Shown here: positions 1-64,000 of the stretch, one piece after another
How the letters are laid out: every line of letters starts with the position of its first letter
Position numbering within the stretch: the stretch's first letter is position 1
Assembly (NCBI GenBank): GCA_017649605.1
Contig: JAGCGL010000018.1
Coordinates: forward strand, 1 to 64,000
Direction: 5' to 3'
Length of the DNA: 64,000 bases
DNA from: Spirochaetia bacterium
GTDB taxonomy: Bacteria > Spirochaetota > Spirochaetia > CADAEX01
Program-made: the position numbers and the translations under genes
Notes under the pieces: generated by a model
Told to the model about the DNA's origin: nothing
Database searches by the model: none
What the model saw: the letters and a program-made list of their open reading frames with translations, nothing else

Positions 1-62
1 GTAATTGATATAAAACCTCAAAAAGAGTAAAATTACCCGCAGAAATTATTGGAGGTAATAGA

Positions 63-2075
63 ATGTCACTCGCACTTATTGCCGTGCTTGCAGCTGCATT
101 TGGCCTTTGCGTAGCATTGATGCTTGCAAAGTGGATCGGATCTTGTGATGCCGGCACAGACAGAATGAAAGAGATCTCTGGATTCATCAGAGAAGGAGCT
201 TTCGCTTTCCTTAAGAGAGAATATAAATCAATGGCTATCGTTATTGTAATTCTCTTTGTTGTAATTGGAATTGCACTTGACTTTACTACAGCTGTTCTGT
301 ACCTTTTCGGTGCCCTGCTTTCAGTTCTTGCCGGATTCTTCGGTATGAACGTTGCTACAAAGGGTAACGTACGGACTGCAGCAGCAGCTAAGGATTCCGG
401 AATGAACAAGGCCCTCAAGGTCGCATTCAGATCCGGTGCAGTTATGGGTCTTTGTGTTTCCGGCCTGGGACTTCTGGGTGTCGGAATTGTAGTTACCTGC
501 CTTGACCTGGCAACTGTAACACAGTGCATCACAGGTTTTGGTTTCGGAGCATCTTCCATGGCTCTCTTCGGCCGTGTAGGTGGCGGTATCTATACAAAGG
601 CAGCAGACGTTGGAGCTGACCTGGTAGGTAAGGTAGAGGCCGGAATCCCTGAGGACGACCCACGTAACCCAGCAGTTATCGCAGATAACGTAGGTGACAA
701 CGTAGGTGACGTTGCAGGTATGGGTTCAGACCTGTTTGAGTCCTATGTTGGATCTATCATCTCTGCTATCACACTGGCAGCAGTTGCAGCAGCTCATAAC
801 CCATTCGGTTTCTCCAAGGAGACTGCAGCAATGTTCCCACTTCTTATCTCAGCTATCGGTATTATAGCTTCTGTAGCTGGAATCATGGGTGTGAAGGGCA
901 AAGAGGGACAGAACCCTGCTTCAGCTCTCAACATGGGAACATATATCAGCGGTATCGTAGTTATCATCGCTTCCATCATCCTGTCCAAGACAATGCTTGG
1001 AACATTCAACTACGCATGGTCAATCATCGCAGGTCTTGTTGTAGGTATCGCAATCGGAAAGGTTACCGAGATCTACACATCTGCAGATTACAAATATGTT
1101 AAGAAAATCGGCGAGCAGTCACAGACTGGTGCTGCAACAACCATTATCTCCGGTCTCGGAGTTGGTATGATGTCCACACTGTGGCCTATCATCTTCGTAT
1201 GTATCGGCGTATTCGTAGCATATAAGTTTGGAGATATGTATGGTATTGCACTCTCTGCAGTAGGTATGCTCTCCACAACAGGTATGACAGTTGCAGTTGA
1301 CGCTTACGGTCCTGTTTCTGACAACGCAGGTGGAATCGCCGAGATGTCCGAGCTTCCTGATGGAGTTAGAAAGATCACCGATACCCTGGACTCTGTAGGT
1401 AACACCACAGCAGCTATCGGAAAAGGCTTTGCTATCGGTTCCGCAGCTCTTACAGCACTGGCTCTCTTCGTAGCTTATGCTTCTGTTGCTAAACTTAAGG
1501 CTATCGACCTTCTTAACCCAATTGTAGTAGTAGGTCTTTTCATCGGATCTATGCTGCCGTTCCTCTTCTCTGCTATGACAATGAACTCTGTAGGAAAGGC
1601 TGCCAACCAGATGATCGAGGAAGTACGGCGCCAGTTCCGCGAGGATAAGGGAATCATGGCTGGAACATCCAAGCCAGACTACAAGCGCTGTGTATCTATC
1701 TCCACCGGAGCTGCTCTTAAAGAGATGATCATGCCTGGTGTTATGGCAATCGTTGCTCCTATCGCAGTAGGAATCATACTTGGACCAGCTGCCCTGGGCG
1801 GAATGCTGGCAGGTGCTCTTGCCGCAGGTGTTCTCCTTGCTATCATGATGGCTAACGCAGGTGGAGCATGGGACAATGCCAAGAAGTATATCGAAGGCGG
1901 CGCATTCGGCGGAAAGGGTTCTGACACCCACAAGGCTGCAGTTGTCGGCGATACAGTTGGTGACCCGTTCAAGGATACATCCGGACCTTCCATCAACATC
2001 CTTATCAAGCTGATGACAATCATCGCAGTAGTATTTGCTCCGCTGTTTGTCTCTATCGGCGGTCTTCTGAAATAA
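63..2075 (+). CDS. hppA: Membrane-bound ion-pumping pyrophosphatase
   Basis: Polytopic inner-membrane enzyme that couples pyrophosphate hydrolysis to Na+ and/or H+ export. The protein has 670 residues, a usual bacterial length, and many hydrophobic segments. The substrate-site motif DVGADLVGKVE lies near residue 182, followed by DDPRNPAVIADNVGDNVGDV and GMGSDLFESYVGS. The segment GNTTAAIGKG near residue 446 has Ala where K+-independent enzymes carry Lys, so a K+-stimulated type is expected. Na+ or H+ specificity cannot be settled by eye. A GGAGG Shine-Dalgarno precedes the ATG, and a strong hairpin terminator follows. It appears to be a single-gene unit. It would recycle PPi from the biosynthetic enzymes encoded nearby. 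Family assignment is very secure. Confidence 0.97.
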   Translation: MSLALIAVLAAAFGLCVALMLAKWIGSCDAGTDRMKEISGFIREGAFAFLKREYKSMAIVIVILFVVIGIALDFTTAVLYLFGALLSVLAGFFGMNVATKGNVRTAAAAKDSGMNKALKVAFRSGAVMGLCVSGLGLLGVGIVVTCLDLATVTQCITGFGFGASSMALFGRVGGGIYTKAADVGADLVGKVEAGIPEDDPRNPAVIADNVGDNVGDVAGMGSDLFESYVGSIISAITLAAVAAAHNPFGFSKETAAMFPLLISAIGIIASVAGIMGVKGKEGQNPASALNMGTYISGIVVIIASIILSKTMLGTFNYAWSIIAGLVVGIAIGKVTEIYTSADYKYVKKIGEQSQTGAATTIISGLGVGMMSTLWPIIFVCIGVFVAYKFGDMYGIALSAVGMLSTTGMTVAVDAYGPVSDNAGGIAEMSELPDGVRKITDTLDSVGNTTAAIGKGFAIGSAALTALALFVAYASVAKLKAIDLLNPIVVVGLFIGSMLPFLFSAMTMNSVGKAANQMIEEVRRQFREDKGIMAGTSKPDYKRCVSISTGAALKEMIMPGVMAIVAPIAVGIILGPAALGGMLAGALAAGVLLAIMMANAGGAWDNAKKYIEGGAFGGKGSDTHKAAVVGDTVGDPFKDTSGPSINILIKLMTIIAVVFAPLFVSIGGLLK

Positions 2076-2098
2076 GCTGCAAGCTGGAGAAAATATAA

Positions 2099-2125
2099 AG
2101 GCGTCCTGAAAAGGACGCCTTTTTT
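2099..2125 (+). terminator. Rho-independent terminator of hppA (probably bidirectional)
   Basis: Perfect 8-bp stem AGGCGTCC/GGACGCCT with loop TGAAAA, followed by five T. The opposite strand also runs into a T-rich stretch, so it may also end the convergent gene at 2143. Confidence 0.9.
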
Positions 2126-2142
2126 ATGCTTGATTTATGGGT

Positions 2143-2724
2143 CTACAGCAGCACGAACACCAGGCCTGTCACCAGCGGGATAAGCAGGTTGTCGTAGTCT
2201 TTTACTGGGAAGAGCTCTGTAAGGGTGGCGGCCAAGGCTACCGCAAAGGCTTTGGAAGCGGAACAGCCGGAGGTGCAGAGCGCAAGCACAAACACAGTGG
2301 AAAGGCAGGCTGCTGAGCCGGCCCAAGTCTTGCCTGTGCCTGGAATCTTGGTCTTTCCTATGCTTTTTCCTACCAGACATGCTGCTGTGTCGCCGAAGGC
2401 CAGGGCATAGATTGCCACTGCTGCGGCCGGCATAGGGTAGAGGGCCAGGGCACCCATGGCTCCCAGGGCCAGTGTGACCGGCGCTTTGGCAAAATGGTCC
2501 ACATCACGGGTCCTGAACGCCTTCTCCTTGATATCGGAGAGGACTGGCACATAATGGTCGGCCAGCCGCTGGTATTCGGACCAGGAGTATACGATTATGC
2601 CGCAGAAAAGGAGCAGATAGGCCAGTGCATAGCTGTATCCTGCGATAAATGGGACAAATACTATAAGTGAATGTATTATCTTTCTGCATGCTTCCTGCTG
2701 CATGACAGTAATTACTCTCTGCAT
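2143..2724 (-). CDS. Dolichol kinase / phosphatidate cytidylyltransferase-like membrane protein
   Basis: Small polytopic membrane protein of 193 residues resembling the SEC59/DGK1/VTE5 group of CTP-dependent lipid kinases. Visible family traits are RKIIHSL near residue 14, a SEYQR stretch after the second membrane segment, and FGDTAACLVGKSIGKTKIPG in the middle, a nucleotide-binding signature of this group. It probably phosphorylates a polyprenol or other lipid alcohol. The exact substrate is unknown. The ATG at 2724 has little Shine-Dalgarno before it; the Met at residue 8 is an alternative start. It converges on hppA and is not in an operon. Confidence 0.72.
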   Translation of the reverse strand: MQRVITVMQQEACRKIIHSLIVFVPFIAGYSYALAYLLLFCGIIVYSWSEYQRLADHYVPVLSDIKEKAFRTRDVDHFAKAPVTLALGAMGALALYPMPAAAVAIYALAFGDTAACLVGKSIGKTKIPGTGKTWAGSAACLSTVFVLALCTSGCSASKAFAVALAATLTELFPVKDYDNLLIPLVTGLVFVLL

Positions 2725-2777
2725 ACCTATTTAATCGGCAGTTTCTTAAAATAGTTAAATTAATAAATAAATATCAA

Positions 2778-2806
2778 TTGTGTTTTTACCTATGTTATTA
2801 TAAAAT
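2778..2806 (+). promoter_or_regulatory. Sigma70-type promoter of the PRTase-ECF operon
   Basis: TTGTGT (2778-2783), 17-bp spacer, TAAAAT (2801-2806), about 18 nt before the ATG at 2824. The leader is too short for a riboswitch. Confidence 0.55.
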
Positions 2807-2823
2807 TCATATAGGAGGGGGTT

Positions 2824-3378
2824 ATGGGCAAGTATTATGAGATGAACATCGTAGGCTGCATCCGCAGGCTTCCCATCGTAAGAATCGAAGACAATCTGGA
2901 TATCGCAAGCTTTGTCCTCTTAGGAGATGCCGAGCTGGTTGTAAAGGCTGCTCAGGTGCTGGACGGCAGGCTGCCGGAGGCCGATTACCTTATCACTGCC
3001 GAGGCGAAGGGTATTCCGCTGGTTCAGGAGCTGGCCCGTCTCCGTGGCATGAAACGCTATTTTGTTGCGCGTAAAAGTGTAAAGCCATATATGACAGACC
3101 CCTTTGTCACCGAGGTCTATTCCATCACCACCAAGAAAAAGCAGATTCTCTGTCTGGACAGGGAGGAGAGCGACCTGATCAAGGGCAAGAAGATCCTTAT
3201 CGTGGATGATGTTATAAGCACAGGCGAATCGCTCAAGGCCATGGAGACCCTGGTGGAGAAGGCCGGAGGCAATATTGTGGGCAAGGCCTGCATTCTGGCC
3301 GAGGGTGATGCAAAGAACCGCAAGGATATCATATATCTCGAAGAACTTCCCGTATTCCCAGTTACAGCAGACAGATAG
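2824..3378 (+). CDS. Phosphoribosyltransferase, adenine/xanthine PRTase-like
   Basis: Type I PRTase of 184 residues. It should transfer a base onto PRPP to make a nucleoside 5'-monophosphate. The PRPP loop is clear: ILIVDDVISTGES at residues 124-136 (two Asp followed by TG). The N-terminal part, with DNLDIASFVLLGDAEL and a flexible-hood-like ARKSVKPYM segment, is like the Apt/Xpt group, but the base-recognition residues do not match a named enzyme by eye. A strong Shine-Dalgarno (AGGAGGGG) precedes the ATG. It is first in an operon with a complete ECF transporter and a creatininase-family hydrolase, so its base is probably what the transporter imports, or a product of it. Fold certain, substrate unknown. 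Confidence 0.85.
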   Translation: MGKYYEMNIVGCIRRLPIVRIEDNLDIASFVLLGDAELVVKAAQVLDGRLPEADYLITAEAKGIPLVQELARLRGMKRYFVARKSVKPYMTDPFVTEVYSITTKKKQILCLDREESDLIKGKKILIVDDVISTGESLKAMETLVEKAGGNIVGKACILAEGDAKNRKDIIYLEELPVFPVTADR

Positions 3379-3386
3379 GTATAAAG

Positions 3387-5051
3387 ATGGACTTCAGGGT
3401 AGAGGGCATAAGTTATAAGTACAGCAAGGAGGGGCGGACTGTCCTTGACAATGTGAGCTTCTCCATAGAGCAGGGAAAAGTCACTGCCATAGTAGGTCCA
3501 AGCGGATGTGGAAAGAGCACACTGCTTGAGATTTTAAGCGGGGTTATCCCCACCCTTATAAGCAACGGGGAGCTCTCCGGCACATTCCAGAAGCCGGAAG
3601 ATAGCCTTATCAGCGTAGTAAGCCAGACTCCGGAGAACCAGCTTTTCGGCTACGGAGTTGAGGATGCCATAGCGTTCGGCCTTGAGAATATGGGCATTCC
3701 ACAGGCCGAGATCGCCCAGAGAATGGACTATGTGCTTGACCTCTTAAGCCTCCAGTACCTGCGGGCAAGGAGCGTCGCAAACCTTTCGGGAGGGCAGCGG
3801 CAGGCAGTGTGCATAGCATCGGTTCTGGCAATGCAACCCGACATCCTTATCATGGACGAGCCTGTAAGCTCCCTGGACCCCAATGGCAAGAGCCTTGTCC
3901 AGATGGTGCTCAAGCAGATAAGTCTGGATGGAAATACTGTAATACTTGTGGACAACAACCTGGTATGGTCTGCCGGCATAGTTGACCACATCATAGGAAT
4001 GCTTGACGGCAAGGTGGTGTTCGACGGCAGCAAGGAGGAGTTCTTCCAAGATTTCGAGCTCCAGCACCGGCTGGGTGTCATCATCCCTCAGGAGGTGGAG
4101 CTTTACCGAGGGCTTCTTCCATATTTCCCGGACCTCAAGATGTTCTATAACGTGGAGGATGGCCTCAACCAGCTTGCCATGATGGTGAATACAAAGCTCT
4201 TTTCCAAGGGCAATACACCGGCAGAGGAGACAGCTGAGAGCATAATATCGGTCCATAACCTTGAGAAGGTGTTCGGCAACAACTTCCACGCCCTTATGGA
4301 TGTGAATGCCAATATCCCGGAGGGGAAGATCACCGCAATTCTGGGGCAGAACGGAAGCGGCAAGACCACATTTGTAAAACATCTTAACGGCCTTTATAAG
4401 CCTACAACCGGGGATGTGCGCTACCGTGGAGAATCACTCCTGAATAAATCGGTAGCCCAGATCTCGCGTAACATAATACTGGTGTTCCAGCACCCTGAGC
4501 ACATGCTCTTCGAGGAGACAGTGGAGGCTGAGCTTACCTTCTGCGCCAGAATGCAGAACATACCTTTCGACAAAGAGAAGATAACAGAGGTCCTGACCAA
4601 GTACAACCTGCTGGAAGATAGAGAGAGATTCCCGCTCAACCTCTCTATGGGTAAGAAGCATATTCTTACTATTCTCTCTGTCCTTTTCTCCAGCGCAGAT
4701 GTGATTATACTGGATGAGCCCACCCTGGGTATGGACAGCTCCCTTATGGATGAGCTGGAGATTCTTATAAAGCGGCTTAAGGAAGAGGGGAAGACAGTAA
4801 TCATTATAAGCCACGAGATTCCTATGGTGTTCCGCGCTGTGGATGATGCCATAATCCTGAACAACGGAAAGAAGATATTCCAGGGAACAAAAGAGGAGAT
4901 GGCACTCAGGGACGATATTTTCGACAAGATACATATTGCCATGCCGCCTGTGGTGGTTATGTCCAAGGCTCTGGGCTTTGATAAGATCTGCTACAATGTG
5001 GATGAGTTTGTGGAAGAGGCCAAGGCTTTGAGAAGCAAGGAGGCTGAGTGA
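3387..5051 (+). CDS. ECF transporter ATPase, fused EcfA-EcfA' (two ABC domains)
   Basis: Cytoplasmic energy module of an energy-coupling-factor importer, with two ATP-binding cassettes in one 554-residue chain. Domain 1: Walker [10 protein letters not shown] at 37-45, signature LSGGQ near 133, Walker B LIMDEP near 155, but VDNN near 188 where the switch histidine is expected. Domain 2: Walker A GQNGSGKTT near 319, degenerate signature LSMGK near 419, Walker B IILDEP, and an intact switch histidine near 476. The two changes fall in the same composite ATP site, leaving one canonical and one degenerate site. It lies 8 nt after the PRTase and overlaps the T-component gene. Confidence 0.93.
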   Translation: MDFRVEGISYKYSKEGRTVLDNVSFSIEQGKVTAIVGPSGCGKSTLLEILSGVIPTLISNGELSGTFQKPEDSLISVVSQTPENQLFGYGVEDAIAFGLENMGIPQAEIAQRMDYVLDLLSLQYLRARSVANLSGGQRQAVCIASVLAMQPDILIMDEPVSSLDPNGKSLVQMVLKQISLDGNTVILVDNNLVWSAGIVDHIIGMLDGKVVFDGSKEEFFQDFELQHRLGVIIPQEVELYRGLLPYFPDLKMFYNVEDGLNQLAMMVNTKLFSKGNTPAEETAESIISVHNLEKVFGNNFHALMDVNANIPEGKITAILGQNGSGKTTFVKHLNGLYKPTTGDVRYRGESLLNKSVAQISRNIILVFQHPEHMLFEETVEAELTFCARMQNIPFDKEKITEVLTKYNLLEDRERFPLNLSMGKKHILTILSVLFSSADVIILDEPTLGMDSSLMDELEILIKRLKEEGKTVIIISHEIPMVFRAVDDAIILNNGKKIFQGTKEEMALRDDIFDKIHIAMPPVVVMSKALGFDKICYNVDEFVEEAKALRSKEAE

Positions 5052-5872
5052 TGGATTACTTAAAGTACGTCGACTCCAACTCCTTCCTCCATAAGCTTGA
5101 CCCGAGGACCAAGTTTGCATTCTTTGTGGTGATGGCTGTCCTTACCAGTGTGATAAAGTCATTTGTGGCGCTGGCATTCCTCCTTGTCTTCTTCATGATT
5201 ATCTGGAAGAGCTGCCATATCGGGGAGCATATCCTTATCCTCCTCTCGAAACTCAAGATATTGCTTCTCTTCATCTTCCTGCTGTGGCTGTGCCTGGGGC
5301 TGTTCCAGGAGCCGAAGGTGGAGGGTGGCCCTATATTCTTCCATACTACATTCAGCTGGGTGGGGCAGCAGCATGTATTCTGCTTCGACTGGTACGACTT
5401 CTACAAGGGTGCTGTCTATTCCCTGCGTATTTTCCTTATGATCTCTTCTTTCTATACAGTGCTTCTGACTACCAACTTCAGCGAGATGATACTGGGACTC
5501 CGCAAGTGGCATATCCCGTATTCTGTGGCATTTGCTATAGGCCTTATTTTCCAGATTATTCCTATCACAATCAAGGAGTTGCAGGCTATAATGGATGCCC
5601 AGAGCTCCCGGGGCCTCGAGATAGACAAGTGCAACTGGGTCACCAAGGTGAAGAACTATGTCACATTCTCGTTCCCGCTGCTGTTCAGGGTAATAAGCAA
5701 GGGACAGTCGATATCGCTGGCCATGCACTACTACAAGCTGGATTTCTCGGTCAAGCGGACTGCTTACAAAGCTATAAAGGCAAGCAGGCTTGATGTTTAT
5801 TTTATTGCTGCAAATGTTGTGGCAATCGCTATAACTATAGTGCTCAGAATCATGTACTACATACAGGTCTGA
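5051..5872 (+). CDS. ECF transporter transmembrane T component (EcfT)
   Basis: Integral membrane scaffold of 273 residues that links the ATPases to the substrate-binding S component. Several hydrophobic helices fill the N-terminal two thirds. AQSSRGLE near residue 183 matches the conserved Ala-Arg-Gly coupling motif that contacts the ATPase. I place the start at ATG 5051, inside the ATPase stop (one-base overlap) and 7 nt after AAGGAGG; a GTG at 5048 is only 4 nt from that site. Tight coupling to the genes on both sides supports one transport complex. Confidence 0.92.
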   Translation: MDYLKYVDSNSFLHKLDPRTKFAFFVVMAVLTSVIKSFVALAFLLVFFMIIWKSCHIGEHILILLSKLKILLLFIFLLWLCLGLFQEPKVEGGPIFFHTTFSWVGQQHVFCFDWYDFYKGAVYSLRIFLMISSFYTVLLTTNFSEMILGLRKWHIPYSVAFAIGLIFQIIPITIKELQAIMDAQSSRGLEIDKCNWVTKVKNYVTFSFPLLFRVISKGQSISLAMHYYKLDFSVKRTAYKAIKASRLDVYFIAANVVAIAITIVLRIMYYIQV

Positions 5873-5887
5873 GCAGAAGGAGGTTTT

Positions 5888-6667
5888 ATGATCAAACGAT
5901 GGGAAGAGCTTACCAGGGATGAAATAGGGGCCCTGGATAAGGATAAGAGCATAGTGGCTCTGCCGCTTTCTGCAACCGAGCAGCATGGTGCGCACCTTCC
6001 GGTGGGAACCGATGCTATCATCCTCTCCACATTGATCGACAAGATTATAGAAGGGGAGAAGTTCGAGAAGGGAAACCTTATCTTTGCCCCTCAGTTTCTT
6101 ATAGGAAAGAGCAACGAGCACATGTGTTTCCCCGGTACTCTCACATTCAAGGCAAAGACCTATTACTCAATGATTTATGATATTGCAGGTGCAATAGCGC
6201 ATCACGGCTTCAAGAAGCTGGTGCTCTTCAACAGCCACGGCGGAAACACAGATATGGCAAACCTTATAAGCAGGGATCTGCGCATAGATTTCGGTCTGCA
6301 GGTCTTTGTGTTCGACTGGTGGTTCACCGACTTCTGGGCCGACGGCCTCAAGGGGCTTAAGGAGTCCGGCATGTATGGTGTCTTCCATGCCTGCGAGCTA
6401 GAGACCAGCCTTATGCTGGCAGCCCGGCCCGACCTGGTCTATATGGACAAGGCTGTGGACGAGGATCCTGCCGACTGCTTCAAGGGGGACAAGTATGTGA
6501 CAGTCTTCGGACCGGTAAATGCGGGCTGGAAGACCAACGATGTGACAAAGAGCGGAGTTATAGGAGCTCCAACATTTGCCACAGCAGAAAAGGGGAAAAA
6601 GCTTTTTGATTACGCGTGCAAGAAGCTTATTAATATATTCAGCGAAATTGCAGATATAAATTATTGA
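5888..6667 (+). CDS. Creatininase-family amidohydrolase
   Basis: Metal-dependent hydrolase of 259 residues from the creatininase/MftE/FAPy-deformylase family. Metal ligands are visible: E31 and H33 in TEQHGAHLPVGTD, H36, D42, NSHGGN near 115-120, and HACELETS near 167-174. Known members open cyclic or formamido amides, for example creatinine or formamidopyrimidine nucleotides. The substrate here cannot be read from sequence. It sits between the T and S components of an ECF transporter with an upstream PRTase, so it probably acts on the imported compound, perhaps a damaged or modified purine. A good Shine-Dalgarno (GAAGGAGG) precedes the ATG. Confidence 0.88.
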   Translation: MIKRWEELTRDEIGALDKDKSIVALPLSATEQHGAHLPVGTDAIILSTLIDKIIEGEKFEKGNLIFAPQFLIGKSNEHMCFPGTLTFKAKTYYSMIYDIAGAIAHHGFKKLVLFNSHGGNTDMANLISRDLRIDFGLQVFVFDWWFTDFWADGLKGLKESGMYGVFHACELETSLMLAARPDLVYMDKAVDEDPADCFKGDKYVTVFGPVNAGWKTNDVTKSGVIGAPTFATAEKGKKLFDYACKKLINIFSEIADINY

Positions 6668-6680
6668 TCAGGAGGGAAAC

Positions 6681-7250
6681 ATGGCTAAAAAATTCTCGTT
6701 CGTCAATATCATCTTCTTCGTAGTATTTGGTGTATTGACTGGAGTTCTCTGGGCATACCTGTGCCCAATTCCACTTATTCCTGGAGCAGTTCACTTCAGG
6801 ACATTCGCTTTCATCATTCCGGTTATCGGCTATCTCTTTGGACCGGTATCAGGTTTCTTCGCAGGTTATATCGGAACCATCGTATGGGCTCTGCTGTCTG
6901 GAAACTTCATCCCGCTGCATTCACCGATTGCAGATGGTATCACAGTAGGTCTCTCTGCATTCTTCCCTGCATACTTCCATCTTAAGAATGGAAAGATCGA
7001 CCTGGTAGAACTTATCGATGCAAATAAGAGCGCATTTATCTGGAAGAGCCTCTTCCTCAGCGTACTCTTCGGTATCCTCATGATCCTCTCCACCAGCGCA
7101 TCTCTGGCATACTTTGCAGGCCTTGAATATACATGGTGTGTAATGTGGATCGGAATCGCAGATGTAGTTCCTATCGCTCTTACTCCATTTGTTGTCCTTC
7201 TCCTTGCAAAACGGATGAAGAACATCAGAAACATCATTCCATACGTTTAA
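6681..7250 (+). CDS. ECF transporter substrate-binding S component
   Basis: Six-helix membrane protein of 189 residues. Size and pattern fit an ECF S component: an N-terminal helix with small residues, then FLFGPVSGF-like and ADGITVGLSAFFPAYF segments. It determines what the transporter in this operon imports. I cannot place it in a named vitamin family (BioY, RibU, ThiT and similar). It is the last gene of the operon, 13 nt after the hydrolase, with AGGAGG before the ATG and a terminator after it. The dedicated ATPase, T component, PRTase and hydrolase suggest a base-like substrate. Confidence 0.8.
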   Translation: MAKKFSFVNIIFFVVFGVLTGVLWAYLCPIPLIPGAVHFRTFAFIIPVIGYLFGPVSGFFAGYIGTIVWALLSGNFIPLHSPIADGITVGLSAFFPAYFHLKNGKIDLVELIDANKSAFIWKSLFLSVLFGILMILSTSASLAYFAGLEYTWCVMWIGIADVVPIALTPFVVLLLAKRMKNIRNIIPYV

Positions 7251-7280
7251 TGAAAAATATATAGTCACGCGTAAACAAAG

Positions 7281-7306
7281 CCGGGGCACCCACCCCGGTT
7301 TTTTTT
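7281..7306 (+). terminator. Rho-independent terminator of the ECF operon
   Basis: Stem CCGGGG/CCCCGG with loop CACCCA, followed by eight T. It also forms the outer left edge of the long palindrome at 7284-7547. Confidence 0.9.
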
Positions 7307-7547
7307 ATTATAACGGCACAGCCAGCTGGCCATTTGCAGTACCCACCTTCACCAGGCGTGCTCCTGTACACAGGCAAAAGGTATCTCGGCCAGTCAGCGA
7401 CATTTTTACAAAATGTCATTCTGAACCCTGTTCAGAAAGCTGTCCGATATACCTATGCCTGTAGGTACAGTCCACAATGGTTCAGGCGGGCACTGCCATG
7501 GACAGCCTGCTGTGCCTTGTAATTACTGAACATCAGGGGTGGGTGCT
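7284..7547. repeat. About 260-bp imperfect inverted repeat between convergent genes
   Basis: The left arm (from about 7284) and the reverse complement of the right arm (ending about 7547) align along most of their length. Shared blocks in order are GCACCCACCCC, an AT-rich stretch, GGCACAGC, a GCAGT.CCC.CCT block, and a GG(T/C)A.AGGTAT.TCGG block. The centre is an 8-bp stem GACATTTT/AAAATGTC around 7408. The right arm has an extra small hairpin (CTGAA...TTCAG, about 7421-7435). No coding capacity is seen. It may be a MITE-like non-autonomous element or a very large bidirectional hairpin. Confidence 0.7.
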
Positions 7548-8272
7548 CAGTGTTTTCCCTGTTCTACGTGTTTAATTTCATCTTTTGATGCGGTTTTAAG
7601 GGCATAAGTGTCAAAGGCGGGGTCGTTCGGCAGCTGGATCTCTATGCAGTTTTTTCTGGAGAGCCGGACATTTCCATGCGACATCTTAATCTCATACACA
7701 TGGCCACCCTTTGTCCGTTCATTGTTTATAAAATGAAGATGCCAGCCTGATGCATTGATTCCGTCCATGTAGTCCGGGTAATAGACTCCCACAAGAGTTC
7801 CTGTTATATTGCTGAACTCAAAGGATTTCTGTGTGGTATCAAGCATCTCTTTCAGTGTCACATGATGTGCTCTGTAAGGGGCCTCCGAACGGGCATAGAT
7901 CTTTTCAAATGTGCCATGTATCTGTATGACATGCATGCTGTTCAGGGCGAAATCTTCCTCTATGCGGTTGTTCAGCTCATTCTTAAGGCTTGTCATATCA
8001 TAATTGCCGGAAAGCTCAAATTCCCTGCAGTTGTCCATAAATGCTACGGAAGAGAAAGGAACGCCCCTGGTGCCGGATGATTCCTCAACTGTTCCGTCCT
8101 CCATAGCCCGGTAGCATTTTCCGTCAATGGCAATCATCTCTCCGTTCACATCCTCAAATGTTCCAAGGCCGGTCTCGCCATGTTTCATCAGTTCGCCGAC
8201 TGTTATGACTTTCCGCGAATATCCTAAAGCCAATGACTGCAATGTCGAAACCTGAAACATCTTTGAATTCAT
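7547..8272 (-). CDS. budA: Alpha-acetolactate decarboxylase
   Basis: Converts alpha-acetolactate to acetoin and CO2. The protein has 241 residues, the normal length. Diagnostic stretches are LGTFEDVNGEMIAIDGKCYR near the N-terminus and SGWHLHFINN with the following GGHVYE, which carry the zinc-binding histidines; VYYPDYMDGIN also matches the family. I prefer the ATG at 8272, because the GGAG at 8280-8283 is 7 nt before it and only 1 nt before the ATG at 8278. It lies directly downstream of the M15 peptidase gene and is probably co-transcribed. It would divert acetolactate into acetoin/butanediol fermentation or away from branched-chain amino acids. Confidence 0.93.
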   Translation of the reverse strand: MNSKMFQVSTLQSLALGYSRKVITVGELMKHGETGLGTFEDVNGEMIAIDGKCYRAMEDGTVEESSGTRGVPFSSVAFMDNCREFELSGNYDMTSLKNELNNRIEEDFALNSMHVIQIHGTFEKIYARSEAPYRAHHVTLKEMLDTTQKSFEFSNITGTLVGVYYPDYMDGINASGWHLHFINNERTKGGHVYEIKMSHGNVRLSRKNCIEIQLPNDPAFDTYALKTASKDEIKHVEQGKH

Positions 8273-8285
8273 TTCCATTCTCCGC

Positions 8286-9032
8286 TTATTTCTTCTGATA
8301 CTTTTCTGACCAAACCTTTGTTATCTTTGTGGGGAGCTCAAAATGCTGATAGTCTTTTCTGTCATCCCAGTTGCCGCCCCACTCAAAGCCTTTCTCGGTG
8401 AAAAGCTTGTAGCAGAGGTCGCCTTTGACAATCTTGTAATCAAACTTCTTTGTGCGGTCAAGGTATGGTTTTCCTGTGGCAGGCTCGATCACTTCTTTCT
8501 GGGTACCATCTGCATTCTTCACCATTTTATGGTACGGATTGTACAGCGTGTTGATGTCAACTGCCATCCCCAGACCATGCTTTGATACTGTGGTGGTGTG
8601 GGATATAAAGCGGAAGTTGAAGCATGATGAATTGTTGTCCCTCATCATAATCTCATCATCTGCCATATAATTGTCGGGGAGCACCATGCGCTCGATAGGG
8701 TAGCCTGCATCATACAGATTTTCCAGAATCTCAAGCACATCCTCGGCAATAAGGCGGTGCACCACCATCTCGCCTAAGTGCACATTGCCATCCTTATCCT
8801 TGTGTAATGCCTGTATGTAACGCAAATCCTCACGTGGCACAATGCAGTTCTCCTTGAAGGTGTTTCCCTGCTGCATCCTGAAAAAGAGTTCGTCGGAAAT
8901 AGGCAAGATTTCAAAACCTGGCCGCTCAGCTTTAAGCGGAAGGGCAGCTGCATTGTTTCCAGCAGCTAAAAATCCCGAAAGAATATAAACAGAAAATAAA
9001 ATGTTTAAAAATAATCTGATTGTCTTTCTCAT
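8286..9032 (-). CDS. Exported M15-family D-Ala-D-Ala carboxypeptidase-like peptidase
   Basis: Putative zinc peptidase of 248 residues acting on cell-wall peptides. An N-terminal hydrophobic stretch (residues 5-24) looks like a signal peptide or anchor. The VanY/CwlK-type zinc site is complete: H152 and D159 in SKHGLGMAVDIN, then E217 and H230 in the segment running from FEWGGNWDD to YQHFE. It is first in a short operon with acetolactate decarboxylase (13 nt apart), a pairing with no obvious functional logic. AAGGA precedes the ATG. Confidence 0.87.
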   Translation of the reverse strand: MRKTIRLFLNILFSVYILSGFLAAGNNAAALPLKAERPGFEILPISDELFFRMQQGNTFKENCIVPREDLRYIQALHKDKDGNVHLGEMVVHRLIAEDVLEILENLYDAGYPIERMVLPDNYMADDEIMMRDNNSSCFNFRFISHTTTVSKHGLGMAVDINTLYNPYHKMVKNADGTQKEVIEPATGKPYLDRTKKFDYKIVKGDLCYKLFTEKGFEWGGNWDDRKDYQHFELPTKITKVWSEKYQKK

Positions 9033-9085
9033 AAAGTTTTCCTTATGTTTATCTTATCTCAACTTGCTGTTTTTGTCATTAATTT

Positions 9086-9520
9086 TTACACCTTCTGCAG
9101 CCCCTTGTCGTATGTTTTAAGAGGGACTGACAGGCGGCGGGCAAGCTCAAGATATGAGGCATCGTGGTAAGTAAGCCCGTTCTCCGAGGCCAGGTCAAAG
9201 ATCCGCTGCCGTATCTCTCCGGTACTCTGGATATCGGTTACAATAGGCAGCTGCTGCAGGTTGAACATAAGGTCTCTTGCATCAGCTTTTGAGAGAGGTA
9301 TCTGCTTTGAGTTTCTCCTGCGGGTACGGCAGAGCAGGGCGTTTCCAATCTCGTACCAGAAAAGCTGTGGCACATGGATCTGGCCGTTGTGTGTGATTAT
9401 ATATTCAATGTCCTTCACGCAGTCTGATAGCTCATCATCACAGATTCCGTTAAGAAGGTATGCTGCCATGAAAGAGGTGTCTGCAACAAAGCAGGGGAAT
9501 GTGTCAATATTTTCTTCCAT
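9086..9520 (-). CDS. VapC-type PIN-domain toxin RNase
   Basis: Toxin of a type II toxin-antitoxin pair, expected to cut RNA. It has 144 residues with the PIN acidic site: D14 in VADTS, E57 in WYEIGNAL, D120 in LTYHDASYLELA, and D138. It overlaps the 3' end of the antitoxin gene by 17 nt, the normal coupled arrangement. The target RNA is unknown. Confidence 0.9.
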   Translation of the reverse strand: MEENIDTFPCFVADTSFMAAYLLNGICDDELSDCVKDIEYIITHNGQIHVPQLFWYEIGNALLCRTRRRNSKQIPLSKADARDLMFNLQQLPIVTDIQSTGEIRQRIFDLASENGLTYHDASYLELARRLSVPLKTYDKGLQKV

Positions 9521-9788
9521 AATCCCTCATCTCCTTGATATCAGAAGCTGTAAGAGGAGCAATCCCCTCTTTCTCCATTTTGAAGGATAATTCCGAAGAT
9601 ATCTTCATGATGCGTCTGTGGGCTTCCATTGCTGCTGCGTTCTGTAATTTAATCTCTCCCTGCAGGACTGCCACTTGCTTGCCATTCTTGGAGATGCGCA
9701 CAGTTGTCCCCTCCTGCACCTTGCGGAGCAGCTCGGAGAAATGGGTCTTTGCATCGAATGCGCCGATATCGATTACTGCCAATGCCAT
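9504..9788 (-). CDS. Phd/YefM-type antitoxin
   Basis: Antitoxin of 94 residues that should neutralise the downstream VapC-like toxin and repress the operon. The N-terminal part, FDAKTHFSELLRKVQEGTTV followed by ISKNGKQVAVL, is the classic Phd/YefM DNA-binding fold. The C-terminal half should be the flexible toxin-binding tail. AGGAGG precedes the ATG. On the minus strand TTGATT, 17 bp, TATTAT forms a plausible promoter just upstream (about 9806-9834), next to repeated AACCAG motifs that may be operator half sites. Confidence 0.9.
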   Translation of the reverse strand: MALAVIDIGAFDAKTHFSELLRKVQEGTTVRISKNGKQVAVLQGEIKLQNAAAMEAHRRIMKISSELSFKMEKEGIAPLTASDIKEMRDYGRKY

Positions 9789-9954
9789 ATATGCCTCCTG
9801 TTAATATAATAACACAACCCTTTGACAAAATCAACCAGTTTTTAAACCAGTCGATATTGCGACCCGTAGGGAATCGCACCTAATCGAGGTTGGTACTCAC
9901 TGCTGGCTGTTATTGACTAAACCAACTGTTTGTGGTAAAAAAAGCTATAAATGC

Positions 9955-10207
9955 GGTGACGAAAAACCAGTAGGACGCCGATAACCTTCAAAGAGAGCTG
10001 CCGGATGGTGCAAGGCAGTGGAGGCCGGTGCTCCGAATTACATTTCCGAGCAGCGCTTTGAAACACTTCCAAGGTGGAGTAGAGGTCGCCGGGTACGCCC
10101 GTTACAGCGCAAGGGTATGTCTGTACCTTATAAGGCTCCTCCTGCGAGGGATGGGCAAACAGAGGTGGTACCGCGGGAACTCTCGCCCTCTGTGTTTTCT
10201 TTTTGTA
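9955..10207 (+). promoter_or_regulatory. T-box riboswitch leader of the acyl-CoA synthetase operon
   Basis: tRNA-sensing leader RNA. Stem I: AGTA at 9969-9972; GGACGCCG (9973-9980) pairs, with one bulge, with CGGTGCTCC (ends 10034); AGAGAG at 9992-9997; GGTGCAA apical loop near 10007; then GAA at 10035-10037 with the specifier just after. The specifier reads UUA (Leu) at 10038-10040, or UAC (Tyr) at 10039-10041 if shifted one base. The T-box core AGGTGGTACCGCG is at 10163-10175; UGGU would pair with a tRNA end whose discriminator is A. A terminator hairpin CAGAGG/CCTCTG (10160-10192) with a T-rich tail follows, and competes with the antiterminator. A possible promoter is TTGACT 9913-9918 / TAAAAA 9936-9941. 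Confidence 0.9.
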
Positions 10208-10238
10208 AACACCGGGATTACATTTTTAGGAGCATTTT

Positions 10239-11873
10239 ATGGTTATTACTGAGCTTCTTGAACGCAATTCAAGGCTGTATGGTGCGGAGTGCGCACTGGT
10301 GGAGATCAACCCCTCTGAGAGCAGGGACAAGGCTGTCACATGGCGTGAGGCCAGCCTTATCGAGGGAACTCAGGATGCCCCATACCGAAGAGAGATGTCC
10401 TGGCGCTCCTTTGAACGAAGGGCAAACCGCTTTGCAAATCTTCTTTTAAGCCGTGGTCTCAAGCGGGGCACTAAGGTGGGAATCCTTATGATGAACTGCC
10501 TGGAGTATCTTCCGATTTACTTCGGAATCCTCAAGGCGGGCTGCATTGTGGTTCCTATGAACTTCCGCTACTCAAGCGAAGAGATTACCTACTGCCTTGA
10601 CCTGGCCGATGTTGAAGTGTTAGTCTTCGGACCTGAGTTCATTGAGCGTATGGATGCGATCCAGGACAGGATTCCAAAGGTAAGATACCAGTTCTTTATT
10701 GGAAAGAACGGCCCTTCCTATACCGAAAACTTCTTCGATCTCATGCATTATTTCTCGGCCGATCAACCTCCTGTGCTCTTCACCGAGGATGATCTTGCAG
10801 CCATCTACTTCTCATCCGGCACCACAGGATTCCCGAAGGCGATCCTGCACAAGCACCGCTCGCTCATAAGCTCATGCATAGTGGAGCAGAAGCACCACGG
10901 CCAGACCCGTGATGATGTCTTCCTGTGCATTCCTCCTCTGTACCACACCGGTGCCAAGATGCACTGGTTCGGAAGCCTTCTTGCAGGAAGCCGTGCTGTG
11001 CTCCTTAAAGGTATCAAGCCGGAGTGGATCCTGCGCACTATTACAGAAGAGAAATGCACCATAGTATGGCTTCTTGTTCCATGGGCACAGGATATCCTTG
11101 ATGCAATAGATTCAGGCCGCATAAAGCTGGAACACTATATGCTTGACCAGTGGCGCCTTATGCACATCGGCGCACAGCCTGTGCCTCAGAGCCTTATACA
11201 GCGGTGGCTCAAGGTGTTCCCTCATCATCAGTACGACACCAACTATGGCCTTTCCGAGTCTATCGGACCAGGCTGTGTCCACCTTGGGGTGGAGAATGTA
11301 CACAAGGTTGGCGCTATCGGCAAGGCCGGCTACCTGTGGGAGACAAGGATTGTGGATGACAAGCACAACGATGTCAAGCAGGGCGAGGTAGGCGAGCTGG
11401 CAGTAAAAGGTCCCGGCGTCATGGAATGCTACTACAAGAACCCGAAAGCTACAGCTGAGTCACTTGCAGACGGCTGGCTCTTCACCGGCGATATGGCTAA
11501 GGAGGATGAGGATGGCTTCATCTATCTGGTTGACCGGAAGAAGGATGTCATCATCACCGGAGGCGAGAACCTCTACCCAGTGGAGATTGAGAACTTCCTC
11601 CGCAAGTTCGACAAGATAAAGGATGTGGCTGTAATCGGCTTCCCTGAGCCGCGGCTCGGAGAGATTGCAGGTGCCATCATCGAGATCAAGGAGGGGATGA
11701 CCTGCACCGAGGATGAGATAAACGATTTTGCTCAAGGATTACCACGCTACAAGCGGCCTAAGAAGATAATCTTTGCAAAGGTTCCGCGTAACCCGACCGG
11801 AAAGATCGAGAAGCCGCTTTTACGCAAGATGTACAGCACCACAAACCTGGTTGCAGAGGAGATCGGCGAATAA
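10239..11873 (+). CDS. AMP-dependent acyl-CoA synthetase / ligase
   Basis: ANL-superfamily enzyme of 544 residues that activates a carboxylic acid as acyl-AMP and then acyl-CoA. Motifs: the ATP loop YFSSGTTGFPKA near 189-200, YGLSES near 336, the ATP/ribose motif WLFTGDMAKED near 413, the hinge DRKKDVIITGGENLYP near 430, and the C-terminal catalytic lysine in NPTGKIEK. The substrate acid cannot be read directly. The T-box upstream means that low charging of one tRNA turns the gene on, so the acid is probably a precursor of that amino acid, for example isovalerate for leucine. It is first in an operon with folP, cdaA and cdaR. Confidence 0.93.
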   Translation: MVITELLERNSRLYGAECALVEINPSESRDKAVTWREASLIEGTQDAPYRREMSWRSFERRANRFANLLLSRGLKRGTKVGILMMNCLEYLPIYFGILKAGCIVVPMNFRYSSEEITYCLDLADVEVLVFGPEFIERMDAIQDRIPKVRYQFFIGKNGPSYTENFFDLMHYFSADQPPVLFTEDDLAAIYFSSGTTGFPKAILHKHRSLISSCIVEQKHHGQTRDDVFLCIPPLYHTGAKMHWFGSLLAGSRAVLLKGIKPEWILRTITEEKCTIVWLLVPWAQDILDAIDSGRIKLEHYMLDQWRLMHIGAQPVPQSLIQRWLKVFPHHQYDTNYGLSESIGPGCVHLGVENVHKVGAIGKAGYLWETRIVDDKHNDVKQGEVGELAVKGPGVMECYYKNPKATAESLADGWLFTGDMAKEDEDGFIYLVDRKKDVIITGGENLYPVEIENFLRKFDKIKDVAVIGFPEPRLGEIAGAIIEIKEGMTCTEDEINDFAQGLPRYKRPKKIIFAKVPRNPTGKIEKPLLRKMYSTTNLVAEEIGE

Positions 11874-11879
11874 CACGCT

Positions 11880-12698
11880 ATGGGTCTTATCTCCTCCCTT
11901 TACAAAAAAAAGAAGATGCCCCTTGTTATGGGGATACTCAATGTGACACCGGACTCCTTCTATGCCAAGAGCAGGAAGGAGTCGGCCTTTTCTGCCCTTG
12001 AGGCAGCCCTCGAGATGGAGAGCTCTGGAGCTGACATCATCGACATAGGGGCAGAGAGCACCCGGCCTGGATTCACCCCGGTGGAGGCCGAAGAGGAGAT
12101 AAAGCGTATCATCCCTGCCATAGAGGAGATACGGAAGCACACCAAACTCCCCATATCGGTGGATACCCGCAAGGGGAGCGTTGCAAAGGCTGCTCTGGAT
12201 GCAGGTGCCGACATTGTAAACGATATTTCTGCCGGAACCTACGATTTTTCAATATTAGAAATTGTAAAAAATTATAAATGTGATATTATATTAATGCACA
12301 GTCAGGAGAAAGCTCTGTATTCTGATGTGGTTTCAGAGGTTAAGGGTTATCTTGTGTCCCGTGCCGAGGCATTTGTGGAGGCGGGGATTCCGAAAGAGAG
12401 GATCACCCTGGATCCAGGCCTTGGCTTTGGAAAGGATACTGAGCACAATCTGCTTCTGATGCGCAATATGGAGCAGCTTGTCAAGCTGGGTTATCCAGTT
12501 CTGATAGGGTGCTCCCGTAAGCGTTTTATAGGGGCGGTGACTGGTGCTGATGTGGAAGGCAGGCTGGCCGGGACACTTGCAGTCAATGCTTTTGCTGCAG
12601 TCCATGGCGCTGCTGTCCTAAGGGTTCATGATGTGAGGGAGACATCTGATATTGTTAAGATGCTCTTTGCCCTTGGAGATATCGAAGTCAGGAGGTGA
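11880..12698 (+). CDS. folP: Dihydropteroate synthase
   Basis: Joins p-aminobenzoate to hydroxymethyl-dihydropterin pyrophosphate in folate synthesis. The 272-residue TIM-barrel carries the usual signatures: MGILNVTPDSF near 18-27, ADIIDIGAESTRPG near 50-63, SVDTRKG near 95, DIVNDISAG, LDPGLGFGK, and GCSRKRFIG near the C-terminus (sulfonamide/pABA loop region). It starts 6 nt after the acyl-CoA synthetase stop with little Shine-Dalgarno, which suggests translational coupling. The folP-cdaA order is common in bacteria. Confidence 0.96.
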   Translation: MGLISSLYKKKKMPLVMGILNVTPDSFYAKSRKESAFSALEAALEMESSGADIIDIGAESTRPGFTPVEAEEEIKRIIPAIEEIRKHTKLPISVDTRKGSVAKAALDAGADIVNDISAGTYDFSILEIVKNYKCDIILMHSQEKALYSDVVSEVKGYLVSRAEAFVEAGIPKERITLDPGLGFGKDTEHNLLLMRNMEQLVKLGYPVLIGCSRKRFIGAVTGADVEGRLAGTLAVNAFAAVHGAAVLRVHDVRETSDIVKMLFALGDIEVRR

Positions 12699-12701
12699 CG
12701 A

Positions 12702-13493
12702 TTGGAAAGTTTAATCTCTTTCTTCACAACCTATATCCGGCCATTCCTGGATATGGTTGTCCTTGCTTTTCTGATCTATCAGGTCTATAAGATACTTCTC
12801 CAGAACAAAGCCCTCCCTGCCATAAAAGGTGTGGTTGTGGCCGGAGTTCTCTATGCTCTTGCATATGTCCTTAAGCTGGACACCATACTCTGGATCCTTA
12901 ACAGACTGGCTGGTGCCCTTATCATCATTGTAGTAATCATATTCCAGTCGGAGATCCGTAACTTCTTTATAAAAGTGGGGCAGAGCCGTTTCCTCCAGAG
13001 ACGCCACCGCACAATTGGAACCGAGGTTGAGTCTGTGGTGAGCGCTGCCGAGATACTCTCGTCCATGAAGAGGGGAGCTCTGATGGTCTTTGCCCGCCAG
13101 ACTGGACTCAAGAACATAATAGATACAGGAACAATCCTGAATGCAGATATCTCTTCAAGTCTTATTGTCACCATATTCGGAAAGGATACTGCGCTGCACG
13201 ACGGTGCTATCATCATTGATGGAAAGAAGATTGTTGCTGCAGGCTGTTTCCTGCCTCTTTCTGAGCAGAAGGGAATAAGAAAAAGCTTTGGAACCCGTCA
13301 CAGGGCTGCTTTGGGAACTGCTGAGACCACCGATGCAGTTGTCCTTATCGTCTCCGAGGAGACTGGTGCAATCTCTCTTGCATATAACTCGAATCTCTGT
13401 TACGAGCTTAAGCATGATGAGCTCTTAAGCACACTGAACAACCTGGTGGTACTGGGACTTTCCCAGAGCGACAGCGGGGAGGATGAGGAATGA
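12702..13493 (+). CDS. cdaA: Membrane diadenylate cyclase (c-di-AMP synthase)
   Basis: Makes the second messenger c-di-AMP from two ATP. The protein has 263 residues: about three N-terminal membrane helices (residues 15-85), then a DAC domain with DGA near 167 and RHRAA near 200, both essential family motifs. It starts with TTG, supported by GGAGGTGAC just upstream. The next gene encodes a YbbR protein, the usual regulatory partner (CdaR). c-di-AMP normally controls potassium and osmolyte transport and wall homeostasis. Confidence 0.95.
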   Translation: MESLISFFTTYIRPFLDMVVLAFLIYQVYKILLQNKALPAIKGVVVAGVLYALAYVLKLDTILWILNRLAGALIIIVVIIFQSEIRNFFIKVGQSRFLQRRHRTIGTEVESVVSAAEILSSMKRGALMVFARQTGLKNIIDTGTILNADISSSLIVTIFGKDTALHDGAIIIDGKKIVAAGCFLPLSEQKGIRKSFGTRHRAALGTAETTDAVVLIVSEETGAISLAYNSNLCYELKHDELLSTLNNLVVLGLSQSDSGEDEE

Positions 13494-14542
13494 AATTTGG
13501 AAGAGCATTCAAGATTATCACCCGGAACTGGGCTGCCAAGCTTTTCTGTTTTGCCATTGCAGTTATCGTGGTGCTTTTCCACAGAATGAGCCAGATAGAT
13601 GAACGTACTGTGAATATTCCTTTCAAGCTCTATACAAATACCGAATATCTGATTGTTCAGGATATCCCCCGGACTATTAAAGTATTGCTCCGTGGAAACA
13701 AGGATGATATTTATTCTATCCAGGGTTCTGACCTTACTGCTTATGCAGATTTCACCAATGTCGCCGAAAAAGGAAACCATGTGCGGCCGATAAAGGTGGA
13801 GCGCAGTGGAAGCGCCCTTTACATAACACCGCTGGAGCTTCATATTACCCCTAACCAGATAAGTCTGGCATTCGAGCGCAGGACAATTAAGCGTATTCCG
13901 CTGGAGCCTGTGATAAGAGGTACTCCGGCCGAGGGCTATGAGATTTCCGGCACACTCCTCTCACCTGACTCTGTTACAGTTGAAGGACCTGAGAGCGTGC
14001 TTGATTCCATCGCATCATTCAAGACTACTTCGGTAGATCTGGATGGTCACTCCGATAACTTCTCTGTCCAGGTTGGAGTTGAGAACAGCAATAAATTTGT
14101 CCGTGTCCTTAATAATGATGTAAGGCTTTCACTCAGTATAGCCAAGATTATGGTTGTAAGGACTGTCCAGAATGTGACAATCCTTCTGGCTCATTGTCCC
14201 GATGACCTTACTGCAGTGCGTAATGTTCAGGCCGGTTCTATAAAACTGGAGGTCAACAGCCAGAGGGCAGATACTATATCGGCCTCTTCCATGAAGCTGG
14301 TGGCAGAACTGGGGAGTATAAAGGAGCCTGGAACCTATATTCTTCCTCTTAAGCCTGCAATACCAAAGGGGATGAATATGGTGGGATTCTCTCCCGAAAC
14401 TGTGGAGGTGACTGTAACTTCCAAGAACATAACACCTCAGGCAGAGCCTGCAGTTGAACCACCTGCTCCGGAAGCTTCACAGAATGCAGATGCTCCTGCA
14501 ACTCCTGCCTCTGCTGCTCCAGCCGAAAAACCAGCGCAGTAA
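13490..14542 (+). CDS. cdaR: YbbR-domain protein, CdaA regulator
   Basis: Membrane-anchored extracytoplasmic protein of 350 residues. It has one N-terminal transmembrane helix (about 16-32) and several YbbR-type beta repeats, recognisable by repeated blocks such as VQDIPRTIKVLLRG and YEISGTLLSPDSVTVEGPES. The last 35 residues are Ala/Pro/Glu-rich and probably disordered. CdaR proteins bind CdaA and tune its activity. The ATG overlaps the cdaA stop by 4 nt (ATGA). Confidence 0.88.
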   Translation: MKFGRAFKIITRNWAAKLFCFAIAVIVVLFHRMSQIDERTVNIPFKLYTNTEYLIVQDIPRTIKVLLRGNKDDIYSIQGSDLTAYADFTNVAEKGNHVRPIKVERSGSALYITPLELHITPNQISLAFERRTIKRIPLEPVIRGTPAEGYEISGTLLSPDSVTVEGPESVLDSIASFKTTSVDLDGHSDNFSVQVGVENSNKFVRVLNNDVRLSLSIAKIMVVRTVQNVTILLAHCPDDLTAVRNVQAGSIKLEVNSQRADTISASSMKLVAELGSIKEPGTYILPLKPAIPKGMNMVGFSPETVEVTVTSKNITPQAEPAVEPPAPEASQNADAPATPASAAPAEKPAQ

Positions 14543-14554
14543 AAGAGGTAAGCC

Positions 14555-15298
14555 TTGGCAAATATCAAGCTTACTGTAGCATATGATGGGACAGCTTACT
14601 GCGGCTGGCAGATCCAGAATGATGATGACACAATACAGGGACGCATGGAGAAGGCTCTGGAGAAACTGCATGGCTGTTCTGTAAAGATAACAGGGGCAGG
14701 ACGTACCGACTCGGGGGTTCATGCCAGGGGACAGTGTGCCAACTTTATAACTGACATGACTATGCCGCCGGATAAGTTCAGAGAGGCTCTGAACTCATTT
14801 CTCCCTGCAGACATTAGAATTCTTAAGAGCGAGGCTGTGGATGGCAGTTTTCATGCCCGCTACGATGCCACAGAGCGGATTTATAAATACTATATGCTGC
14901 CAAGAGCCTTAAGCTATCCTTGGCTTGAACGGTACTCCCTTACTGTTAAAGGGAAGCTTGATATAAACAGGCTTAATGAGCTGGCATCACCATTGGTAGG
15001 AAAACATTCCTTTGCCTCCTTCGCCTCTGTTATGGAGGAGGGCTACCCCATGGAACGGAGAGTGAATTCCGCAGTCTTTTATCAAAGCCAGGGCTACACT
15101 GTTTTCAAGATATCTGCCGACGGCTTCTTAAGGCGCATGGTGCGCTCCATTGTAGGCACTGTGCTTGATTTATATGAAAAAGGGGCAGACAGCTCTGCCA
15201 TGAGGTCTGTACTTGACGCACAGGACCGCTCTGCCGCAGGGGCCTGCGCTCCGGCAAAAGGGCTGTTCCTTGACCAGGTGATATATGGGAAGCATTGA
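14555..15298 (+). CDS. truA: tRNA pseudouridine(38-40) synthase
   Basis: Modifies uridines 38-40 in the anticodon arm of many tRNAs. The protein has 247 residues with N-terminal VAYDGTAYCGWQ, catalytic D52 in GAGRTDSGVHA, and the C-terminal FLRRMVRSIVGT motif. Translation should start at TTG 14555, preceded by AGAGGTAAG; no in-frame ATG lies nearby. It overlaps the following glycosylase gene by 14 nt. Confidence 0.95.
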   Translation: MANIKLTVAYDGTAYCGWQIQNDDDTIQGRMEKALEKLHGCSVKITGAGRTDSGVHARGQCANFITDMTMPPDKFREALNSFLPADIRILKSEAVDGSFHARYDATERIYKYYMLPRALSYPWLERYSLTVKGKLDINRLNELASPLVGKHSFASFASVMEEGYPMERRVNSAVFYQSQGYTVFKISADGFLRRMVRSIVGTVLDLYEKGADSSAMRSVLDAQDRSAAGACAPAKGLFLDQVIYGKH

Positions 15299-15965
15299 TT
15301 CTGAAATTTATAAACTGATAAACAATACTCAAGACTATATACAGTACGGCATGATATCGGACCGCAAGGTGCCAGAGATGATGCTGAAAAAGGAAGAGCC
15401 CGACTCCCTTGATAAAATCGCAGGGCAGATAGCTAAGTGCGGCAAATGCCGTCTGTGCGAGAAAAGAAAGAATGTGGTGCCTGGAATGGGTGTGCTCAAT
15501 CCGGATGTGCTGGTTGTGGGCGAAGGGCCTGGAGCCGACGAGGATGTGCAGGGGCTTCCGTTTGTGGGAAAGGCAGGGCAGTACCTGGACAAGTGGCTCG
15601 ATGCCATAGGGCTTTCCCGCCACACCAACTGTTTTATCGGCAATGTGGTGAAATGCCGTCCCCCTATGAACCGAGACCCGCAGCCCGATGAGATAGAAGC
15701 CTGTCTTCCATATCTGGAACAGCAGATTGCATTAATTAAACCTAAGTTCATTCTTACAGTCGGCCGTATCTCATCGGCTGTCCTTTCAGGACAGGAGGCC
15801 GGAATCGGCCGGCTGCGGGGCAGGACATACAGCTTCAAGGGAATTCCCCTTATTCCTACATATCACCCCAGTGCAGTACTTCGGGATCCGACCCTGCGAA
15901 AGCCAGTGTGGGACGACCTTAGACGGCTTAAGGCCGAGCTTGAAGAGATAAAGAATGTACATTAA
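15285..15965 (+). CDS. Family 4 (iron-sulfur) uracil-DNA glycosylase
   Basis: Removes uracil from DNA. The 226-residue protein carries the thermophile-type signature: GEGPGADED near 78, PFVGKAGQYLD near 91, and the late HPS motif in PTYHPSAVLRDP. The Fe-S ligands are probably C52 and C55 (KCGKC), plus the Cys in VKCRPPMNR and in IEACLPYLEQQ. About 45 N-terminal residues precede the core, a common extension. It overlaps both truA (14 nt) and priA (11 nt), so all three are translated as a tightly packed unit. Confidence 0.92.
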   Translation: MGSIDSEIYKLINNTQDYIQYGMISDRKVPEMMLKKEEPDSLDKIAGQIAKCGKCRLCEKRKNVVPGMGVLNPDVLVVGEGPGADEDVQGLPFVGKAGQYLDKWLDAIGLSRHTNCFIGNVVKCRPPMNRDPQPDEIEACLPYLEQQIALIKPKFILTVGRISSAVLSGQEAGIGRLRGRTYSFKGIPLIPTYHPSAVLRDPTLRKPVWDDLRRLKAELEEIKNVH

Positions 15966-17907
15966 AGTAGCCTTCAACCTCCCTCTTAAAAAAGTATTCA
16001 CCTACCTTCCGCCCGAAAAAGGGGAGTGTGGTGTGGGAATGCGGGTCAAAGCTCCATTTGGCCGCAGAGAGGTTCAGGGTTTTGTGGTAGAGGTTGCCGA
16101 GCAGCTGGATGAAGATGTATCAAACCTTAAATCTATAACAAAAATAATGGAGTCTGATCCTCTGTTCGACAGCTCCACATGGCAGACCGCCCTCTGGATT
16201 GCCGATATGTATATGTGCGGCTGGGGCGAGGCTTTATATGCAATGCTTCCCGGTGGCAAACGGGAGAAAGATCTTGAGGACGAGATGGAGGGCTCCTATG
16301 GTCTTCCTGGTTCAATAACCCTTACCGAAGAGCAGCAGAATGCTGTGGAGAGTATCCTGAAAGGGAAAGAATCCCTTTTCTATATCCACGGAATAACAGG
16401 GAGCGGAAAGACCGAGGTTTTCCTTACCCTGGCAGAAAAGATGCTGGAAGAGGGGAAGGGAATTATCTATCTGGTGCCAGAGATTGCACTGACCCACCAG
16501 ATGGTGGATGCTGTCAAGAAGAGGTTTGCCGATACTGTTGCAGTACTCCATTCAGCCCTGACTCCAGCCCAGCGTCTTAAGCAGTGGCGCCGTATACAGA
16601 GCGGAGCGGCAAAGGTAGTCATAGGGGCACGTAGCGGTATCTTTGCTCCGGTCCAGAACCTGGGGCTTATCATAATAGACGAAGAGCACGAGAACTCATA
16701 TAAATCAGGCTCTTCTCCACGTTACCACGCCCGTCAGGTTGCAATGTACAGGGCTAAAAAAGAGAATGCAAAGCTGGTCATGGGAAGTGCAACACCATCG
16801 GTGGAGGCCTATTATCTGATGGAGAAGGGGACTATAACCAGGATTTCCCTTACAAAACGTGTCTCTGGTGGACAGCTTCCTAAGATACAGGTTGTAGATA
16901 TGAGCAAGGAGCACTATGCTGTTTCTGATGTGCTCAGGAAAGAGATTTCCCGGGTATGCGGCGAGGGGAGGCAGGTTATCCTGTTCCTTAACAGGAGAGG
17001 GTTCTTCTACAACTTCTCCTGTATCGACTGTGGTTACGAGGCCAAGTGCACCCACTGCTCCATACCTCTTACATATCATAAGGACAGGGGCCTTCTTATA
17101 TGCCATTACTGCGGCTACTCCCAGCGCCCAGAGCGATCCTGCCCGCAGTGCGGCTCGCTTCAGGTGGGGTATGGCGGCTTTGGCACCGAGAAGATAGAGG
17201 ATGATATCCAGCGCCTTTTCCCCCACCTGAAAACCCTCCGCCTGGACAGCGACACCGCCTCTAACAAGGGGCGTACCAAGGCAGTGCTGGACAGCTTTGC
17301 AAAAGGGGAGGCTGATATTCTTTTAGGAACCCAGATGGTGGCCAAGGGGTTCAATTTCCCCAAGGTGTCGCTGGTGGGAATAATTCTGGCCGATACTACG
17401 CTGCAGATGCCAGACTTCCGCTCTGCCGAGCGGACATTCTCTCTGCTTACCCAGGTGTCGGGCAGGTCCGGCCGCTTTTCTGCCGATGGCAAGGTAATAA
17501 TCCAGACATATAGGCCAGGGAGCTATGCTATAGCCTGTGCCGCTACGCTGGATGAGAAAGGTTTTTATAAGCAGGAGCTTCAGTCTCGGCAGATGTTGGG
17601 TTTCCCACCTTTCTCGAGGCTTTTCCGCTTTGTGTTCCGCAGCAAGAACCAGGAGAAGGCTTCCTCATCTGCTTCCGATTTTGCTCAGCTTCTTACTCAG
17701 ATGCAGCCTTCTGGGTTCCGGTTCCAGATGCTTGGGCCGGCAGAATGTCCTCTGGCAGTAATCTCAGACAACTACAGATATCAGATTATAATAAACACAG
17801 ATAAGTTTGCCGCTGCCCATGGCATTCTTTCTGCAGCTTTTGCTGCTTATAAAGCTCCTTCAGGGGTCTATGTTGAATCGGATGTAGATCCTTTAAGCCT
17901 TATGTGA
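15955..17907 (+). CDS. priA: Primosomal protein N', replication restart helicase
   Basis: 3'-5' DNA helicase that reloads the replisome at stalled forks. The 650 residues are slightly short for PriA. N-terminal 3'-end-binding domain, Walker A GITGSGKTE near 146, DEEH box, ARSGIFAP and GSATPS motifs, then a paired zinc-binding region (CIDCGYEAKCTHC, CHYCGYSQRPERSCPQC) and GTQMVAKGFNFP. All core helicase and zinc elements are present. The stop abuts, with no spacer, the stop of the convergent gene at 17908. Confidence 0.96.
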   Translation: MYIKVAFNLPLKKVFTYLPPEKGECGVGMRVKAPFGRREVQGFVVEVAEQLDEDVSNLKSITKIMESDPLFDSSTWQTALWIADMYMCGWGEALYAMLPGGKREKDLEDEMEGSYGLPGSITLTEEQQNAVESILKGKESLFYIHGITGSGKTEVFLTLAEKMLEEGKGIIYLVPEIALTHQMVDAVKKRFADTVAVLHSALTPAQRLKQWRRIQSGAAKVVIGARSGIFAPVQNLGLIIIDEEHENSYKSGSSPRYHARQVAMYRAKKENAKLVMGSATPSVEAYYLMEKGTITRISLTKRVSGGQLPKIQVVDMSKEHYAVSDVLRKEISRVCGEGRQVILFLNRRGFFYNFSCIDCGYEAKCTHCSIPLTYHKDRGLLICHYCGYSQRPERSCPQCGSLQVGYGGFGTEKIEDDIQRLFPHLKTLRLDSDTASNKGRTKAVLDSFAKGEADILLGTQMVAKGFNFPKVSLVGIILADTTLQMPDFRSAERTFSLLTQVSGRSGRFSADGKVIIQTYRPGSYAIACAATLDEKGFYKQELQSRQMLGFPPFSRLFRFVFRSKNQEKASSSASDFAQLLTQMQPSGFRFQMLGPAECPLAVISDNYRYQIIINTDKFAAAHGILSAAFAAYKAPSGVYVESDVDPLSLM

Positions 17908-19077
17908 TTATTTAGAGAGCAGATTATTCAGTGCGATGTCTGCGGCCTGTGCAATCTCCGGCGGCCATCCTGCATTCTTGGCTACTATAAGCTGATCTGC
18001 GGCATTGGCATCTCCAGAATTTCCAAGGGAGTTGATCACCATAAGAACAATTTTATGGTTTTCATATTTGGTTGCCCCTTCCCGGGTATACTTGTTCTGT
18101 TCCTTAAGATAATCAGAAAGAACCTTTACTCCGTTCTGGCAGTGTGGTGCAGCCTTTATGGCCAGGTCTGTGAATGTCAGGCTGTAAGAGCCGTAGAGAA
18201 TCTTCTTGATTGCAGCCTCGGTTCCTCTTACCTTGTAAGGGGATTTCTCGATGGTGGTGCAGGCATTGAGCATATAATCGCCGAACTCATAGTCGTTGAT
18301 GATAGTCTCGGCAAAGATATAGGCCGCCAGATCCACCTTCTGCACCTCAAGTGCATTTGATTTACGGCTTATATCCAGTATAAGGGTGCGTCCCTTTGAA
18401 CTGTGCTCCCTGTCTGATATATCCTTGAGGATAGAGGTTGGATTGCGCACAATGACAGTCATGGCCTTGGCAGCACGCTCCTGTACCCCTGACTCCTTGG
18501 AATAGTCGCTCATCTGGGCGTAGAAAAGAGGTTCGTAGCTGGATTTGACATGGAGGCTTTCCAGTGCCAGCACGCAGGACCATGCAGTTTTCTCATTCTC
18601 TTTAAGAACATTGTCGTAGCCCTGGGTAAGGAGGAAATACTGTTTGTTGTTTGAGTCTTCCAGAAGCTCTGCTATGTTGTTTTCATACTGTACTGCACCA
18701 ATCTTTCCAAGGGATTCGGCAGCTTCTCTTACCAGCTGGTTGTTGTCTGATTCCTGGAAAATAGTGAAGATTATCTCTGCATCCTCGAGAAGGTTGGTTT
18801 CTCCGATCCGTGCTATAAGGACTTTCTTGAAGGCATCAACAGCCTCTTCGCTCTGGTCTGCGAATTCTCCGTTCATTGTATCTTTAAGCTTTGCTGATGC
18901 ATAGGCACCTGCAAGCCGGTCAGATTTATCAAATGCATTATCCAGCAGCTCTGTCTTATATTCCAGATCCGACTGCTCCACTATCCGCAGCATGGTCATA
19001 GACTGGTCGAAGGTGCCGGCCCTCAGCGGCAGAACTATACAGATGGTCAGAAGGACAGATGCAAATAACTTTCTCAT
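17908..19077 (-). CDS. Exported HEAT-repeat-like protein
   Basis: Protein of 389 residues with a signal peptide (residues 1-20, ending near PLRAG). The rest is alpha-helical with helix-pair repeats such as NNQLVREAAESLGKIGAVQY, SGVQERAAKAMTVIVRN and KIVLMVINSLGNSGDANAAD, typical of HEAT/ARM solenoids. It is probably a periplasmic scaffold. No enzyme motif is seen. It lies 9 nt after the lysine/glutamate-rich lipoprotein gene and is likely co-expressed with it. Function unknown. Confidence 0.7.
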   Translation of the reverse strand: MRKLFASVLLTICIVLPLRAGTFDQSMTMLRIVEQSDLEYKTELLDNAFDKSDRLAGAYASAKLKDTMNGEFADQSEEAVDAFKKVLIARIGETNLLEDAEIIFTIFQESDNNQLVREAAESLGKIGAVQYENNIAELLEDSNNKQYFLLTQGYDNVLKENEKTAWSCVLALESLHVKSSYEPLFYAQMSDYSKESGVQERAAKAMTVIVRNPTSILKDISDREHSSKGRTLILDISRKSNALEVQKVDLAAYIFAETIINDYEFGDYMLNACTTIEKSPYKVRGTEAAIKKILYGSYSLTFTDLAIKAAPHCQNGVKVLSDYLKEQNKYTREGATKYENHKIVLMVINSLGNSGDANAADQLIVAKNAGWPPEIAQAADIALNNLLSK

Positions 19078-19086
19078 CGGGTCCTC

Positions 19087-20238
19087 CTATTTGTCGTACA
19101 GGATACAGCTCTGTTCAAGCTGCTCCAGCTCTCTGCCATCGCCTGAATAAGTGGTTTTAAGCACTTTCAGATATTGTTCCGAATAGGTATAGGTTATATA
19201 CCACTGCAATTTTTTATCTTCGCCCTGGAATTCCTCCCGGTATATAAGGCCGTTGCGGAATGTGGACCTGTGCTGTGCCAGAAGGTTGTCGTCCTTGTCG
19301 TAGGCACTTTCGCATATCAGGTTTCCATTCTTATCAAATTCATTTATAAAATATTCCGACAGGATACCGTTTGAGCTGTAGCTGTCCACCCTGGTGTTCC
19401 TGCCGTTTGTGTAGGAGTAAATATTGTAGGAGAGCAGGGTCTTGCTGCCGTTGTAGATACGCCATTCAGCAGTACGTCCTGCATCGTTGTATTCGTATTC
19501 CTCAATAGCGATAAGCTTGTTAGAGCCGTTGAAAAGCAGCTGTTCCGATATCTTGCCCGCCTCGTTCCTGTTTATTACATAGTAGCGGATAATATTGTTG
19601 TCCTTATCCAGGTAGCGCTTCCGTTCGGTACGCACCTCGATTTTTTCAGTTACCACCTGCTCAATAAGCTCATTGTGGATATCATATATCTCTACCCGTA
19701 CAGGATTCAGCTTATCCTGCCCATAGGTGTAGACCGATGAAGATGTGATTTGACCGTTTTCTTTCTTTATTTCTTTAAGGGGGACATGAATCTTTGTGAA
19801 CTTAATGCCGGTTTCGGCGCTCTGCTGCTCCTGTTCTTTCTCTTTGTCTGTCTCTTCTGCCTTATTCTTCTCTTGAGATTTTCCTTTACCCTTTAATTTC
19901 TTATGTTCTTTTTTCTGCTCTTTCTGTTTGGTTTTTGCAGGTTCTTTAACCTGTTCTATCTCTTTGGTCGGTTCCTGTTCCTTCGGCTGCTCTATCTCTT
20001 TTGCAGGTTCTTCTTCCTTAGTTATTTCTTCCTTAGCTGTTTCTTTTACTTCTTGGGGTTTTTCTTTCTCGGGCTTTTCAATCTTAGGCTGTTCTGCTTT
20101 TGGTTCTTCTGCCTTTGGCTGCTCCTTTACTTCGGGCACAGCCTCTGGAGCTGGTTCTTTCTTCTGAGTTGATGTTGTGGTACATGCTGTAAGAATCAGG
20201 CAGGCTGCAATAAGCAGCCAAGCCAGGCGTTTAGCCAT
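19087..20238 (-). CDS. Lipoprotein with long Lys/Glu/Pro-rich linker and YD-like repeats
   Basis: Lipoprotein of 383 residues. The lipobox LTAC puts the acylated Cys at residue 19. Residues 25-145 are almost all E, K, P and Q in loose repeats (for example KEIEQPKEQEPTKEIEQVKE), probably an extended spacer across the periplasm. The rest has short repeated units with an N/D-aromatic rhythm (YDIHNELIEQ, YLDKDNNIIRYY, YEYNDAGRTAEW, NEFDKNGNLICES) reminiscent of YD/Rhs-type or MORN-type beta repeats. It is probably surface or periplasmic. Function unknown. Confidence 0.7.
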   Translation of the reverse strand: MAKRLAWLLIAACLILTACTTTSTQKKEPAPEAVPEVKEQPKAEEPKAEQPKIEKPEKEKPQEVKETAKEEITKEEEPAKEIEQPKEQEPTKEIEQVKEPAKTKQKEQKKEHKKLKGKGKSQEKNKAEETDKEKEQEQQSAETGIKFTKIHVPLKEIKKENGQITSSSVYTYGQDKLNPVRVEIYDIHNELIEQVVTEKIEVRTERKRYLDKDNNIIRYYVINRNEAGKISEQLLFNGSNKLIAIEEYEYNDAGRTAEWRIYNGSKTLLSYNIYSYTNGRNTRVDSYSSNGILSEYFINEFDKNGNLICESAYDKDDNLLAQHRSTFRNGLIYREEFQGEDKKLQWYITYTYSEQYLKVLKTTYSGDGRELEQLEQSCILYDK

Positions 20239-20261
20239 AATCTCTCCATCCTGATATAAAA

Positions 20262-20410
20262 ACCCGCAAAGCCGCTTGGAGATAATCTCTTGAACTCATT
20301 GTTCAGGTGGGTTTTTAGTCCTCAGATTGCATGAGTATTCCCAAAGGAATGTCAATTGATCCTGGAAAAATCCCTTTTACTATGGTTTGCTCCAAGAGAT
20401 TTTCACTCCG
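20262..20410 (-). ncRNA. ssrS: Candidate 6S RNA downstream of zapA
   Basis: Non-coding stretch just after zapA on the same strand, the conserved location of 6S RNA in many bacteria. Read on the minus strand it folds in the 6S way. Closing stem: CUUGGAG (20391-20397) with CUCCAAG (20275-20281). Then a large open bubble with a small hairpin UGAAC/GUUCA (about 20291-20305) on its 3' side, an inner stem GGGAUUUUU with AAAAACCC (one bulge), and an apical AUUCC/GGGAAU hairpin (about 20336-20350). GCGGG plus five T near 20259-20268 may be part of the terminator. 6S RNA sequesters sigma70 RNA polymerase. Ends are approximate. Confidence 0.6.
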
Positions 20411-20430
20411 CCCGCACTCCGCAGGCACTC

Positions 20431-20721
20431 TTATTCTTCTTCTGTCAGTGCAGCATCTATGCTGCTGATGAGTCTCTGAGCCAATGCCTCTGCATCGGTT
20501 CTGTCTTTTTCTGAGGAGGTCTGCTCCCTGAAAAGCTCATCTATTAAATTTATACAAGTTAATAAAGATATTTTCAAGGGTTCTTTGATATTGAATGATG
20601 ATTGTGCTTTATTTATTTCCTGTTCCAGGTATGAAAGGATTCTGTTGATATAATCAGGATCCTCATTCGTCTGGAATGAGAACGAGGACCCTAATAAGTT
20701 AATTTTGAAAGTGTTGCTCAT
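20431..20721 (-). CDS. zapA: Cell division protein ZapA
   Basis: FtsZ-ring-bundling protein of 96 residues. The N-terminus INLLGSSFSFQTNEDPDYIN followed by ILSYLEQEINKAQ, and a C-terminal helical region with ALAQRLISSIDA, fit ZapA. It follows the coiled-coil protein gene by 12 nt. The downstream RNA-like region supports the call, because zapA and 6S RNA are classic neighbours. Confidence 0.85.
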   Translation of the reverse strand: MSNTFKINLLGSSFSFQTNEDPDYINRILSYLEQEINKAQSSFNIKEPLKISLLTCINLIDELFREQTSSEKDRTDAEALAQRLISSIDAALTEEE

Positions 20722-20733
20722 ATCAGCTTAAGG

Positions 20734-21123
20734 TCAGAAAATATTGAGCTGATCCTTGCCAGGTGCGTTGTCGTCTGGACCCAGCTGGATATTCAGGCTC
20801 TCTTCCTGTGGAGCTGAGAAGGAGAATGCGCTCTGGGCATTCTTGACTTCATTAACATGGGATGGAGTGCTGGAAACAGGCTCCAGGTTGTCGAAGTCAT
20901 CAAAAATCTTGATGGCGTTGGCCAGTTCGTTCTCAACTTCATCATTTCCGCTCTTAAGAGAGGAGACAATGCTCTCCAGTTCTTCTTCCCTCATCTTTGC
21001 ATTTGAAAGGTTGGTCCGGAGCTGTGCGTTCTCGGCTCTGAGTGCCTTGATCATCTCGATTGCTTTTGCAATGCGGTCTTCCAATGCCTTGATCTGTTCC
21101 ATTATGCTCATCCTATACTCCAT
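20734..21123 (-). CDS. Small coiled-coil protein, ZapB-like
   Basis: Protein of 129 residues whose first 75 residues form a strong heptad coiled coil (IKALEDRIAKAIEMIKALRA, ENAQLRTNLS, REEELESIVSSLK), followed by an acidic, Ser/Pro-rich tail. No signal peptide. The ATG overlaps the rplT stop (TAATG), so it is translationally coupled to ribosomal protein synthesis; Met5 and Met8 are alternative starts. Its place directly before zapA and its ZapB/FtsB-like helix suggest a cell-division role, which is inference from context. Confidence 0.7.
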   Translation of the reverse strand: MEYRMSIMEQIKALEDRIAKAIEMIKALRAENAQLRTNLSNAKMREEELESIVSSLKSGNDEVENELANAIKIFDDFDNLEPVSSTPSHVNEVKNAQSAFSFSAPQEESLNIQLGPDDNAPGKDQLNIF

Positions 21124-21482
21124 TAAGCCTTAAGGGCTTCTTTTGCTTTTTCTACAAGTGCTGTGAAAGCAGCCTTGTCCTCGATAGCCATGTTGGAAAG
21201 TGCCTTCCGGTTAAGAACGATATTTGCCTTTGCAAGGCCGTTCATGAACTGTGAATATGTAGTTCCCTGGTTTCTGCACTCTGCGGAGATTCTGGCAATC
21301 CAGAGTGATCTGAAGTGTCTTCTTCTCTGTTTTCTGTGGTCATATGAATTCTGGAGCGCTCTTGCTACAGTCTCTTTTGCAGTCTTGAAAAGCAGGCTTC
21401 TTGAGCCTCTGAATCCTTTTGCTCTCTCTAAAATTTTCTTTCTTCTATCATGACGTCTTGTTCCGTCTACTGCTCTTGGCAT
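21123..21482 (-). CDS. rplT: 50S ribosomal protein L20
   Basis: Assembly protein of the large ribosomal subunit, 119 residues. The sequence is typical throughout: MPRAVDGTRRHDRRKKILER, KGFRGSRSLLFKTAKETV, NSYDHRKQRRRHFRSLWIAR, and YSQFMNGLAKANI. Third gene of the infC-rpmI-rplT operon. No clear L20 autoregulatory leader was recognised. Confidence 0.98.
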   Translation of the reverse strand: MPRAVDGTRRHDRRKKILERAKGFRGSRSLLFKTAKETVARALQNSYDHRKQRRRHFRSLWIARISAECRNQGTTYSQFMNGLAKANIVLNRKALSNMAIEDKAAFTALVEKAKEALKA

Positions 21483-21504
21483 AATCTAACTCCTTTAATT
21501 ATGA

Positions 21505-21702
21505 TTAACTGTAAGGCATCAAAACCTTTGCTCTTGCCTGCTCAGCCTTGCTGAGGATTCCAGAATGTCTAAGGTTTCTCTTCCGTTTTGTTGACTTCTT
21601 GGTCAGAATATGACGCAAGCCCATCTTCTTGTACTTGATTTTTCCTGTTCCAGTAAAGGAATATCTTTTTGCCGCAGATTTGCGAGTCTTCATTTTTGGC
21701 AT
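21505..21702 (-). CDS. rpmI: 50S ribosomal protein L35
   Basis: Small basic large-subunit protein of 65 residues. [20 protein letters not shown] and [19 protein letters not shown] are characteristic. It lies 10 nt downstream of infC with AGGAGG at the start. Confidence 0.98.
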
Positions 21703-21712
21703 TAGACGCCTC

Positions 21713-22231
21713 CTATTTTTTGCCCTTTGGACTCAATAACATGGACATATAACGGCCTTCCATCATCGGGGCCTTGTCCAGAACGTACTCACCGTTCAAA
21801 AGCTCCAGGATCTTCTCCAGTGTCTCCCTTCCGATCTCGGTGTGGGCCAGCTGGCGTCCCTTGAACCTTACGGTGATCTTTACCTTGTTTCCTTCGTCGA
21901 GAAATTCTTTAACGTGTTTGGTTTTGAACTGCAGGTCATGTATTTCGATTAATGGCTGCATTCTTACTTCTTTTATTTTAATCTGCTTCTGCTTCTTCTT
22001 TGACTCCTTGAGCTTTTTCTCCTGGTCAAAGACATATTTTCCATAATCCAGCAGCTTGCAGACTGGCGGATTGGCCTGGGGTGCCACCTCAACTAAATCG
22101 TAGCCCCGTTCCTGCGCTAAAGTAAGTGCCTCCTGAATTGATACGACGCCTTTCTGTTCGCCGTTTTCATCCAACAGTCTAACTTCTCTAACTCTTATAC
22201 CCTCATTAATTCTTAATTCCTTTTCAGCCAA
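21713..22231 (-). CDS. infC: Translation initiation factor IF-3
   Basis: Checks start-codon pairing on the 30S subunit. I choose TTG at 22231, giving 172 residues beginning [19 protein letters not shown], the normal IF-3 length; AGGAGG stands 4 nt before it. An upstream in-frame ATG would add 26 unrelated residues. Both domains are present: [15 protein letters not shown] plus [20 protein letters not shown], then the linker rich in Lys and the C-terminal [15 protein letters not shown] rare start codon is typical for infC, which autoregulates through start-codon discrimination. A minus-strand promoter TTGACT/TATTTT lies within about 22265-22305. Confidence 0.96.
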
Positions 22232-22342
22232 TAGTCCTCCTAATATAAATTCTGTAATAATATGTTCAAAAAAAATATCATATACAAATAATTTAGTCAA
22301 TATCGGCACCGAAATGACGATAAATGTGAATAGGGAACAGTG

Positions 22343-23254
22343 ATGACCGGTACATCATATACAATTTCAGGCGGGGAAAAACAGAATAAAACCCCTCATA
22401 CAATACCATGGACTCTTCTGGTGCTAGGCAGGGGGCGGTCTGCGCTTCAGGCCCATAAATATGGGTTTGCCGAGGTTATCTCGATAGAAAGCTCTGCCCA
22501 TAGGAGAATGGAGGCTGTCCCAGAGGTAAAGACCCTTATAACCGACACAGCTGTAAACCCAGGCGAGCAGATAAACATAGGCATAAGTGCTGCCAGCTAT
22601 CCTTTTGTAGCTGTAATCTGGAACGATATGCAGCTTAAGACCCTCTTCTCCCCTAAGTTCATAAGAGAGGTGGAGGATAGCGGTGCTGTCTGCTCTGTCC
22701 CTATGCTGTACAGCCACCAAGGAGACCTTATCCCTTCCATACCGACCCCGGCAAGCAGTATGCGTACTGTGAAGACTATTCCTATGACAGCAATTGAGAC
22801 CGGGACAGCTGCCCTTTATCCTTTCGATTATGCCGGTATTTACAATAAAAAGCTGTTCCAGATGACCGGGGGCTACGACTCCGAGATGAACAGCAGCTTC
22901 TGGCAGAAGATGGATTTCGGCTTCCGCAGCTGGCTGTGGGGCGAAAGAATAGTTCTCAATGCATCGTTCAGAATCTACTATACCAGCGATTTCAAGCAGG
23001 ATGACCAGACCATAGACCAGGATTACCGCCGTTTCTACCTGCGGAACCTGGCAGTACGGATCAAGGATAACTTTGCTTACCTGCCTAAATCGGGAATCTT
23101 CAGCTATATATTCAGGTCTGGAGAAGGGCCGATGGTGGCCATGGCAGAGTATAAAGAGACTGCTGCCTGGGTGGAGCGGAACAGCACACGTTTTGTTCAA
23201 AGCAGCCGGATAATGGTAGAAAACTGGCATCGGGAACCGGAGGAAGAGAAGTAA
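22343..23254 (+). CDS. Glycosyltransferase-2-like protein
   Basis: Protein of 303 residues, read from ATG 22343 (GTG 22340 is directly before it). Its order of elements fits a GT-A fold: an early strand LLVLGRGRSALQAH, an acidic-type motif VIWNDMQLKTLFS near 96, and the late GGYDSEMNSSFWQKMDFGFR, which matches the acceptor/base region of family 2 enzymes. No membrane segments are seen. The donor and acceptor are unknown. It is followed after 4 nt by a wall amidase, so an envelope role is reasonable. The assignment rests on pattern only. Confidence 0.55.
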   Translation: MTGTSYTISGGEKQNKTPHTIPWTLLVLGRGRSALQAHKYGFAEVISIESSAHRRMEAVPEVKTLITDTAVNPGEQINIGISAASYPFVAVIWNDMQLKTLFSPKFIREVEDSGAVCSVPMLYSHQGDLIPSIPTPASSMRTVKTIPMTAIETGTAALYPFDYAGIYNKKLFQMTGGYDSEMNSSFWQKMDFGFRSWLWGERIVLNASFRIYYTSDFKQDDQTIDQDYRRFYLRNLAVRIKDNFAYLPKSGIFSYIFRSGEGPMVAMAEYKETAAWVERNSTRFVQSSRIMVENWHREPEEEK

Positions 23255-23258
23255 CAGC

Positions 23259-24284
23259 ATGGGTAGAAAACTTATCTTAACCATACTGATTTTCCTTGCA
23301 GCCGCATCCCTTTTTGCCGCCGATACCGATATCTTCGCCTTTGCCAAGACTATATCAGGCAAGGTTATATGGGATTCCCGCACAGGAACCGGCCAGCTCT
23401 CCACCTCCCGCTATGTGTATAACTTTATTCCGGGTATCCCCTGGGTTGTATCGGATAAAGGGGATAAGATAGGGCAGGATGCCATCTATATCAAGGATGG
23501 AAAGGTCATGGTGCCAGACTCCTTGGCAAAGGCTATAACCAGCTATCAGCGTGCATCGGTCAAGAAAGATACCAGCGGTCACCGTGTGGCGGCAATATTC
23601 ATAGACCCAGGCCATGGCGGAAAAGACCCTGGCGCTATAGGAACCCACAAGAAAAACGGAAGAACCTTCAAGGTGATGGAGAAGAGTGCAGTTCTGGATG
23701 TGGGTAAGAACCTGCGTGCAAAGCTTACTTCCACCTATCCTGATAAAAAGATACTTATGAGCCGCACAGGAGACACATATCCGACACTGGACGAGCGTGT
23801 GAAGATGGCAAATAGGGTCAAGCTGGGACCCAACGAGACTATCCTGTTTGTCTCTATCCATGCCAATGCCTCCCTTAAACCGCAGGCCAACGGCTTTGAG
23901 GTATGGTATCTGCCCCAGGAATACCGACGTACTGTTGTCGATTCCCAGTCCATAGACTCCACCAACAAGAACCTTCTCTCTGCAGTTAACACTATAACAG
24001 AGGAGGAGCTTTCCATGGAGAGCGAGCTTCTGGCCAAGTCTGTAATGTCGGGCATGAAGGATAAGATAGGGAAGGATATACCATGCCGCGGAATAAAGCA
24101 GGAATCCTGGTTTGTAGTGCGCAATACAAAGATGCCGGCAATCCTCATAGAGATTGGGTTTGTCACCAATCCTAAGGAGGGGGAGCTCCTCTCCAGCCCC
24201 AACTACTTGCAAAAAATATCCGATGGAATCTATAATGGTATAAAAGACTTTGTCTATACTTTCGAGCATTCGGGGAAAAAATGA
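23259..24284 (+). CDS. N-acetylmuramoyl-L-alanine amidase (Amidase_3)
   Basis: Zinc amidase of 341 residues that cuts the MurNAc-L-Ala bond in peptidoglycan. Signal peptide at residues 1-20, then an AMIN-like beta region (ISGKVIWDSRTGTGQL), then the catalytic domain: zinc His in DPGHGGKDPGAIG near 119, Glu in MEKSAVLDVG, His in FVSIHANASLKP, and catalytic Glu in ILIEIGFVTNPKE. All ligands are present. It overlaps the next gene by 4 nt (ATGA). Probably AmiC-like in cell separation. Confidence 0.94.
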   Translation: MGRKLILTILIFLAAASLFAADTDIFAFAKTISGKVIWDSRTGTGQLSTSRYVYNFIPGIPWVVSDKGDKIGQDAIYIKDGKVMVPDSLAKAITSYQRASVKKDTSGHRVAAIFIDPGHGGKDPGAIGTHKKNGRTFKVMEKSAVLDVGKNLRAKLTSTYPDKKILMSRTGDTYPTLDERVKMANRVKLGPNETILFVSIHANASLKPQANGFEVWYLPQEYRRTVVDSQSIDSTNKNLLSAVNTITEEELSMESELLAKSVMSGMKDKIGKDIPCRGIKQESWFVVRNTKMPAILIEIGFVTNPKEGELLSSPNYLQKISDGIYNGIKDFVYTFEHSGKK

Positions 24285-24727
24285 AAAGAGTGTTCCAGAT
24301 TACAGTTTTTCTTGCTCTCATAGTCCTGGTTGTTTTTTCTGTATTTTACTTCAGGAGTCAGAGTGTCTATGTGGAGCGCACCCTTTTCTTTGTAGAGCCT
24401 GTAGCCAAGGCAGTGGTCATGGAGCACCGGCTTATAGCTGAAAAACACGACCTTGAGCTCAATGTGGAGCTTCTTATAAAGGACGAGCTCCTTGGGCCGG
24501 TACTCCTGGTACGGGACAGCGTGTTCCCAGAGGGTACAAAGCTTAACCATATACTGCTCCGGGACGGCGTACTCTATGCTGATCTCAGTCCTGAAGCCAT
24601 GTTCCCATCTGCTCACAGCGGCCTTAACTTCAGGGACAGCATCCGAATTTTGGAAAAGACAATCTCCTTCAACTTCCCGGAGATAAAAAATATAGTAGTC
24701 ACAATTGACGGAAGCATTCCGAATTGA
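24281..24727 (+). CDS. GerMN-domain membrane-anchored protein
   Basis: Protein of 148 residues with one N-terminal transmembrane helix (about 6-24) and an extracytoplasmic GerMN-like domain: LFFVEP, a central ELLIKDELLGPVL, VFPEGTKLNHILLRDGVLYA, and a closing FPEIKNIVVTIDG. GerMN domains occur in spore-germination and wall-hydrolase-associated proteins. Here the gene is coupled to an amidase gene, so it may modulate that enzyme. Spirochaetes do not sporulate, so the name reflects the fold only. Confidence 0.78.
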   Translation: MKRVFQITVFLALIVLVVFSVFYFRSQSVYVERTLFFVEPVAKAVVMEHRLIAEKHDLELNVELLIKDELLGPVLLVRDSVFPEGTKLNHILLRDGVLYADLSPEAMFPSAHSGLNFRDSIRILEKTISFNFPEIKNIVVTIDGSIPN

Positions 24728-24731
24728 TGTA

Positions 24732-24760
24732 TTGACATTTTTTGGGCAGTGTTATATAAA
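24732..24760 (+). promoter_or_regulatory. Promoter of tRNA-Phe
   Basis: Consensus TTGACA (24732-24737), 17-bp spacer, TATAAA (24755-24760), 13 nt before the mature tRNA end. Confidence 0.85.
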
Positions 24761-24773
24761 CTTCTAATGTCAA

Positions 24774-24846
24774 GCCGGTGTAGCTCAGTTGGTAGAGCAA
24801 TAGACTGAAAATCTATGTGTCATCAGTTCGATTCTGATCGCTGGCA
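24774..24846 (+). tRNA. tRNA-Phe (GAA)
   Basis: 73-nt cloverleaf. The acceptor GCCGGTG pairs with CGCTGGC through one or two wobble pairs, discriminator A. D-arm TAGCTCAGTTGGTAGAGCA, anticodon stem ATAGA/TCTAT, anticodon GAA at 24807-24809, T-loop TTCGATT. CCA is not encoded. Confidence 0.97.
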
Positions 24847-24851
24847 GCTTT

Positions 24852-24881
24852 AACTGGATCTTTAAGGTCCAGTTTTTTTTT
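24852..24881 (+). terminator. Terminator of tRNA-Phe
   Basis: ACTGGA/TCCAGT stem (24853-24858 with 24868-24873) followed by eight or more T. Confidence 0.9.
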
Positions 24882-24916
24882 GCTTGATTATACTTTAATA
24901 AATAGATATACTTTTT

Positions 24917-25546
24917 ATGATGAAAGTTTTAAATAAGAAATTAATTCTGCTTCTAGCATTGTCTGTTCTCATATCTGGTTCTCTCTTTGCCGCCTCCGAT
25001 GACGACGAAGAAGATGACAGAGATACATATGTGGAGAGCTACAGCCTGGGCGACCAGATGTTCTATATAAATGGAGGCGTGTTCATCCCTCTGTTCTTCT
25101 TTGACAAGAGCGGCGAGGTCATGGAGACCAACCTTACGCTGGGAGGTACAGGCTCTCTATGCTGGCAGGTATTCCTGTCCAACCATGTTTCGTTAGGTGC
25201 AGAGCTGGGCGGTATGTTTGCCCTGAGTCCTAACAAGCGTGTTCTCTATATGATACCCCTTACAATCAAGGCGTCCTACTGGTTCAGATTCTATCCCTTT
25301 GAGATTCCTATATCCCTGGGGTTGGGCGGAAACCTCTCTATGCTGGATGAGGCGGCCCATATCGATTTCATAGCCAAGCCTTCTGTGGGGTTCTATTGGA
25401 ACTTCAACGAGGAGTGGGCTTTCGGAGCAAATGCGACCTATTGGTTTGTCCCTCAGATATACTCTGGAAGCGGAAAAGTCTCAAGCAGCCACAGCATGTT
25501 CGGAAACTTCATGGATGTGACACTTTCTGTGCTGTTCAGATTCTAG
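24917..25546 (+). CDS. Outer-membrane beta-barrel protein
   Basis: Protein of 209 residues with a signal peptide (to about residue 25, SLFAAS), an acidic stretch DDDEEDDRDTYVES, then alternating amphipathic strands (MFYINGGVFIPLFFF, LTLGGTGSLCWQVFLS, PISLGLGGNLSML) and a terminal LFRF, typical of outer-membrane barrels. TTGATT (24884-24889), 17 bp, TATACT (24907-24912) would start transcription at or within a few bases of the ATG-ATG pair, and no Shine-Dalgarno is seen, so the mRNA is probably leaderless. Function unknown. The lipoprotein gene 9 nt downstream is likely a partner. Confidence 0.75.
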   Translation: MMKVLNKKLILLLALSVLISGSLFAASDDDEEDDRDTYVESYSLGDQMFYINGGVFIPLFFFDKSGEVMETNLTLGGTGSLCWQVFLSNHVSLGAELGGMFALSPNKRVLYMIPLTIKASYWFRFYPFEIPISLGLGGNLSMLDEAAHIDFIAKPSVGFYWNFNEEWAFGANATYWFVPQIYSGSGKVSSSHSMFGNFMDVTLSVLFRF

Positions 25547-25555
25547 GAGGCAGGT

Positions 25556-26731
25556 ATGGGAAAAAGAATTCTTTCTGCAGTTCTGATACTTATAGCCATA
25601 TCTCTCCTTGTCTCCTGCAATGAAAGCGAGATCGGTGTCTTCTACGGACTCAGCCACGAGGAGAAGGTTAAGGACTATGCTCTTCCAAACAAAAGCACTT
25701 CGGAAGGTATGGTAAAGACAGGCGGCTATCTGTATGTGGCTGCCAGCTCTATTTATAGGAAAAAGGCCGAAGGGGGCGAGCTGGACTGGCATAAAATCTC
25801 ATCTCCCGATGGATATCACAACTGTACCGAAATTGGCCTTGCCAATGATACAATCTTTATCCTGGCATACGATGCCGACGATGCTAAGCCATATCTTTTC
25901 AGCGGTACCGGTGACGGCTCTTGGGAAAAGAAAACTACCCCTATAGATAAAAAGATATCAAGGATGAGGGTGGCCAACGATGTCATCTTTATCACCGACA
26001 GGGAGGGACACCTCTATTATTCCGATGATTCCGGCTCATCCTTCACCCAGGACACATCTATTCCTGATTCTAAGCTGTTCAGCACCTCTACAGGAAATTT
26101 CGATATTGCCTATGGCGGCGGCAGCTACTATCTGAATGCCCAGTACAAGCTGTACAAGGGTAATCCAGGCGGCTTTGGCACAGAGTTTACTCCTACTCAT
26201 AATGGAAAGATATGGAAGGACAAAGAGGATGTATTTACCAGGTTCTATTATGATGAGGAAGATGACCGGCTCTATACAGCAGATAACTCTGGTTATATCT
26301 ATGCAGTAGATTCCCCATCCGGGGCATCAAAAACTTCATGGGTAAAGAGCGATTCTCACACCAGAAGCGGTATGGGTCTTCAGGGTATTATAGTACTGCG
26401 CGTCCCAACCTCTTCGGGCAGCAAGCATAAGGTGCTTATGGCTGGTACTGGAATCAACAGCGGCCGTGGCTATTTTATGGTTGACAACCCACGTACTACC
26501 AAACGGGATTATCTTGATCCAGTTCCACCGCGGAACAGAGAATATAGTACCATAATAAGCGATTTTTACGATTATAATGCTTTCAATCTTTCAAAAGCGG
26601 CGATAAACTCATTCTTTATCGATGAATATGCCGATGGTACCAACTTTGATGTCTATGCACTCACATTTGGCTATGGTGTCTGGAAGAACACCAACAAGGG
26701 CGGTTATGAGCGTGGGTGGAACCAGGAGTAG
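25556..26731 (+). CDS. Lipoprotein with BNR/beta-propeller-like repeats
   Basis: Lipoprotein of 391 residues: lipobox LVSC, acylated Cys near 21. The mature part has repeated beta blades with sialidase-like Asp-box character (LYYSDDSGSSFTQD, FSGTGDGSWEKK, LYTADNSGYIYAVDS), pointing to a propeller. No catalytic site is recognised, so a binding or surface role is more likely than glycosidase activity. GGAGG precedes the start. Probably co-transcribed with the upstream barrel protein. Confidence 0.72.
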   Translation: MGKRILSAVLILIAISLLVSCNESEIGVFYGLSHEEKVKDYALPNKSTSEGMVKTGGYLYVAASSIYRKKAEGGELDWHKISSPDGYHNCTEIGLANDTIFILAYDADDAKPYLFSGTGDGSWEKKTTPIDKKISRMRVANDVIFITDREGHLYYSDDSGSSFTQDTSIPDSKLFSTSTGNFDIAYGGGSYYLNAQYKLYKGNPGGFGTEFTPTHNGKIWKDKEDVFTRFYYDEEDDRLYTADNSGYIYAVDSPSGASKTSWVKSDSHTRSGMGLQGIIVLRVPTSSGSKHKVLMAGTGINSGRGYFMVDNPRTTKRDYLDPVPPRNREYSTIISDFYDYNAFNLSKAAINSFFIDEYADGTNFDVYALTFGYGVWKNTNKGGYERGWNQE

Positions 26732-26746
26732 TATAAATAGTTTTCT

Positions 26747-28360
26747 ATGAAGAAAATATCTGTCATTACTCTAAAGATTTTGACTATAGTGGTGGGTGCC
26801 AGCATTCTGCTGTGTACAGCCCTTTTTTTCGTGGGGTTCTATCAGTTTGACAAGCAGTTTGACAAGCAGTACCGCACTACAATGATCTCTATAGCCAAGA
26901 CAGCCCGGGATTCTCTGAATGCAGATCTTTTCCCAAAGTACCTTGAGACCAACCTTCCGGACGGTTCCTGGTATGCTGTGCATGACATACTGCAGCGGCT
27001 TGTAAACGACTTTGAGCTTAACCTTATGTATGTCTCCTATGTGGAGCCACCTGATTATAACAAGATCCACTATATCTATAACCCTGTGCGCACAGGCAGC
27101 AAGTACAAGGAGTTCCCCCTTGGCCATTTTGAGGTCTATAAGCAGCCTATCTATAACAATTCTGTGAAACGGGTCTTCGAGAAAGGGGAGACCATAGTCC
27201 GCAACACCTTGAATATGCGGACCGGTGCACATATAACTGCCAATATCCCTGTCAAGAACCATCTGGGAGAGGTTGTGGCAGTGCTTGGGGCACAGAAATC
27301 GGTCACTGAGTTTGCCAAAGTCCGGCAGAACTATTTCTTCTGGACCTTGGGTATAGAGCTGTTTTTCATCTTTATTTATATTGTACTTTTATCATCCTAT
27401 TTCAGAAGAACATTCATCAGGCCTATAGTCAGCATAACCAGGGAGGCCCAGCGGTTTGCGGCCGACTCAAATCATACCTCCGACATTCTTGAGAAAGTTA
27501 AGAACCATGACGAGATAGGTACCCTGGCTAAGTCCATCAACAAGATGGAGCAGGATATCAGGGAGTACATAACAAACATCACCCAGATAACCTCCGAAAA
27601 GGAGAAGATGAACACCGAGCTTAACATTGCCACACGGATTCAGGCGGGACTTCTGCCAAAAGAAGCTGTGGAAAATGATAATGTCTCTATAATGGCAAGC
27701 ATGACTCCGGCCAAGGAGGTAGGGGGCGATTTCTATGACTTCTGCAAGCTGGATGATTGTCATTATATGGTCTGCGTTGCCGATGTCTCGGGCAAAGGTG
27801 TTCCAGCCGCCCTGTTCATGGCCATGGGAAATACATTGTTAAGAGATCACATAGTTCTTTTGATCAGGAACAGCACTTCCCTTGCCTCAGAAATCGGTCT
27901 GGTAAACAACATACTGTGCCGCCACAACGAGGGAAACCTGTTCATCACAGCCTGGATAGGTGTCTTGAATACCACGACAGGTCGTCTTGCATACATAGAC
28001 GCCGGGCATAATCCTCCGCTTATTAAACAGGGAGACGGCAGCTTTGCCTTTATTCCGAAGGCCAAGAAAGGGCTTCCGCTTGCATCTATGGAGGATTTCC
28101 CATACCAGAAGAACGATATCTACCTTAAGCCCGGCGACCGGCTCTTCCTTTATACCGACGGTGTCACCGAGGCACAGGACAAGGCACAGCAGCTTTATGG
28201 AGAGGAGAAACTTCTTGAGTTTGCAGCTTCACATGAAAAGGATGAGCCGGAGGCATTCCTGAATGGACTTTCCGCCGAGCTGGCAGATTTCCAGAGCGAC
28301 TGTGACCAGTTTGACGATATTACTATGCTGATAATGGATTACAAGTCAGCAACTATTTGA
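26747..28360 (+). CDS. Membrane SpoIIE/PP2C-family phosphatase with HAMP domain
   Basis: Signal-transducing Ser/Thr phosphatase of 537 residues. Transmembrane helices at about 8-30 and 194-216 flank an extracytoplasmic sensor. A HAMP linker follows (RPIVSITREAQRFAADSN to about 270), then a short coiled coil, then an RsbU/SpoIIE domain with GGDFYDF near 326, CVADVSGKGVPAALFMAM near 345, YIDAGHNPP and LFLYTDGVTEAQD carrying the metal-binding Asp residues. It probably controls an anti-anti-sigma factor, none of which is in this window. No Shine-Dalgarno stands at normal distance from the ATG. It is followed after about 30 nt by the RND transporter gene. Confidence 0.92.
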   Translation: MKKISVITLKILTIVVGASILLCTALFFVGFYQFDKQFDKQYRTTMISIAKTARDSLNADLFPKYLETNLPDGSWYAVHDILQRLVNDFELNLMYVSYVEPPDYNKIHYIYNPVRTGSKYKEFPLGHFEVYKQPIYNNSVKRVFEKGETIVRNTLNMRTGAHITANIPVKNHLGEVVAVLGAQKSVTEFAKVRQNYFFWTLGIELFFIFIYIVLLSSYFRRTFIRPIVSITREAQRFAADSNHTSDILEKVKNHDEIGTLAKSINKMEQDIREYITNITQITSEKEKMNTELNIATRIQAGLLPKEAVENDNVSIMASMTPAKEVGGDFYDFCKLDDCHYMVCVADVSGKGVPAALFMAMGNTLLRDHIVLLIRNSTSLASEIGLVNNILCRHNEGNLFITAWIGVLNTTTGRLAYIDAGHNPPLIKQGDGSFAFIPKAKKGLPLASMEDFPYQKNDIYLKPGDRLFLYTDGVTEAQDKAQQLYGEEKLLEFAASHEKDEPEAFLNGLSAELADFQSDCDQFDDITMLIMDYKSATI

Positions 28361-28389
28361 TAAATATAAAATAAATTTAGGAGAATAAA

Positions 28390-30759
28390 GTGCAGATTTC
28401 TAAAGTTAATGCAGCTTTTCGTGCAATAGGACAGTTCCAGATAAAATATCGGTATAAAGTCCTGACTTTGTTCCTTGTGATAACTGTTATCTGCTGTGCA
28501 GGCCTTGCCCAGTTCAAGATTGCCAACAGCAGCGAAGGCTGGTACGGCAGCGGCGACCAGCTCAAGATAAATAAAGAGCGGTACGAGGCTGTATTTGGCA
28601 ACAGCCACAGCGTTGCTGTCCTGGTGTGTGCCGATGATGTGTTCTCCCATGATAGCCTTACCATGATACAGCATCTGGGAGACCGTATGATGGCCGAGAT
28701 TCCTTATGCTGACAAGCTTACCTCCCTGATTGAGGTGGATATTCCAGTGGGGAACGAAGAGGGCTTTGAGGTTGTCAAACCTTATGCGAAGGGGATTCCA
28801 ACCGACCCTGCTGCTCTTAAGGAGCGGAAAGAGTTCATAATGAGGGGTACCGAGAAGACCAATGCCCTTATCAACAGCCTGGTTAATACTGCCGGAACTG
28901 AAACCTGGGTTATGCTGACACTGCTTCCTTACGAAGGAGATCCGGACGATGAGAGCTTAGAAGTGGGCTACGCTTTGGAGGATATACTTCAGAGCCCTGA
29001 GTTCAACTCCAGCTCCTTCAAGTTATATGGTTCAGGTCAGCCTTATTCTGATGTGCAGGAGGAGATATACGAGTTCCCCGATTTTGTCCTCCGTATCCTG
29101 CTCGGGTTTGGTGTCATGGTGGTGTGTCTCATCATATTTGTCCGCTCGCTTATGGGTGTCGTTATTCCGACAGTTGCCACAGTCGGGGCTATAGGCTCTG
29201 TACTGGGCGGTATGGCCTATTTTGGTGTTAAGGCCGATTCTTCCCTTATCACACTGCCTATACTGCTGGGTATGGCTCTTTCCATAGGTTATTCAATCCA
29301 CTATGTTAATATGTTCAAGCTCTTTTTCTACCGCACCGGAAAGCGGCTGGAGTCGGCTGTCAACACCATAGAGGAGTGCGGCTGGTCTGTCTTCTTTACA
29401 GTGCTTACCACCATTGCATCCCTTATCAGCTTTGCCCTGGTGGATATGAAACCGGTGGCCTGGGTGGGAAAGACAGCATCATTGATTGTGCTGTCAGTAT
29501 ATCTCTATATCTCTGTGCTTATTCCTGTCTTCCTCTCTTTTGGAAAAGATACAGTTCCCAATCCCAAGTATGAGAAAGGGGCAACCCGTGTGGATCTGGC
29601 TTTCTCTAAGTGGGCTGATATAGTGCAGCGGAAGCGGCATATCATTATCGTTCTTTTCCTGGTGGTGATGGCTCTCTGTGTCCCTGGAATCATGAAGATA
29701 AAGGTGAGCTTTGACACTCTCAGAACAACTGGTGACAAGATGCCCCATGGAAAGGCAATGCACGAATTGGTAAAGAAGGATCTTGGAAACCAGTTCAGCT
29801 ATTCTGTCATGATTTCCTATGGAGAGGAAGATGTTGATATTTTCAAGCAGCCGGAGCAGGTAGCTAAGCTGCAGGAACTGGAGACTATGCTTGGTGAGCT
29901 TTCCCTGACTAAAAAGTCTGGTGGCAAGCCTAGGGTCACATCGGTGCTGGATATTCTCAGGGAGATGAACCGTGCATTGAACGAGGGGCAGGATTCATTC
30001 TATACAGTGCCCGATGATGAGTATGTGCTGGCTCAGCTTATGGAGCTTTCCAACATAGAGATGCATAAGGATTTCTCCGATGTCATGGATGACGACTACC
30101 GCATTGTGAATATGAGTGTGGATATGTCCCGTTTCCATGCGGAAGAGGCGATGAAAAACATAGCTGCCATAGATCAGAAGCTTTCAGAGCTTTTCCCGGA
30201 CGCACAGTGCTGTATTCTTGGAGATATGATAGAGTTTGCCGAGATGTCTATGCGTATGGTCAAGGGAGAGATCAAGTCCTTCCTTTTCTCCTTCCTTGTT
30301 ATAGCAGTCATGCTTATATTTGCATTCTCCAGCCTGAAGACCGGTCTTATAGGGATGATACCGAACATTGCTCCAGTTATAATGATTGCCGGCTTCATGG
30401 GTTATATAGGGTATTATCTTGATCACATAACCATGACAGTCATGCCTATGATCCTGGGTATTGCAGTGGATGACACCATCCATCTGACCACCCATCTCAA
30501 ATACGGGCTTGAGAAGTATGGATCCTATCAGATGGCCATGGAGGCCTCCTTCAGGGAGATAGGAAAGTCCATGTTCATGACCACAGCCATACTGTGCTCA
30601 ATATTCTTTGTCTATATTTTAAGCCCACTCAACTTTATCTTCATCATCGGAGTTCTGTGCGTAATAGGACTTGCAGGAGCCCTTGGAGCTGATTATACTA
30701 TTACACCAGCGCTGCTGTATATCATCAAACCTTTCGGAAAGGAAAGGAATAAGGAGTGA
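28390..30759 (+). CDS. RND/MMPL-family exporter
   Basis: Inner-membrane exporter of 789 residues with two RND halves. Each half has one N-terminal helix, a large periplasmic loop, then a block of about five to six helices (GVVIPTVATVGAIGSVLGGM and LPILLGMALSIGYSIHYVNM in the first; IGMIPNIAPVIMIAGFMGYI and MILGIAVDDTIHLTTHL in the second). The Asp pair in AVDDTIH is typical of proton-driven transport. It starts with GTG, preceded by TTTAGGAG. It overlaps the LolA-like gene by 4 nt, which itself overlaps the beta-barrel gene by 4 nt. The set probably moves a lipid or hydrophobic substrate to the outer membrane. Confidence 0.9.
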   Translation: MQISKVNAAFRAIGQFQIKYRYKVLTLFLVITVICCAGLAQFKIANSSEGWYGSGDQLKINKERYEAVFGNSHSVAVLVCADDVFSHDSLTMIQHLGDRMMAEIPYADKLTSLIEVDIPVGNEEGFEVVKPYAKGIPTDPAALKERKEFIMRGTEKTNALINSLVNTAGTETWVMLTLLPYEGDPDDESLEVGYALEDILQSPEFNSSSFKLYGSGQPYSDVQEEIYEFPDFVLRILLGFGVMVVCLIIFVRSLMGVVIPTVATVGAIGSVLGGMAYFGVKADSSLITLPILLGMALSIGYSIHYVNMFKLFFYRTGKRLESAVNTIEECGWSVFFTVLTTIASLISFALVDMKPVAWVGKTASLIVLSVYLYISVLIPVFLSFGKDTVPNPKYEKGATRVDLAFSKWADIVQRKRHIIIVLFLVVMALCVPGIMKIKVSFDTLRTTGDKMPHGKAMHELVKKDLGNQFSYSVMISYGEEDVDIFKQPEQVAKLQELETMLGELSLTKKSGGKPRVTSVLDILREMNRALNEGQDSFYTVPDDEYVLAQLMELSNIEMHKDFSDVMDDDYRIVNMSVDMSRFHAEEAMKNIAAIDQKLSELFPDAQCCILGDMIEFAEMSMRMVKGEIKSFLFSFLVIAVMLIFAFSSLKTGLIGMIPNIAPVIMIAGFMGYIGYYLDHITMTVMPMILGIAVDDTIHLTTHLKYGLEKYGSYQMAMEASFREIGKSMFMTTAILCSIFFVYILSPLNFIFIIGVLCVIGLAGALGADYTITPALLYIIKPFGKERNKE

Positions 30760-31550
30760 CTATGAGAAAAATAACATTATTTTGTGCTGCGATCATGTTG
30801 CTTTTAGGAACAGCTGGCTTTGCCCAGACTGCAGATGAGATAGCCAAATCATCATACAACCTGCCGAATGGCAAGACATCATCATATACCGCAACTCTTA
30901 CCCTTATTGATAAGGCAGGCAAAAGCCGTGTCCGGGAGATTGCCCAGTATAACATGAAGGATGGGGATGTCAAGAAATGTGTAACTGTATTCCGTTCCCC
31001 AAAGGATGTGGCAGGTGTAAGTTATCTTTCCTTCGATTATCCCGATAACCCGGATGGAAGTGCTAAGGACAGCGACAGCTGGCTCTATCTACCGGCCATG
31101 AAGAAGGTGCGCCGTGTCTCAGGATCCAGCAAGGACGACGATTTCCAGGGAACTGACTTCACATACGACGATATGGGAGACCGGAGCCTTGGCAAGGATA
31201 CATTCGCCATTCTTGGAGAAGAGACTGTGGATGGAGTTTCATGCTGGAAGCTTGAGTATACAGCCAAGGACAAGAGTGCTAAGATAAGCCGCCGTATACT
31301 GTGGATAGGCAAGGATAACTATGTCACATATAAGGGCGAATACTATGACAAGCAGAACAAGCTCTTCAAAACTATGGAATGTCAGGATATAGTGCAGATA
31401 GATGGTTACTGGACTACCAAGAAAATGATCATGACCACACTTACCACAAATCATAAGACAGTTTATGAGATGAAGGATATCCAGTACGACAATGATATCA
31501 ATCCAGCTTTCTTCACTGTAAGTGCTCTGGAGCGGGAACAGGTTAAATGA
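30756..31550 (+). CDS. LolA-like outer-membrane lipoprotein-sorting protein
   Basis: Periplasmic carrier of 264 residues: signal peptide ending near GFAQT, then a LolA/LolB-type half-barrel (YTATLTLIDKAGKSRVREIA, SDSWLYLPAMKKVRRVSG, GYWTTKKMIMTTL). This family is regularly encoded between an RND exporter and a DUF1302-type barrel, as here. It is probably a lipid shuttle across the periplasm, not the housekeeping LolA. Confidence 0.88.
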   Translation: MTMRKITLFCAAIMLLLGTAGFAQTADEIAKSSYNLPNGKTSSYTATLTLIDKAGKSRVREIAQYNMKDGDVKKCVTVFRSPKDVAGVSYLSFDYPDNPDGSAKDSDSWLYLPAMKKVRRVSGSSKDDDFQGTDFTYDDMGDRSLGKDTFAILGEETVDGVSCWKLEYTAKDKSAKISRRILWIGKDNYVTYKGEYYDKQNKLFKTMECQDIVQIDGYWTTKKMIMTTLTTNHKTVYEMKDIQYDNDINPAFFTVSALEREQVK

Positions 31551-32806
31551 ACCGCAGAATTCTTCTAGCCGCCTTTGTACTGCTTGTTCTCTGCAGTTCT
31601 CTCTCCGCCCAGGAGCTGGACTTCAGGGGAAACTTCATAACCCAGGCTGGAGTGGGGCTGCCCCACACTCATCACAACAGCGGCGACTTCCTTATAGGCC
31701 AGACCAGCTTCGACTCAACCTTCCGTGTCTACACCGACGAGACCATGCTCTATGTGAATACCATACTGCTCTATGATGCTCTTGCCGGCCAGAGTTCAAA
31801 CGGAGTTTCGGCTTTTGTCAGCGATAACAACGATTTCTCGCTGCAGCTTAAAGAGGCCTATTTCGATTGGCGTGGCGAGAAGCTTGCGCTCAGGGTAGGC
31901 CGTCAGATATCGGCATGGGGCAAGGCAGATGAGGTGCAGATTGTGGATATCCTGTGTCCTCAGGATGTCTCTTCCACCTTAGTGAATGATTATCAGGATA
32001 ACAGGCTGGGAATCGATGCGGTTCGGCTTTCATACATAACAGATTCCACCCAGACCGATTTCTACTGGATTCCATTCTTTACTCCAAGTACTCTGCCGCT
32101 GGCAGATGGAAATCCGCTCCATGATATGATGTTTGACGACGACAATGCTCCAGACAGCTATAACGATTTCGACCGTCCGGACAGGGATCTTTCCTCCAGT
32201 GAATATGCGGCAAGGTTCAGCGCATATCTGCCATCCTTTGATTTCTCTCTGTATGGTTTCTATGGCTGGGATGATATGCCATTTGTAACTGAAGATATGG
32301 AAGGGAAATACAAGCGTATGACTATGGTCGGTGCTGATGCAGCTATCCCTGCGGGTGACTTTGTGTTCCGTCTGGAGGCAGCTTTCTTCCCACAGCGGTA
32401 TATCCAGGCTTTTGAGGGTGGAACAAAACGGCGCAATCAGATCATGGCTTTGGGTGGCGTTGACTGGACACCGTCCGGAGGCTGGACCATAACAGCCCAA
32501 TATGTGGCAGACATAGTGACAGGCAGCGACAGCGCACTTGACCGGCATACCTATGAGCATCTGGCTACACTGAGCGTTGAGAAGCCATTCCTGAACGAGA
32601 CTCTGACACTGTCAGGCTCCTTTGCCATGGACCTGCGGTATTTCTCCACCAGCACCGAACTCAGCGCAGAGTATAAGCTGACTGATTCCATCACCCTGTA
32701 TCTTATAGGAGACTTCTATTTCGAGGGACTTGATAATAAAGATGGAGAGTTCGGAGGCTACAAGGATTTAAGCAGCATCACATTGAAGGCTAAGTATTCT
32801 TTCTGA
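31547..32806 (+). CDS. DUF1302-like outer-membrane beta-barrel protein
   Basis: Protein of 419 residues with a signal peptide (cleavage near SLSAQE) and a barrel-like run of amphipathic strands. The N-terminal region contains LKEAYFDWRGEKLALRVGRQ followed by SAWGKADEVQIVDIL, a signature of the DUF1302/alginate-porin-like group paired with RND exporters. It ends in KYSF, as expected for barrel assembly. Third gene of an overlapping RND/LolA-like/barrel operon. Confidence 0.82.
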   Translation: MNRRILLAAFVLLVLCSSLSAQELDFRGNFITQAGVGLPHTHHNSGDFLIGQTSFDSTFRVYTDETMLYVNTILLYDALAGQSSNGVSAFVSDNNDFSLQLKEAYFDWRGEKLALRVGRQISAWGKADEVQIVDILCPQDVSSTLVNDYQDNRLGIDAVRLSYITDSTQTDFYWIPFFTPSTLPLADGNPLHDMMFDDDNAPDSYNDFDRPDRDLSSSEYAARFSAYLPSFDFSLYGFYGWDDMPFVTEDMEGKYKRMTMVGADAAIPAGDFVFRLEAAFFPQRYIQAFEGGTKRRNQIMALGGVDWTPSGGWTITAQYVADIVTGSDSALDRHTYEHLATLSVEKPFLNETLTLSGSFAMDLRYFSTSTELSAEYKLTDSITLYLIGDFYFEGLDNKDGEFGGYKDLSSITLKAKYSF

Positions 32807-32866
32807 AAACCGAATTCCGCAGATAAATAAACAGGTACGGCATAATCACAGGTACCATGGTACTGC

Positions 32867-32886
32867 AACCTGGTGAGGTTTTTTTT
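32867..32886 (+). terminator. Weak terminator after the RND operon
   Basis: AACCT/AGGTT stem with GGTG loop followed by six T. It abuts the -35 box of the next promoter. Confidence 0.5.
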
Positions 32887-32887
32887 C

Positions 32888-32917
32888 TTGACAAGTTCGA
32901 GAGGGGGGGGGTAGACT
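32888..32917 (+). promoter_or_regulatory. Promoter with nine-G tract in the spacer (probable phase variation)
   Basis: TTGACA (32888-32893) and TAGACT (32912-32917) are separated by 18 bp, of which the last nine (32903-32911) are an uninterrupted G run directly against the -10 box. Losing one G would give the optimal 17-bp spacer; gaining one would weaken it. Confidence 0.75.
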
Positions 32918-32937
32918 GTAAAAAATGGGAGGAAATC

Positions 32938-33324
32938 ATGAAATCTAATAAAGCTCTTAGATTTTTAGTTCTGCTTCTGGCAGTGGTGGCATTCTTTATT
33001 AATGTAAGTTGCGATTCTGGTGGGGGCAATCAGAATAATAACAATACTTTCCGTGGAACCTTTGTGCATGAATTCCAGACAACAGGAAGAGTAAAATTAA
33101 AAATCTATGATGATGGAAAAGTGGAAGCTTTTGAATCTATGGATAGCGGTGCAAATTGGGACCCTTTAGGCTCAACAACTTATAAACTTTCTGATAATAA
33201 AAAGAGGATAAATCTTGATAAACCTCTGGATGGCATCTCTTATTTAGTGATTATAAGTTATTCGTTTTTGGAGGCTTATGGAGATTATGTCGATGGCTGG
33301 GGTTTTGATTGGCAACCGTATTAG
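32938..33324 (+). CDS. Small lipoprotein under a poly-G promoter
   Basis: Protein of 128 residues from ATG 32938, preceded by GGGAGG. The lipobox region FFINVSC puts the acylated Cys near 24, followed by a Gly/Asn-rich linker (DSGGGNQNNNN) and a small beta-rich domain (VKLKIYDDGKVEAFES, TTYKLSDNKKRINL) that resembles short lipocalin-like lipoproteins. No enzyme motif. Base use is more AT-rich than its neighbours. The promoter tract suggests surface exposure and variable expression. Function unknown. Confidence 0.75.
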   Translation: MKSNKALRFLVLLLAVVAFFINVSCDSGGGNQNNNNTFRGTFVHEFQTTGRVKLKIYDDGKVEAFESMDSGANWDPLGSTTYKLSDNKKRINLDKPLDGISYLVIISYSFLEAYGDYVDGWGFDWQPY

Positions 33325-33340
33325 TCGGGCTTCATACAAG

Positions 33341-33366
33341 GGCTGCACTCCGGTGCGGCCTTTTTT
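33341..33366 (+). terminator. Terminator of the small lipoprotein gene
   Basis: Eight-bp stem GGCTGCAC/GTGCGGCC with loop TCCG and six T. Confidence 0.9.
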
Positions 33367-33371
33367 ATTGG

Positions 33372-33400
33372 TTGACAATGGTCTTAGTTGGCTCTAATAT
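33372..33400 (+). promoter_or_regulatory. Promoter of the SUMF1-fold protein gene
   Basis: TTGACA (33372-33377), 17 bp, TAATAT (33395-33400), directly after the preceding terminator. Confidence 0.8.
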
Positions 33401-33434
33401 TAATATATTATTACAAGAAATCAGGGAGTTGGTG

Positions 33435-34244
33435 ATGAAAAAGCTTTTTTTAGTTTTTGCCATTCTGCTCATTGCGGCAGTTGCTTTTGCAGATGATGCA
33501 GATATCAAAAAGCTTCTTAATGACTATAAGATGGTTGAGATTGAGGCTGAGAACTATACATTCACTGTAGGTGTCACCGAAGTGACCCAGCAGCTCTACG
33601 AGGCAGTGACAGAAGAGAATATCTTCAAGAATAAATATAAATACCTTCCTGCAGAAAGCATGAGTTTCTACGATGCTGTCTATTTCTGCAACAAGCTGAG
33701 CAAGATTGCCGGATATCAGCCTGTATATGCCCTGGATGATGACTATGATGTGGACAACTGGGATTATGTCCCCCATACCAGCCAGAAGATAGAGATGGGC
33801 CGGCTGACATGGGATCAGACCAGAAATGGCTACCGCCTTCCTATGATAGCAGAGTGGAAGTATTGTGCCGATGGAGATGAGGAATATCTTTACAGCGGAA
33901 GCGACAAGCTGGACGAGGTTGGCTGGTACGACAAGAACAGCGATTTCAAAACCCACAATGTAGGCAAGAAGAAACCTAATGGCTTTGGCCTCTATGATAT
34001 GAGCGGCAACGTATGGGAGTGGTGCTGGGATCAGAATACCAAGTTCACCTACGATTCCCGCTATTACTGCGGAGGCTCTTATAAAACCACCGAGAAACAG
34101 TGTGCAACCAAGGTCATATCCTCTGGAAAGCCTGAGAAAGGGGCTGTAAATGTAGGAATCCGTCTGTTCCGCTCTACAGTTCCTCCACAGCCGGAGAAGC
34201 CGGTGGAAAAGCCTAAAGAAAAACCAAAGATGACAATTAACTGA
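33435..34244 (+). CDS. Exported SUMF1/FGE-sulfatase-domain protein
   Basis: Protein of 269 residues from ATG 33435 (GGGAGTTGG upstream) with a signal peptide ending near AFADDA. The rest is a formylglycine-generating-enzyme-like fold: FTVGVTEVTQQLYEAV, ESMSFYDAVYFCNKLS, GYRLPMIAEWKYCADG, PNGFGLYDMSGNVWEWCWDQ and a C-terminal GGSYKTT. The paired active-site cysteines of true FGE are not evident, so it is probably a binding or structural member, common in treponemes. A Pro/Lys-rich tail (PPQPEKPVEKPKEKPK) ends the protein. Confidence 0.85.
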   Translation: MKKLFLVFAILLIAAVAFADDADIKKLLNDYKMVEIEAENYTFTVGVTEVTQQLYEAVTEENIFKNKYKYLPAESMSFYDAVYFCNKLSKIAGYQPVYALDDDYDVDNWDYVPHTSQKIEMGRLTWDQTRNGYRLPMIAEWKYCADGDEEYLYSGSDKLDEVGWYDKNSDFKTHNVGKKKPNGFGLYDMSGNVWEWCWDQNTKFTYDSRYYCGGSYKTTEKQCATKVISSGKPEKGAVNVGIRLFRSTVPPQPEKPVEKPKEKPKMTIN

Positions 34245-35597
34245 TCACAGATAGACAATGAAGATGTAGACAGTGCAGATGCCCATTGCCAGGATTGAGG
34301 CAGGGGCCAGCCACATGCAGTACCGTCCCCAGCTTACAGGATGACCTGCCTTTGCACAAATTGATGTTCCCACCACATTTGCCGAAGCTCCGATAGGGGT
34401 GGCGCATCCGCCCACATCGGTACCCATGGAGAGGGTCCATGCCAGGGTGTGCATGCTCACTCCGGTGGTGGCAGCCAGGGTCTCTATGATAGGTATCATG
34501 GTGGCAGTAAAGGGAATATTGTCCACAAATGCACTGGCAATGCCCGATACCCACATGACTATTCCGATCATCAGGTAAGGGTTGTCGCCGCTTATAACTT
34601 TGATTCCATTGGCTATGATTCTAAGCACACCGGTTAGCTCAAGACCACTTATTACCACAAAAAGCCCGGTGAAGAAGAGCAAGGTTTTAAAGTCTACACG
34701 TTTCAATATATAAAAAATATGAGTCGGAGCCACCAGGAATGTTATGACAGATATTATCACCCCGATGGTGGGCACAGTAAGCCCTGTCTGAGCATGGGTC
34801 ACCAGCAGCACTACTGCAATAAGGAATGTGATTATGCTCATCACAAAGCCACTGAAAGAGTTTATGGCTGCCTCAGGGCGGGGAAACTTGGATGGATCTA
34901 CAGATGTGGTCCTGACATTTAGCTCCTTGCGGACTGCGAAATAGAAGAATACCACTGCGGCCGCCAGGGAGAGCCCAGCCATAGTTCCTGTGTTCCGGAG
35001 GAAGTCGCCGAAGGTGTAGCCCAATGAAGTGCCTATGATGATGTTAGGAGGGTCTCCGCACATGGTGGCGCTGCCGCCGATGCTGGCGCAGAAAATCTCC
35101 GGAAGGATCATAGGGATGGGGTTGAATCCAAGACGGTGTGACAGCTCTACAGTAATGGCTGCCAGGAACAGTATTACAGTTATGCTGTCTATGAACATTG
35201 AAAGGATGGCAGACATAAACATGAAGGCGATGAAGATAGGGATGACCCGGTAGTGCACTATCTTGGCTATCCACATGCAGAGCCATGCGAAAAAGCCTGT
35301 CCGTGCCATACCCTCCACCATGATCATCATTCCTGCTATGAATATGATGGTGGCCCAGTTGACGCCGCTGTTTATGGTTGCCTCGACATTCTTAGCATAC
35401 CAGAAGCTCTTTGCAAGCATTGAATCCAGGCTGAGGGCAGTCCATACCGCATCCATGCTGTGCAGACCAAAGCCGAATACAATGACCAGGGTTGCCGCTG
35501 CACCTATCAAGGTAATATTCTGCCGCTCAAACTTTTCACTGATTATGAAAGCGAACATGATGACAAAAATAGAGACAGCAAAAAACTGCGCTAACAT
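34245..35597 (-). CDS. NhaD/ArsB-type Na+/H+ antiporter or anion transporter
   Basis: Polytopic membrane protein of 450 residues, about 11-12 helices, from the ion-transporter superfamily. The two characteristic re-entrant motifs are GGSATMCGDPPNIIIG near 174 and the C-terminal repeat GTDVGGCATPIGASANVVG near 398. These fit NhaD-like antiporters and ArsB/P-type permeases; the ion is not certain. It converges on the SUMF1 gene with no spacer. It could use the Na+ gradient built by the membrane pyrophosphatase. Confidence 0.85.
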   Translation of the reverse strand: MLAQFFAVSIFVIMFAFIISEKFERQNITLIGAAATLVIVFGFGLHSMDAVWTALSLDSMLAKSFWYAKNVEATINSGVNWATIIFIAGMMIMVEGMARTGFFAWLCMWIAKIVHYRVIPIFIAFMFMSAILSMFIDSITVILFLAAITVELSHRLGFNPIPMILPEIFCASIGGSATMCGDPPNIIIGTSLGYTFGDFLRNTGTMAGLSLAAAVVFFYFAVRKELNVRTTSVDPSKFPRPEAAINSFSGFVMSIITFLIAVVLLVTHAQTGLTVPTIGVIISVITFLVAPTHIFYILKRVDFKTLLFFTGLFVVISGLELTGVLRIIANGIKVISGDNPYLMIGIVMWVSGIASAFVDNIPFTATMIPIIETLAATTGVSMHTLAWTLSMGTDVGGCATPIGASANVVGTSICAKAGHPVSWGRYCMWLAPASILAMGICTVYIFIVYL

Positions 35598-35667
35598 GTT
35601 ATCTATTTTATTCTTTTAATAATTTTGATACAAGATGGCTGTGATAAATATAAATTAATTTTATAGT

Positions 35668-36213
35668 TTAGCTCCGGAAGTTAACAAAAGGTGGATATGC
35701 CTTCCTCACTGCAGAGTAGAGGAGGTATCCTCCTATTATTCCTGCCAGGTTCTGGGCTATGTTTCCAGGAATCTCCACAACTGCGGCACCGGCACCGGCC
35801 ATAAGGCATCCCACTGCAAAGTAGCCGCCAGCCATTATTACAGTTCCCACTGCAAACACAATGATACCGGAGACTATGACAGAGAACTTGTTCTCCCGGC
35901 GCAGGAGCAGCTTGAGTATGAGTCCTACAGCCAAGCCCTGAAGGCCGTGGATAATAAAGGAGAAGGGAGCCCACTGGGAGAACCCGCTTATTATGTCGGC
36001 TATAGCTGTTCCAAGGCCGCCTGCGATGAATGCGGTCAGAGGGCCGAAGGAGAGGGCAGTGAAGTAGATAGCAAGATCACCCAGGTTGATGTAACCTCTG
36101 GTAGGCGCTATAGGAATGCGCACTGCAATAGTCATTACCACAGTTACAGCTGTGAGTATGGCTGCGGCTGCAATCTTGAATGATGTTGATTTTGTCCCGT
36201 TTATAGATGACAT
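35668..36213 (-). CDS. ECF transporter S component (second, unlinked)
   Basis: Six-helix protein of 181 residues. FKIAAAAILTAVTVVMTIAV, GYINLGDLAIYFTALSFGP, TAIADIISGFSQWAPFSFII and HGLQGLAVGLILKLL are typical of the general S-component family (vitamin-precursor importers). No ATPase or T component lies nearby, so it probably shares a module encoded elsewhere, possibly the one at 3387-5872. AGGAGG precedes the ATG. A palindrome and a good promoter lie upstream, so it is regulated as a single gene. Confidence 0.82.
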   Translation of the reverse strand: MSSINGTKSTSFKIAAAAILTAVTVVMTIAVRIPIAPTRGYINLGDLAIYFTALSFGPLTAFIAGGLGTAIADIISGFSQWAPFSFIIHGLQGLAVGLILKLLLRRENKFSVIVSGIIVFAVGTVIMAGGYFAVGCLMAGAGAAVVEIPGNIAQNLAGIIGGYLLYSAVRKAYPPFVNFRS

Positions 36214-36232
36214 ACAGAGCCTCCTTTTATTA

Positions 36233-36251
36233 ACCTACTTACAAGGTAGGT
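36233..36251. promoter_or_regulatory. Operator-like palindrome before the ECF S component
   Basis: 19-bp near-perfect palindrome with ACCTAC/GTAGGT half sites, placed between the -10 box and the start codon, where repressor binding would block transcription. TetR-type operators have this look; the regulator is not in the window. Confidence 0.6.
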
Positions 36252-36258
36252 ATTAGGT

Positions 36259-36287
36259 ATTTTAATAATTGCCCCCGAAAGTGTCAA
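36259..36287 (-). promoter_or_regulatory. Promoter of the second ECF S component
   Basis: On the minus strand TTGACA (36282-36287), 17 bp, TAAAAT (36259-36264). Confidence 0.8.
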
Positions 36288-36318
36288 TAGAGTTTTTTTG
36301 TTATATTTGTTATTTCAC

Positions 36319-36346
36319 TTGAAACACAATATCCCTCTGATATAAA
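36319..36346 (+). promoter_or_regulatory. Promoter of purB-purA-guaA
   Basis: TTGAAA (36319-36324), 16 bp, TATAAA (36341-36346). The expected start site falls at about 36353, next to the purB GTG at 36354. Confidence 0.65.
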
Positions 36347-36353
36347 ATAAATC

Positions 36354-37790
36354 GTGATAACCAAAAACATCTTTTCAAACATCTGTCCTCTGGACCACCG
36401 TTATTATCTTGCCAACCGCGCAGTATTCGACGAGCTGGCAAAATATCTGTCCGAAGAGGCTGTAATCAGGTACTCTGCGCTGGCAGAGGCCGCACTGGTA
36501 AAGACACATGTCTATCTGAACATGGAACACCCTGAACAGTACTATGCTGCAGTGGATGAGGCAATTGCAAAGGTCCAGCCCGACGAGGTTTATGCCGAAG
36601 AGGAGAAGACCCAGCACAACATCCGGGCTCTGGTCAACGTGATCAAGCGTTACATTCCAAAAGAGCTGAGCCCGTATGTCCACCTGGGGGCCACCTCGGT
36701 GGATATAATGGATACTTCTGCCTCCATGCGTATCCGCGATGCGGTGCGCAATGTAATTCTGCCGCTCCTGACCGAGGTGGAGGATCTTCTTATAAAGATC
36801 GCAGCCGAGCAGGCTGCCACCCCCCAGGTGGGCCGCACCCACGGCCAGCATGCCGTACCTATCACATTGGGCTTTGCCTTCGCAGAATATGTATCCCGCC
36901 TGGGCAAATCCATAATCGAGATCGAGAAGCGTTCCCAGAACCTCCGCGGCAAGCTGGCCGGGGCAGTGGGAGCATACAACTCCACCAGCCTTATGGTAAA
37001 AGACCCCGAGGCTATGGAGAAGAAGTACCTTGAGTTCCTGGGTCTTGAGCCTTCGGAGCACTCCACACAGCTGGTGGAGCCTGAGTATCAGCTGCGGCTT
37101 CTTTTAGAGATAAACACAGCATTCGGCATTATCGCAAACCTTGCCGATGACATGCGTAACCTGCAGCGCTCCGAGATCTCCGAGATCCGCGAGATGTTCA
37201 CATCCACACAGGTGGGCTCCTCCACCATGCCGCAGAAGCGGAACCCGTGGAACAGCGAGCATGTTAAAAGCCAGTGGAAGGCATTTGCACCGCGAATCAT
37301 GACCTTCTTCATGGACCAGATATCAGACCATCAGCGGGACCTGACAAACTCTGCATCCCAGCGTTTCATCACCGACTATCTGGCAGGTTTCTCTGCAGCT
37401 GTGAACCGGCTTAAAAAGGTGCTCTCTTCCCTCCATGTGGACAAGGAGCGCCTAATGAAGAACCTCTCCTTCACCGGAGACCTGGTGCTGGCAGAGGCTG
37501 CATATATCCTCCTTTCCTGCGGCGGCGAGGCCGATGCACACGAGATTATCCGCAAGATAACCCTCGAGAGCGAGAAGACAGGGGAGAGGATGTGCGCAAT
37601 CCTTAAGAAGAATGAGAAGATCTGGAACACTATAAAGACCCAGATGGAAAGGACAATCGGCATAGAGCCTGAGGAGTTCTTCAGCCATCCGGAGCTTTAC
37701 CGCGGTCTTGCCGCACAGAAAGCATCCAAGCTTGCGGCAAAGTATAAGACAGAGATGGAGACTGTCAGAAAAAGTTTAGGTTTAAAATGA
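36354..37790 (+). CDS. purB: Adenylosuccinate lyase
   Basis: Catalyses two steps: SAICAR to AICAR, and adenylosuccinate to AMP. The 478-residue sequence belongs to the fumarase/aspartase superfamily with the signature GSSTMPQKRNPWNSE near 285 carrying the mobile catalytic loop. VGRTHGQHAVPITLG near 160 holds the catalytic His, and SPLDHRY-type CPLDHRYYLANR starts the protein. Translation appears to begin at GTG 36354 with no Shine-Dalgarno and almost no leader. It heads an operon with purA (4-nt overlap) and guaA. Confidence 0.95.
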   Translation: MITKNIFSNICPLDHRYYLANRAVFDELAKYLSEEAVIRYSALAEAALVKTHVYLNMEHPEQYYAAVDEAIAKVQPDEVYAEEEKTQHNIRALVNVIKRYIPKELSPYVHLGATSVDIMDTSASMRIRDAVRNVILPLLTEVEDLLIKIAAEQAATPQVGRTHGQHAVPITLGFAFAEYVSRLGKSIIEIEKRSQNLRGKLAGAVGAYNSTSLMVKDPEAMEKKYLEFLGLEPSEHSTQLVEPEYQLRLLLEINTAFGIIANLADDMRNLQRSEISEIREMFTSTQVGSSTMPQKRNPWNSEHVKSQWKAFAPRIMTFFMDQISDHQRDLTNSASQRFITDYLAGFSAAVNRLKKVLSSLHVDKERLMKNLSFTGDLVLAEAAYILLSCGGEADAHEIIRKITLESEKTGERMCAILKKNEKIWNTIKTQMERTIGIEPEEFFSHPELYRGLAAQKASKLAAKYKTEMETVRKSLGLK

Positions 37791-39013
37791 ATTTAGTTGT
37801 TATCGGTGCCCAGTGGGGCGATGAGGGAAAGGGTAAAATAGTAGATTATCTTGCTGGCTCTGCATCTGTTGTAACACGTTTTTCCGGCGGTGCAAACGCC
37901 GGTCATACCATAGTGAGCGGTGGCATCACCTACAAGCTCCATCTGGTTCCATCAGGTATTGTCTATCCTGACAAGACTGTGATACTTGGAACCGGTATGG
38001 TCATAGATGTTGAGTCCCTCTTCGCCGAGCTCCATACCCTGGAAGAGCAGGGGATAAGCTGGAAGGGACGGGTGCTGATTTCCGAGCGTGCCCATCTGGT
38101 GTTCCCCACCTACAAGCAGAAAGACCTGGAGATGGAGAAGCACCGCCGCAGCCCTATTGGTACAACAGGACGGGGCATCGGCATAGCTTATGCACAGAAG
38201 GCAGACCGGGACGGCGTGCGCTGCTGCGACCTTTTCAACCCTGCGGTTTGGAAGACCCTTAAGGATGAGGAGAAAGCCTTTGTAGAGCCCTACATGGACC
38301 TCTTGAAGGAGATGATTGTCGACCCTGTATCCTATATGGCTGCCCATAAGGGCGAGAATAAGCTTTTCGAGGGAGCTCAGGGTGCTCTTCTGGACATTGA
38401 TACAGGAACTTATCCATATGTCTCATCTGGCTATTCCATCGCATCCGGCGCATGCGCAGGCGGTGGAATCGGAGCTCTGGACATAGATGCTGTCTACGGC
38501 GTATTCAAGGCATACAACACCCGTGTTGGCAATGGACCGTTCCCTACCGAGTTCGACCACGACGCAGAAGGGGAGCTTGAGAACAAGGTGCGTGTCACAG
38601 GCCGTGAATTCGGAGTGACCACCGGCCGGCCAAGGCGTTGCGGCTACCTTGATCTTGTGGCCCTTAAATATTCCTGCCGCGCCAACTCTATAAGCGACCT
38701 GGTGCTCACACACCTTGATATCTACGACGATATGGAGGAGATAAAGGTGTGCACCGCCTACGAGATCGGCGGCAAGGTTGTCACCGACTTCCCGGCCCGG
38801 GTGGATCTGCTTGAGAGCGCAAAACCGATTTATCAGACCTTCAAGGGGTGGAAGAAGAATATAGGCGGCACCAAGAAGTTCGAGGATCTGCCGCAGAAGG
38901 CACAGGAATATGTGGAGTTCATAGAGCAGTACACCGGAACTCCTGTCACCATCATCTCTGTCGGCTACGAACGGGATGACACCATGATCAGAAAGCCGGT
39001 ATGGACAAGATAA
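37787..39013 (+). CDS. purA: Adenylosuccinate synthetase
   Basis: Condenses IMP with aspartate using GTP, the committed step to AMP. Typical motifs in 408 residues: [20 protein letters not shown] at the start with the catalytic Asp, [47 protein letters not shown], and [14 protein letters not shown]. Length is slightly below the usual 420-430. It overlaps purB by 4 nt and guaA by 13 nt. Confidence 0.97.
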
Positions 39014-40536
39014 TAGTTCTTGACTTCGGAAGCCAGTATAACCAGCTGATAGCGCGGCGTATCCGCGAATTCGGGGTCTACAGCGAGCTACACAGCGGCG
39101 ATATGACCCTGGATGAAATCCTTGCTATGGGCGATATCCGTGGAATAATCTTCTCCGGCGGCCCGAACAGCGTCTACGACAATAATGCCCCAAAATGCGA
39201 TCCAGCTATATTCAAAGCAGGAATCCCTATCTTAGGAATATGCTACGGAATGCAGATGACCCACCAGATGCTGGGTGGCAGCGTAAAATCGGCAGAAAAG
39301 AGGGAATATGGCAGGGCAGTGATAGAGTGCCAGAGCTCTCTTCTCTTCGACCGGCTGCCCAAGAAGCAGACTGTGTGGATGAGCCACGGCGACCAGGTTG
39401 CAGAGCTGGCGGAGGGCTTTGTCCCCATTGCATCAAGCAGCACATGTCATAATGCGGCCAGCGCAGACGAATCCCGCCATATCTACACGCTCCAGTTCCA
39501 TCCTGAGGTGCGGAACTCTGAATATGGCCTCGATATCCTTCGGAACTTTGTCTTCAAGGTGTGCAAGGCCAAGGCCGACTGGACCATGAAGGACTTCATC
39601 CAGCGCCAGATAGATGAGATACGCGGCAAGGTTGGGGATGACAAAGTGCTCCTTGGCCTTTCGGGAGGCGTGGACTCATCAGTTGTTGCAGCGCTTCTTA
39701 ACAAGGCAATCGGCAAGAACCTCTACTGCATGTTCATAGACCACGGTCTTCTGCGTAAAGGGGAGGCCGATTCAGTGATGGACACCTTCTCACGCAACAT
39801 GGATTTGAACCTTATCAAGATAGATGCATCAAAGCGCTTCATGGAGAAGCTTAAAGGGGTATCAGACCCGGAGCAGAAGCGCAAGGTGATAGGGGGCGAG
39901 TTCATCTACACCTTCCGTGATGAGGTTGCAAAGTTGCTCAAGGGAACCGATATCAAGTGGCTTGCCCAGGGAACCCTCTATACCGACGTGATAGAGAGCG
40001 GTACCAAGACAGCCCAGACCATAAAGTCGCACCACAATGTTGGCGGCCTGCCCAAGGATATGAACTTCAAGCTTCTTGAGCCTTTGAACCGGCTTTTCAA
40101 GGACGAGGTCAGAGCACTTGGAACAGCGCTTGGACTGCCCGAGGAGATGGTGTGGCGCCAGCCTTTCCCGGGACCTGGATTAGGGGTGCGTGTGCTTGGG
40201 GAGATCACCCCGGAAAAGCTTACAATTGTGCAGGAAAGCGATGCGATTCTCAGGGAAGAGATAAAGAATGCAGGGCTCCAGAGGGAGATCTGGCAGTACT
40301 TCACATGTCTTCCTGATATCCATTCTGTTGGTGTCATGGGGGATCAGCGCACCTACGATTACACTGTGGTTGTGCGGGCAGTCACATCGATCGACGGCAT
40401 GACAGCAGACTGGGCCCGTATTCCCTATGATGTCCTGGACAGAATCTCAACCCGCATTGTCAACGAGGTCAAGCATGTGAACCGGGTTGCCCTGGATATA
40501 ACATCAAAGCCTCCAGCTACCATCGAGTGGGAATAA
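39001..40536 (+). CDS. guaA: GMP synthase (glutamine-hydrolysing)
   Basis: Converts XMP to GMP with glutamine as nitrogen donor. The 511 residues hold both parts: a class I amidotransferase with [10 protein letters not shown], nucleophile Cys in GICYGMQM and the His/Glu pair in QFHPEV, then an ATP-pyrophosphatase with [16 protein letters not shown] near 220 and a C-terminal dimerisation domain ending PPATIEWE. The ATG overlaps the purA end by 13 nt, so the two branch enzymes from IMP are translated together. Confidence 0.97.
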
Positions 40537-40542
40537 AACTGA

Positions 40543-42021
40543 TTACTTTTTTCTTCTAGGATCAAGCCTGTTCTGCAGCATAGTCAGCACACGGGTCAAG
40601 AGCCATGCAATGATGAAGTAGATTACAGCGGTGGTTATAAGAGGGAAGAATGCCTCGAAGGTCCGGCTCCTTATGATGTCGCTGGCCTTGGTAAGGTCTT
40701 GTATCGCAATATATCCTACGACAGAGGTCATCTTCACCATGCTTATGAACTCTCCCTGATAAACTGGCAGGAAGTGGCGTGCAGCCTGTGGAAGCACTAT
40801 CTTCATGAAGGCGTGGGGCTTTGTGTAGCCCAGGGCCAGAGCTGCCTCCATCTGTCCCTTATCAACTGCCAGGATACCTGTCCTTATCATCTCGCTCACA
40901 TAGGCACCGAAATTCATGCCGAATCCTATTACTGCAACCCAGATTCCGGATATGCTTGATCCGGCGAAGACAATATAGAACATGATCATCAGCAGGACTA
41001 CCATAGGCGTTCCCTGCATTATCCTGATATACGCAAGGGAAACAGCGTTGATAAGCCTGTTCCTGCTCATCCGCAGGGCGCATATTCCGAAGCCCAGCAC
41101 AGTGCCGAACAATGCGGATAATATGGAGATAAGGATAGTGATTCCGATTCCGTTTACAATAAGTCTCCATCTTGATTCCCGCACAAAGGTTTTCAGGAAG
41201 CTGGATTTGAAGCCACTCATGAGTGCCACATTATCGGTATTCTTCACAAGAATAGTGTTTTCTACAGATAAGATAGTGGTGGAGAACCTTATGCTCTCTA
41301 GGCGCTCCGGTGTCACATTCAGGTTTGCCATGATGCAGTCAATGTCCCCGGAGGTGGCTGCCGCAATAATACTGCCATAGTTGTATACCTTGAATTCCAG
41401 GTCTGCGTTCAGCCACAGGGCAAAACGCTTTGCAAGCTCAATGTCGAATCCTTCCAGTTCTGTCCCCTTGTAGAAGGTGAACATAGGAATCTCGCCAGTT
41501 GTTCCCACAGCAAGATGGTAAACAGGGTTCTCCGCTTTCTTGATTTCCGGCATCTCTGCATATATATCACCATTGAGCCATCTTTTCACCATTTCATCAT
41601 ATATGCCGTTTTTGCGTATTTCTGCGATGAAGGTGTTTATCTTGTTCTCAAAGTCAGGAATTTTTGTCACAGGAGAGATTCCTACTGACAGATCTATCGG
41701 CTTTCCGATATTCTCCTTAAGTGTATGAACACCGGAGAGTCCCTCTTTTATGGCCAGTTCCAGCAGCCGGCGCTCAAATGCATAGCCGTCGATCTTTCCT
41801 GTCTTTACTGCCTCAAAACCTGTAATATGGTCAGGGTAGGAATGAAGCTTTGCATTAGGAAGAAACTCTTTCATTGCATAATAAGCAGAATGCCCTTCAC
41901 CGTAGCCTATTGTATAATGGCTGTCATCAAGCTGCCAGACAGATGTTATCTCCTTATGCTCTTTCTTTCCGCAGCCTGTGAGAATGCATAATATGATAAG
42001 AACGATAATGCTTTTTCTCAT
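40543..42021 (-). CDS. Polar amino-acid ABC transporter: fused binding protein and permease
   Basis: Protein of 492 residues from ATG 42021. It begins with a lipobox-like LTGC (Cys near 17), then two solute-binding-type segments: residues about 30-150 look like half of an SBP_bac_3 fold, and 160-255 (AVGTTGEIPMFTFYKG, LEGFDIELAKRFALWLNADL) like another. A HisM/GlnP-type permease follows with the EAALALGYTKPHAF coupling motif near 405. It imports a polar amino acid, perhaps glutamine or another; the specificity is not readable. It starts 2 nt after the ATPase gene. A GTG/ATG upstream start at 42048 would overlap the ATPase and is less likely. Confidence 0.87.
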   Translation of the reverse strand: MRKSIIVLIILCILTGCGKKEHKEITSVWQLDDSHYTIGYGEGHSAYYAMKEFLPNAKLHSYPDHITGFEAVKTGKIDGYAFERRLLELAIKEGLSGVHTLKENIGKPIDLSVGISPVTKIPDFENKINTFIAEIRKNGIYDEMVKRWLNGDIYAEMPEIKKAENPVYHLAVGTTGEIPMFTFYKGTELEGFDIELAKRFALWLNADLEFKVYNYGSIIAAATSGDIDCIMANLNVTPERLESIRFSTTILSVENTILVKNTDNVALMSGFKSSFLKTFVRESRWRLIVNGIGITILISILSALFGTVLGFGICALRMSRNRLINAVSLAYIRIMQGTPMVVLLMIMFYIVFAGSSISGIWVAVIGFGMNFGAYVSEMIRTGILAVDKGQMEAALALGYTKPHAFMKIVLPQAARHFLPVYQGEFISMVKMTSVVGYIAIQDLTKASDIIRSRTFEAFFPLITTAVIYFIIAWLLTRVLTMLQNRLDPRRKK

Positions 42022-42023
42022 AT

Positions 42024-43133
42024 TCACACCCCGCCCCTTATCCCGCATATAACTGTGTTCATTCCATCGGAGTATGAGTGGGAATATGATGACAATGAGC
42101 TGTCCACAATCTTCCTGGATATCTGGTCACATCTGTCAATAAGATTGAATTCCTCTCTGATATAACGGAAGCGCAGCTCCACTGCGGCGTCGGCTTCAGA
42201 GTATTCTGCGGTGAATGTCAGGTTTATCTCAGTATCGGATGTGGGAATAAGAGCCTGCATCACCAGCTCCTCGAAAACACGCTGCATATTGATGATGGTC
42301 TTCTGGGATATCTGCTGCTTCCTGCCGAACTCCTCAAGTTTGCCGGAGACTGCTATAAAATCAAAGTCCCTGCTTTTTATATGCTCATACATGACCTTGA
42401 GGTGGTGTATGAACTGGCGTGTCCTTTCCCGCTGGGGGTGTTCAAAGATCTGTTCAGGACTTCCTTCCTCATAGATGATCCCCTGGTCCATGTAGAAGAC
42501 GCGGTTGGAGACATCACGGGCAAACTTCATCTCGTGGGTCACGATAAGCATGGTCATGCCCTGGCGGGCCAGATTCCTTATTACGCTCAACACCTCGCCG
42601 ATCATGGTGGGATCCAGGGCGCTTGTGGGCTCGTCAAAAAGGATTATATCAGGATCCATAGCCAGGGTCCGGGCAATTGCCGCCCGCTGCTTCTGACCTC
42701 CAGAAAGCATCTCCGGAAGGGAATCGGCCTTGTCTGCCAGCCCCACCATACGCAGCAATTCCATTCCCCTTGTCCGGGCCTCCTCCTTTGGCCTGTGGAG
42801 CAGGTCGACCGGGGCAGCCATTATGTTTTCTATCACTGTCATATGGTTGAACAGGTTGAAGGACTGGAACACCATGCCCATCTTACGGCGCAGGGCAGGG
42901 ATATCGCTTTTGTGATCTGTGATTGCCACACCATCTATAAGGATTTCGCCACCTGTAGGTTTCTCCAGAAGGTTGATGCACCGGAGAAGGGTGGATTTTC
43001 CGCATCCTGAGGGACCGATTATGGCTATGACATCTCCCTTCTTTATCTCAGCATTGACATCTGAAAGAGGGGTGACATTCTCATATTCCTTGCAGAGATG
43101 CCTGATTGTGATGACTGTTTCTGGTGCGCCCAC
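42024..43133 (-). CDS. Polar amino-acid ABC transporter ATPase with unusual C-terminal domain
   Basis: Protein of 369 residues. Residues 1-250 are a standard GlnQ/HisP ATPase: Walker [10 protein letters not shown] near 37, [15 protein letters not shown], Walker [14 protein letters not shown], switch His in VTHEM. Family members usually stop near 245. The extra 120 residues contain a helix [11 protein letters not shown], two strands INLTFTAEY and AAVELRFRY, and a late [13 protein letters not shown]. The order resembles a degenerate GHKL (RsbW-like) ATPase fold, but without a clear ATP-lid, so this is a suggestion. First gene of the transporter pair. Confidence 0.9.
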
Positions 43134-43188
43134 ATTTTAACTTTATCTTTATATTGTATTGCCGTCAATATGAGGTTAGAATAAAGCC

Positions 43189-43938
43189 ATGAACTATCTA
43201 AAATTCGGTACCGGAGATAAAACTCTGGTGATGTTGCCTGGACTCAGTGTCAAGAGTGTCCTGCTGATGGGGGATGCTGTGAAGAACGCATTCAGGGCCT
43301 TTGACAAGGACTATACCATCTATCTTATTGACAGGCGGGAAGATGTCCCACCTGTCTACACAGTGGCGGATATGGCCAGGGATACAGCAGAGAAGATGAA
43401 GGAGCTGGGACTTGAGGATGTATGTCTCTTCGGTGCTTCCCAGGGCGGGATGATGGCAATGCTGATTGCGGCCTGGTACCCTGAGCTGGTGCATAAGCTG
43501 GTGCTTGGTTCCACTGCTGACAAAATTTCTGATCTGGGCAACTCTGTCATAGAGGGCTGGGTTTCCCTTGCTGAGAAGAGGGATGGAGAAGCCCTATATC
43601 TCGATTTTCTTAAGAAAGTATATCCGTCTTATCTTTTTGATCAGTTCAAAGATATCTTTATTGCCACAGGAAAGAGCGTGACAGAAGAGGAGTTTTCCAG
43701 GTTTATCATCATAGCGAAAGGTGCTGTGGACTTTGATGCCACATCTGAGCTGGATAAGATCAAATGTCCTGTTTTGGTGGTGGGTTCAGAGGATGATGCT
43801 GTGCTTGGCAGTGCTGCTTCCTATAATATTGCCAGACGCCTGGGCTGCCGGATACATATGTACAAGGACTACGGCCATGACTGCTACGATACAGCACCTG
43901 ACTTCAGGGATAGGATGTTCAAGTTCTTTAACGAATAA
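43189..43938 (+). CDS. Alpha/beta hydrolase
   Basis: Small hydrolase of 249 residues with the nucleophile elbow GASQGGMM near 84 (Ser), an acidic residue in VVGSEDDAVLG, and a C-terminal His in YKDYGHDCYD, a complete triad. The substrate cannot be predicted. No signal peptide. It lies 12 nt upstream of the C69 dipeptidase gene and may share its transcript. Confidence 0.88.
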   Translation: MNYLKFGTGDKTLVMLPGLSVKSVLLMGDAVKNAFRAFDKDYTIYLIDRREDVPPVYTVADMARDTAEKMKELGLEDVCLFGASQGGMMAMLIAAWYPELVHKLVLGSTADKISDLGNSVIEGWVSLAEKRDGEALYLDFLKKVYPSYLFDQFKDIFIATGKSVTEEEFSRFIIIAKGAVDFDATSELDKIKCPVLVVGSEDDAVLGSAASYNIARRLGCRIHMYKDYGHDCYDTAPDFRDRMFKFFNE

Positions 43939-43950
43939 TAAGGTTGATTT

Positions 43951-45540
43951 ATGAGAAATATCGGTAAGATGCTGATTGCAATATGCATAATACTTTTTGC
44001 CCTTTCTGATGCGGCTTATGCCTGCACCGGTGTCTATGTGGGACCTGCCGCCAGTGCCGACGGGACTGCCTTTATCGCCAGATCCAGCGACAACCAGGCT
44101 GTATGGGGAAACCACATCACAATAATACCCAGGGTGGAGAACAAGCCTGGCCGCAAAATGCAGGTTGATATGAAGGGCAAGGTGTTTGCCAATATCCCGG
44201 CCACAACTTACAGGTATACGGCAACTCCTTTCTTCTCCAGTGTGATGAAAGGGGCAGGTGTGCCCAATGATGCCACAGCCTGCACCAATGAATATGGTGT
44301 AGCCATGACCATGGCCATAACTGCCTTTGCAAACAGCGCTGCCCTCAAGGCAGATCCGCTCAAGGAGACAGGGGTTACCGAGAATACTGCGGCAGACCTG
44401 GTTCTGTGCCAAAGCCGAAGTGCCAGGGAGGCGGCAAAGGTTCTGGCCTCAATAATAGACCAGTATGGCAGCAGCGAGTGCAACATCGCCCTTATAGCAG
44501 ACCAGAAAGAGGTGTGGTACATGGAGATGTACACCGGGTATCAGTATGCCGCAGTCAAGCTCCCGGAGGATAAAGTCTCTGTCTTCGGCAATGAGTTCAC
44601 ACTGGAATACCTTTCGGAGTATGAGGAGAGCTTTACCTCAAAAAACCTTGAGAATCTGCCTGAAAAACATGGTTTTGCTGTATATGGGGAAAAACAGGAG
44701 CTGAATCTGTTCCAGACCTATTCCGGGAAAGAGGTTGCTGAAGATTACTGCCATATGCGGACCTGGATAGGACATAAGGTACTGGCCCCGTCACTCTATA
44801 AAGATGATTATAAACTGGATGCCATGTACCCGCTGTGCTTCAAACCGGATAAGAAGGTGACCCTTCAGGATGTATGTGCCATAATGCGGAACCGTTATGA
44901 GGGCACTCCATATGATCCTGACCAGACAGGGCGGATTGATATGCGTGTAATCGGCACTGATACAGCAATGAGTGTCCACATCCTCCAGGTTTACCGGGAT
45001 ATGCCTGCAGATATGGCCTGTGTCACCTGGGAAAGCTCTGGACCTGCCATCTATGGTGTTTTTGTCCCGGTATCAAATGCTTCACTCTCTGTAAGCGACT
45101 CTTATGGGAAAGATCAGCCGGCATCCGAGTTTGGCCATTTCGATGCAGAGAGTTATCCTTACTATGCATTCAAGGAGCTTGCAACCCTGTGTGTGGGGCA
45201 TGATTCATACAAGGCATATGGAGCACCTGTGAAAGAGTACTGGAACAGGGCGGAGAAAAACATGTCTGCAGGTATGCAGAAAGTGCTTAAAAAAGCCTCC
45301 AAGATGAAAGACAAAAATGCAGCTGCCGATTACATCACCAAGTACTGCAACAGAATGCAAACTCAGGCTTTTATGGATGCAAAAGAGATTCTTAACAAGC
45401 TTATCTGGAGACAGGCTGCTGATTCTAACACCATGAAGCTGGGAAGAAACCCAGAGACAGGCGAATTATTGAATACACCACGGGTGCTCAAGCCTCTTGA
45501 GATAGATTCAGATGCCTCTGTGTATCGTCCAACCTATTGA
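43951..45540 (+). CDS. Exported C69-family dipeptidase (PepD-like)
   Basis: Ntn-hydrolase of 529 residues. The signal peptide ends right before the catalytic Cys (YACTGVYVGPAASADG, Cys near 25), so signal cleavage would expose the N-terminal nucleophile. FIARSSDN, NEYGVAMTMAITAF and EVWYMEMYTGYQYAAVK match the family. It probably degrades dipeptides in the periplasm for amino-acid uptake; the amino-acid importer nearby fits that use. Confidence 0.92.
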   Translation: MRNIGKMLIAICIILFALSDAAYACTGVYVGPAASADGTAFIARSSDNQAVWGNHITIIPRVENKPGRKMQVDMKGKVFANIPATTYRYTATPFFSSVMKGAGVPNDATACTNEYGVAMTMAITAFANSAALKADPLKETGVTENTAADLVLCQSRSAREAAKVLASIIDQYGSSECNIALIADQKEVWYMEMYTGYQYAAVKLPEDKVSVFGNEFTLEYLSEYEESFTSKNLENLPEKHGFAVYGEKQELNLFQTYSGKEVAEDYCHMRTWIGHKVLAPSLYKDDYKLDAMYPLCFKPDKKVTLQDVCAIMRNRYEGTPYDPDQTGRIDMRVIGTDTAMSVHILQVYRDMPADMACVTWESSGPAIYGVFVPVSNASLSVSDSYGKDQPASEFGHFDAESYPYYAFKELATLCVGHDSYKAYGAPVKEYWNRAEKNMSAGMQKVLKKASKMKDKNAAADYITKYCNRMQTQAFMDAKEILNKLIWRQAADSNTMKLGRNPETGELLNTPRVLKPLEIDSDASVYRPTY

Positions 45541-45542
45541 CA

Positions 45543-45595
45543 TTTAGTCCAAAAATATATTAAAGTTGGACTAAAGTAGATTTAATTGGACGAAA
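45543..45595. promoter_or_regulatory. Repeated operator-like sites before the Fic gene
   Basis: TTTAGTCCAA (45543-45552) and TTGGACTAAA (45566-45575) form a perfect 10-bp inverted repeat with a 13-bp gap. A third copy, TTGGACGAAA (45586-45595), lies in direct orientation right before the start codon. Arrangement suggests a binding site for a dimeric regulator. Confidence 0.65.
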
Positions 45596-45597
45596 AT

Positions 45598-46656
45598 ATG
45601 CGGAGATTTGACTATTCTAAACTTGCTGAAAAAAAGTGGAGCAACGATATCCTGACCCTTATAGCCCGTATTCATGAATACAAGGGCCGGCAGGATTTAT
45701 TTATCCGCCAGAAACCGGCAGAGCTGGACCGGCTGGTTGAGATTGCCAAGATACAAAGCACCGAGGCATCCAACAAAATAGAAGGCATAGTCACTACTGA
45801 TGTTCGGCTTAAACAACTTCTGGCTGAAAAAATAACTCCTAGAAGCCGAGATGAGAACGAGATTTTGGGTTATAGAGATGTCCTGAACACTATTCATGAA
45901 AGCTACGAATATATTCCGATCAAGTCATCCTATATACTTCAGATGCACCGGGATATGATGAGAAGGGCAGGTCTTTCCTTTGGAGGCCGTTTTAAGAATG
46001 TCCAGAATTATATCAATGAGGTAAAACCAGATGGTACAATGATGACCAGGTTTACCCCTGTTGCCCCATATGATACACCCATGGCTGTTGAGAACCTCTG
46101 CAAGGCCTATGAGTATGCTGTTTCAACTGAAAAAGTTGATGCGTTGATTCTTATACCGATTTTTATCTGTGATTTTCTCTGTATCCATCCATTTAACGAT
46201 GGAAACGGCAGGATGAGCAGACTTCTGACTTTACTTCTTCTTTATAAAAGCGGTTATATTGTCGGAAAATATATAAGTATAGAGAAGCAGATAGAGAAGA
46301 CAAAGGACTTATATTATGAAGCCCTGGAAGCATCAGATGCACATTGGCATAAGGAAAAAAATGATCCTGTTCCATTTCTCAAGTATATGCTGTCTGTTAT
46401 TTTGGCATGCTACACCGATTTTGAGGAAAGGGTAGGTATGATGTCCGATCTAGGAAAATCCAGTACTGCTTATGATATAGTTAAGAAGTATGTGGAAGAA
46501 AAGATAGGAACATTCACCAGTGCTGATGTCATGGCTCATTGCCCAAGTGTAGGCCGTTCTTCTATATTGGCTGCATTGAAAAAGCTTTTGCAGGATGAGA
46601 AAATTCTAAAACATGGTACCGGCAGAAGCAGTCGTTATGTCCGTATAGACTTATAA
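45598..46656 (+). CDS. Fic-family protein (AMP-transferase) with C-terminal winged helix
   Basis: Protein of 352 residues from ATG 45598. The active site HPFNDGNGRMSRLLTLLLL near 197 is complete for AMP transfer to a target hydroxyl. The N-terminal part carries a TEASNKIEGI stretch, close to the S/TxxxE(G/N) inhibitory helix motif, so activity is probably autoinhibited. The C-terminus (TSADVMAHCPSVGRSSILAA) looks like a winged helix-turn-helix and could bind the repeats upstream. The target protein is unknown. It overlaps the convergent purF end by 6 nt. Confidence 0.92.
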   Translation: MRRFDYSKLAEKKWSNDILTLIARIHEYKGRQDLFIRQKPAELDRLVEIAKIQSTEASNKIEGIVTTDVRLKQLLAEKITPRSRDENEILGYRDVLNTIHESYEYIPIKSSYILQMHRDMMRRAGLSFGGRFKNVQNYINEVKPDGTMMTRFTPVAPYDTPMAVENLCKAYEYAVSTEKVDALILIPIFICDFLCIHPFNDGNGRMSRLLTLLLLYKSGYIVGKYISIEKQIEKTKDLYYEALEASDAHWHKEKNDPVPFLKYMLSVILACYTDFEERVGMMSDLGKSSTAYDIVKKYVEEKIGTFTSADVMAHCPSVGRSSILAALKKLLQDEKILKHGTGRSSRYVRIDL

Positions 46657-48126
46657 CTTCTTGCCGTGGATCTCGCCCGGGACGCTCATCGGATATACGC
46701 CTGTGAAGCAGCCCTCGCAGAATCCGAAGCTGTCCGGATTGCATTCCCTGCATGCCTCAAGCATTCCCTTTGCGCTGATGAATGCCAGAGTGTCAGCTCC
46801 GATCTCCTTGCAGATCTCCTGCACATTGTGCTTGTTGGAGATAAGCTCGTTTCTGCTCGGTGTATCGATACCGAAGTAGCATGGGAACTTGACCGGAGGT
46901 GAAGCGATGCGGAAATGAACCTCTTTTGCTCCGGCACGGCGCAGAATCTGCACCAGACGGCGGCTTGTGGTACCGCGCACAATTGAGTCGTCGATTACAA
47001 CAACACGCTTTCCATCAACTACAGAGCGTACAGCGTTAAGCTTTAAGAACACCATGTTCTCCCGTTCCCTCTGGGTAGGGGCAATGAATGTACGTCCGAT
47101 ATATCTGTTCTTGATAAGTCCGCTGGCATAAGGGATTCCTGTAGCCTTTGCATAACCCTGGGCTGCGCTCAGGCCGCTGTCTGGCACACCGATGACTACA
47201 TCGGCAGGTACGCCGCTCTCCTTTGCGAGGCAGGCACCCATCCGCTCCCGTGCCACGTTTACAGGGATTCCGTCCATAATGCTGTCGGGCCGTGCGAAGT
47301 ATACATATTCGAATACGCAGGTACGCTTTGCTGTCTTCTCTCCGAAGTCGAAGGAGGTAACTCCCTCTTCGTTTATGATAACAATCTCGCCTGGGTTGAT
47401 GTCCCGGGTAAATGTGCCGTTCAATGCGTCGAATGCGCAGCTTTCGCTTGCAAGCATCCAGCCGCCGTCAACCTCTCCAAGGCACAGCGGGCGGATTCCG
47501 TTTGGATCCCGTGCACCGATAATGCACTGGTCTGTCATGATCACTAGGGAGAAGGAGCCTTTTATCATCTGGATTGTGTCTATGAGGGCCCGCTCCAGTC
47601 CTTTCTTATATGATCTTGCAATGAGCTTGAGGATGACTTCTGTGTCGCTGTTGCACTGGAAAGTACAGCCGGATTCTTCCAGCATCTCCCTGAGCTGCTC
47701 GTAGTTGATAAGCTGTCCGTTGTGGGCAACTGCAATGTTTCCAAGCTTGGTTCCCTGCATCATAGGCTGTGCATTCTCGGGAGCCTTGTTTCCGGCAGTT
47801 GCATACCGCACATGGGCGCATGCAATATGGCCAGAGAGGCTCAAAAGATTCTCCTGGTTGAACACCTCGGCAGCAGTTCCCTTATCTTTATGAAGCCGCA
47901 TCTCCTTGCCGTCGCTTATTGCGATTCCGGCGCTCTCCTGTCCACGGTGCTGCAGAGCATAGAGGGCATAGTAGGCCAGGGTAGCTGCATTGAAGTTCTT
48001 TGCTGAATAGGCCTTGTACTCTTTCTTTGCATCAGCATCAGGCTTTTTATTAAGGAAAATACCTATAACGCCGCACTCGTCGTGCAGCTTGTCATCAAGA
48101 CAGTCCATATCTTCGCAGAAATTCAT
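46651..48126 (-). CDS. purF: Amidophosphoribosyltransferase
   Basis: First committed step of purine synthesis: PRPP plus glutamine to phosphoribosylamine. It has 491 residues from ATG 48126, which overlaps the purE stop (TGATG). A 17-residue propeptide precedes the expected catalytic Cys18 in DECGVIGIF. The amidotransferase half has HVRYATAGN; the PRTase half has RVVVIDDSIVRGTTSRR. C-terminal cysteines (EACRECNPDSFGFCEGC) fit the Fe-S type enzyme of Bacillus. Confidence 0.96.
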   Translation of the reverse strand: MNFCEDMDCLDDKLHDECGVIGIFLNKKPDADAKKEYKAYSAKNFNAATLAYYALYALQHRGQESAGIAISDGKEMRLHKDKGTAAEVFNQENLLSLSGHIACAHVRYATAGNKAPENAQPMMQGTKLGNIAVAHNGQLINYEQLREMLEESGCTFQCNSDTEVILKLIARSYKKGLERALIDTIQMIKGSFSLVIMTDQCIIGARDPNGIRPLCLGEVDGGWMLASESCAFDALNGTFTRDINPGEIVIINEEGVTSFDFGEKTAKRTCVFEYVYFARPDSIMDGIPVNVARERMGACLAKESGVPADVVIGVPDSGLSAAQGYAKATGIPYASGLIKNRYIGRTFIAPTQRERENMVFLKLNAVRSVVDGKRVVVIDDSIVRGTTSRRLVQILRRAGAKEVHFRIASPPVKFPCYFGIDTPSRNELISNKHNVQEICKEIGADTLAFISAKGMLEACRECNPDSFGFCEGCFTGVYPMSVPGEIHGKKL

Positions 48127-48623
48127 CACAGTTCCACCTCCCCATTGTTCACAGCTGCGTCGGACGCAAGCTTCTTGCGGAATTCTATAAGTTTTTTTCT
48201 GATTTCAGGATTATTTATCCCCAGGATCTCCAGGGCTAAGTATGCGGCATTCTTCGCATTGTTTATCCCCACGCTGGCTACCGGAATCTGCGGTGGCATC
48301 TGCACTGTGGAAAGGAGGGCATCCATTCCTGCAAGACCGTTGCTTTTACCCGGGGTAACACACTCAAGCGGCACTCCGATCACAGGAAGCACTGTGTGGC
48401 CTGCTATAACACCCGGAAGGGCTGCAGAAAGGCCTGCTCCTGCTATGATCACCTGGCAGCCCTCAGCCTCAGCCTGGGCGACAGTCTTTATCAGAAGGTC
48501 ACCAGCCCGGTGGGCAGAGATGGCATAAGCCTTATAATCGACGCCGAACTCCTTCAGGACATCGGCAGCTTTCTTCATTGTTTCGGTATCAGATTTTGAT
48601 CCAAAGAAAATTGCGACTTTCAT
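48126..48623 (-). CDS. purE: N5-CAIR mutase, PurE class I
   Basis: Moves CO2 from N5 to C4 in carboxyaminoimidazole ribonucleotide. The 165 residues show FFGSKSDTETM, YAISAHRAGDLL, and GAGLSAALPGVIAGHTVLPVIGVPL. The SAHR motif and the ALPGVIA region are of the class I (mutase) type, unlike the class II carboxylase described from Treponema denticola. Class I needs PurK, which is not in this window. First gene of the purE-purF pair, divergent from purC. Confidence 0.93.
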   Translation of the reverse strand: MKVAIFFGSKSDTETMKKAADVLKEFGVDYKAYAISAHRAGDLLIKTVAQAEAEGCQVIIAGAGLSAALPGVIAGHTVLPVIGVPLECVTPGKSNGLAGMDALLSTVQMPPQIPVASVGINNAKNAAYLALEILGINNPEIRKKLIEFRKKLASDAAVNNGEVEL

Positions 48624-48723
48624 AGTATATTTTTATCATATTTGGGCTATGCTTGACAATCGGGAAATGGTATGGACTTGCGAAAAAGGGACTAAAATGA
48701 TACTGTTTTAGCAGGAGAAAACC

Positions 48724-49569
48724 ATGAAAAAAATTATCAGCGGAAAAGTCCGCGAAGTGTACGATCTGGAAGATGGAAGGATGGTCATTGTCACCACAGA
48801 CCGCCTCTCTGCCTTTGATGTTATTCTGCCACGCCTTATTCCCGATAAGGGTAAGGTGCTCAACGCCCTGTCCAACTTCTGGTTCGATTATACAAAAGAT
48901 ATAGTAAAAAGCCACATGATCTCATCTGACCTCAAGGATATGCCTGCCGAGTTCCAGAAGCCTGAGTACGAGGGACGCACAATCCTGGTTAAGAAGCTCA
49001 AGATGCTCCCGTACGAGGTTATTGTCCGGGGCTATATGTTCGGCAGCATGTGGGAAGCCTATAAGAAAGGAGAGCCTTTCCTGGGCCACAAGTTCGACAA
49101 GACATATCAGCAGGCCGAGAAGCTGGCTGAGCCTATAGTGACACCATCAACCAAGGCCGAGTTCGGAAACCATGATATCAATGTCACACTCCAGTATATG
49201 AAGGATGACCTTGGCGATGAGCTTGGAAGCAAGATAGAGAAGGCTGCAATCGCAGTCTACAAGCGGTGCTACGACCATGCCTACAAGAACGGTATTATCA
49301 TCGCAGACACCAAGTTCGAGTTCGGTCTGGACGAGAACGGAGAGCTGGTGCTGGCAGACGAGGTTCTTACCCCGGATTCAAGCCGGTTCTGGAATGCTGC
49401 CACCTACAAGGTCGGGACAAACCCTGCAAGCTTCGACAAGCAGTATGTTCGGGACTGGCTCAAGGCAAACAACCTGGCTGGCGACCCCAATATCAAGACT
49501 CTGCCGGATGATGTGGTGGACAAGACTGCGGCTCTTTACAAGGAATGCCAGAACAGAATCTGCAGATAA
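48724..49569 (+). CDS. purC: SAICAR synthetase
   Basis: Joins CAIR with aspartate using ATP. The 281 residues include ISGKVREVYDLEDGRMVIVT, TDRLSAFDVI, MLPYEVIVRGYMFGSMWEAY, and the C-terminal IIADTKFEFG...VLTPDSSRFW segments. AGGAG precedes the ATG. Transcribed away from purE, so one control region of about 100 bp probably serves both. Confidence 0.96.
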   Translation: MKKIISGKVREVYDLEDGRMVIVTTDRLSAFDVILPRLIPDKGKVLNALSNFWFDYTKDIVKSHMISSDLKDMPAEFQKPEYEGRTILVKKLKMLPYEVIVRGYMFGSMWEAYKKGEPFLGHKFDKTYQQAEKLAEPIVTPSTKAEFGNHDINVTLQYMKDDLGDELGSKIEKAAIAVYKRCYDHAYKNGIIIADTKFEFGLDENGELVLADEVLTPDSSRFWNAATYKVGTNPASFDKQYVRDWLKANNLAGDPNIKTLPDDVVDKTAALYKECQNRICR

Positions 49570-50333
49570 AAGCTGTCTTCTTTGATGTAGACGGAACACT
49601 TCTTTCTCATACTACAAAATCGGTGCCCAAGAGCACCCGGGATGCTATTTTTGCCCTGCAGCATAGGAAGATAAAGGCTATAGTGTGCACCGGACGCGAC
49701 ATAGGGGCATATGCGAAGCTCCCTATGGGCGACATCCACTTCGATGGATACCTGACCCTGAACGGCAACCTGCTCATGGATTCCCGCCGCAAGATTTACG
49801 CAGGAATTCCAATAGATAAGGGAGATATGGAGGTGCTGGCCCAGACTTTCAGAGCCAAGAAGATTCCCTTTGCCCTTATTGCCAGAGACCGGGTCTATAT
49901 AAATTATGTGGACGAGACTGTGATCAAGACCCAGGACAGCCAGATGTCAGCGATTCCTAAGGTGGGAAAATACAACGGAGAGAAGATTTACCAGATTTTG
50001 GCCTTTGTTCCGGAGCATGAGCAGCATATTCTCAGCTCTATCCTGGATGACTGCAAGATCAACAGCTGGAACGACACCGGCATCGACATCATACCTGCCA
50101 ACGGCGGCAAGGATGTGGGAATCAGAAAATACATGGAACTTCACAAACTGGACAGCTCCCAGATAATGGCATTCGGCGATTCAGAGAACGATATTGAAAT
50201 GCTCAAGCTGGCTGGAATAGGGGTGGCCATGGGCAATGCCACCGATGATGTCAAAGCTGTAGCCGACTATGTCACCGCCTCGGTGGACGAGGACGGTATC
50301 AAAAAAGCCCTGATGCACTTTGGGCTGATATGA
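49545..50333 (+). CDS. HAD-superfamily Cof-type phosphatase
   Basis: Cytoplasmic phosphatase of about 262 residues. Motif I is FFDVDGTLLS near 12, motif II IVCTGRD, and motif IV FGDSENDIEMLKLAG, with a C2 cap between, all typical of Cof/YbjI-type sugar- or nucleotide-phosphate phosphatases. It overlaps purC by 25 nt if the ATG at 49545 is used; no Shine-Dalgarno stands well before it, so the exact start is unsure. Coupling to purC hints at a nucleotide-related role, not more. Confidence 0.88.
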   Translation: MPEQNLQIKAVFFDVDGTLLSHTTKSVPKSTRDAIFALQHRKIKAIVCTGRDIGAYAKLPMGDIHFDGYLTLNGNLLMDSRRKIYAGIPIDKGDMEVLAQTFRAKKIPFALIARDRVYINYVDETVIKTQDSQMSAIPKVGKYNGEKIYQILAFVPEHEQHILSSILDDCKINSWNDTGIDIIPANGGKDVGIRKYMELHKLDSSQIMAFGDSENDIEMLKLAGIGVAMGNATDDVKAVADYVTASVDEDGIKKALMHFGLI

Positions 50334-50486
50334 TAGAGCCAATTAAATTTGGAGTGATATTAAAAAAACTTGTTTTTTTTTAATTTTCATATTAAATTAT
50401 TTAAAAATATTTATTACGTTTCAAAACATTGAAAAAAAATAATTCTGTTTCTTGTTTGAATATAATTACCAGTGAGGTTATTAGGA
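50334..50486. other. AT-rich left edge of the acquired island
   Basis: Base composition changes abruptly after the HAD gene to long A and T runs. It contains AAAAAAACTTGTTTTTTTT-like inverted runs near 50364-50382 that may act as a terminator, and TATAAT at 50461-50466, a likely -10 for the methyltransferase. No integrase, tRNA or clear direct repeats are seen here. Confidence 0.55.
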
Positions 50487-51647
50487 ATGACTGATTATCG
50501 TGACGAAACTCTTGATGTGTCTTCTTTTGCAATTGATGACTGTGAACAATTACTTAAATCTTTTAATATTCATTTTCCATCAACCGATGCTTATATGGAT
50601 TTAGTTGATGGCATACTTCATATTTATTTGTGTCAATTAGATATATCAAAATTCGAAGAATTCCTGGCGTTACTAGAAATTGATAAAGCATTAAAAGACG
50701 CCGTTTTTAATGTTATAAATAACATCGGTAGTTATGGATTAAGAGGAAGTAAACGCCATTTTTCTGGATATAATGCTGAACGAAAAGTTTCAAATAGGAA
50801 AGTCAAAGAACAGAATCGAGGAAAGCATTATTATGCAAATGATAATTCTTTCTCAAAGGATAATAATTCTCTGCCATTTGAATTTGAGAATAAAATAGTG
50901 TGTGCAGACAGTCTTGAAGTACTTAAAAAACTGCCGGATAACTGTGTTGACATTATTTTTACTTCACCACCTTATAACTTTGGCTTGGAATATGATACCC
51001 ACAATGATACAGCAAGTTGGAATTCTTATTATGATATGCTCTTTAATATTTTTAATGAATGTATTCGAGTTCTTAAATATGGCGGTCGTTTTATAGTAAA
51101 TGTTCAACCTCTTTATTCTGATTATATTCCATCTCATCATATAATTAGTAATTTCTTTATTGAAAATAAAATGATTTGGAAAGGGGAAATACTCTGGGAG
51201 AAAAATAATTATAATTGTAAGATGTGTTCTTATGGGAGTTGGAAAAGCCCAGCTAGTCCTTATTTAAAATACACTTGGGAATTTATCGAGATATATTGCA
51301 AAGGTAATCTGAAAAAAGCAGGCAAAACAGTAGACGCTGACATAACAGCTGAAGAGTTTAAATCTTGGGTTGTAGCTAAATGGAGTATCGCTCCTGAACG
51401 TCATATGAAAGAATTTGGGCATCCTGCTATGTTCCCGGAAGGTCTTGTAGAAAGGGTTCTTAAGCTTTTTAGTTTTAAAAACGATCTTGTTCTTGATCCT
51501 TTTAATGGAGCTGGTACTACAACAGTTGTTGCAAAAAAAACAGGGCGTAGATATCTCGGTATTGATATTTCAAAAGAATATTGTGATACAGCAGAAAAGA
51601 GAATTAAGGAGTTTGATAATTGTCAACAAATGACATTAGGCTTTTAA
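50487..51647 (+). CDS. DNA methyltransferase of a restriction-modification system (beta class)
   Basis: Modifies DNA to protect it from the partner nuclease. The protein has 386 residues from ATG 50487. Catalytic motif IV IIFTSPPYNFG near 156 comes before the SAM-binding motif I LDPFNGAGTTTV near 335, the beta-class order. SPPY is usual for N4-cytosine enzymes but also occurs in N6-adenine ones. The first 110 residues match nothing I recognise. Codon use is very AT-rich. Recognition sequence unknown. Confidence 0.92.
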   Translation: MTDYRDETLDVSSFAIDDCEQLLKSFNIHFPSTDAYMDLVDGILHIYLCQLDISKFEEFLALLEIDKALKDAVFNVINNIGSYGLRGSKRHFSGYNAERKVSNRKVKEQNRGKHYYANDNSFSKDNNSLPFEFENKIVCADSLEVLKKLPDNCVDIIFTSPPYNFGLEYDTHNDTASWNSYYDMLFNIFNECIRVLKYGGRFIVNVQPLYSDYIPSHHIISNFFIENKMIWKGEILWEKNNYNCKMCSYGSWKSPASPYLKYTWEFIEIYCKGNLKKAGKTVDADITAEEFKSWVVAKWSIAPERHMKEFGHPAMFPEGLVERVLKLFSFKNDLVLDPFNGAGTTTVVAKKTGRRYLGIDISKEYCDTAEKRIKEFDNCQQMTLGF

Positions 51648-51710
51648 TGAAGTTAATTGATGTATAATAAAAATATTAGGCTTCGTTCTATATTTTTTAT
51701 CGTTTAGTCC

Positions 51711-52424
51711 TTAATGTGAATATTTTTTTAAATCATTCACAAACAAATTAACAGCCTTCTGTAATTCACTTATCTTTAATTCTTTAAAAAATTCTGCTTT
51801 ATGAATCGGTTTGTCAACTTTTCGCTCGCCTTTGAGGAGAGTAATTATTTTTAGTTCTACATCAACATGTGAAAGAAGAGCATGTGTAGCAGGACTTCCA
51901 AATGCAATATCGTTTAACTCGCTGTAATCACCACCTAGTTGACTCTCAAGTTGAACAAGGTAATAAGTATCTGTGCCAACAGCTTCACGCATTAATACCG
52001 CATCAAAAAGAATCCGTTTTAACATTGCATTTTCTGAATAAGCTTTACATTCAATTGGTAAAACTAGTTTCCCGTCAATAAAAACTTGTACGTCCGTACC
52101 AAATTTATACACTAATTTTGCTTGGTTTTCTTTGATATAATTTTTTATGCGAGGATCTAATATCCGTTCTATATATTGGGGTTTTATACCAATAGGCATT
52201 TTCTTTTTATTAATATCCATCCTTGCGGGGCTTTGATGAAGAATATCTTCCCATGCAATTTTTACAAGATGCGTTGTTATACTTTCAACAAGTTCGCCCT
52301 TTCCTGCTCGGATTATACCACCATAAGCACGATCTTGACTCATTGCGGCTTCATCATCTATTCCTTTGACTAATTTGTTATATGCGGCAATTAATGTGTT
52401 AAGTTTTGTTTCTACTAAAGTCAT
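51711..52424 (-). CDS. Putative type II restriction endonuclease, PD-(D/E)XK fold
   Basis: Protein of 237 residues. The likely nuclease core is FGTDVQVFIDGKLVLPIECKAYSENA split as D (in GTDVQV) and ExK (in IECKAY), spaced as in PD-(D/E)XK enzymes. The remainder is mixed alpha/beta without further motifs. It lies convergent to the methyltransferase and 9 nt after a second ExK protein, so both probably belong to one restriction operon. REBASE comparison would identify the cut site. Confidence 0.75.
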   Translation of the reverse strand: MTLVETKLNTLIAAYNKLVKGIDDEAAMSQDRAYGGIIRAGKGELVESITTHLVKIAWEDILHQSPARMDINKKKMPIGIKPQYIERILDPRIKNYIKENQAKLVYKFGTDVQVFIDGKLVLPIECKAYSENAMLKRILFDAVLMREAVGTDTYYLVQLESQLGGDYSELNDIAFGSPATHALLSHVDVELKIITLLKGERKVDKPIHKAEFFKELKISELQKAVNLFVNDLKKYSH

Positions 52425-52433
52425 TTTTAGTTT

Positions 52434-53213
52434 TCACCTTTTTAATAATCTTCCTATTTTTCCAACAGGATTTTCTATCGATACTAAATGAACTGAATTC
52501 ATGATTTCTTTCCAATAATCAATTAGTACTTCGGCATGCATCGGATCGTTTGCATTTTCTCGTAAGACAAACATTTCTGTTAATGCAGAATCATTTCTTG
52601 CTGCAATAATGTGTGAATCTGCCAAAGCCCTATAACCCATTAAAACATATGTTTTTGCATTTGGTGTTGCATTTTTTATTGCTCTGCTTGAAGATTTAAC
52701 TTCGCCAAACATTGTGGCATCTAAAAATGTTTTTACTTCAACAGCAACCACGGGGAGGACAATAGAAATAAGAGGTTGTGACGCAATAGTTAAATTAATT
52801 TCTTTTCCTATACAAAAGTCGACATCTTTTGTGATAATATCTACTGATCCATTGCTATTTATTTTAAGCCCTGAAAATATCCTTTTGTTGAACACTCCCA
52901 ATGTTCCATCTTTTAACTCATTTAAATCTTTAAAAAGATAACTGCTCATTTCTTCTAAAAAGGTTGACTCAAATTTAGACTGGGAAGTAATTCTATTGAC
53001 AGTTGAAAACTCTTTTAAGCGTTCATAATAATCATTGAATATCTGTGTTACTTGATTAATATTATTGATTTCAGAATCCGTAATCCTAATTGTCATCAAC
53101 TGTTGATGAATAGGTAAATAAACATTGTTATAAAAATTATTGATATTTCTTCCTATCCCCTTATAGTTGCTTCTGATTTTATTTTGTAAATTATTCATAT
53201 GTACAAAAAGCAT
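52434..53213 (-). CDS. Putative restriction endonuclease subunit, Bpu10I-like
   Basis: Protein of about 259 residues if it starts at ATG 53213; an upstream ATG at 53309 would overlap the controller gene by 50 nt. The probable nuclease core is DVDFCIGKE followed by VVAVEVKTFLDATM, a D...ExK pattern. The EVKTFLDATMF context recalls Bpu10I-family enzymes, which work as heterodimers; this is from memory of the family and is not verified. The N-terminal half is helical. Encoded between the XRE controller and the other nuclease. Confidence 0.65.
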   Translation of the reverse strand: MLFVHMNNLQNKIRSNYKGIGRNINNFYNNVYLPIHQQLMTIRITDSEINNINQVTQIFNDYYERLKEFSTVNRITSQSKFESTFLEEMSSYLFKDLNELKDGTLGVFNKRIFSGLKINSNGSVDIITKDVDFCIGKEINLTIASQPLISIVLPVVAVEVKTFLDATMFGEVKSSSRAIKNATPNAKTYVLMGYRALADSHIIAARNDSALTEMFVLRENANDPMHAEVLIDYWKEIMNSVHLVSIENPVGKIGRLLKR

Positions 53214-53259
53214 AATATCTTTCTTCTCTTTACTTTTTTGCTTTACTATATTTCTGATA

Positions 53260-53466
53260 TTAAAGTCCTTTAAACAGTTCACTGATTGAAAGTCCAAAGC
53301 CATCAGCAATTTTTTTTATATTTATGATCGAAATATTTCGCTTGCCTGCTTCAACAGAGGCAAAGTATGTTCTATCCATTCCAATTTTTAATGCGAATTT
53401 TTCTTGGCTTAATCCTGCTTTTTGGCGAAGTACTCTAATTTTATTGCCCAAATCGGTTGTTATCAT
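53260..53466 (-). CDS. XRE-family controller (C protein) of the restriction system
   Basis: Small DNA-binding protein of 68 residues: a full helix-turn-helix IRVLRQKAGLSQEKFALKIG, MDRTYFASVEAGKRNIS. Size and position at the head of the nuclease operon match the C proteins that delay endonuclease synthesis until methylation is complete. A perfect inverted repeat just upstream is a plausible self-binding site. Confidence 0.88.
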   Translation of the reverse strand: MITTDLGNKIRVLRQKAGLSQEKFALKIGMDRTYFASVEAGKRNISIINIKKIADGFGLSISELFKGL

Positions 53467-53499
53467 TTATAAATTTCTCACCTATAAACATATTATTAG

Positions 53500-53514
53500 T
53501 TATGAGTATCATAA
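53500..53514. promoter_or_regulatory. Probable C-protein binding site
   Basis: Perfect inverted repeat TTATGA-N3-TCATAA, 34 bp upstream of the controller gene start. Position and symmetry fit an autoregulatory operator. Confidence 0.5.
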
Positions 53515-53717
53515 GACAACGGATTATAAGCAACAATATATTTAAGTTTATAATTTTAAATTGATATAATAATGTGAAATCAAAATATTGATTTTCTGAT
53601 TACAGATTCAATGTGCTGCTATAAATGCTTTTATTATATTTTAAAATTTTTCAAACTTTTTTCTTAAAAATTGAAGCAAAATTAACTTTTTTGCAGTTAT
53701 ATCATGTGGAGGTATAT

Positions 53718-54320
53718 ATGAATAAGAACTCCCGGGAAGCAATAATTGCGAAATATACGGATAAATCAAGATATAAACCAGAACATATCTATGGCAATGT
53801 CTATGTGGATGAACTTAGAATTGCTCAATCAAAAAAAAGTGAAAAGGCCAAGAATGACCATGAACGAGAAATGAGAGCAGCTATTCGTTTCTCTAAGCAT
53901 TTTGATTGTGAAGTATTTCTTTTGCCAGAGGGCGATGAAAATGGGAATGTTATTTATGTGGGGAAGCATTCAAATCCAGATTCAATCATCAAAGGTTATT
54001 TTATAGATTTGAAAAAAACAAAAGGTACAGATTCATCAATAACAAGACGTTTGGAACATGCACTAAAACAAGCAGATGGAGTGTTAATTACTATAGAAAT
54101 TGAAATACGGATTGAAAAAGCAGTGCAATGGATTAATGGAAAGCTTAATTCTATGAAGAGTCGATATGATGGTTTTATTATAATAATTGAAGATAATATG
54201 GGGAATTATGGAACTTATACTGTAAACGAAAAGAGGCTCTCTAAAAAAGAGAACCTCTTTATGGCTGCCCGGCAGCTTCCACCTTCGGGCCCTGAGAGTG
54301 GTAGCTCTCAAGTTGATTAA
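53718..54320 (+). CDS. CdiA_C-like PD-(D/E)XK nuclease-fold protein
   Basis: Protein of 200 residues from ATG 53718 (GGAGG 9 nt before). The core, EREMRAAIRFSKHFDCEVFL, LLPEGDENGNVIYVG and NPDSIIKGYFIDLKKTKG, resembles the tRNase-type C-terminal domains of contact-dependent inhibition toxins and related phage proteins, with D (PDSI) and a D-x-K in place of ExK. No export domain and no immunity gene are seen, so it acts inside the cell if active. The last 25 residues are read through a small-RNA gene on the other strand and look unrelated to the domain. Function unproven. Confidence 0.6.
   Translation: MNKNSREAIIAKYTDKSRYKPEHIYGNVYVDELRIAQSKKSEKAKNDHEREMRAAIRFSKHFDCEVFLLPEGDENGNVIYVGKHSNPDSIIKGYFIDLKKTKGTDSSITRRLEHALKQADGVLITIEIEIRIEKAVQWINGKLNSMKSRYDGFIIIIEDNMGNYGTYTVNEKRLSKKENLFMAARQLPPSGPESGSSQVD
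54229..54314 (-). ncRNA. Antisense small RNA over the 3' end of the nuclease gene
   Basis: About 86 nt on the minus strand, with a consensus promoter (54321-54349) and a terminator-like hairpin (54232-54258). It contains two GC-rich hairpins: GAGAG/CTCTC (54294-54309) and GCTGCC/GGCAGC (54264-54276). Another helix, GTGGTAGCT (54298-54306) with AGCTTCCAC (54274-54282), one mismatch, excludes both, so two folds compete. GC content is far above the surrounding island. No known RNA family recognised; a faint likeness to the SRP RNA tip was not convincing. Confidence 0.65.
54232..54258 (-). terminator. Terminator hairpin of the antisense RNA
   Basis: Ten-bp stem AGAGGTTCTC/GAGAGCCTCT with one internal mismatch pair and an A/T loop, followed on the minus strand by TTT(T). 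Confidence 0.7.
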
Positions 54321-54349
54321 AATATACCTCAGCCAAGATGGATTGTCAA
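54321..54349 (-). promoter_or_regulatory. Promoter of the antisense RNA
   Basis: On the minus strand TTGACA (54344-54349), 17-bp spacer, TATATT (54321-54326). One of the best promoter matches in the window. Confidence 0.85.
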
Positions 54350-54357
54350 CTTTTTTC

Positions 54358-54386
54358 TTGTGCCCATGCTGAAAATTCGGTATTAT
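54358..54386 (+). promoter_or_regulatory. Promoter of the DUF362 gene
   Basis: TTGTGC (54358-54363), 17 bp, TATTAT (54381-54386), then GAGGAG before the ATG at 54404. Confidence 0.6.
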
Positions 54387-54403
54387 TAAGCTGAGGAGTA
54401 TAT

Positions 54404-55351
54404 ATGAATAACCCGTCTATCGTCTATTTCACAAAAGATCTTTCTCCAAAAGGTCTGCATAAAGTATACAGCCGCATCAACGGCAACATCACCGGCAAGG
54501 TTGCAATAAAGCTGCACACAGGGGAGAAGAACGGCCCCAACATCATCCCCAGCACTTGGGTCAAGGAGTTCATGGCTGGTGAGAAAGAGCTTGCCGGCGC
54601 CACTATCGTGGAGACCAACACTTACTACGAGGGGGACCGCTACACCACAGAGCAGCACCGCGAGACCCTCAAGGTGAACGGCTGGGATTTCTGCCCGGTG
54701 GACATAATGGACGAGGAGGGGACAGTCCTGCTCCCTATCAAAGGTGGCAAGTGGATGAAGGAGATGTCCCACGGCTCCCACATGCTCAACTACGACTCTC
54801 TGCTTACTCTGACCCATTTCAAGGGGCATACCATGGGCGGCTTCGGCGGCTCCAACAAGAATATCGGCATAGGCTGTGCCGACGGGCGGATCGGGAAGAA
54901 GTGGATACATTCCAAGGAAGGCTCCGACGACATGTGGTCTATTGCCCAGGATGAACTTATGGAGCGCATCTCTGAGTCCACAAAAGCTACAATCGACTAC
55001 TTTGGAAAGCACAACGCATATATCAATGTGATGCGGAATATGTCTGTCTCCTGCGACTGCGAGGGGACTGATGCTATGCCGGTTGTCACTCCTAATGTCG
55101 GCATTCTGGGTTCATTGGATATTCTGGCTGTGGACAAGGCCTGCGTGGACATAATCTATGCAATGCGTGAGGATGAGCACCACGACATGGTGGAGCGGAT
55201 CGAGACCAGGGGAGGCCTGCGCCAGCTCTCCTATATGAAGGAGCTTGGGATGGGGAATGACCAGTACATCCTAGTCGACCTGGACAATAACGAGGCCCAC
55301 ATCCTTCCGAAAGATGCAGTTAAGAACCTGAAGCCTTTTGTCTCAGCGTGA
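54404..55351 (+). CDS. DUF362-domain protein
   Basis: Protein of 315 residues matching the DUF362 core: VAIKLHTGEKNGPNIIPSTW, TIVETNTYYEGDRYTT, THFKGHTMGGFGGSNKNIGI, and SCDCEGTDAMPVVTPNVGIL with LDILAVDKACVDII. Many relatives carry an added ferredoxin domain; none is seen here, though Cys residues in SCDCEG may bind a metal. Cytoplasmic. Biochemical role not established. Its 3' end overlaps the convergent carB end by 9 nt. Composition is back to that of the core genome, so it marks the right side of the island. Confidence 0.88.
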   Translation: MNNPSIVYFTKDLSPKGLHKVYSRINGNITGKVAIKLHTGEKNGPNIIPSTWVKEFMAGEKELAGATIVETNTYYEGDRYTTEQHRETLKVNGWDFCPVDIMDEEGTVLLPIKGGKWMKEMSHGSHMLNYDSLLTLTHFKGHTMGGFGGSNKNIGIGCADGRIGKKWIHSKEGSDDMWSIAQDELMERISESTKATIDYFGKHNAYINVMRNMSVSCDCEGTDAMPVVTPNVGILGSLDILAVDKACVDIIYAMREDEHHDMVERIETRGGLRQLSYMKELGMGNDQYILVDLDNNEAHILPKDAVKNLKPFVSA

Positions 55352-58300
55352 CAGGCTGTTGATATCCACAAGCTCGGTGTTGGCCAATGTATAGCGGCTG
55401 GCGATTATCTTAAGTAGAGCGCCTGCTGTGTCAAGGCTTGTCAGACATGGGATGCCCAGCTGCATAGCCTTCCGGTGGATTGCTATGAAGTCACTCATGG
55501 TGGCATCCTTGACTGCTCCTGTGTAGATCAAGTAGTGTATCTTTTTCTTCTCCATGAGGAAGTATATCTCTTCTGATTCTGTGACATTGGATACGCTTTG
55601 CACTGGTATTCCCTGCTTCCTGATGGTGTCAGCTGTTCCTGGGGTGGCATAGAGCTTTATTCCAAGGTCATAGAACTGCTCGGCAATGGAGAGAATCTCC
55701 TGATAATCTATCTCGGCCACTGAAAGAAGCACTCCAGTCTCCACATCAAACTTGGATGGAATTATGAGTCCTGCTGCCATAAGCCCCTTAAAGAGAGCCT
55801 CTGCTGTGGTCTTTCCTATGCCCAGGACCTCTCCTGTGGACTTCATCTCAGGACCAAGTATTGCGTTGGCATCGTTCAGTTTCTCGAAGGAGAAGACCGG
55901 CACCTTGACCGCGTGGCATGGAGGAGTTGGGTAAAGCCCAGTTCCGTAGCCCATATCCTTGAGTTTTCCCCCCAGCATGACATGGCTTGCTATATCCACC
56001 ATAGGAACCCCTGTCACCTTGCTTATATAGGGAACAGTCCGGGATGCCCGTGGGTTCACTTCAATCACATATAGCTCATTCTCGTAGATAAGGTACTGGA
56101 TGTTCACAAGCCCCTTGGTTCCCAACGCCAGAGCCAGCTTTGTCGACCTGTCGCACAGCTTGTGCAGCATCTTCCCGGAAAGATTATAGGGAGGGTAGAC
56201 TGCGATGGAGTCGCCCGAATGGACTCCCGCCCGCTCGATATGCTCCATTATGCCTGGAATAAGGACATCGGTGCCGTCGGAGATCACATCCACCTCCAGC
56301 TCGGTACCCGGCATATACTTGTCCACCAGTACAGGGTTCTCGATACCTGTTGCAAGAATCGCCTGCATATACTTCCGTGTCTGCTCATCAGACCACGATA
56401 TTGTCATATTCTGGCCGCCGATAACATAGCTTGGCCTCAGGAGCACCGGATAGCCGAGTGTCTCTGCCGCATGGACAGCCTCTTCCAGGGTCTTTACCCC
56501 CATTCCCTTTGGGCGGGAGATTGCAAACTTCTCAAGGAGCCTGTCAAAGAGGGCCCTGTCTTCTGCCAGGTCTATTCCCTTGGCCGATGTCCCGAGGATC
56601 GGGATTCCCTGCCTGTCCAGGAACTGGGTCAGCTTGATTGCGGTCTGGCCTCCGAATGCGACTACAACTCCAATAGGCTTCTCCACCTCTATGATGCTCA
56701 TCACATCTTCAGGTGTAAGTGGCTCAAAATAGAGCCGGTCCGCTGTGTCGTAGTCGGTGGAGACTGTCTCCGGGTTGTTGTTCACAATAACCACATCATA
56801 GCCCATCTTGCGCAGTGTCCATACGCAGTGCACCGATGAGTAGTCGAACTCTATTCCCTGGCCGATCCTGATAGGACCGCTTCCAAGGACCAGTACTACC
56901 GGCTTGCCGGAGCGCTTGAAGGATCTGGATTCGCACACTTCGTCGCAGGTGGAGTAGAAGTAAGGGGTCTCGGCGTTGAACTCGGCAGCGCAGGTGTCAA
57001 CCATCTTGTAGCTTAACTTGAAGCCCGGAAGCTTCTTTGCCCTGCAGATATGGGTTAAAGCCTTGTCGGTATAGCCCAGGTGCTTGGCCTTTATGTACTC
57101 TTCCTTGGAAAGCCTTATTTTTCCTGCTATTGAGAGCTCAAAGTCAGCCAGATTCCTTATCTTGTCCAGGAACCAGCGGTCTATCTTTGTTATCTCGTGG
57201 ATTTGGTCTACGGAAATGCCAGCCTTAAGGGCTTCGAAGACAGTGAATATACGCCTGTCATCCTGCTGGGAAAGCCTCTGCTCCAGAGTGCCGTCGGAAA
57301 GGGGAGGTGCATTCAGGGTGTCGAACCCATTTTCGGTACCCCGCACAGCCTTCATCAATGCCGCCTCAAAACTGCTTCCTATGGCCATCACCTCGCCTGT
57401 GGCCTTCATCTGGGTACCAAGGGCACGGCTTGAGCCAGCGAACTTGTCAAAAGGCCACTTCGGGAACTTGACCACTACATAGTCCAGAGCCGGCTCGAAG
57501 CATGCGCATGTCTTTCCTGTTATGTCGTTCTTTATCTCGTCCAGGGTGTAGCCCAAGGCAATCTTTGTAGTTATCTTTGCAATAGGGTAGCCGGTTGCCT
57601 TTGAAGCCAGGGCTGATGAGCGGGATACACGGGGATTAACCTCAATGACTGCATACTCAAAGCTACCCGGGTTCAGGGCGAACTGGCAGTTGCAGCCACC
57701 TACTATGCCTAATGCTGTGATCATGTCGAGGGATGCGGAGCGGAGCATCTGGTACTCCTTGTCTGCCAGGGTCAGGGCAGGGGCTGCCACTATGCTGTCT
57801 CCGGTGTGGATTCCGACTGGATCCAGGTTCTCCATGGAGCAGACTGCGATAACGTTGCCTATGCTGTCCCGCATGGTCTCGAACTCTATCTCTTTCCAAC
57901 CTGCGATGCTTCTTTCCACCAGAATCTGATGGATAGGAGACATGTGCAGTCCTGTCCCTGCTATAGTCTTGAGCTCTGAGTCGTTGTTTGCGATGCCCCC
58001 GCCTGAGCCACCTAGTGTAAAAGCGGGACGTATGATGACAGGGTAGCCGATGTCGTGGGCCGCCTTCTGAGCCTCATCCAGTGTGTTGGCAATCTCGGAC
58101 GGCACCACAGGCTGGCCGATAGCCTTCATAGTATCCCGGAAAAGTTCTCTGTCCTCAGCCTTTTCAATAGCTTCCATGTCAGAACCCAGAAGGCGCACGC
58201 CGTAGCGCTCCAATACGCCCCTGTTCGAGAGCTGCATGGCCAGGGTGAGCCCGGTCTGCCCTCCAAGCCCAGCCAGAAGGCTGTCTGGCCGTTCTTTCTC

Positions 58301-58534
58301 TATGATTCTGGTTACAGTCTCCACATTGAGCGGCTCAAGGTAGATCTCGTCTGCCATAGCTTTGTCTGTCATTATGGTGGCCGGGTTTGAGTTCACCAGA
58401 ACCACGTTGACACCCTCGGCTTTGAGCACCCGGCAGGCCTGGGCACCGGCGTAGTCGAATTCTGCCGCCTGGCCTATTACGATGGGGCCTGAGCCTATGA
58501 CCATGACTTTGCGTATTGATTTGTCTTTAGGCAT
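55343..58534 (-). CDS. carB: Carbamoyl-phosphate synthase large subunit
   Basis: Builds carbamoyl phosphate from ammonia, bicarbonate and two ATP for pyrimidine and arginine synthesis. The 1063 residues hold two ATP-grasp halves (VIIRPAFTLGGSGGGI in the first, VLLRPSYVIGGQNM in the second), each preceded by a VLGSGPIRIGQ-type phosphate loop, with a C-terminal allosteric MGS-like domain (LYATPGTADTIRKQGIPVQS). Complete. It overlaps carA by 8 nt. Confidence 0.98.
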   Translation of the reverse strand: MPKDKSIRKVMVIGSGPIVIGQAAEFDYAGAQACRVLKAEGVNVVLVNSNPATIMTDKAMADEIYLEPLNVETVTRIIEKERPDSLLAGLGGQTGLTLAMQLSNRGVLERYGVRLLGSDMEAIEKAEDRELFRDTMKAIGQPVVPSEIANTLDEAQKAAHDIGYPVIIRPAFTLGGSGGGIANNDSELKTIAGTGLHMSPIHQILVERSIAGWKEIEFETMRDSIGNVIAVCSMENLDPVGIHTGDSIVAAPALTLADKEYQMLRSASLDMITALGIVGGCNCQFALNPGSFEYAVIEVNPRVSRSSALASKATGYPIAKITTKIALGYTLDEIKNDITGKTCACFEPALDYVVVKFPKWPFDKFAGSSRALGTQMKATGEVMAIGSSFEAALMKAVRGTENGFDTLNAPPLSDGTLEQRLSQQDDRRIFTVFEALKAGISVDQIHEITKIDRWFLDKIRNLADFELSIAGKIRLSKEEYIKAKHLGYTDKALTHICRAKKLPGFKLSYKMVDTCAAEFNAETPYFYSTCDEVCESRSFKRSGKPVVLVLGSGPIRIGQGIEFDYSSVHCVWTLRKMGYDVVIVNNNPETVSTDYDTADRLYFEPLTPEDVMSIIEVEKPIGVVVAFGGQTAIKLTQFLDRQGIPILGTSAKGIDLAEDRALFDRLLEKFAISRPKGMGVKTLEEAVHAAETLGYPVLLRPSYVIGGQNMTISWSDEQTRKYMQAILATGIENPVLVDKYMPGTELEVDVISDGTDVLIPGIMEHIERAGVHSGDSIAVYPPYNLSGKMLHKLCDRSTKLALALGTKGLVNIQYLIYENELYVIEVNPRASRTVPYISKVTGVPMVDIASHVMLGGKLKDMGYGTGLYPTPPCHAVKVPVFSFEKLNDANAILGPEMKSTGEVLGIGKTTAEALFKGLMAAGLIIPSKFDVETGVLLSVAEIDYQEILSIAEQFYDLGIKLYATPGTADTIRKQGIPVQSVSNVTESEEIYFLMEKKKIHYLIYTGAVKDATMSDFIAIHRKAMQLGIPCLTSLDTAGALLKIIASRYTLANTELVDINSLSR

Positions 58535-59597
58535 TTTTCTGGCCCTCCATCATAGCAATAAAGCGGTCGAAGAGAAAGCCGGTGTCCAGTGGGCCTGCAG
58601 AGGCCTCAGGGTGGAACTGGACAGTGAAGCACTGCCTGCCGGGGTAGGTCATCCCCTCGCAGCTGCCGTCGTTGGCATTCACGAAGGTCTCTTCTCCGAT
58701 TCCCTTAAGACTTGCGGCAATCACTGCATAACCATGGTTCTGGCAGGTTATGTAGGTTCTGCCTGCTTTTTCCTTCACTGGCTGGTTGCCGCCCCGGTGA
58801 CCGTATTTCAGCTTTTCGGTCCTGCCTCCCATGGCCAGGGCTGTAAGCTGATGTCCAAGGCAGATGCCGAAGATAGGTACTTTGCCCATAAGCTTCTTTA
58901 TCTGAGCAATGGCAAATGTGTTCTCGGCCGGGTCACCTGGGCCGTTGGAAAGCATAATGCCGTCTGGATTATGGCTTAGCACTGCTTTGGCAGTGGTTGT
59001 GCTTGGAACAACTGTCACCTCACATCCTCGGTTGCACAGCGACCTTATTATATTTTTCTTTGCACCATAGTCTATGAGCACCACAGTATGCTTTTTCTCT
59101 CCCCGGGCAGGGTAGATAGTCTCTTTTTTGCAGCTGACAGAGTCCACAACCTTAGTTATTGTAAAATCGTTTATTTCAGAAAGATTTTTCGGAACCCGAG
59201 AGCAGATCATAGCGTTCATCACACCCTCTTCCCTTATCATTCTGGTAAGCTCACGGGTGTCCACTCCGCAGATTCCAGGAATTCCCTGCTTCTTGAGATA
59301 TTCATCAAGCTGATACTGACTTCTGAAGTTGGATGGAGTGTCACAAAGCTCCCTGACAACATATCCTTTCAGGGCACTTTTCCCTTCGAAGTCTTCCTCA
59401 ATCACTCCGTAGTTGCCGATGAGGGGGAAAGTCTGGATAACTATCTGTCCTGCGTAGCTGGGGTCGGTGAGGGTCTCAAGATATCCCTCCATATTTGTGG
59501 TGAATACCAGCTCTCCCAGGCACTTGCCTTTTGCTCCTATATGCTTTCCCTTGAAAACCTTTCCGTTTCCAAGGACTAAATATGCTGTTTCCATCAT
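58527..59597 (-). CDS. carA: Carbamoyl-phosphate synthase small (glutaminase) subunit
   Basis: Frees ammonia from glutamine for CarB. The 356 residues include [20 protein letters not shown] at the N-terminus and a class I amidotransferase triad: Cys in [12 protein letters not shown], His/Glu in [10 protein letters not shown]. The first ATG (59597) overlaps the pyrG stop by 4 nt and is directly followed by a second ATG. Confidence 0.97.
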
Positions 59598-61192
59598 CTC
59601 TCCAATGCTGCCTTGATAAAACCTTTGAACAGAGGATGCGGATGGTTGGGCCTGCTCTTGAACTCAGGGTGATACTGGACTCCGATGTAGAAGCTTCTGT
59701 CTGTGATCTCAACAGTCTCAATCAGCCTGCCGTCAGGTGAGATTCCGCTCAATGTCAGTCCTGCTTCCTGCAGCTTTTCCCGGTAGTCATTGTTGAATTC
59801 GTATCTGTGTCTGTGCCGCTCATTTATCAGGTCTGTGCCGTAATATTTCTCCATGGCTGTCCCCTTAGTAATGCAGCAGGGGTAGCTTCCGAGCCGCAGT
59901 GTGCCTCCCTTGTTGATCTCGTCGCTCTGTCCCGGCATGAAGTCTATGACCTTATGTGCACAGTCCGGGGCGAACTCGCCTGAGTTGGCATCTTTTAATC
60001 CTGCCACATTCCGAGCATACTCAATAACTGCAATCTGCATTCCAAGGCAGATTCCGAAGTATGGAACATTGTTCTCGCGGGCATATCGTGCCGCCTCTAT
60101 CATTCCCGGGATACCCCGGTCTCCGAAGCCTCCCGGCACTATGATTCCGTCCATCTCCCCAAGAATCTCGGCTGCATTTGCTTCTGTTATAGTCTCTGAG
60201 TCTATCCAGTGGATATCAACCCTGGAGTTAAGGAAGAATCCTGCATGGCGCAGCGCCTCTGCAACAGAGAGGTAGGCATCGTGCAGCTGCACATATTTGC
60301 CGACAAGTCCTATCTTTACAGTTTTCTCTGCATTCCGTACCCGCTCAACCATATCAATCCACTCGGAAAGTGCAGGTCTTGGGGTCTTGATGTTCAGCTC
60401 ACGGCACACAACCTCCGACAGATGCTTGCTCTCAAGGTAGAGAGGAGCCTCGTAGAGGATGGGCATAGTCAGGTTTTCGATGACGCAGTCGGGCTTGACA
60501 TTGCAGAAGTTTGCGATCTTCCTGAAGATACTTTCTTCGGTGATAGGCTCGTCGCAGCGGAGCACTATGATGTCGGGGGAGATTCCCGCAGCCTGAAGTT
60601 CCTTTACAGAGTGCTGGGTAGGCTTTGATTTATGTTCTCCCGATGCCTTAAGGTATGGAACCAGTGTCACATGGATGTAAAGTGTGTTTCCTCTCCCTTG
60701 CTCAAGGCCCACCTGCCTTATCGCCTCAAGGAATGGCTGGCTCTCGATGTCTCCGATAGTTCCGCCTATCTCGGTGATCACTATGTCGGCGTCGCTTTTC
60801 TTTCCTACGCTATAGATGAAGCTCTTTATCTCGTCTGTAACATGGGGGATTATCTGAACTGTCCGGCCCAGATACTCGCCGTGCCGCTCCTTTGCAAGGA
60901 CATTGGCAAACACCTTTCCGGTTGTCAGGTTTGAATACTTGTTCAGGTCCTCATCGATGAACCGCTCGTAGTGGCCCAGGTCCAGGTCAGTCTCGGCACC
61001 ATCCTCGGTCACATACACCTCTCCGTGCTGGTAGGGGCTCATCGTTCCAGGGTCTACATTTATGTAAGGATCCAGCTTCTGCGCCGCCACCTTAAGGCCT
61101 CTTGCCTTCAGAAGCCGTCCAAGGGATGCAGCTGTTATTCCCTTACCAAGACCTGATACAACACCACCAGTCACAAAGATATAATTTGTCAT
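59594..61192 (-). CDS. pyrG: CTP synthase
   Basis: Aminates UTP to CTP with glutamine and ATP. It has 532 residues from ATG 61192, preceded by GGGGAGG; an in-frame ATG 69 nt upstream would add an unrelated N-terminus. Motifs: [19 protein letters not shown] with the P-loop, [32 protein letters not shown], and the amidotransferase GICLGMQ Cys with [11 protein letters not shown]. It heads a pyrG-carA-carB operon in which carbamoyl phosphate and CTP synthesis are translated together. The leader is AT-rich, with no clear attenuator. Confidence 0.97.
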
Positions 61193-61318
61193 CGATTCCT
61201 CCCCAAAAAAAACTATCAATTTAGACCGGTTTTTTTCAATTATTTTTCGAAAAAAAATCAATGAATTTTTTATATTAAAATTTCAAGATGTATGCTATTA
61301 TTTCATAGAGAGGGGACT
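61193..61318. other. AT-rich divergent control region (pyrG / macrodomain)
   Basis: Contains long A and T runs (near 61206, 61232, 61250) and TTTTTTATATTAAAATTTC near 61266. Both operons must start here, but no single promoter pair stands out. No riboswitch or stem-loop attenuator recognised. Confidence 0.4.
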
Positions 61319-62110
61319 ATGACACAGGAACAGCGGCTTGATTACCTTTTGGAGAAGTTTAAAGAAGATTCCGGACGGTACAGAAACCTCCAGGTGGGAG
61401 AGAGTACTGAAGATAAAAGGGGAGCACTCCGTTCCCTTATGAATATCCGTAAGCCTGGCCTTTTGGATGCAAAGACACTGGAGATACAGGATGAATATCT
61501 TTTCCGCAGGCTTGAGGAGAAGGGGATTGTCACCCTCGATTCCATCCCAGAGGCTGCTGACAGGATATCTATCTGGCAGGGGGATATCACTCTGCTGGCT
61601 GCAGACGCTATAGTGAATGCCGCCAACTCCCAGATGCTTGGCTGTTTTGTCCCTATGCACACCTGCATAGACAACTGCATCCACACCTTTGCCGGCATAC
61701 AGCTCCGCTGGGAATGCCATCAGAAGATGGAATACCTCCGCTCAGTCCATGGAAAGTCTTATGAGCAGCCCACCTCTGTCCCCCTTATCACCGAAGGCTA
61801 TAACCTTCCGGCAAAAAAGGTGATCCATGTGGTGGGGCCAATTGTATATGGCAGTTTGGCATCAGACCACGAGAAAGCCTTGGCCGCCTGCTACACAAAT
61901 GTGCTGGAAATGTGCCTTGAGAATGGACTCAGGAGCGTAGTCTTCTGCTGTATCTCAACCGGTGTGTTCCATTTTCCCAACCAGAGAGCGGCAGAGATTG
62001 CCACAGGAACAGTAAAGGGCTGGCTCAAGGATCATCCTGATACTGTGGATCGTGTGATCTTCAATGTCTTCAAGGAGAACGACAGGAGGATATATGAGCA
62101 GCTCATTTAA
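61319..62110 (+). CDS. Zinc-containing macrodomain protein (ADP-ribosyl hydrolase)
   Basis: Removes ADP-ribose from proteins. The 263 residues begin at ATG 61319 (GAGGGG before it). About 80 N-terminal residues precede the macrodomain: WQGDITLLAADAIVNAANSQ, then MLGCFVPMHTCIDNCIHTFA, with Cys and His ligands of the Zn-macro type seen in SirTM-linked enzymes, and SVVFCCISTGVFHFPNQRAAE. The downstream SirTM gene overlaps by 17 nt, the usual pairing of writer and eraser. Confidence 0.92.
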   Translation: MTQEQRLDYLLEKFKEDSGRYRNLQVGESTEDKRGALRSLMNIRKPGLLDAKTLEIQDEYLFRRLEEKGIVTLDSIPEAADRISIWQGDITLLAADAIVNAANSQMLGCFVPMHTCIDNCIHTFAGIQLRWECHQKMEYLRSVHGKSYEQPTSVPLITEGYNLPAKKVIHVVGPIVYGSLASDHEKALAACYTNVLEMCLENGLRSVVFCCISTGVFHFPNQRAAEIATGTVKGWLKDHPDTVDRVIFNVFKENDRRIYEQLI

Positions 62111-63035
62111 CGTTAACCTGTCTAAAGGAGTGGTTAACGAAACTGATGCCCCTGCTAGAATCAAGGAAGAGCTTGCCTCTGCAGATGCCATTGTGATAGG
62201 GGCTGGAGCAGGACTCTCCACATCGGCAGGCTTCATCTATTCCGGTTCCCGTTTTGAGCACTATTTCTTTGATTTCATCAAAGCCTATGGCTTTCCCGAT
62301 ATGTACTCCGGTGGCTTCTACGATTTTCCCACCCCTGAGATCTACTGGGCCTACTGGTCCCGATACATTTACATCAACCGTTACATCGATGCTCCTAAGC
62401 CTGTCTACAAAAGGTTTTTTGAGCTGGTTAAAGATAAGAACTATTTCGTCATAACCACCAATGTGGACCACCAGTTCCAGAGATCTGGATTCGATAAACA
62501 GCGACTTTTCTATACACAGGGGGATTACGGCCAGTTCCAGAGCCCAAGTCCCAAGATCAAGAAAGTATATGAGAATGAAGAGATCATAATGCAGATGATG
62601 AAAGCCCAGGGTTTTGTCAAAGATGACAACGGCATTTTCCAGGTGCCGCCTAACATGCGTATAACAATGCGTATACCAGCCCGGCTTGTCCCTGTATGTC
62701 CCGATGACGGCGGTCCTCTGGTGCCTCATCTGCGCTCTGACGGCACTTTTGTGGAGGATGAGGGGTGGAACCAGGCATCGGAGCGGTATTCGGCATTTAT
62801 GCAGCCCTGCCTGCAGAACCATGTGCTTCTTCTGGAGCTTGGAGTAGGAGGCAATACACCAGGCATCATCAAGTATCCATTCTGGAAGGTTGCTGCCTCC
62901 AATCCCAAGGCTGTCTATGTCTGCATAAACTATAATGAGGCTTACTGCCCGAAGCAGATTGAGGATCAGGCGATATGCGTAGATTCGGATATAGGAGATT
63001 TTTTGGAGAAACTGCTTCAGTGTGTCATTATTTGA
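62094..63035 (+). CDS. Class M sirtuin (SirTM), protein ADP-ribosyltransferase
   Basis: NAD-dependent sirtuin of 313 residues from ATG 62094 (AGGAGG before it). It has the Rossmann start AIVIGAGAGLSTSAGF, FVITTNVDHQFQRSGF, and TQGDYGQFQ, where ordinary deacetylases have a catalytic His. Loss of that His is typical of SirTM, which transfers ADP-ribose. The zinc ribbon is reduced to a Cys near PVCPDDGG and later Cys residues. In Streptococcus and Staphylococcus the target is a lipoylated GcvH-L encoded beside it; no GcvH-L or LplA is here, so the target is open. Confidence 0.9.
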   Translation: MSSSFNVNLSKGVVNETDAPARIKEELASADAIVIGAGAGLSTSAGFIYSGSRFEHYFFDFIKAYGFPDMYSGGFYDFPTPEIYWAYWSRYIYINRYIDAPKPVYKRFFELVKDKNYFVITTNVDHQFQRSGFDKQRLFYTQGDYGQFQSPSPKIKKVYENEEIIMQMMKAQGFVKDDNGIFQVPPNMRITMRIPARLVPVCPDDGGPLVPHLRSDGTFVEDEGWNQASERYSAFMQPCLQNHVLLLELGVGGNTPGIIKYPFWKVAASNPKAVYVCINYNEAYCPKQIEDQAICVDSDIGDFLEKLLQCVII

Positions 63036-63073
63036 TACACCGGTGGGGTTATCATTCTGAATAAGGAGTGAAT

Positions 63074-64000
63074 ATGATTATATTGATAGTTCTGACATTG
63101 ATTATTGCTGTTATTTCCCTTGTGCTTATCTTGGCACTCTTGAAGCGTGATGGCGGGGGAGATACCCGGCTGATCACCGATAAGCTTGCAACCTACGAGC
63201 GGAACCTGAAGGATGAGTTTGAGCGTAGCAGGAAGGAAACCCTTGCCGCCAACAGCGTATCACGGCAGGAAACAACCAGATCCCTTCTTGGATTTCAGGA
63301 TACAGTAAGCAGCAAGCTGGATGCATTGACCAAGGCTTCCCAGGACTCTTTCCTTAAGCAGAAGGATTCGATGACCGAAGGGATGGTCAACCTTATGGGA
63401 ACTTTGCAGACAAGCCTCAAGCATATACAGGAGAGCAACGAGAAGAAGCTTGAGGAGATGCGCGTTACTGTTGACGAGAAGCTTCAGTCCACACTGGAGA
63501 AGCGTCTCACCAGCTCTTTTGAGCTTGTTACCAAGCAGCTTGAGGCGGTGCAGAAGGGGCTTGGAGAGATGCAGACCCTGGCCAGCGATGTAGGAGGTCT
63601 TAAGAGAGCTCTTACCAATGTAAAGACAGCAGGCGGAATGGGAGAGGTGCAGCTTGAGGCACTCCTTTCACAGTTCCTTTCCTCAGAGCAGTTTGAGAAG
63701 AATGCCCATCCAAATCCAGGTAACACCCGCCTTGTGGTTGAGTTTGCTGTCAAGATTCCGGATAAAGGCAACGCAGATGATATCATCTATCTGCCGGTGG
63801 ACTCCAAGTATCCTGCAGCTGTGTGGGATAAACTGACCAAGGCCTACGAGGAGGCTGACAAGGCTGAGATAGAGGCGCAGAGGAAGGCACTCCGCACCGA
63901 TATCCGTAACATGGCCAAGGATATAAAGGAAAAGTATATCGAACCGCCGTACACCACCGATTTTGCCCTTATGTTTGTTCCTTTCGAGGGGCTTTTTGCC
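63074..64000 (+). CDS. rmuC: DNA recombination protein RmuC (5' part, runs off the window)
   Basis: Begins at ATG 63074 with GGAG 9 nt upstream. The visible 309 residues show one N-terminal membrane helix (2-24), a long coiled coil (about 35-185), and the start of the RmuC nuclease-like core: GGMGEVQLEALLSQFL, YLPVDSKYPAAVW, and EPPYTTDFALMFVPFEGLFA. RmuC limits inversions at short inverted repeats. The C-terminal part lies beyond 64000. Confidence 0.92.
   Translation, partial: MIILIVLTLIIAVISLVLILALLKRDGGGDTRLITDKLATYERNLKDEFERSRKETLAANSVSRQETTRSLLGFQDTVSSKLDALTKASQDSFLKQKDSMTEGMVNLMGTLQTSLKHIQESNEKKLEEMRVTVDEKLQSTLEKRLTSSFELVTKQLEAVQKGLGEMQTLASDVGGLKRALTNVKTAGGMGEVQLEALLSQFLSSEQFEKNAHPNPGNTRLVVEFAVKIPDKGNADDIIYLPVDSKYPAAVWDKLTKAYEEADKAEIEAQRKALRTDIRNMAKDIKEKYIEPPYTTDFALMFVPFEGLFA

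Follow-up and report, generated by a model that had tools for sequence, protein, structure and literature searches.

The window, a stretch of 64,000 nucleotides from a Spirochaetia genome (1.79 Mb, 136 contigs), carries five co-directional genes that probably encode an energy-coupling factor (ECF) importer for a purine base, coupled to a phosphoribosyltransferase (PRT) that traps the base and to an accessory amidohydrolase of the creatininase family. The genes occupy positions 2824-7250 of the + strand (Table 1) and are separated, from the PRT to the S component, by junctions of 8, -4, 15, and 13 bases. Four of the five proteins exceed curated cut-offs, the S component being the exception. With the features of EcfA, EcfT, and an S component all present, the set is an ECF transporter operon; the open reading frames, the family assignments, and the structural identification of the S component thus bear out the five-gene locus that had been described in the first-pass annotation. 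Two observations probably speak for purine import: guanine-type riboswitches precede orthologous operons, and the PRT is elsewhere paired with purine importers. On the other side, a plain importer-PRT pair needs no hydrolase, which leaves the creatininase unexplained.

In the proposed pathway, the S component would bind a purine base from outside the cell, a 6-oxopurine (guanine, xanthine, or hypoxanthine) being the likeliest, and the operon-encoded EcfT and fused EcfA would power its ATP-dependent import. The PRT would then use PRPP to convert the imported base to a 5'-mononucleotide, trapping it, while the creatininase-family enzyme may hydrolyse an amide or cyclic-amide bond of a purine-derived compound entering or leaving the pathway. 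In those Firmicutes that carry the riboswitch, guanine would control the operon, probably through an OFF switch.

Table 1. Features of the operon and its flanks, in window coordinates
Feature	Position	Strand	Basis
Leader and likely promoter region	2765..2823	+	Sequence reading; promoter predicted
PRPP-dependent phosphoribosyltransferase (PRT), PRK07322 subfamily	2824..3378	+	NF005592 score; PRPP motif
Fused EcfA-EcfA' ATPase, two ABC domains	3387..5051	+	TIGR04520 and TIGR04521 above cut-off
EcfT transmembrane component	5048..5872	+	PF02361, 92.1 bits
Creatininase-family metal-dependent hydrolase	5888..6667	+	PF02633, 224.3 bits; fold match
S component (predicted substrate binding), outside curated families	6681..7250	+	AlphaFold model and Foldseek; weak PF07155 similarity
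Intrinsic-terminator-like hairpin with T run, operon end	7277..7302	+	Pattern scan; hairpins of this kind are about equally common in shuffled sequence, and the assignment rests on position

The ECF Importer

The energizing module is encoded entirely within the operon. Both the ECF_ATPase_1 and the ECF_ATPase_2 models score above cut-off within a single protein of 554 aa, and the EcfT protein misses the cobalt-specific CbiQ model TIGR02454 (49.7 bits, cut-off 111.8). The fifth protein reaches the cut-off of no curated family and of no vitamin family, scoring 18.1 bits against the riboflavin-type family PF07155 (gathering cut-off 26.7), and its sequence has no match among PDB sequences at E<=10. 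Among 291 Clostridia genomes its only relatives are orthologues. Its AlphaFold model (pLDDT 83.9), compared with the PDB by Foldseek, matches RibU, BioY, ThiT, FolT, and PanT, all of them S components (probability about 1, E 0.005-0.2, TM 0.5-0.65), and the fifth gene is for this reason assigned as an S component. Structure prediction, which the first-pass annotation had recommended, thus placed the protein among known S components, and membership in a known vitamin family, which that annotation had raised as a counter-indication, was not found.

It is very improbable that the operon instead imports a vitamin or a 7-deazapurine, as riboflavin- or queuosine-type systems do, and has a PRT as its neighbor by chance. 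The faint PF07155 likeness would fit such a role, as would the precedent of the S component QrtT, which imports queuosine, queuine, and preQ1 (PMC11477304), but the vitamin-family cut-offs are missed, the scanned leaders contain purine riboswitches and no FMN or preQ1 riboswitch, and those salvage routes make no use of a PRT.

Conservation and Spread of the Operon

A scan based on the creatininase yielded 23 loci; the contig scan used exact peptide patterns from a single protein, so that divergent orthologues are under-counted. All five genes stand in the same order in 14 fetched loci (L039, L040, L042-L052, and L056), which come from four Spirochaetia MAGs, Roseburia, four Eisenbergiella, a Clostridiaceae, an Oscillospiraceae, two Sporolactobacillus, and Sporanaerobium. 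In the Sporanaerobium copy the creatininase matches are split over two overlapping frames. L041, the fifth locus from Spirochaetia, retains the last four genes up to the contig end, a Veillonellaceae MAG (L055) has all five rearranged as PRT-creatininase-EcfA-EcfT-S, and L104 is one more complete copy. The dedicated ECF importer joined to a PRPP-dependent PRT, as first proposed, is therefore found in a conserved order, and this order is shared by spirochaetes and Firmicutes.

Copies from the Lachnospiraceae are 69-84% identical to the window copy across the phylum boundary, and a concatenated tree groups the spirochaete copies in a single clade beside those of the Lachnospiraceae and Sporanaerobium. 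Near-identical loci occur in Spirochaetia MAGs from rumen and reticulum. The S gene was found neither in one other member of the genus (G001), where the flanking pyrophosphatase is present and the operon absent, nor in the four genomes of the sister genus. Creatininase orthologues occur in 1 of 399 Bacilli, 2 of 391 Clostridia, and 1 of 200 Negativicutes, counts that include the genomes used to seed the search. Few genomes have the operon, its distribution is patchy, and its copies are alike across phyla; the simplest reading is that it probably spread by horizontal transfer. The genus also encodes an NCS2 permease and PurH and so has no obvious dependence on the ECF importer; an explanation of the operon by purine auxotrophy was considered and found unsupported on the same grounds.

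Riboswitches in Orthologous Operons

A purine riboswitch (RF00167) lies upstream of the operon in four of the loci (L048-L051), with scores of 47-68 bits against a cut-off of 37. Neither the leader of the window copy, in an Rfam scan at E<=1, nor the scanned Lachnospiraceae copies contain a purine riboswitch, and the purine assignment of the window copy is consequently drawn from its orthologues. An 8-oxoguanine riboswitch was also set aside: that class accompanies 8-oxoguanine deaminase and is not known to precede genes of the kind present in the operon. As read from the alignments, all four aptamers keep U22, U51, and C74. The retained U51 rules out a xanthine-II riboswitch, and position 74 separates the guanine class, with C, from the adenine class, with U (PMC11477304). 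In each of the four, the 3' strand of P3 is longer by a single U, and position 73 is G in L048 and L049.

Folding of the leaders hints that guanine probably turns the operon off in the Firmicutes that bear the riboswitch: the terminator probability in L050 and L051 is 0.90 with the aptamer enforced, against 0.76 and 0.78 when folding freely, whereas folding of the L049 leader is uninformative on direction. In guanine-II aptamers the same three ligand-contacting residues occur together with insertions close to the junction, and the genes behind them are for the most part PRT genes (PMC9295807). The aptamers described here resemble those associations as variants with U22, U51, and C74 before Firmicutes PRT genes. 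They differ in that L048-L051 carry the additional U of P3, and in that the published examples are predicted ON switches, whereas L050 and L051 look like OFF switches (PMC9295807).

The Phosphoribosyltransferase and Its Alternative Importers

The PRT belongs to PF00156 and, within it, scores 237.8 bits against NCBIfam NF005592/PRK07322 (cut-off 143), while NCBIfam profiles for XPRT score far below cut-off. Its PRPP motif, ILIVDDVISTGES, shows no variation in the core, and DDVISTG is invariant. On family knowledge, the enzyme would trap its base as the 5'-mononucleotide. Adenine is a possible transported base, because the nearest relatives of solved structure, 5zgo and 6fsp, carry adenine or adenine/guanine PRT annotations; a further PDB relative, 7f06, uses adenine, and the NCBIfam name of PRK07322 is likewise adenine PRT. 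An adenine importer with an adenine PRT, in which the riboswitch would report guanine merely as a general purine end product, is nonetheless quite unlikely, as the riboswitches linked to the PRT have C74 where adenine switches have U74, and the PRT of two Lachnospiraceae lies near a gene resembling guanine deaminase, not adenine deaminase.

The wider contexts of the PRT bear on the 6-oxopurine reading. A close homologue occurs in 16 of 320 Bacilli, the seed genome included, and in 12 of the 15 non-seed Bacilli loci that lack the ECF operon a membrane protein is encoded directly upstream of it. These proteins are 353-366 aa long, apart from a fragment of 201 aa in L138; five were compared with Pfam, of which three show a likeness to NCS2 permeases that stays under the cut-off and two match nothing. 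Guanine-type purine riboswitches precede 3 of the 12 Bacilli permease-PRT operons, L144-L146 lying outside the scan. In the two Lachnospiraceae (L053 and L054), a PRT 50-53% identical to that of the window lies about 13 kb from a creatininase of 57% identity on the same contig. Around the two genes are DeoR, BtpA, a PnrA-type ABC importer, a nucleoside hydrolase, FGGY and ribokinase-type kinases, an MFS protein, and the guanine deaminase-like enzyme, which scores 243 bits against TIGR02967, below the cut-off of 375. One PRT family is thus found with different importers, of purine type wherever the type can be read.

Plasmids of Rhizobium etli and a Geminicoccaceae carry S-EcfA-EcfT-PRT modules, with an S component about 42% identical to that of the window and a PRT whose closest model is again PRK07322, at 118 and 120 bits, below the cut-off of 143. 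With these, the ECF importer is tied to a PRT in three phyla. The Rhizobium S component is labeled an 'aminotriazole resistance protein', a name that looks transferred and was disregarded; the papers that use it seem to be yeast or fungal studies. The neighbors of the PRT in L102 (Angelakisella) are uninformative.

The Creatininase-Family Enzyme

Members of the creatininase family act on creatinine and, in the case of ArfB, on a GTP-derived formamidopyrimidine nucleotide. The enzyme of the operon matches creatininase 3a6x in fold (TM about 0.7) and reaches no NCBIfam subfamily cut-off: it misses the equivalog cut-offs of creatininase proper (TIGR04448, 111.1 bits against 235) and of the ArfB formamidopyrimidine-nucleotide deformylase (NF033501, 21.2 against 180), scores below cut-off with the MftE model, and reaches 77 bits with the IolN model, far below the cut-off of 245. 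In alignment with the Pseudomonas putida enzyme (PDB 1j2t, 3a6x), to which it is alike in fold, it keeps the metal-ligand positions (E31, H33, D42, H117, and E172) and the lid tryptophan, W145, which corresponds to W154. It differs in having G119 in place of E122 and no counterpart of W174, as well as in its score below the creatininase cut-off.

These features bear on a salvage route in which a modified or ring-opened purine would be imported by the ECF system, undergo creatininase-type amide hydrolysis first (formamidopyrimidine deformylation or opening of a cyclic amide, for example), and only then be ribosylated by the PRT. Such a route would account for a creatininase fixed in the operons of Bacillota and Spirochaetota and, in L053 and L054, sited among guanine-degrading genes, and it accords with the retained metal ligands and lid tryptophan and with the family precedents of creatinine and ArfB. 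It is unlikely, however, given that the ArfB, creatininase, MftE, and IolN models all fall below cut-off, that the ECF-PRT core occurs in Rhizobium and Geminicoccaceae with no creatininase, and that a ring-opened substrate has no direct support. A formamidopyrimidine-nucleotide hydrolase, the activity to which the first-pass annotation pointed, accordingly finds little support. Of the base envisaged there, the purine-like character stands, while the riboswitches and the partners of the PRT point to ordinary purines in place of an unknown or ring-opened compound; of the salvage scheme, import and ribosylation are retained, while amide hydrolysis is dispensable for the core. Because the core occurs by itself, the creatininase is predicted to have an accessory role, as an amidohydrolase whose substrate would be derived from a purine.

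The enzyme might alternatively act on the sugar side of nucleosides, on a lactone or keto-sugar in the manner of the sugar-acting IolN, and have entered the ECF operon by co-inheritance. Downstream of an orthologue in L057 lie DeoR and a sugar-type ABC importer, the L053 and L054 creatininases lie with BtpA and ribokinase-type genes, and there is the similarity to IolN itself. That similarity is far too low for the IolN cut-off, however, and all remaining genes of the ECF operon would serve base import or ribosylation, so that a sugar-side role is improbable, slightly more so than adenine import. More distant creatininases (L083-L095 and L058-L061) show no clear purine context, judged from the lengths and starts of neighboring ORFs.

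Relation to Known Systems

The first-pass annotation knew of no ECF system with these two enzymes, and open-access text searches agree: energy-coupling factor, creatininase, and phosphoribosyltransferase never appeared together, nor did BtpA and creatininase. The same searches returned no description of an ECF importer for canonical purines, an absence that is not proof of novelty. The substrates of the well-studied ECF transporters are vitamins, micronutrients related to them, and metal ions, and purine bases would widen this range; ECF, NCS2-like, and nucleoside ABC importers would then be seen to interchange around one PRT, and the conserved creatininase partner would offer a well-delimited system in which to look for new purine chemistry of gut anaerobes. 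A bolder reading, in which a new S family for canonical purines is joined to a creatininase with new chemistry on the purine ring or on a damaged purine, is doubtful, with perhaps one chance in a few; if true, it would mean a salvage of purine derivatives beyond ordinary permease-PRT pairs.

The xpt-pbuX operon of Bacillus subtilis encodes a xanthine PRT and an NCS2 permease under a guanine riboswitch. The present operon would work in a comparable way, and is similar in combining a purine importer with a PRT of APRT/XPRT-like fold and, in four orthologous operons, in its guanine-type riboswitch. It is not the xpt-pbuX operon, because the importer is ECF and not NCS2, the PRT is of another subfamily, and a riboswitch is missing from the window copy; a creatininase is also added. 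A second relative is QrtT of Clostridioides difficile, which serves ECF salvage of queuosine, queuine, and preQ1 (PMC11477304), and which likewise imports a purine-like compound and has salvage enzymes encoded next to it, with a riboswitch in front. QrtT draws on a shared ECF core and lies with QueK and QueL under a preQ1 switch (PMC11477304), whereas the operon described here has a PRT, a dedicated ECF module, and, in its orthologues, guanine-type switches.

Purine riboswitch leaders and other partners of the phosphoribosyltransferase

The purine aptamers preceding the ECF operons of four Firmicutes loci (L048-L051) all have a single additional U on the 3' side of P3, an insertion absent from all three permease-linked aptamers (L132, L141, L142). 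In Bacilli (L132-L142 and L144), an NCS2-like membrane protein of 353-366 aa, scoring under the Pfam cut-off or without a match, is followed by a PRK07322-like phosphoribosyltransferase (PRT), and three of these operons have purine riboswitches. The spirochaete genus also encodes a second PRK07322 PRT, adjoined in L103 by a DUF401/TIGR00529 membrane protein and convergent in L105 with genes including IMP dehydrogenase.

Other features of the loci

In L052, the matches of the Sporanaerobium creatininase are split over two overlapping frames near 8681-8705, which is a frameshift or sequencing error. The Rhizobium S component is labeled an "aminotriazole resistance protein," a name apparently transferred from fungi. 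BtpA belongs to the Lachnospiraceae creatininase-PRT cluster. Within the window, the PIN-domain protein and antitoxin-like ORF (9086-9788) probably constitute a toxin-antitoxin pair, and the AMP-dependent ligase-like ORF is an unusual gene to find behind a T-box.

Coordinates of features in the window and in loci from other genomes (L)
Feature	Position	Details
PIN-domain protein	window 9086-9520	
Antitoxin-like ORF	window 9504-9788	94 aa; upstream of, and overlapping, PIN-domain gene
T-box leader	window 9947-10193	RF00230; 106.9 bits (cut-off 93)
AMP-dependent ligase-like ORF	window 10239-11873	downstream of T-box leader
Group II intron RNA	L050:9456-9690; L051:9456-9690	RF02005; directly 3' of operon, both Sporolactobacillus genomes
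DeoR-BtpA-creatininase-PnrA ABC-nucleoside hydrolase-kinases-guanine deaminase-like-PRT	L053:6325-14728 and L100; L054 and L101	Lachnospiraceae
Creatininase	L052:8001-8828	Sporanaerobium
S component	L114:8911-9483	Rhizobium
Second PRK07322 PRT with its neighboring genes	L103:3522-5419; L105:5005-8164	spirochaete genus
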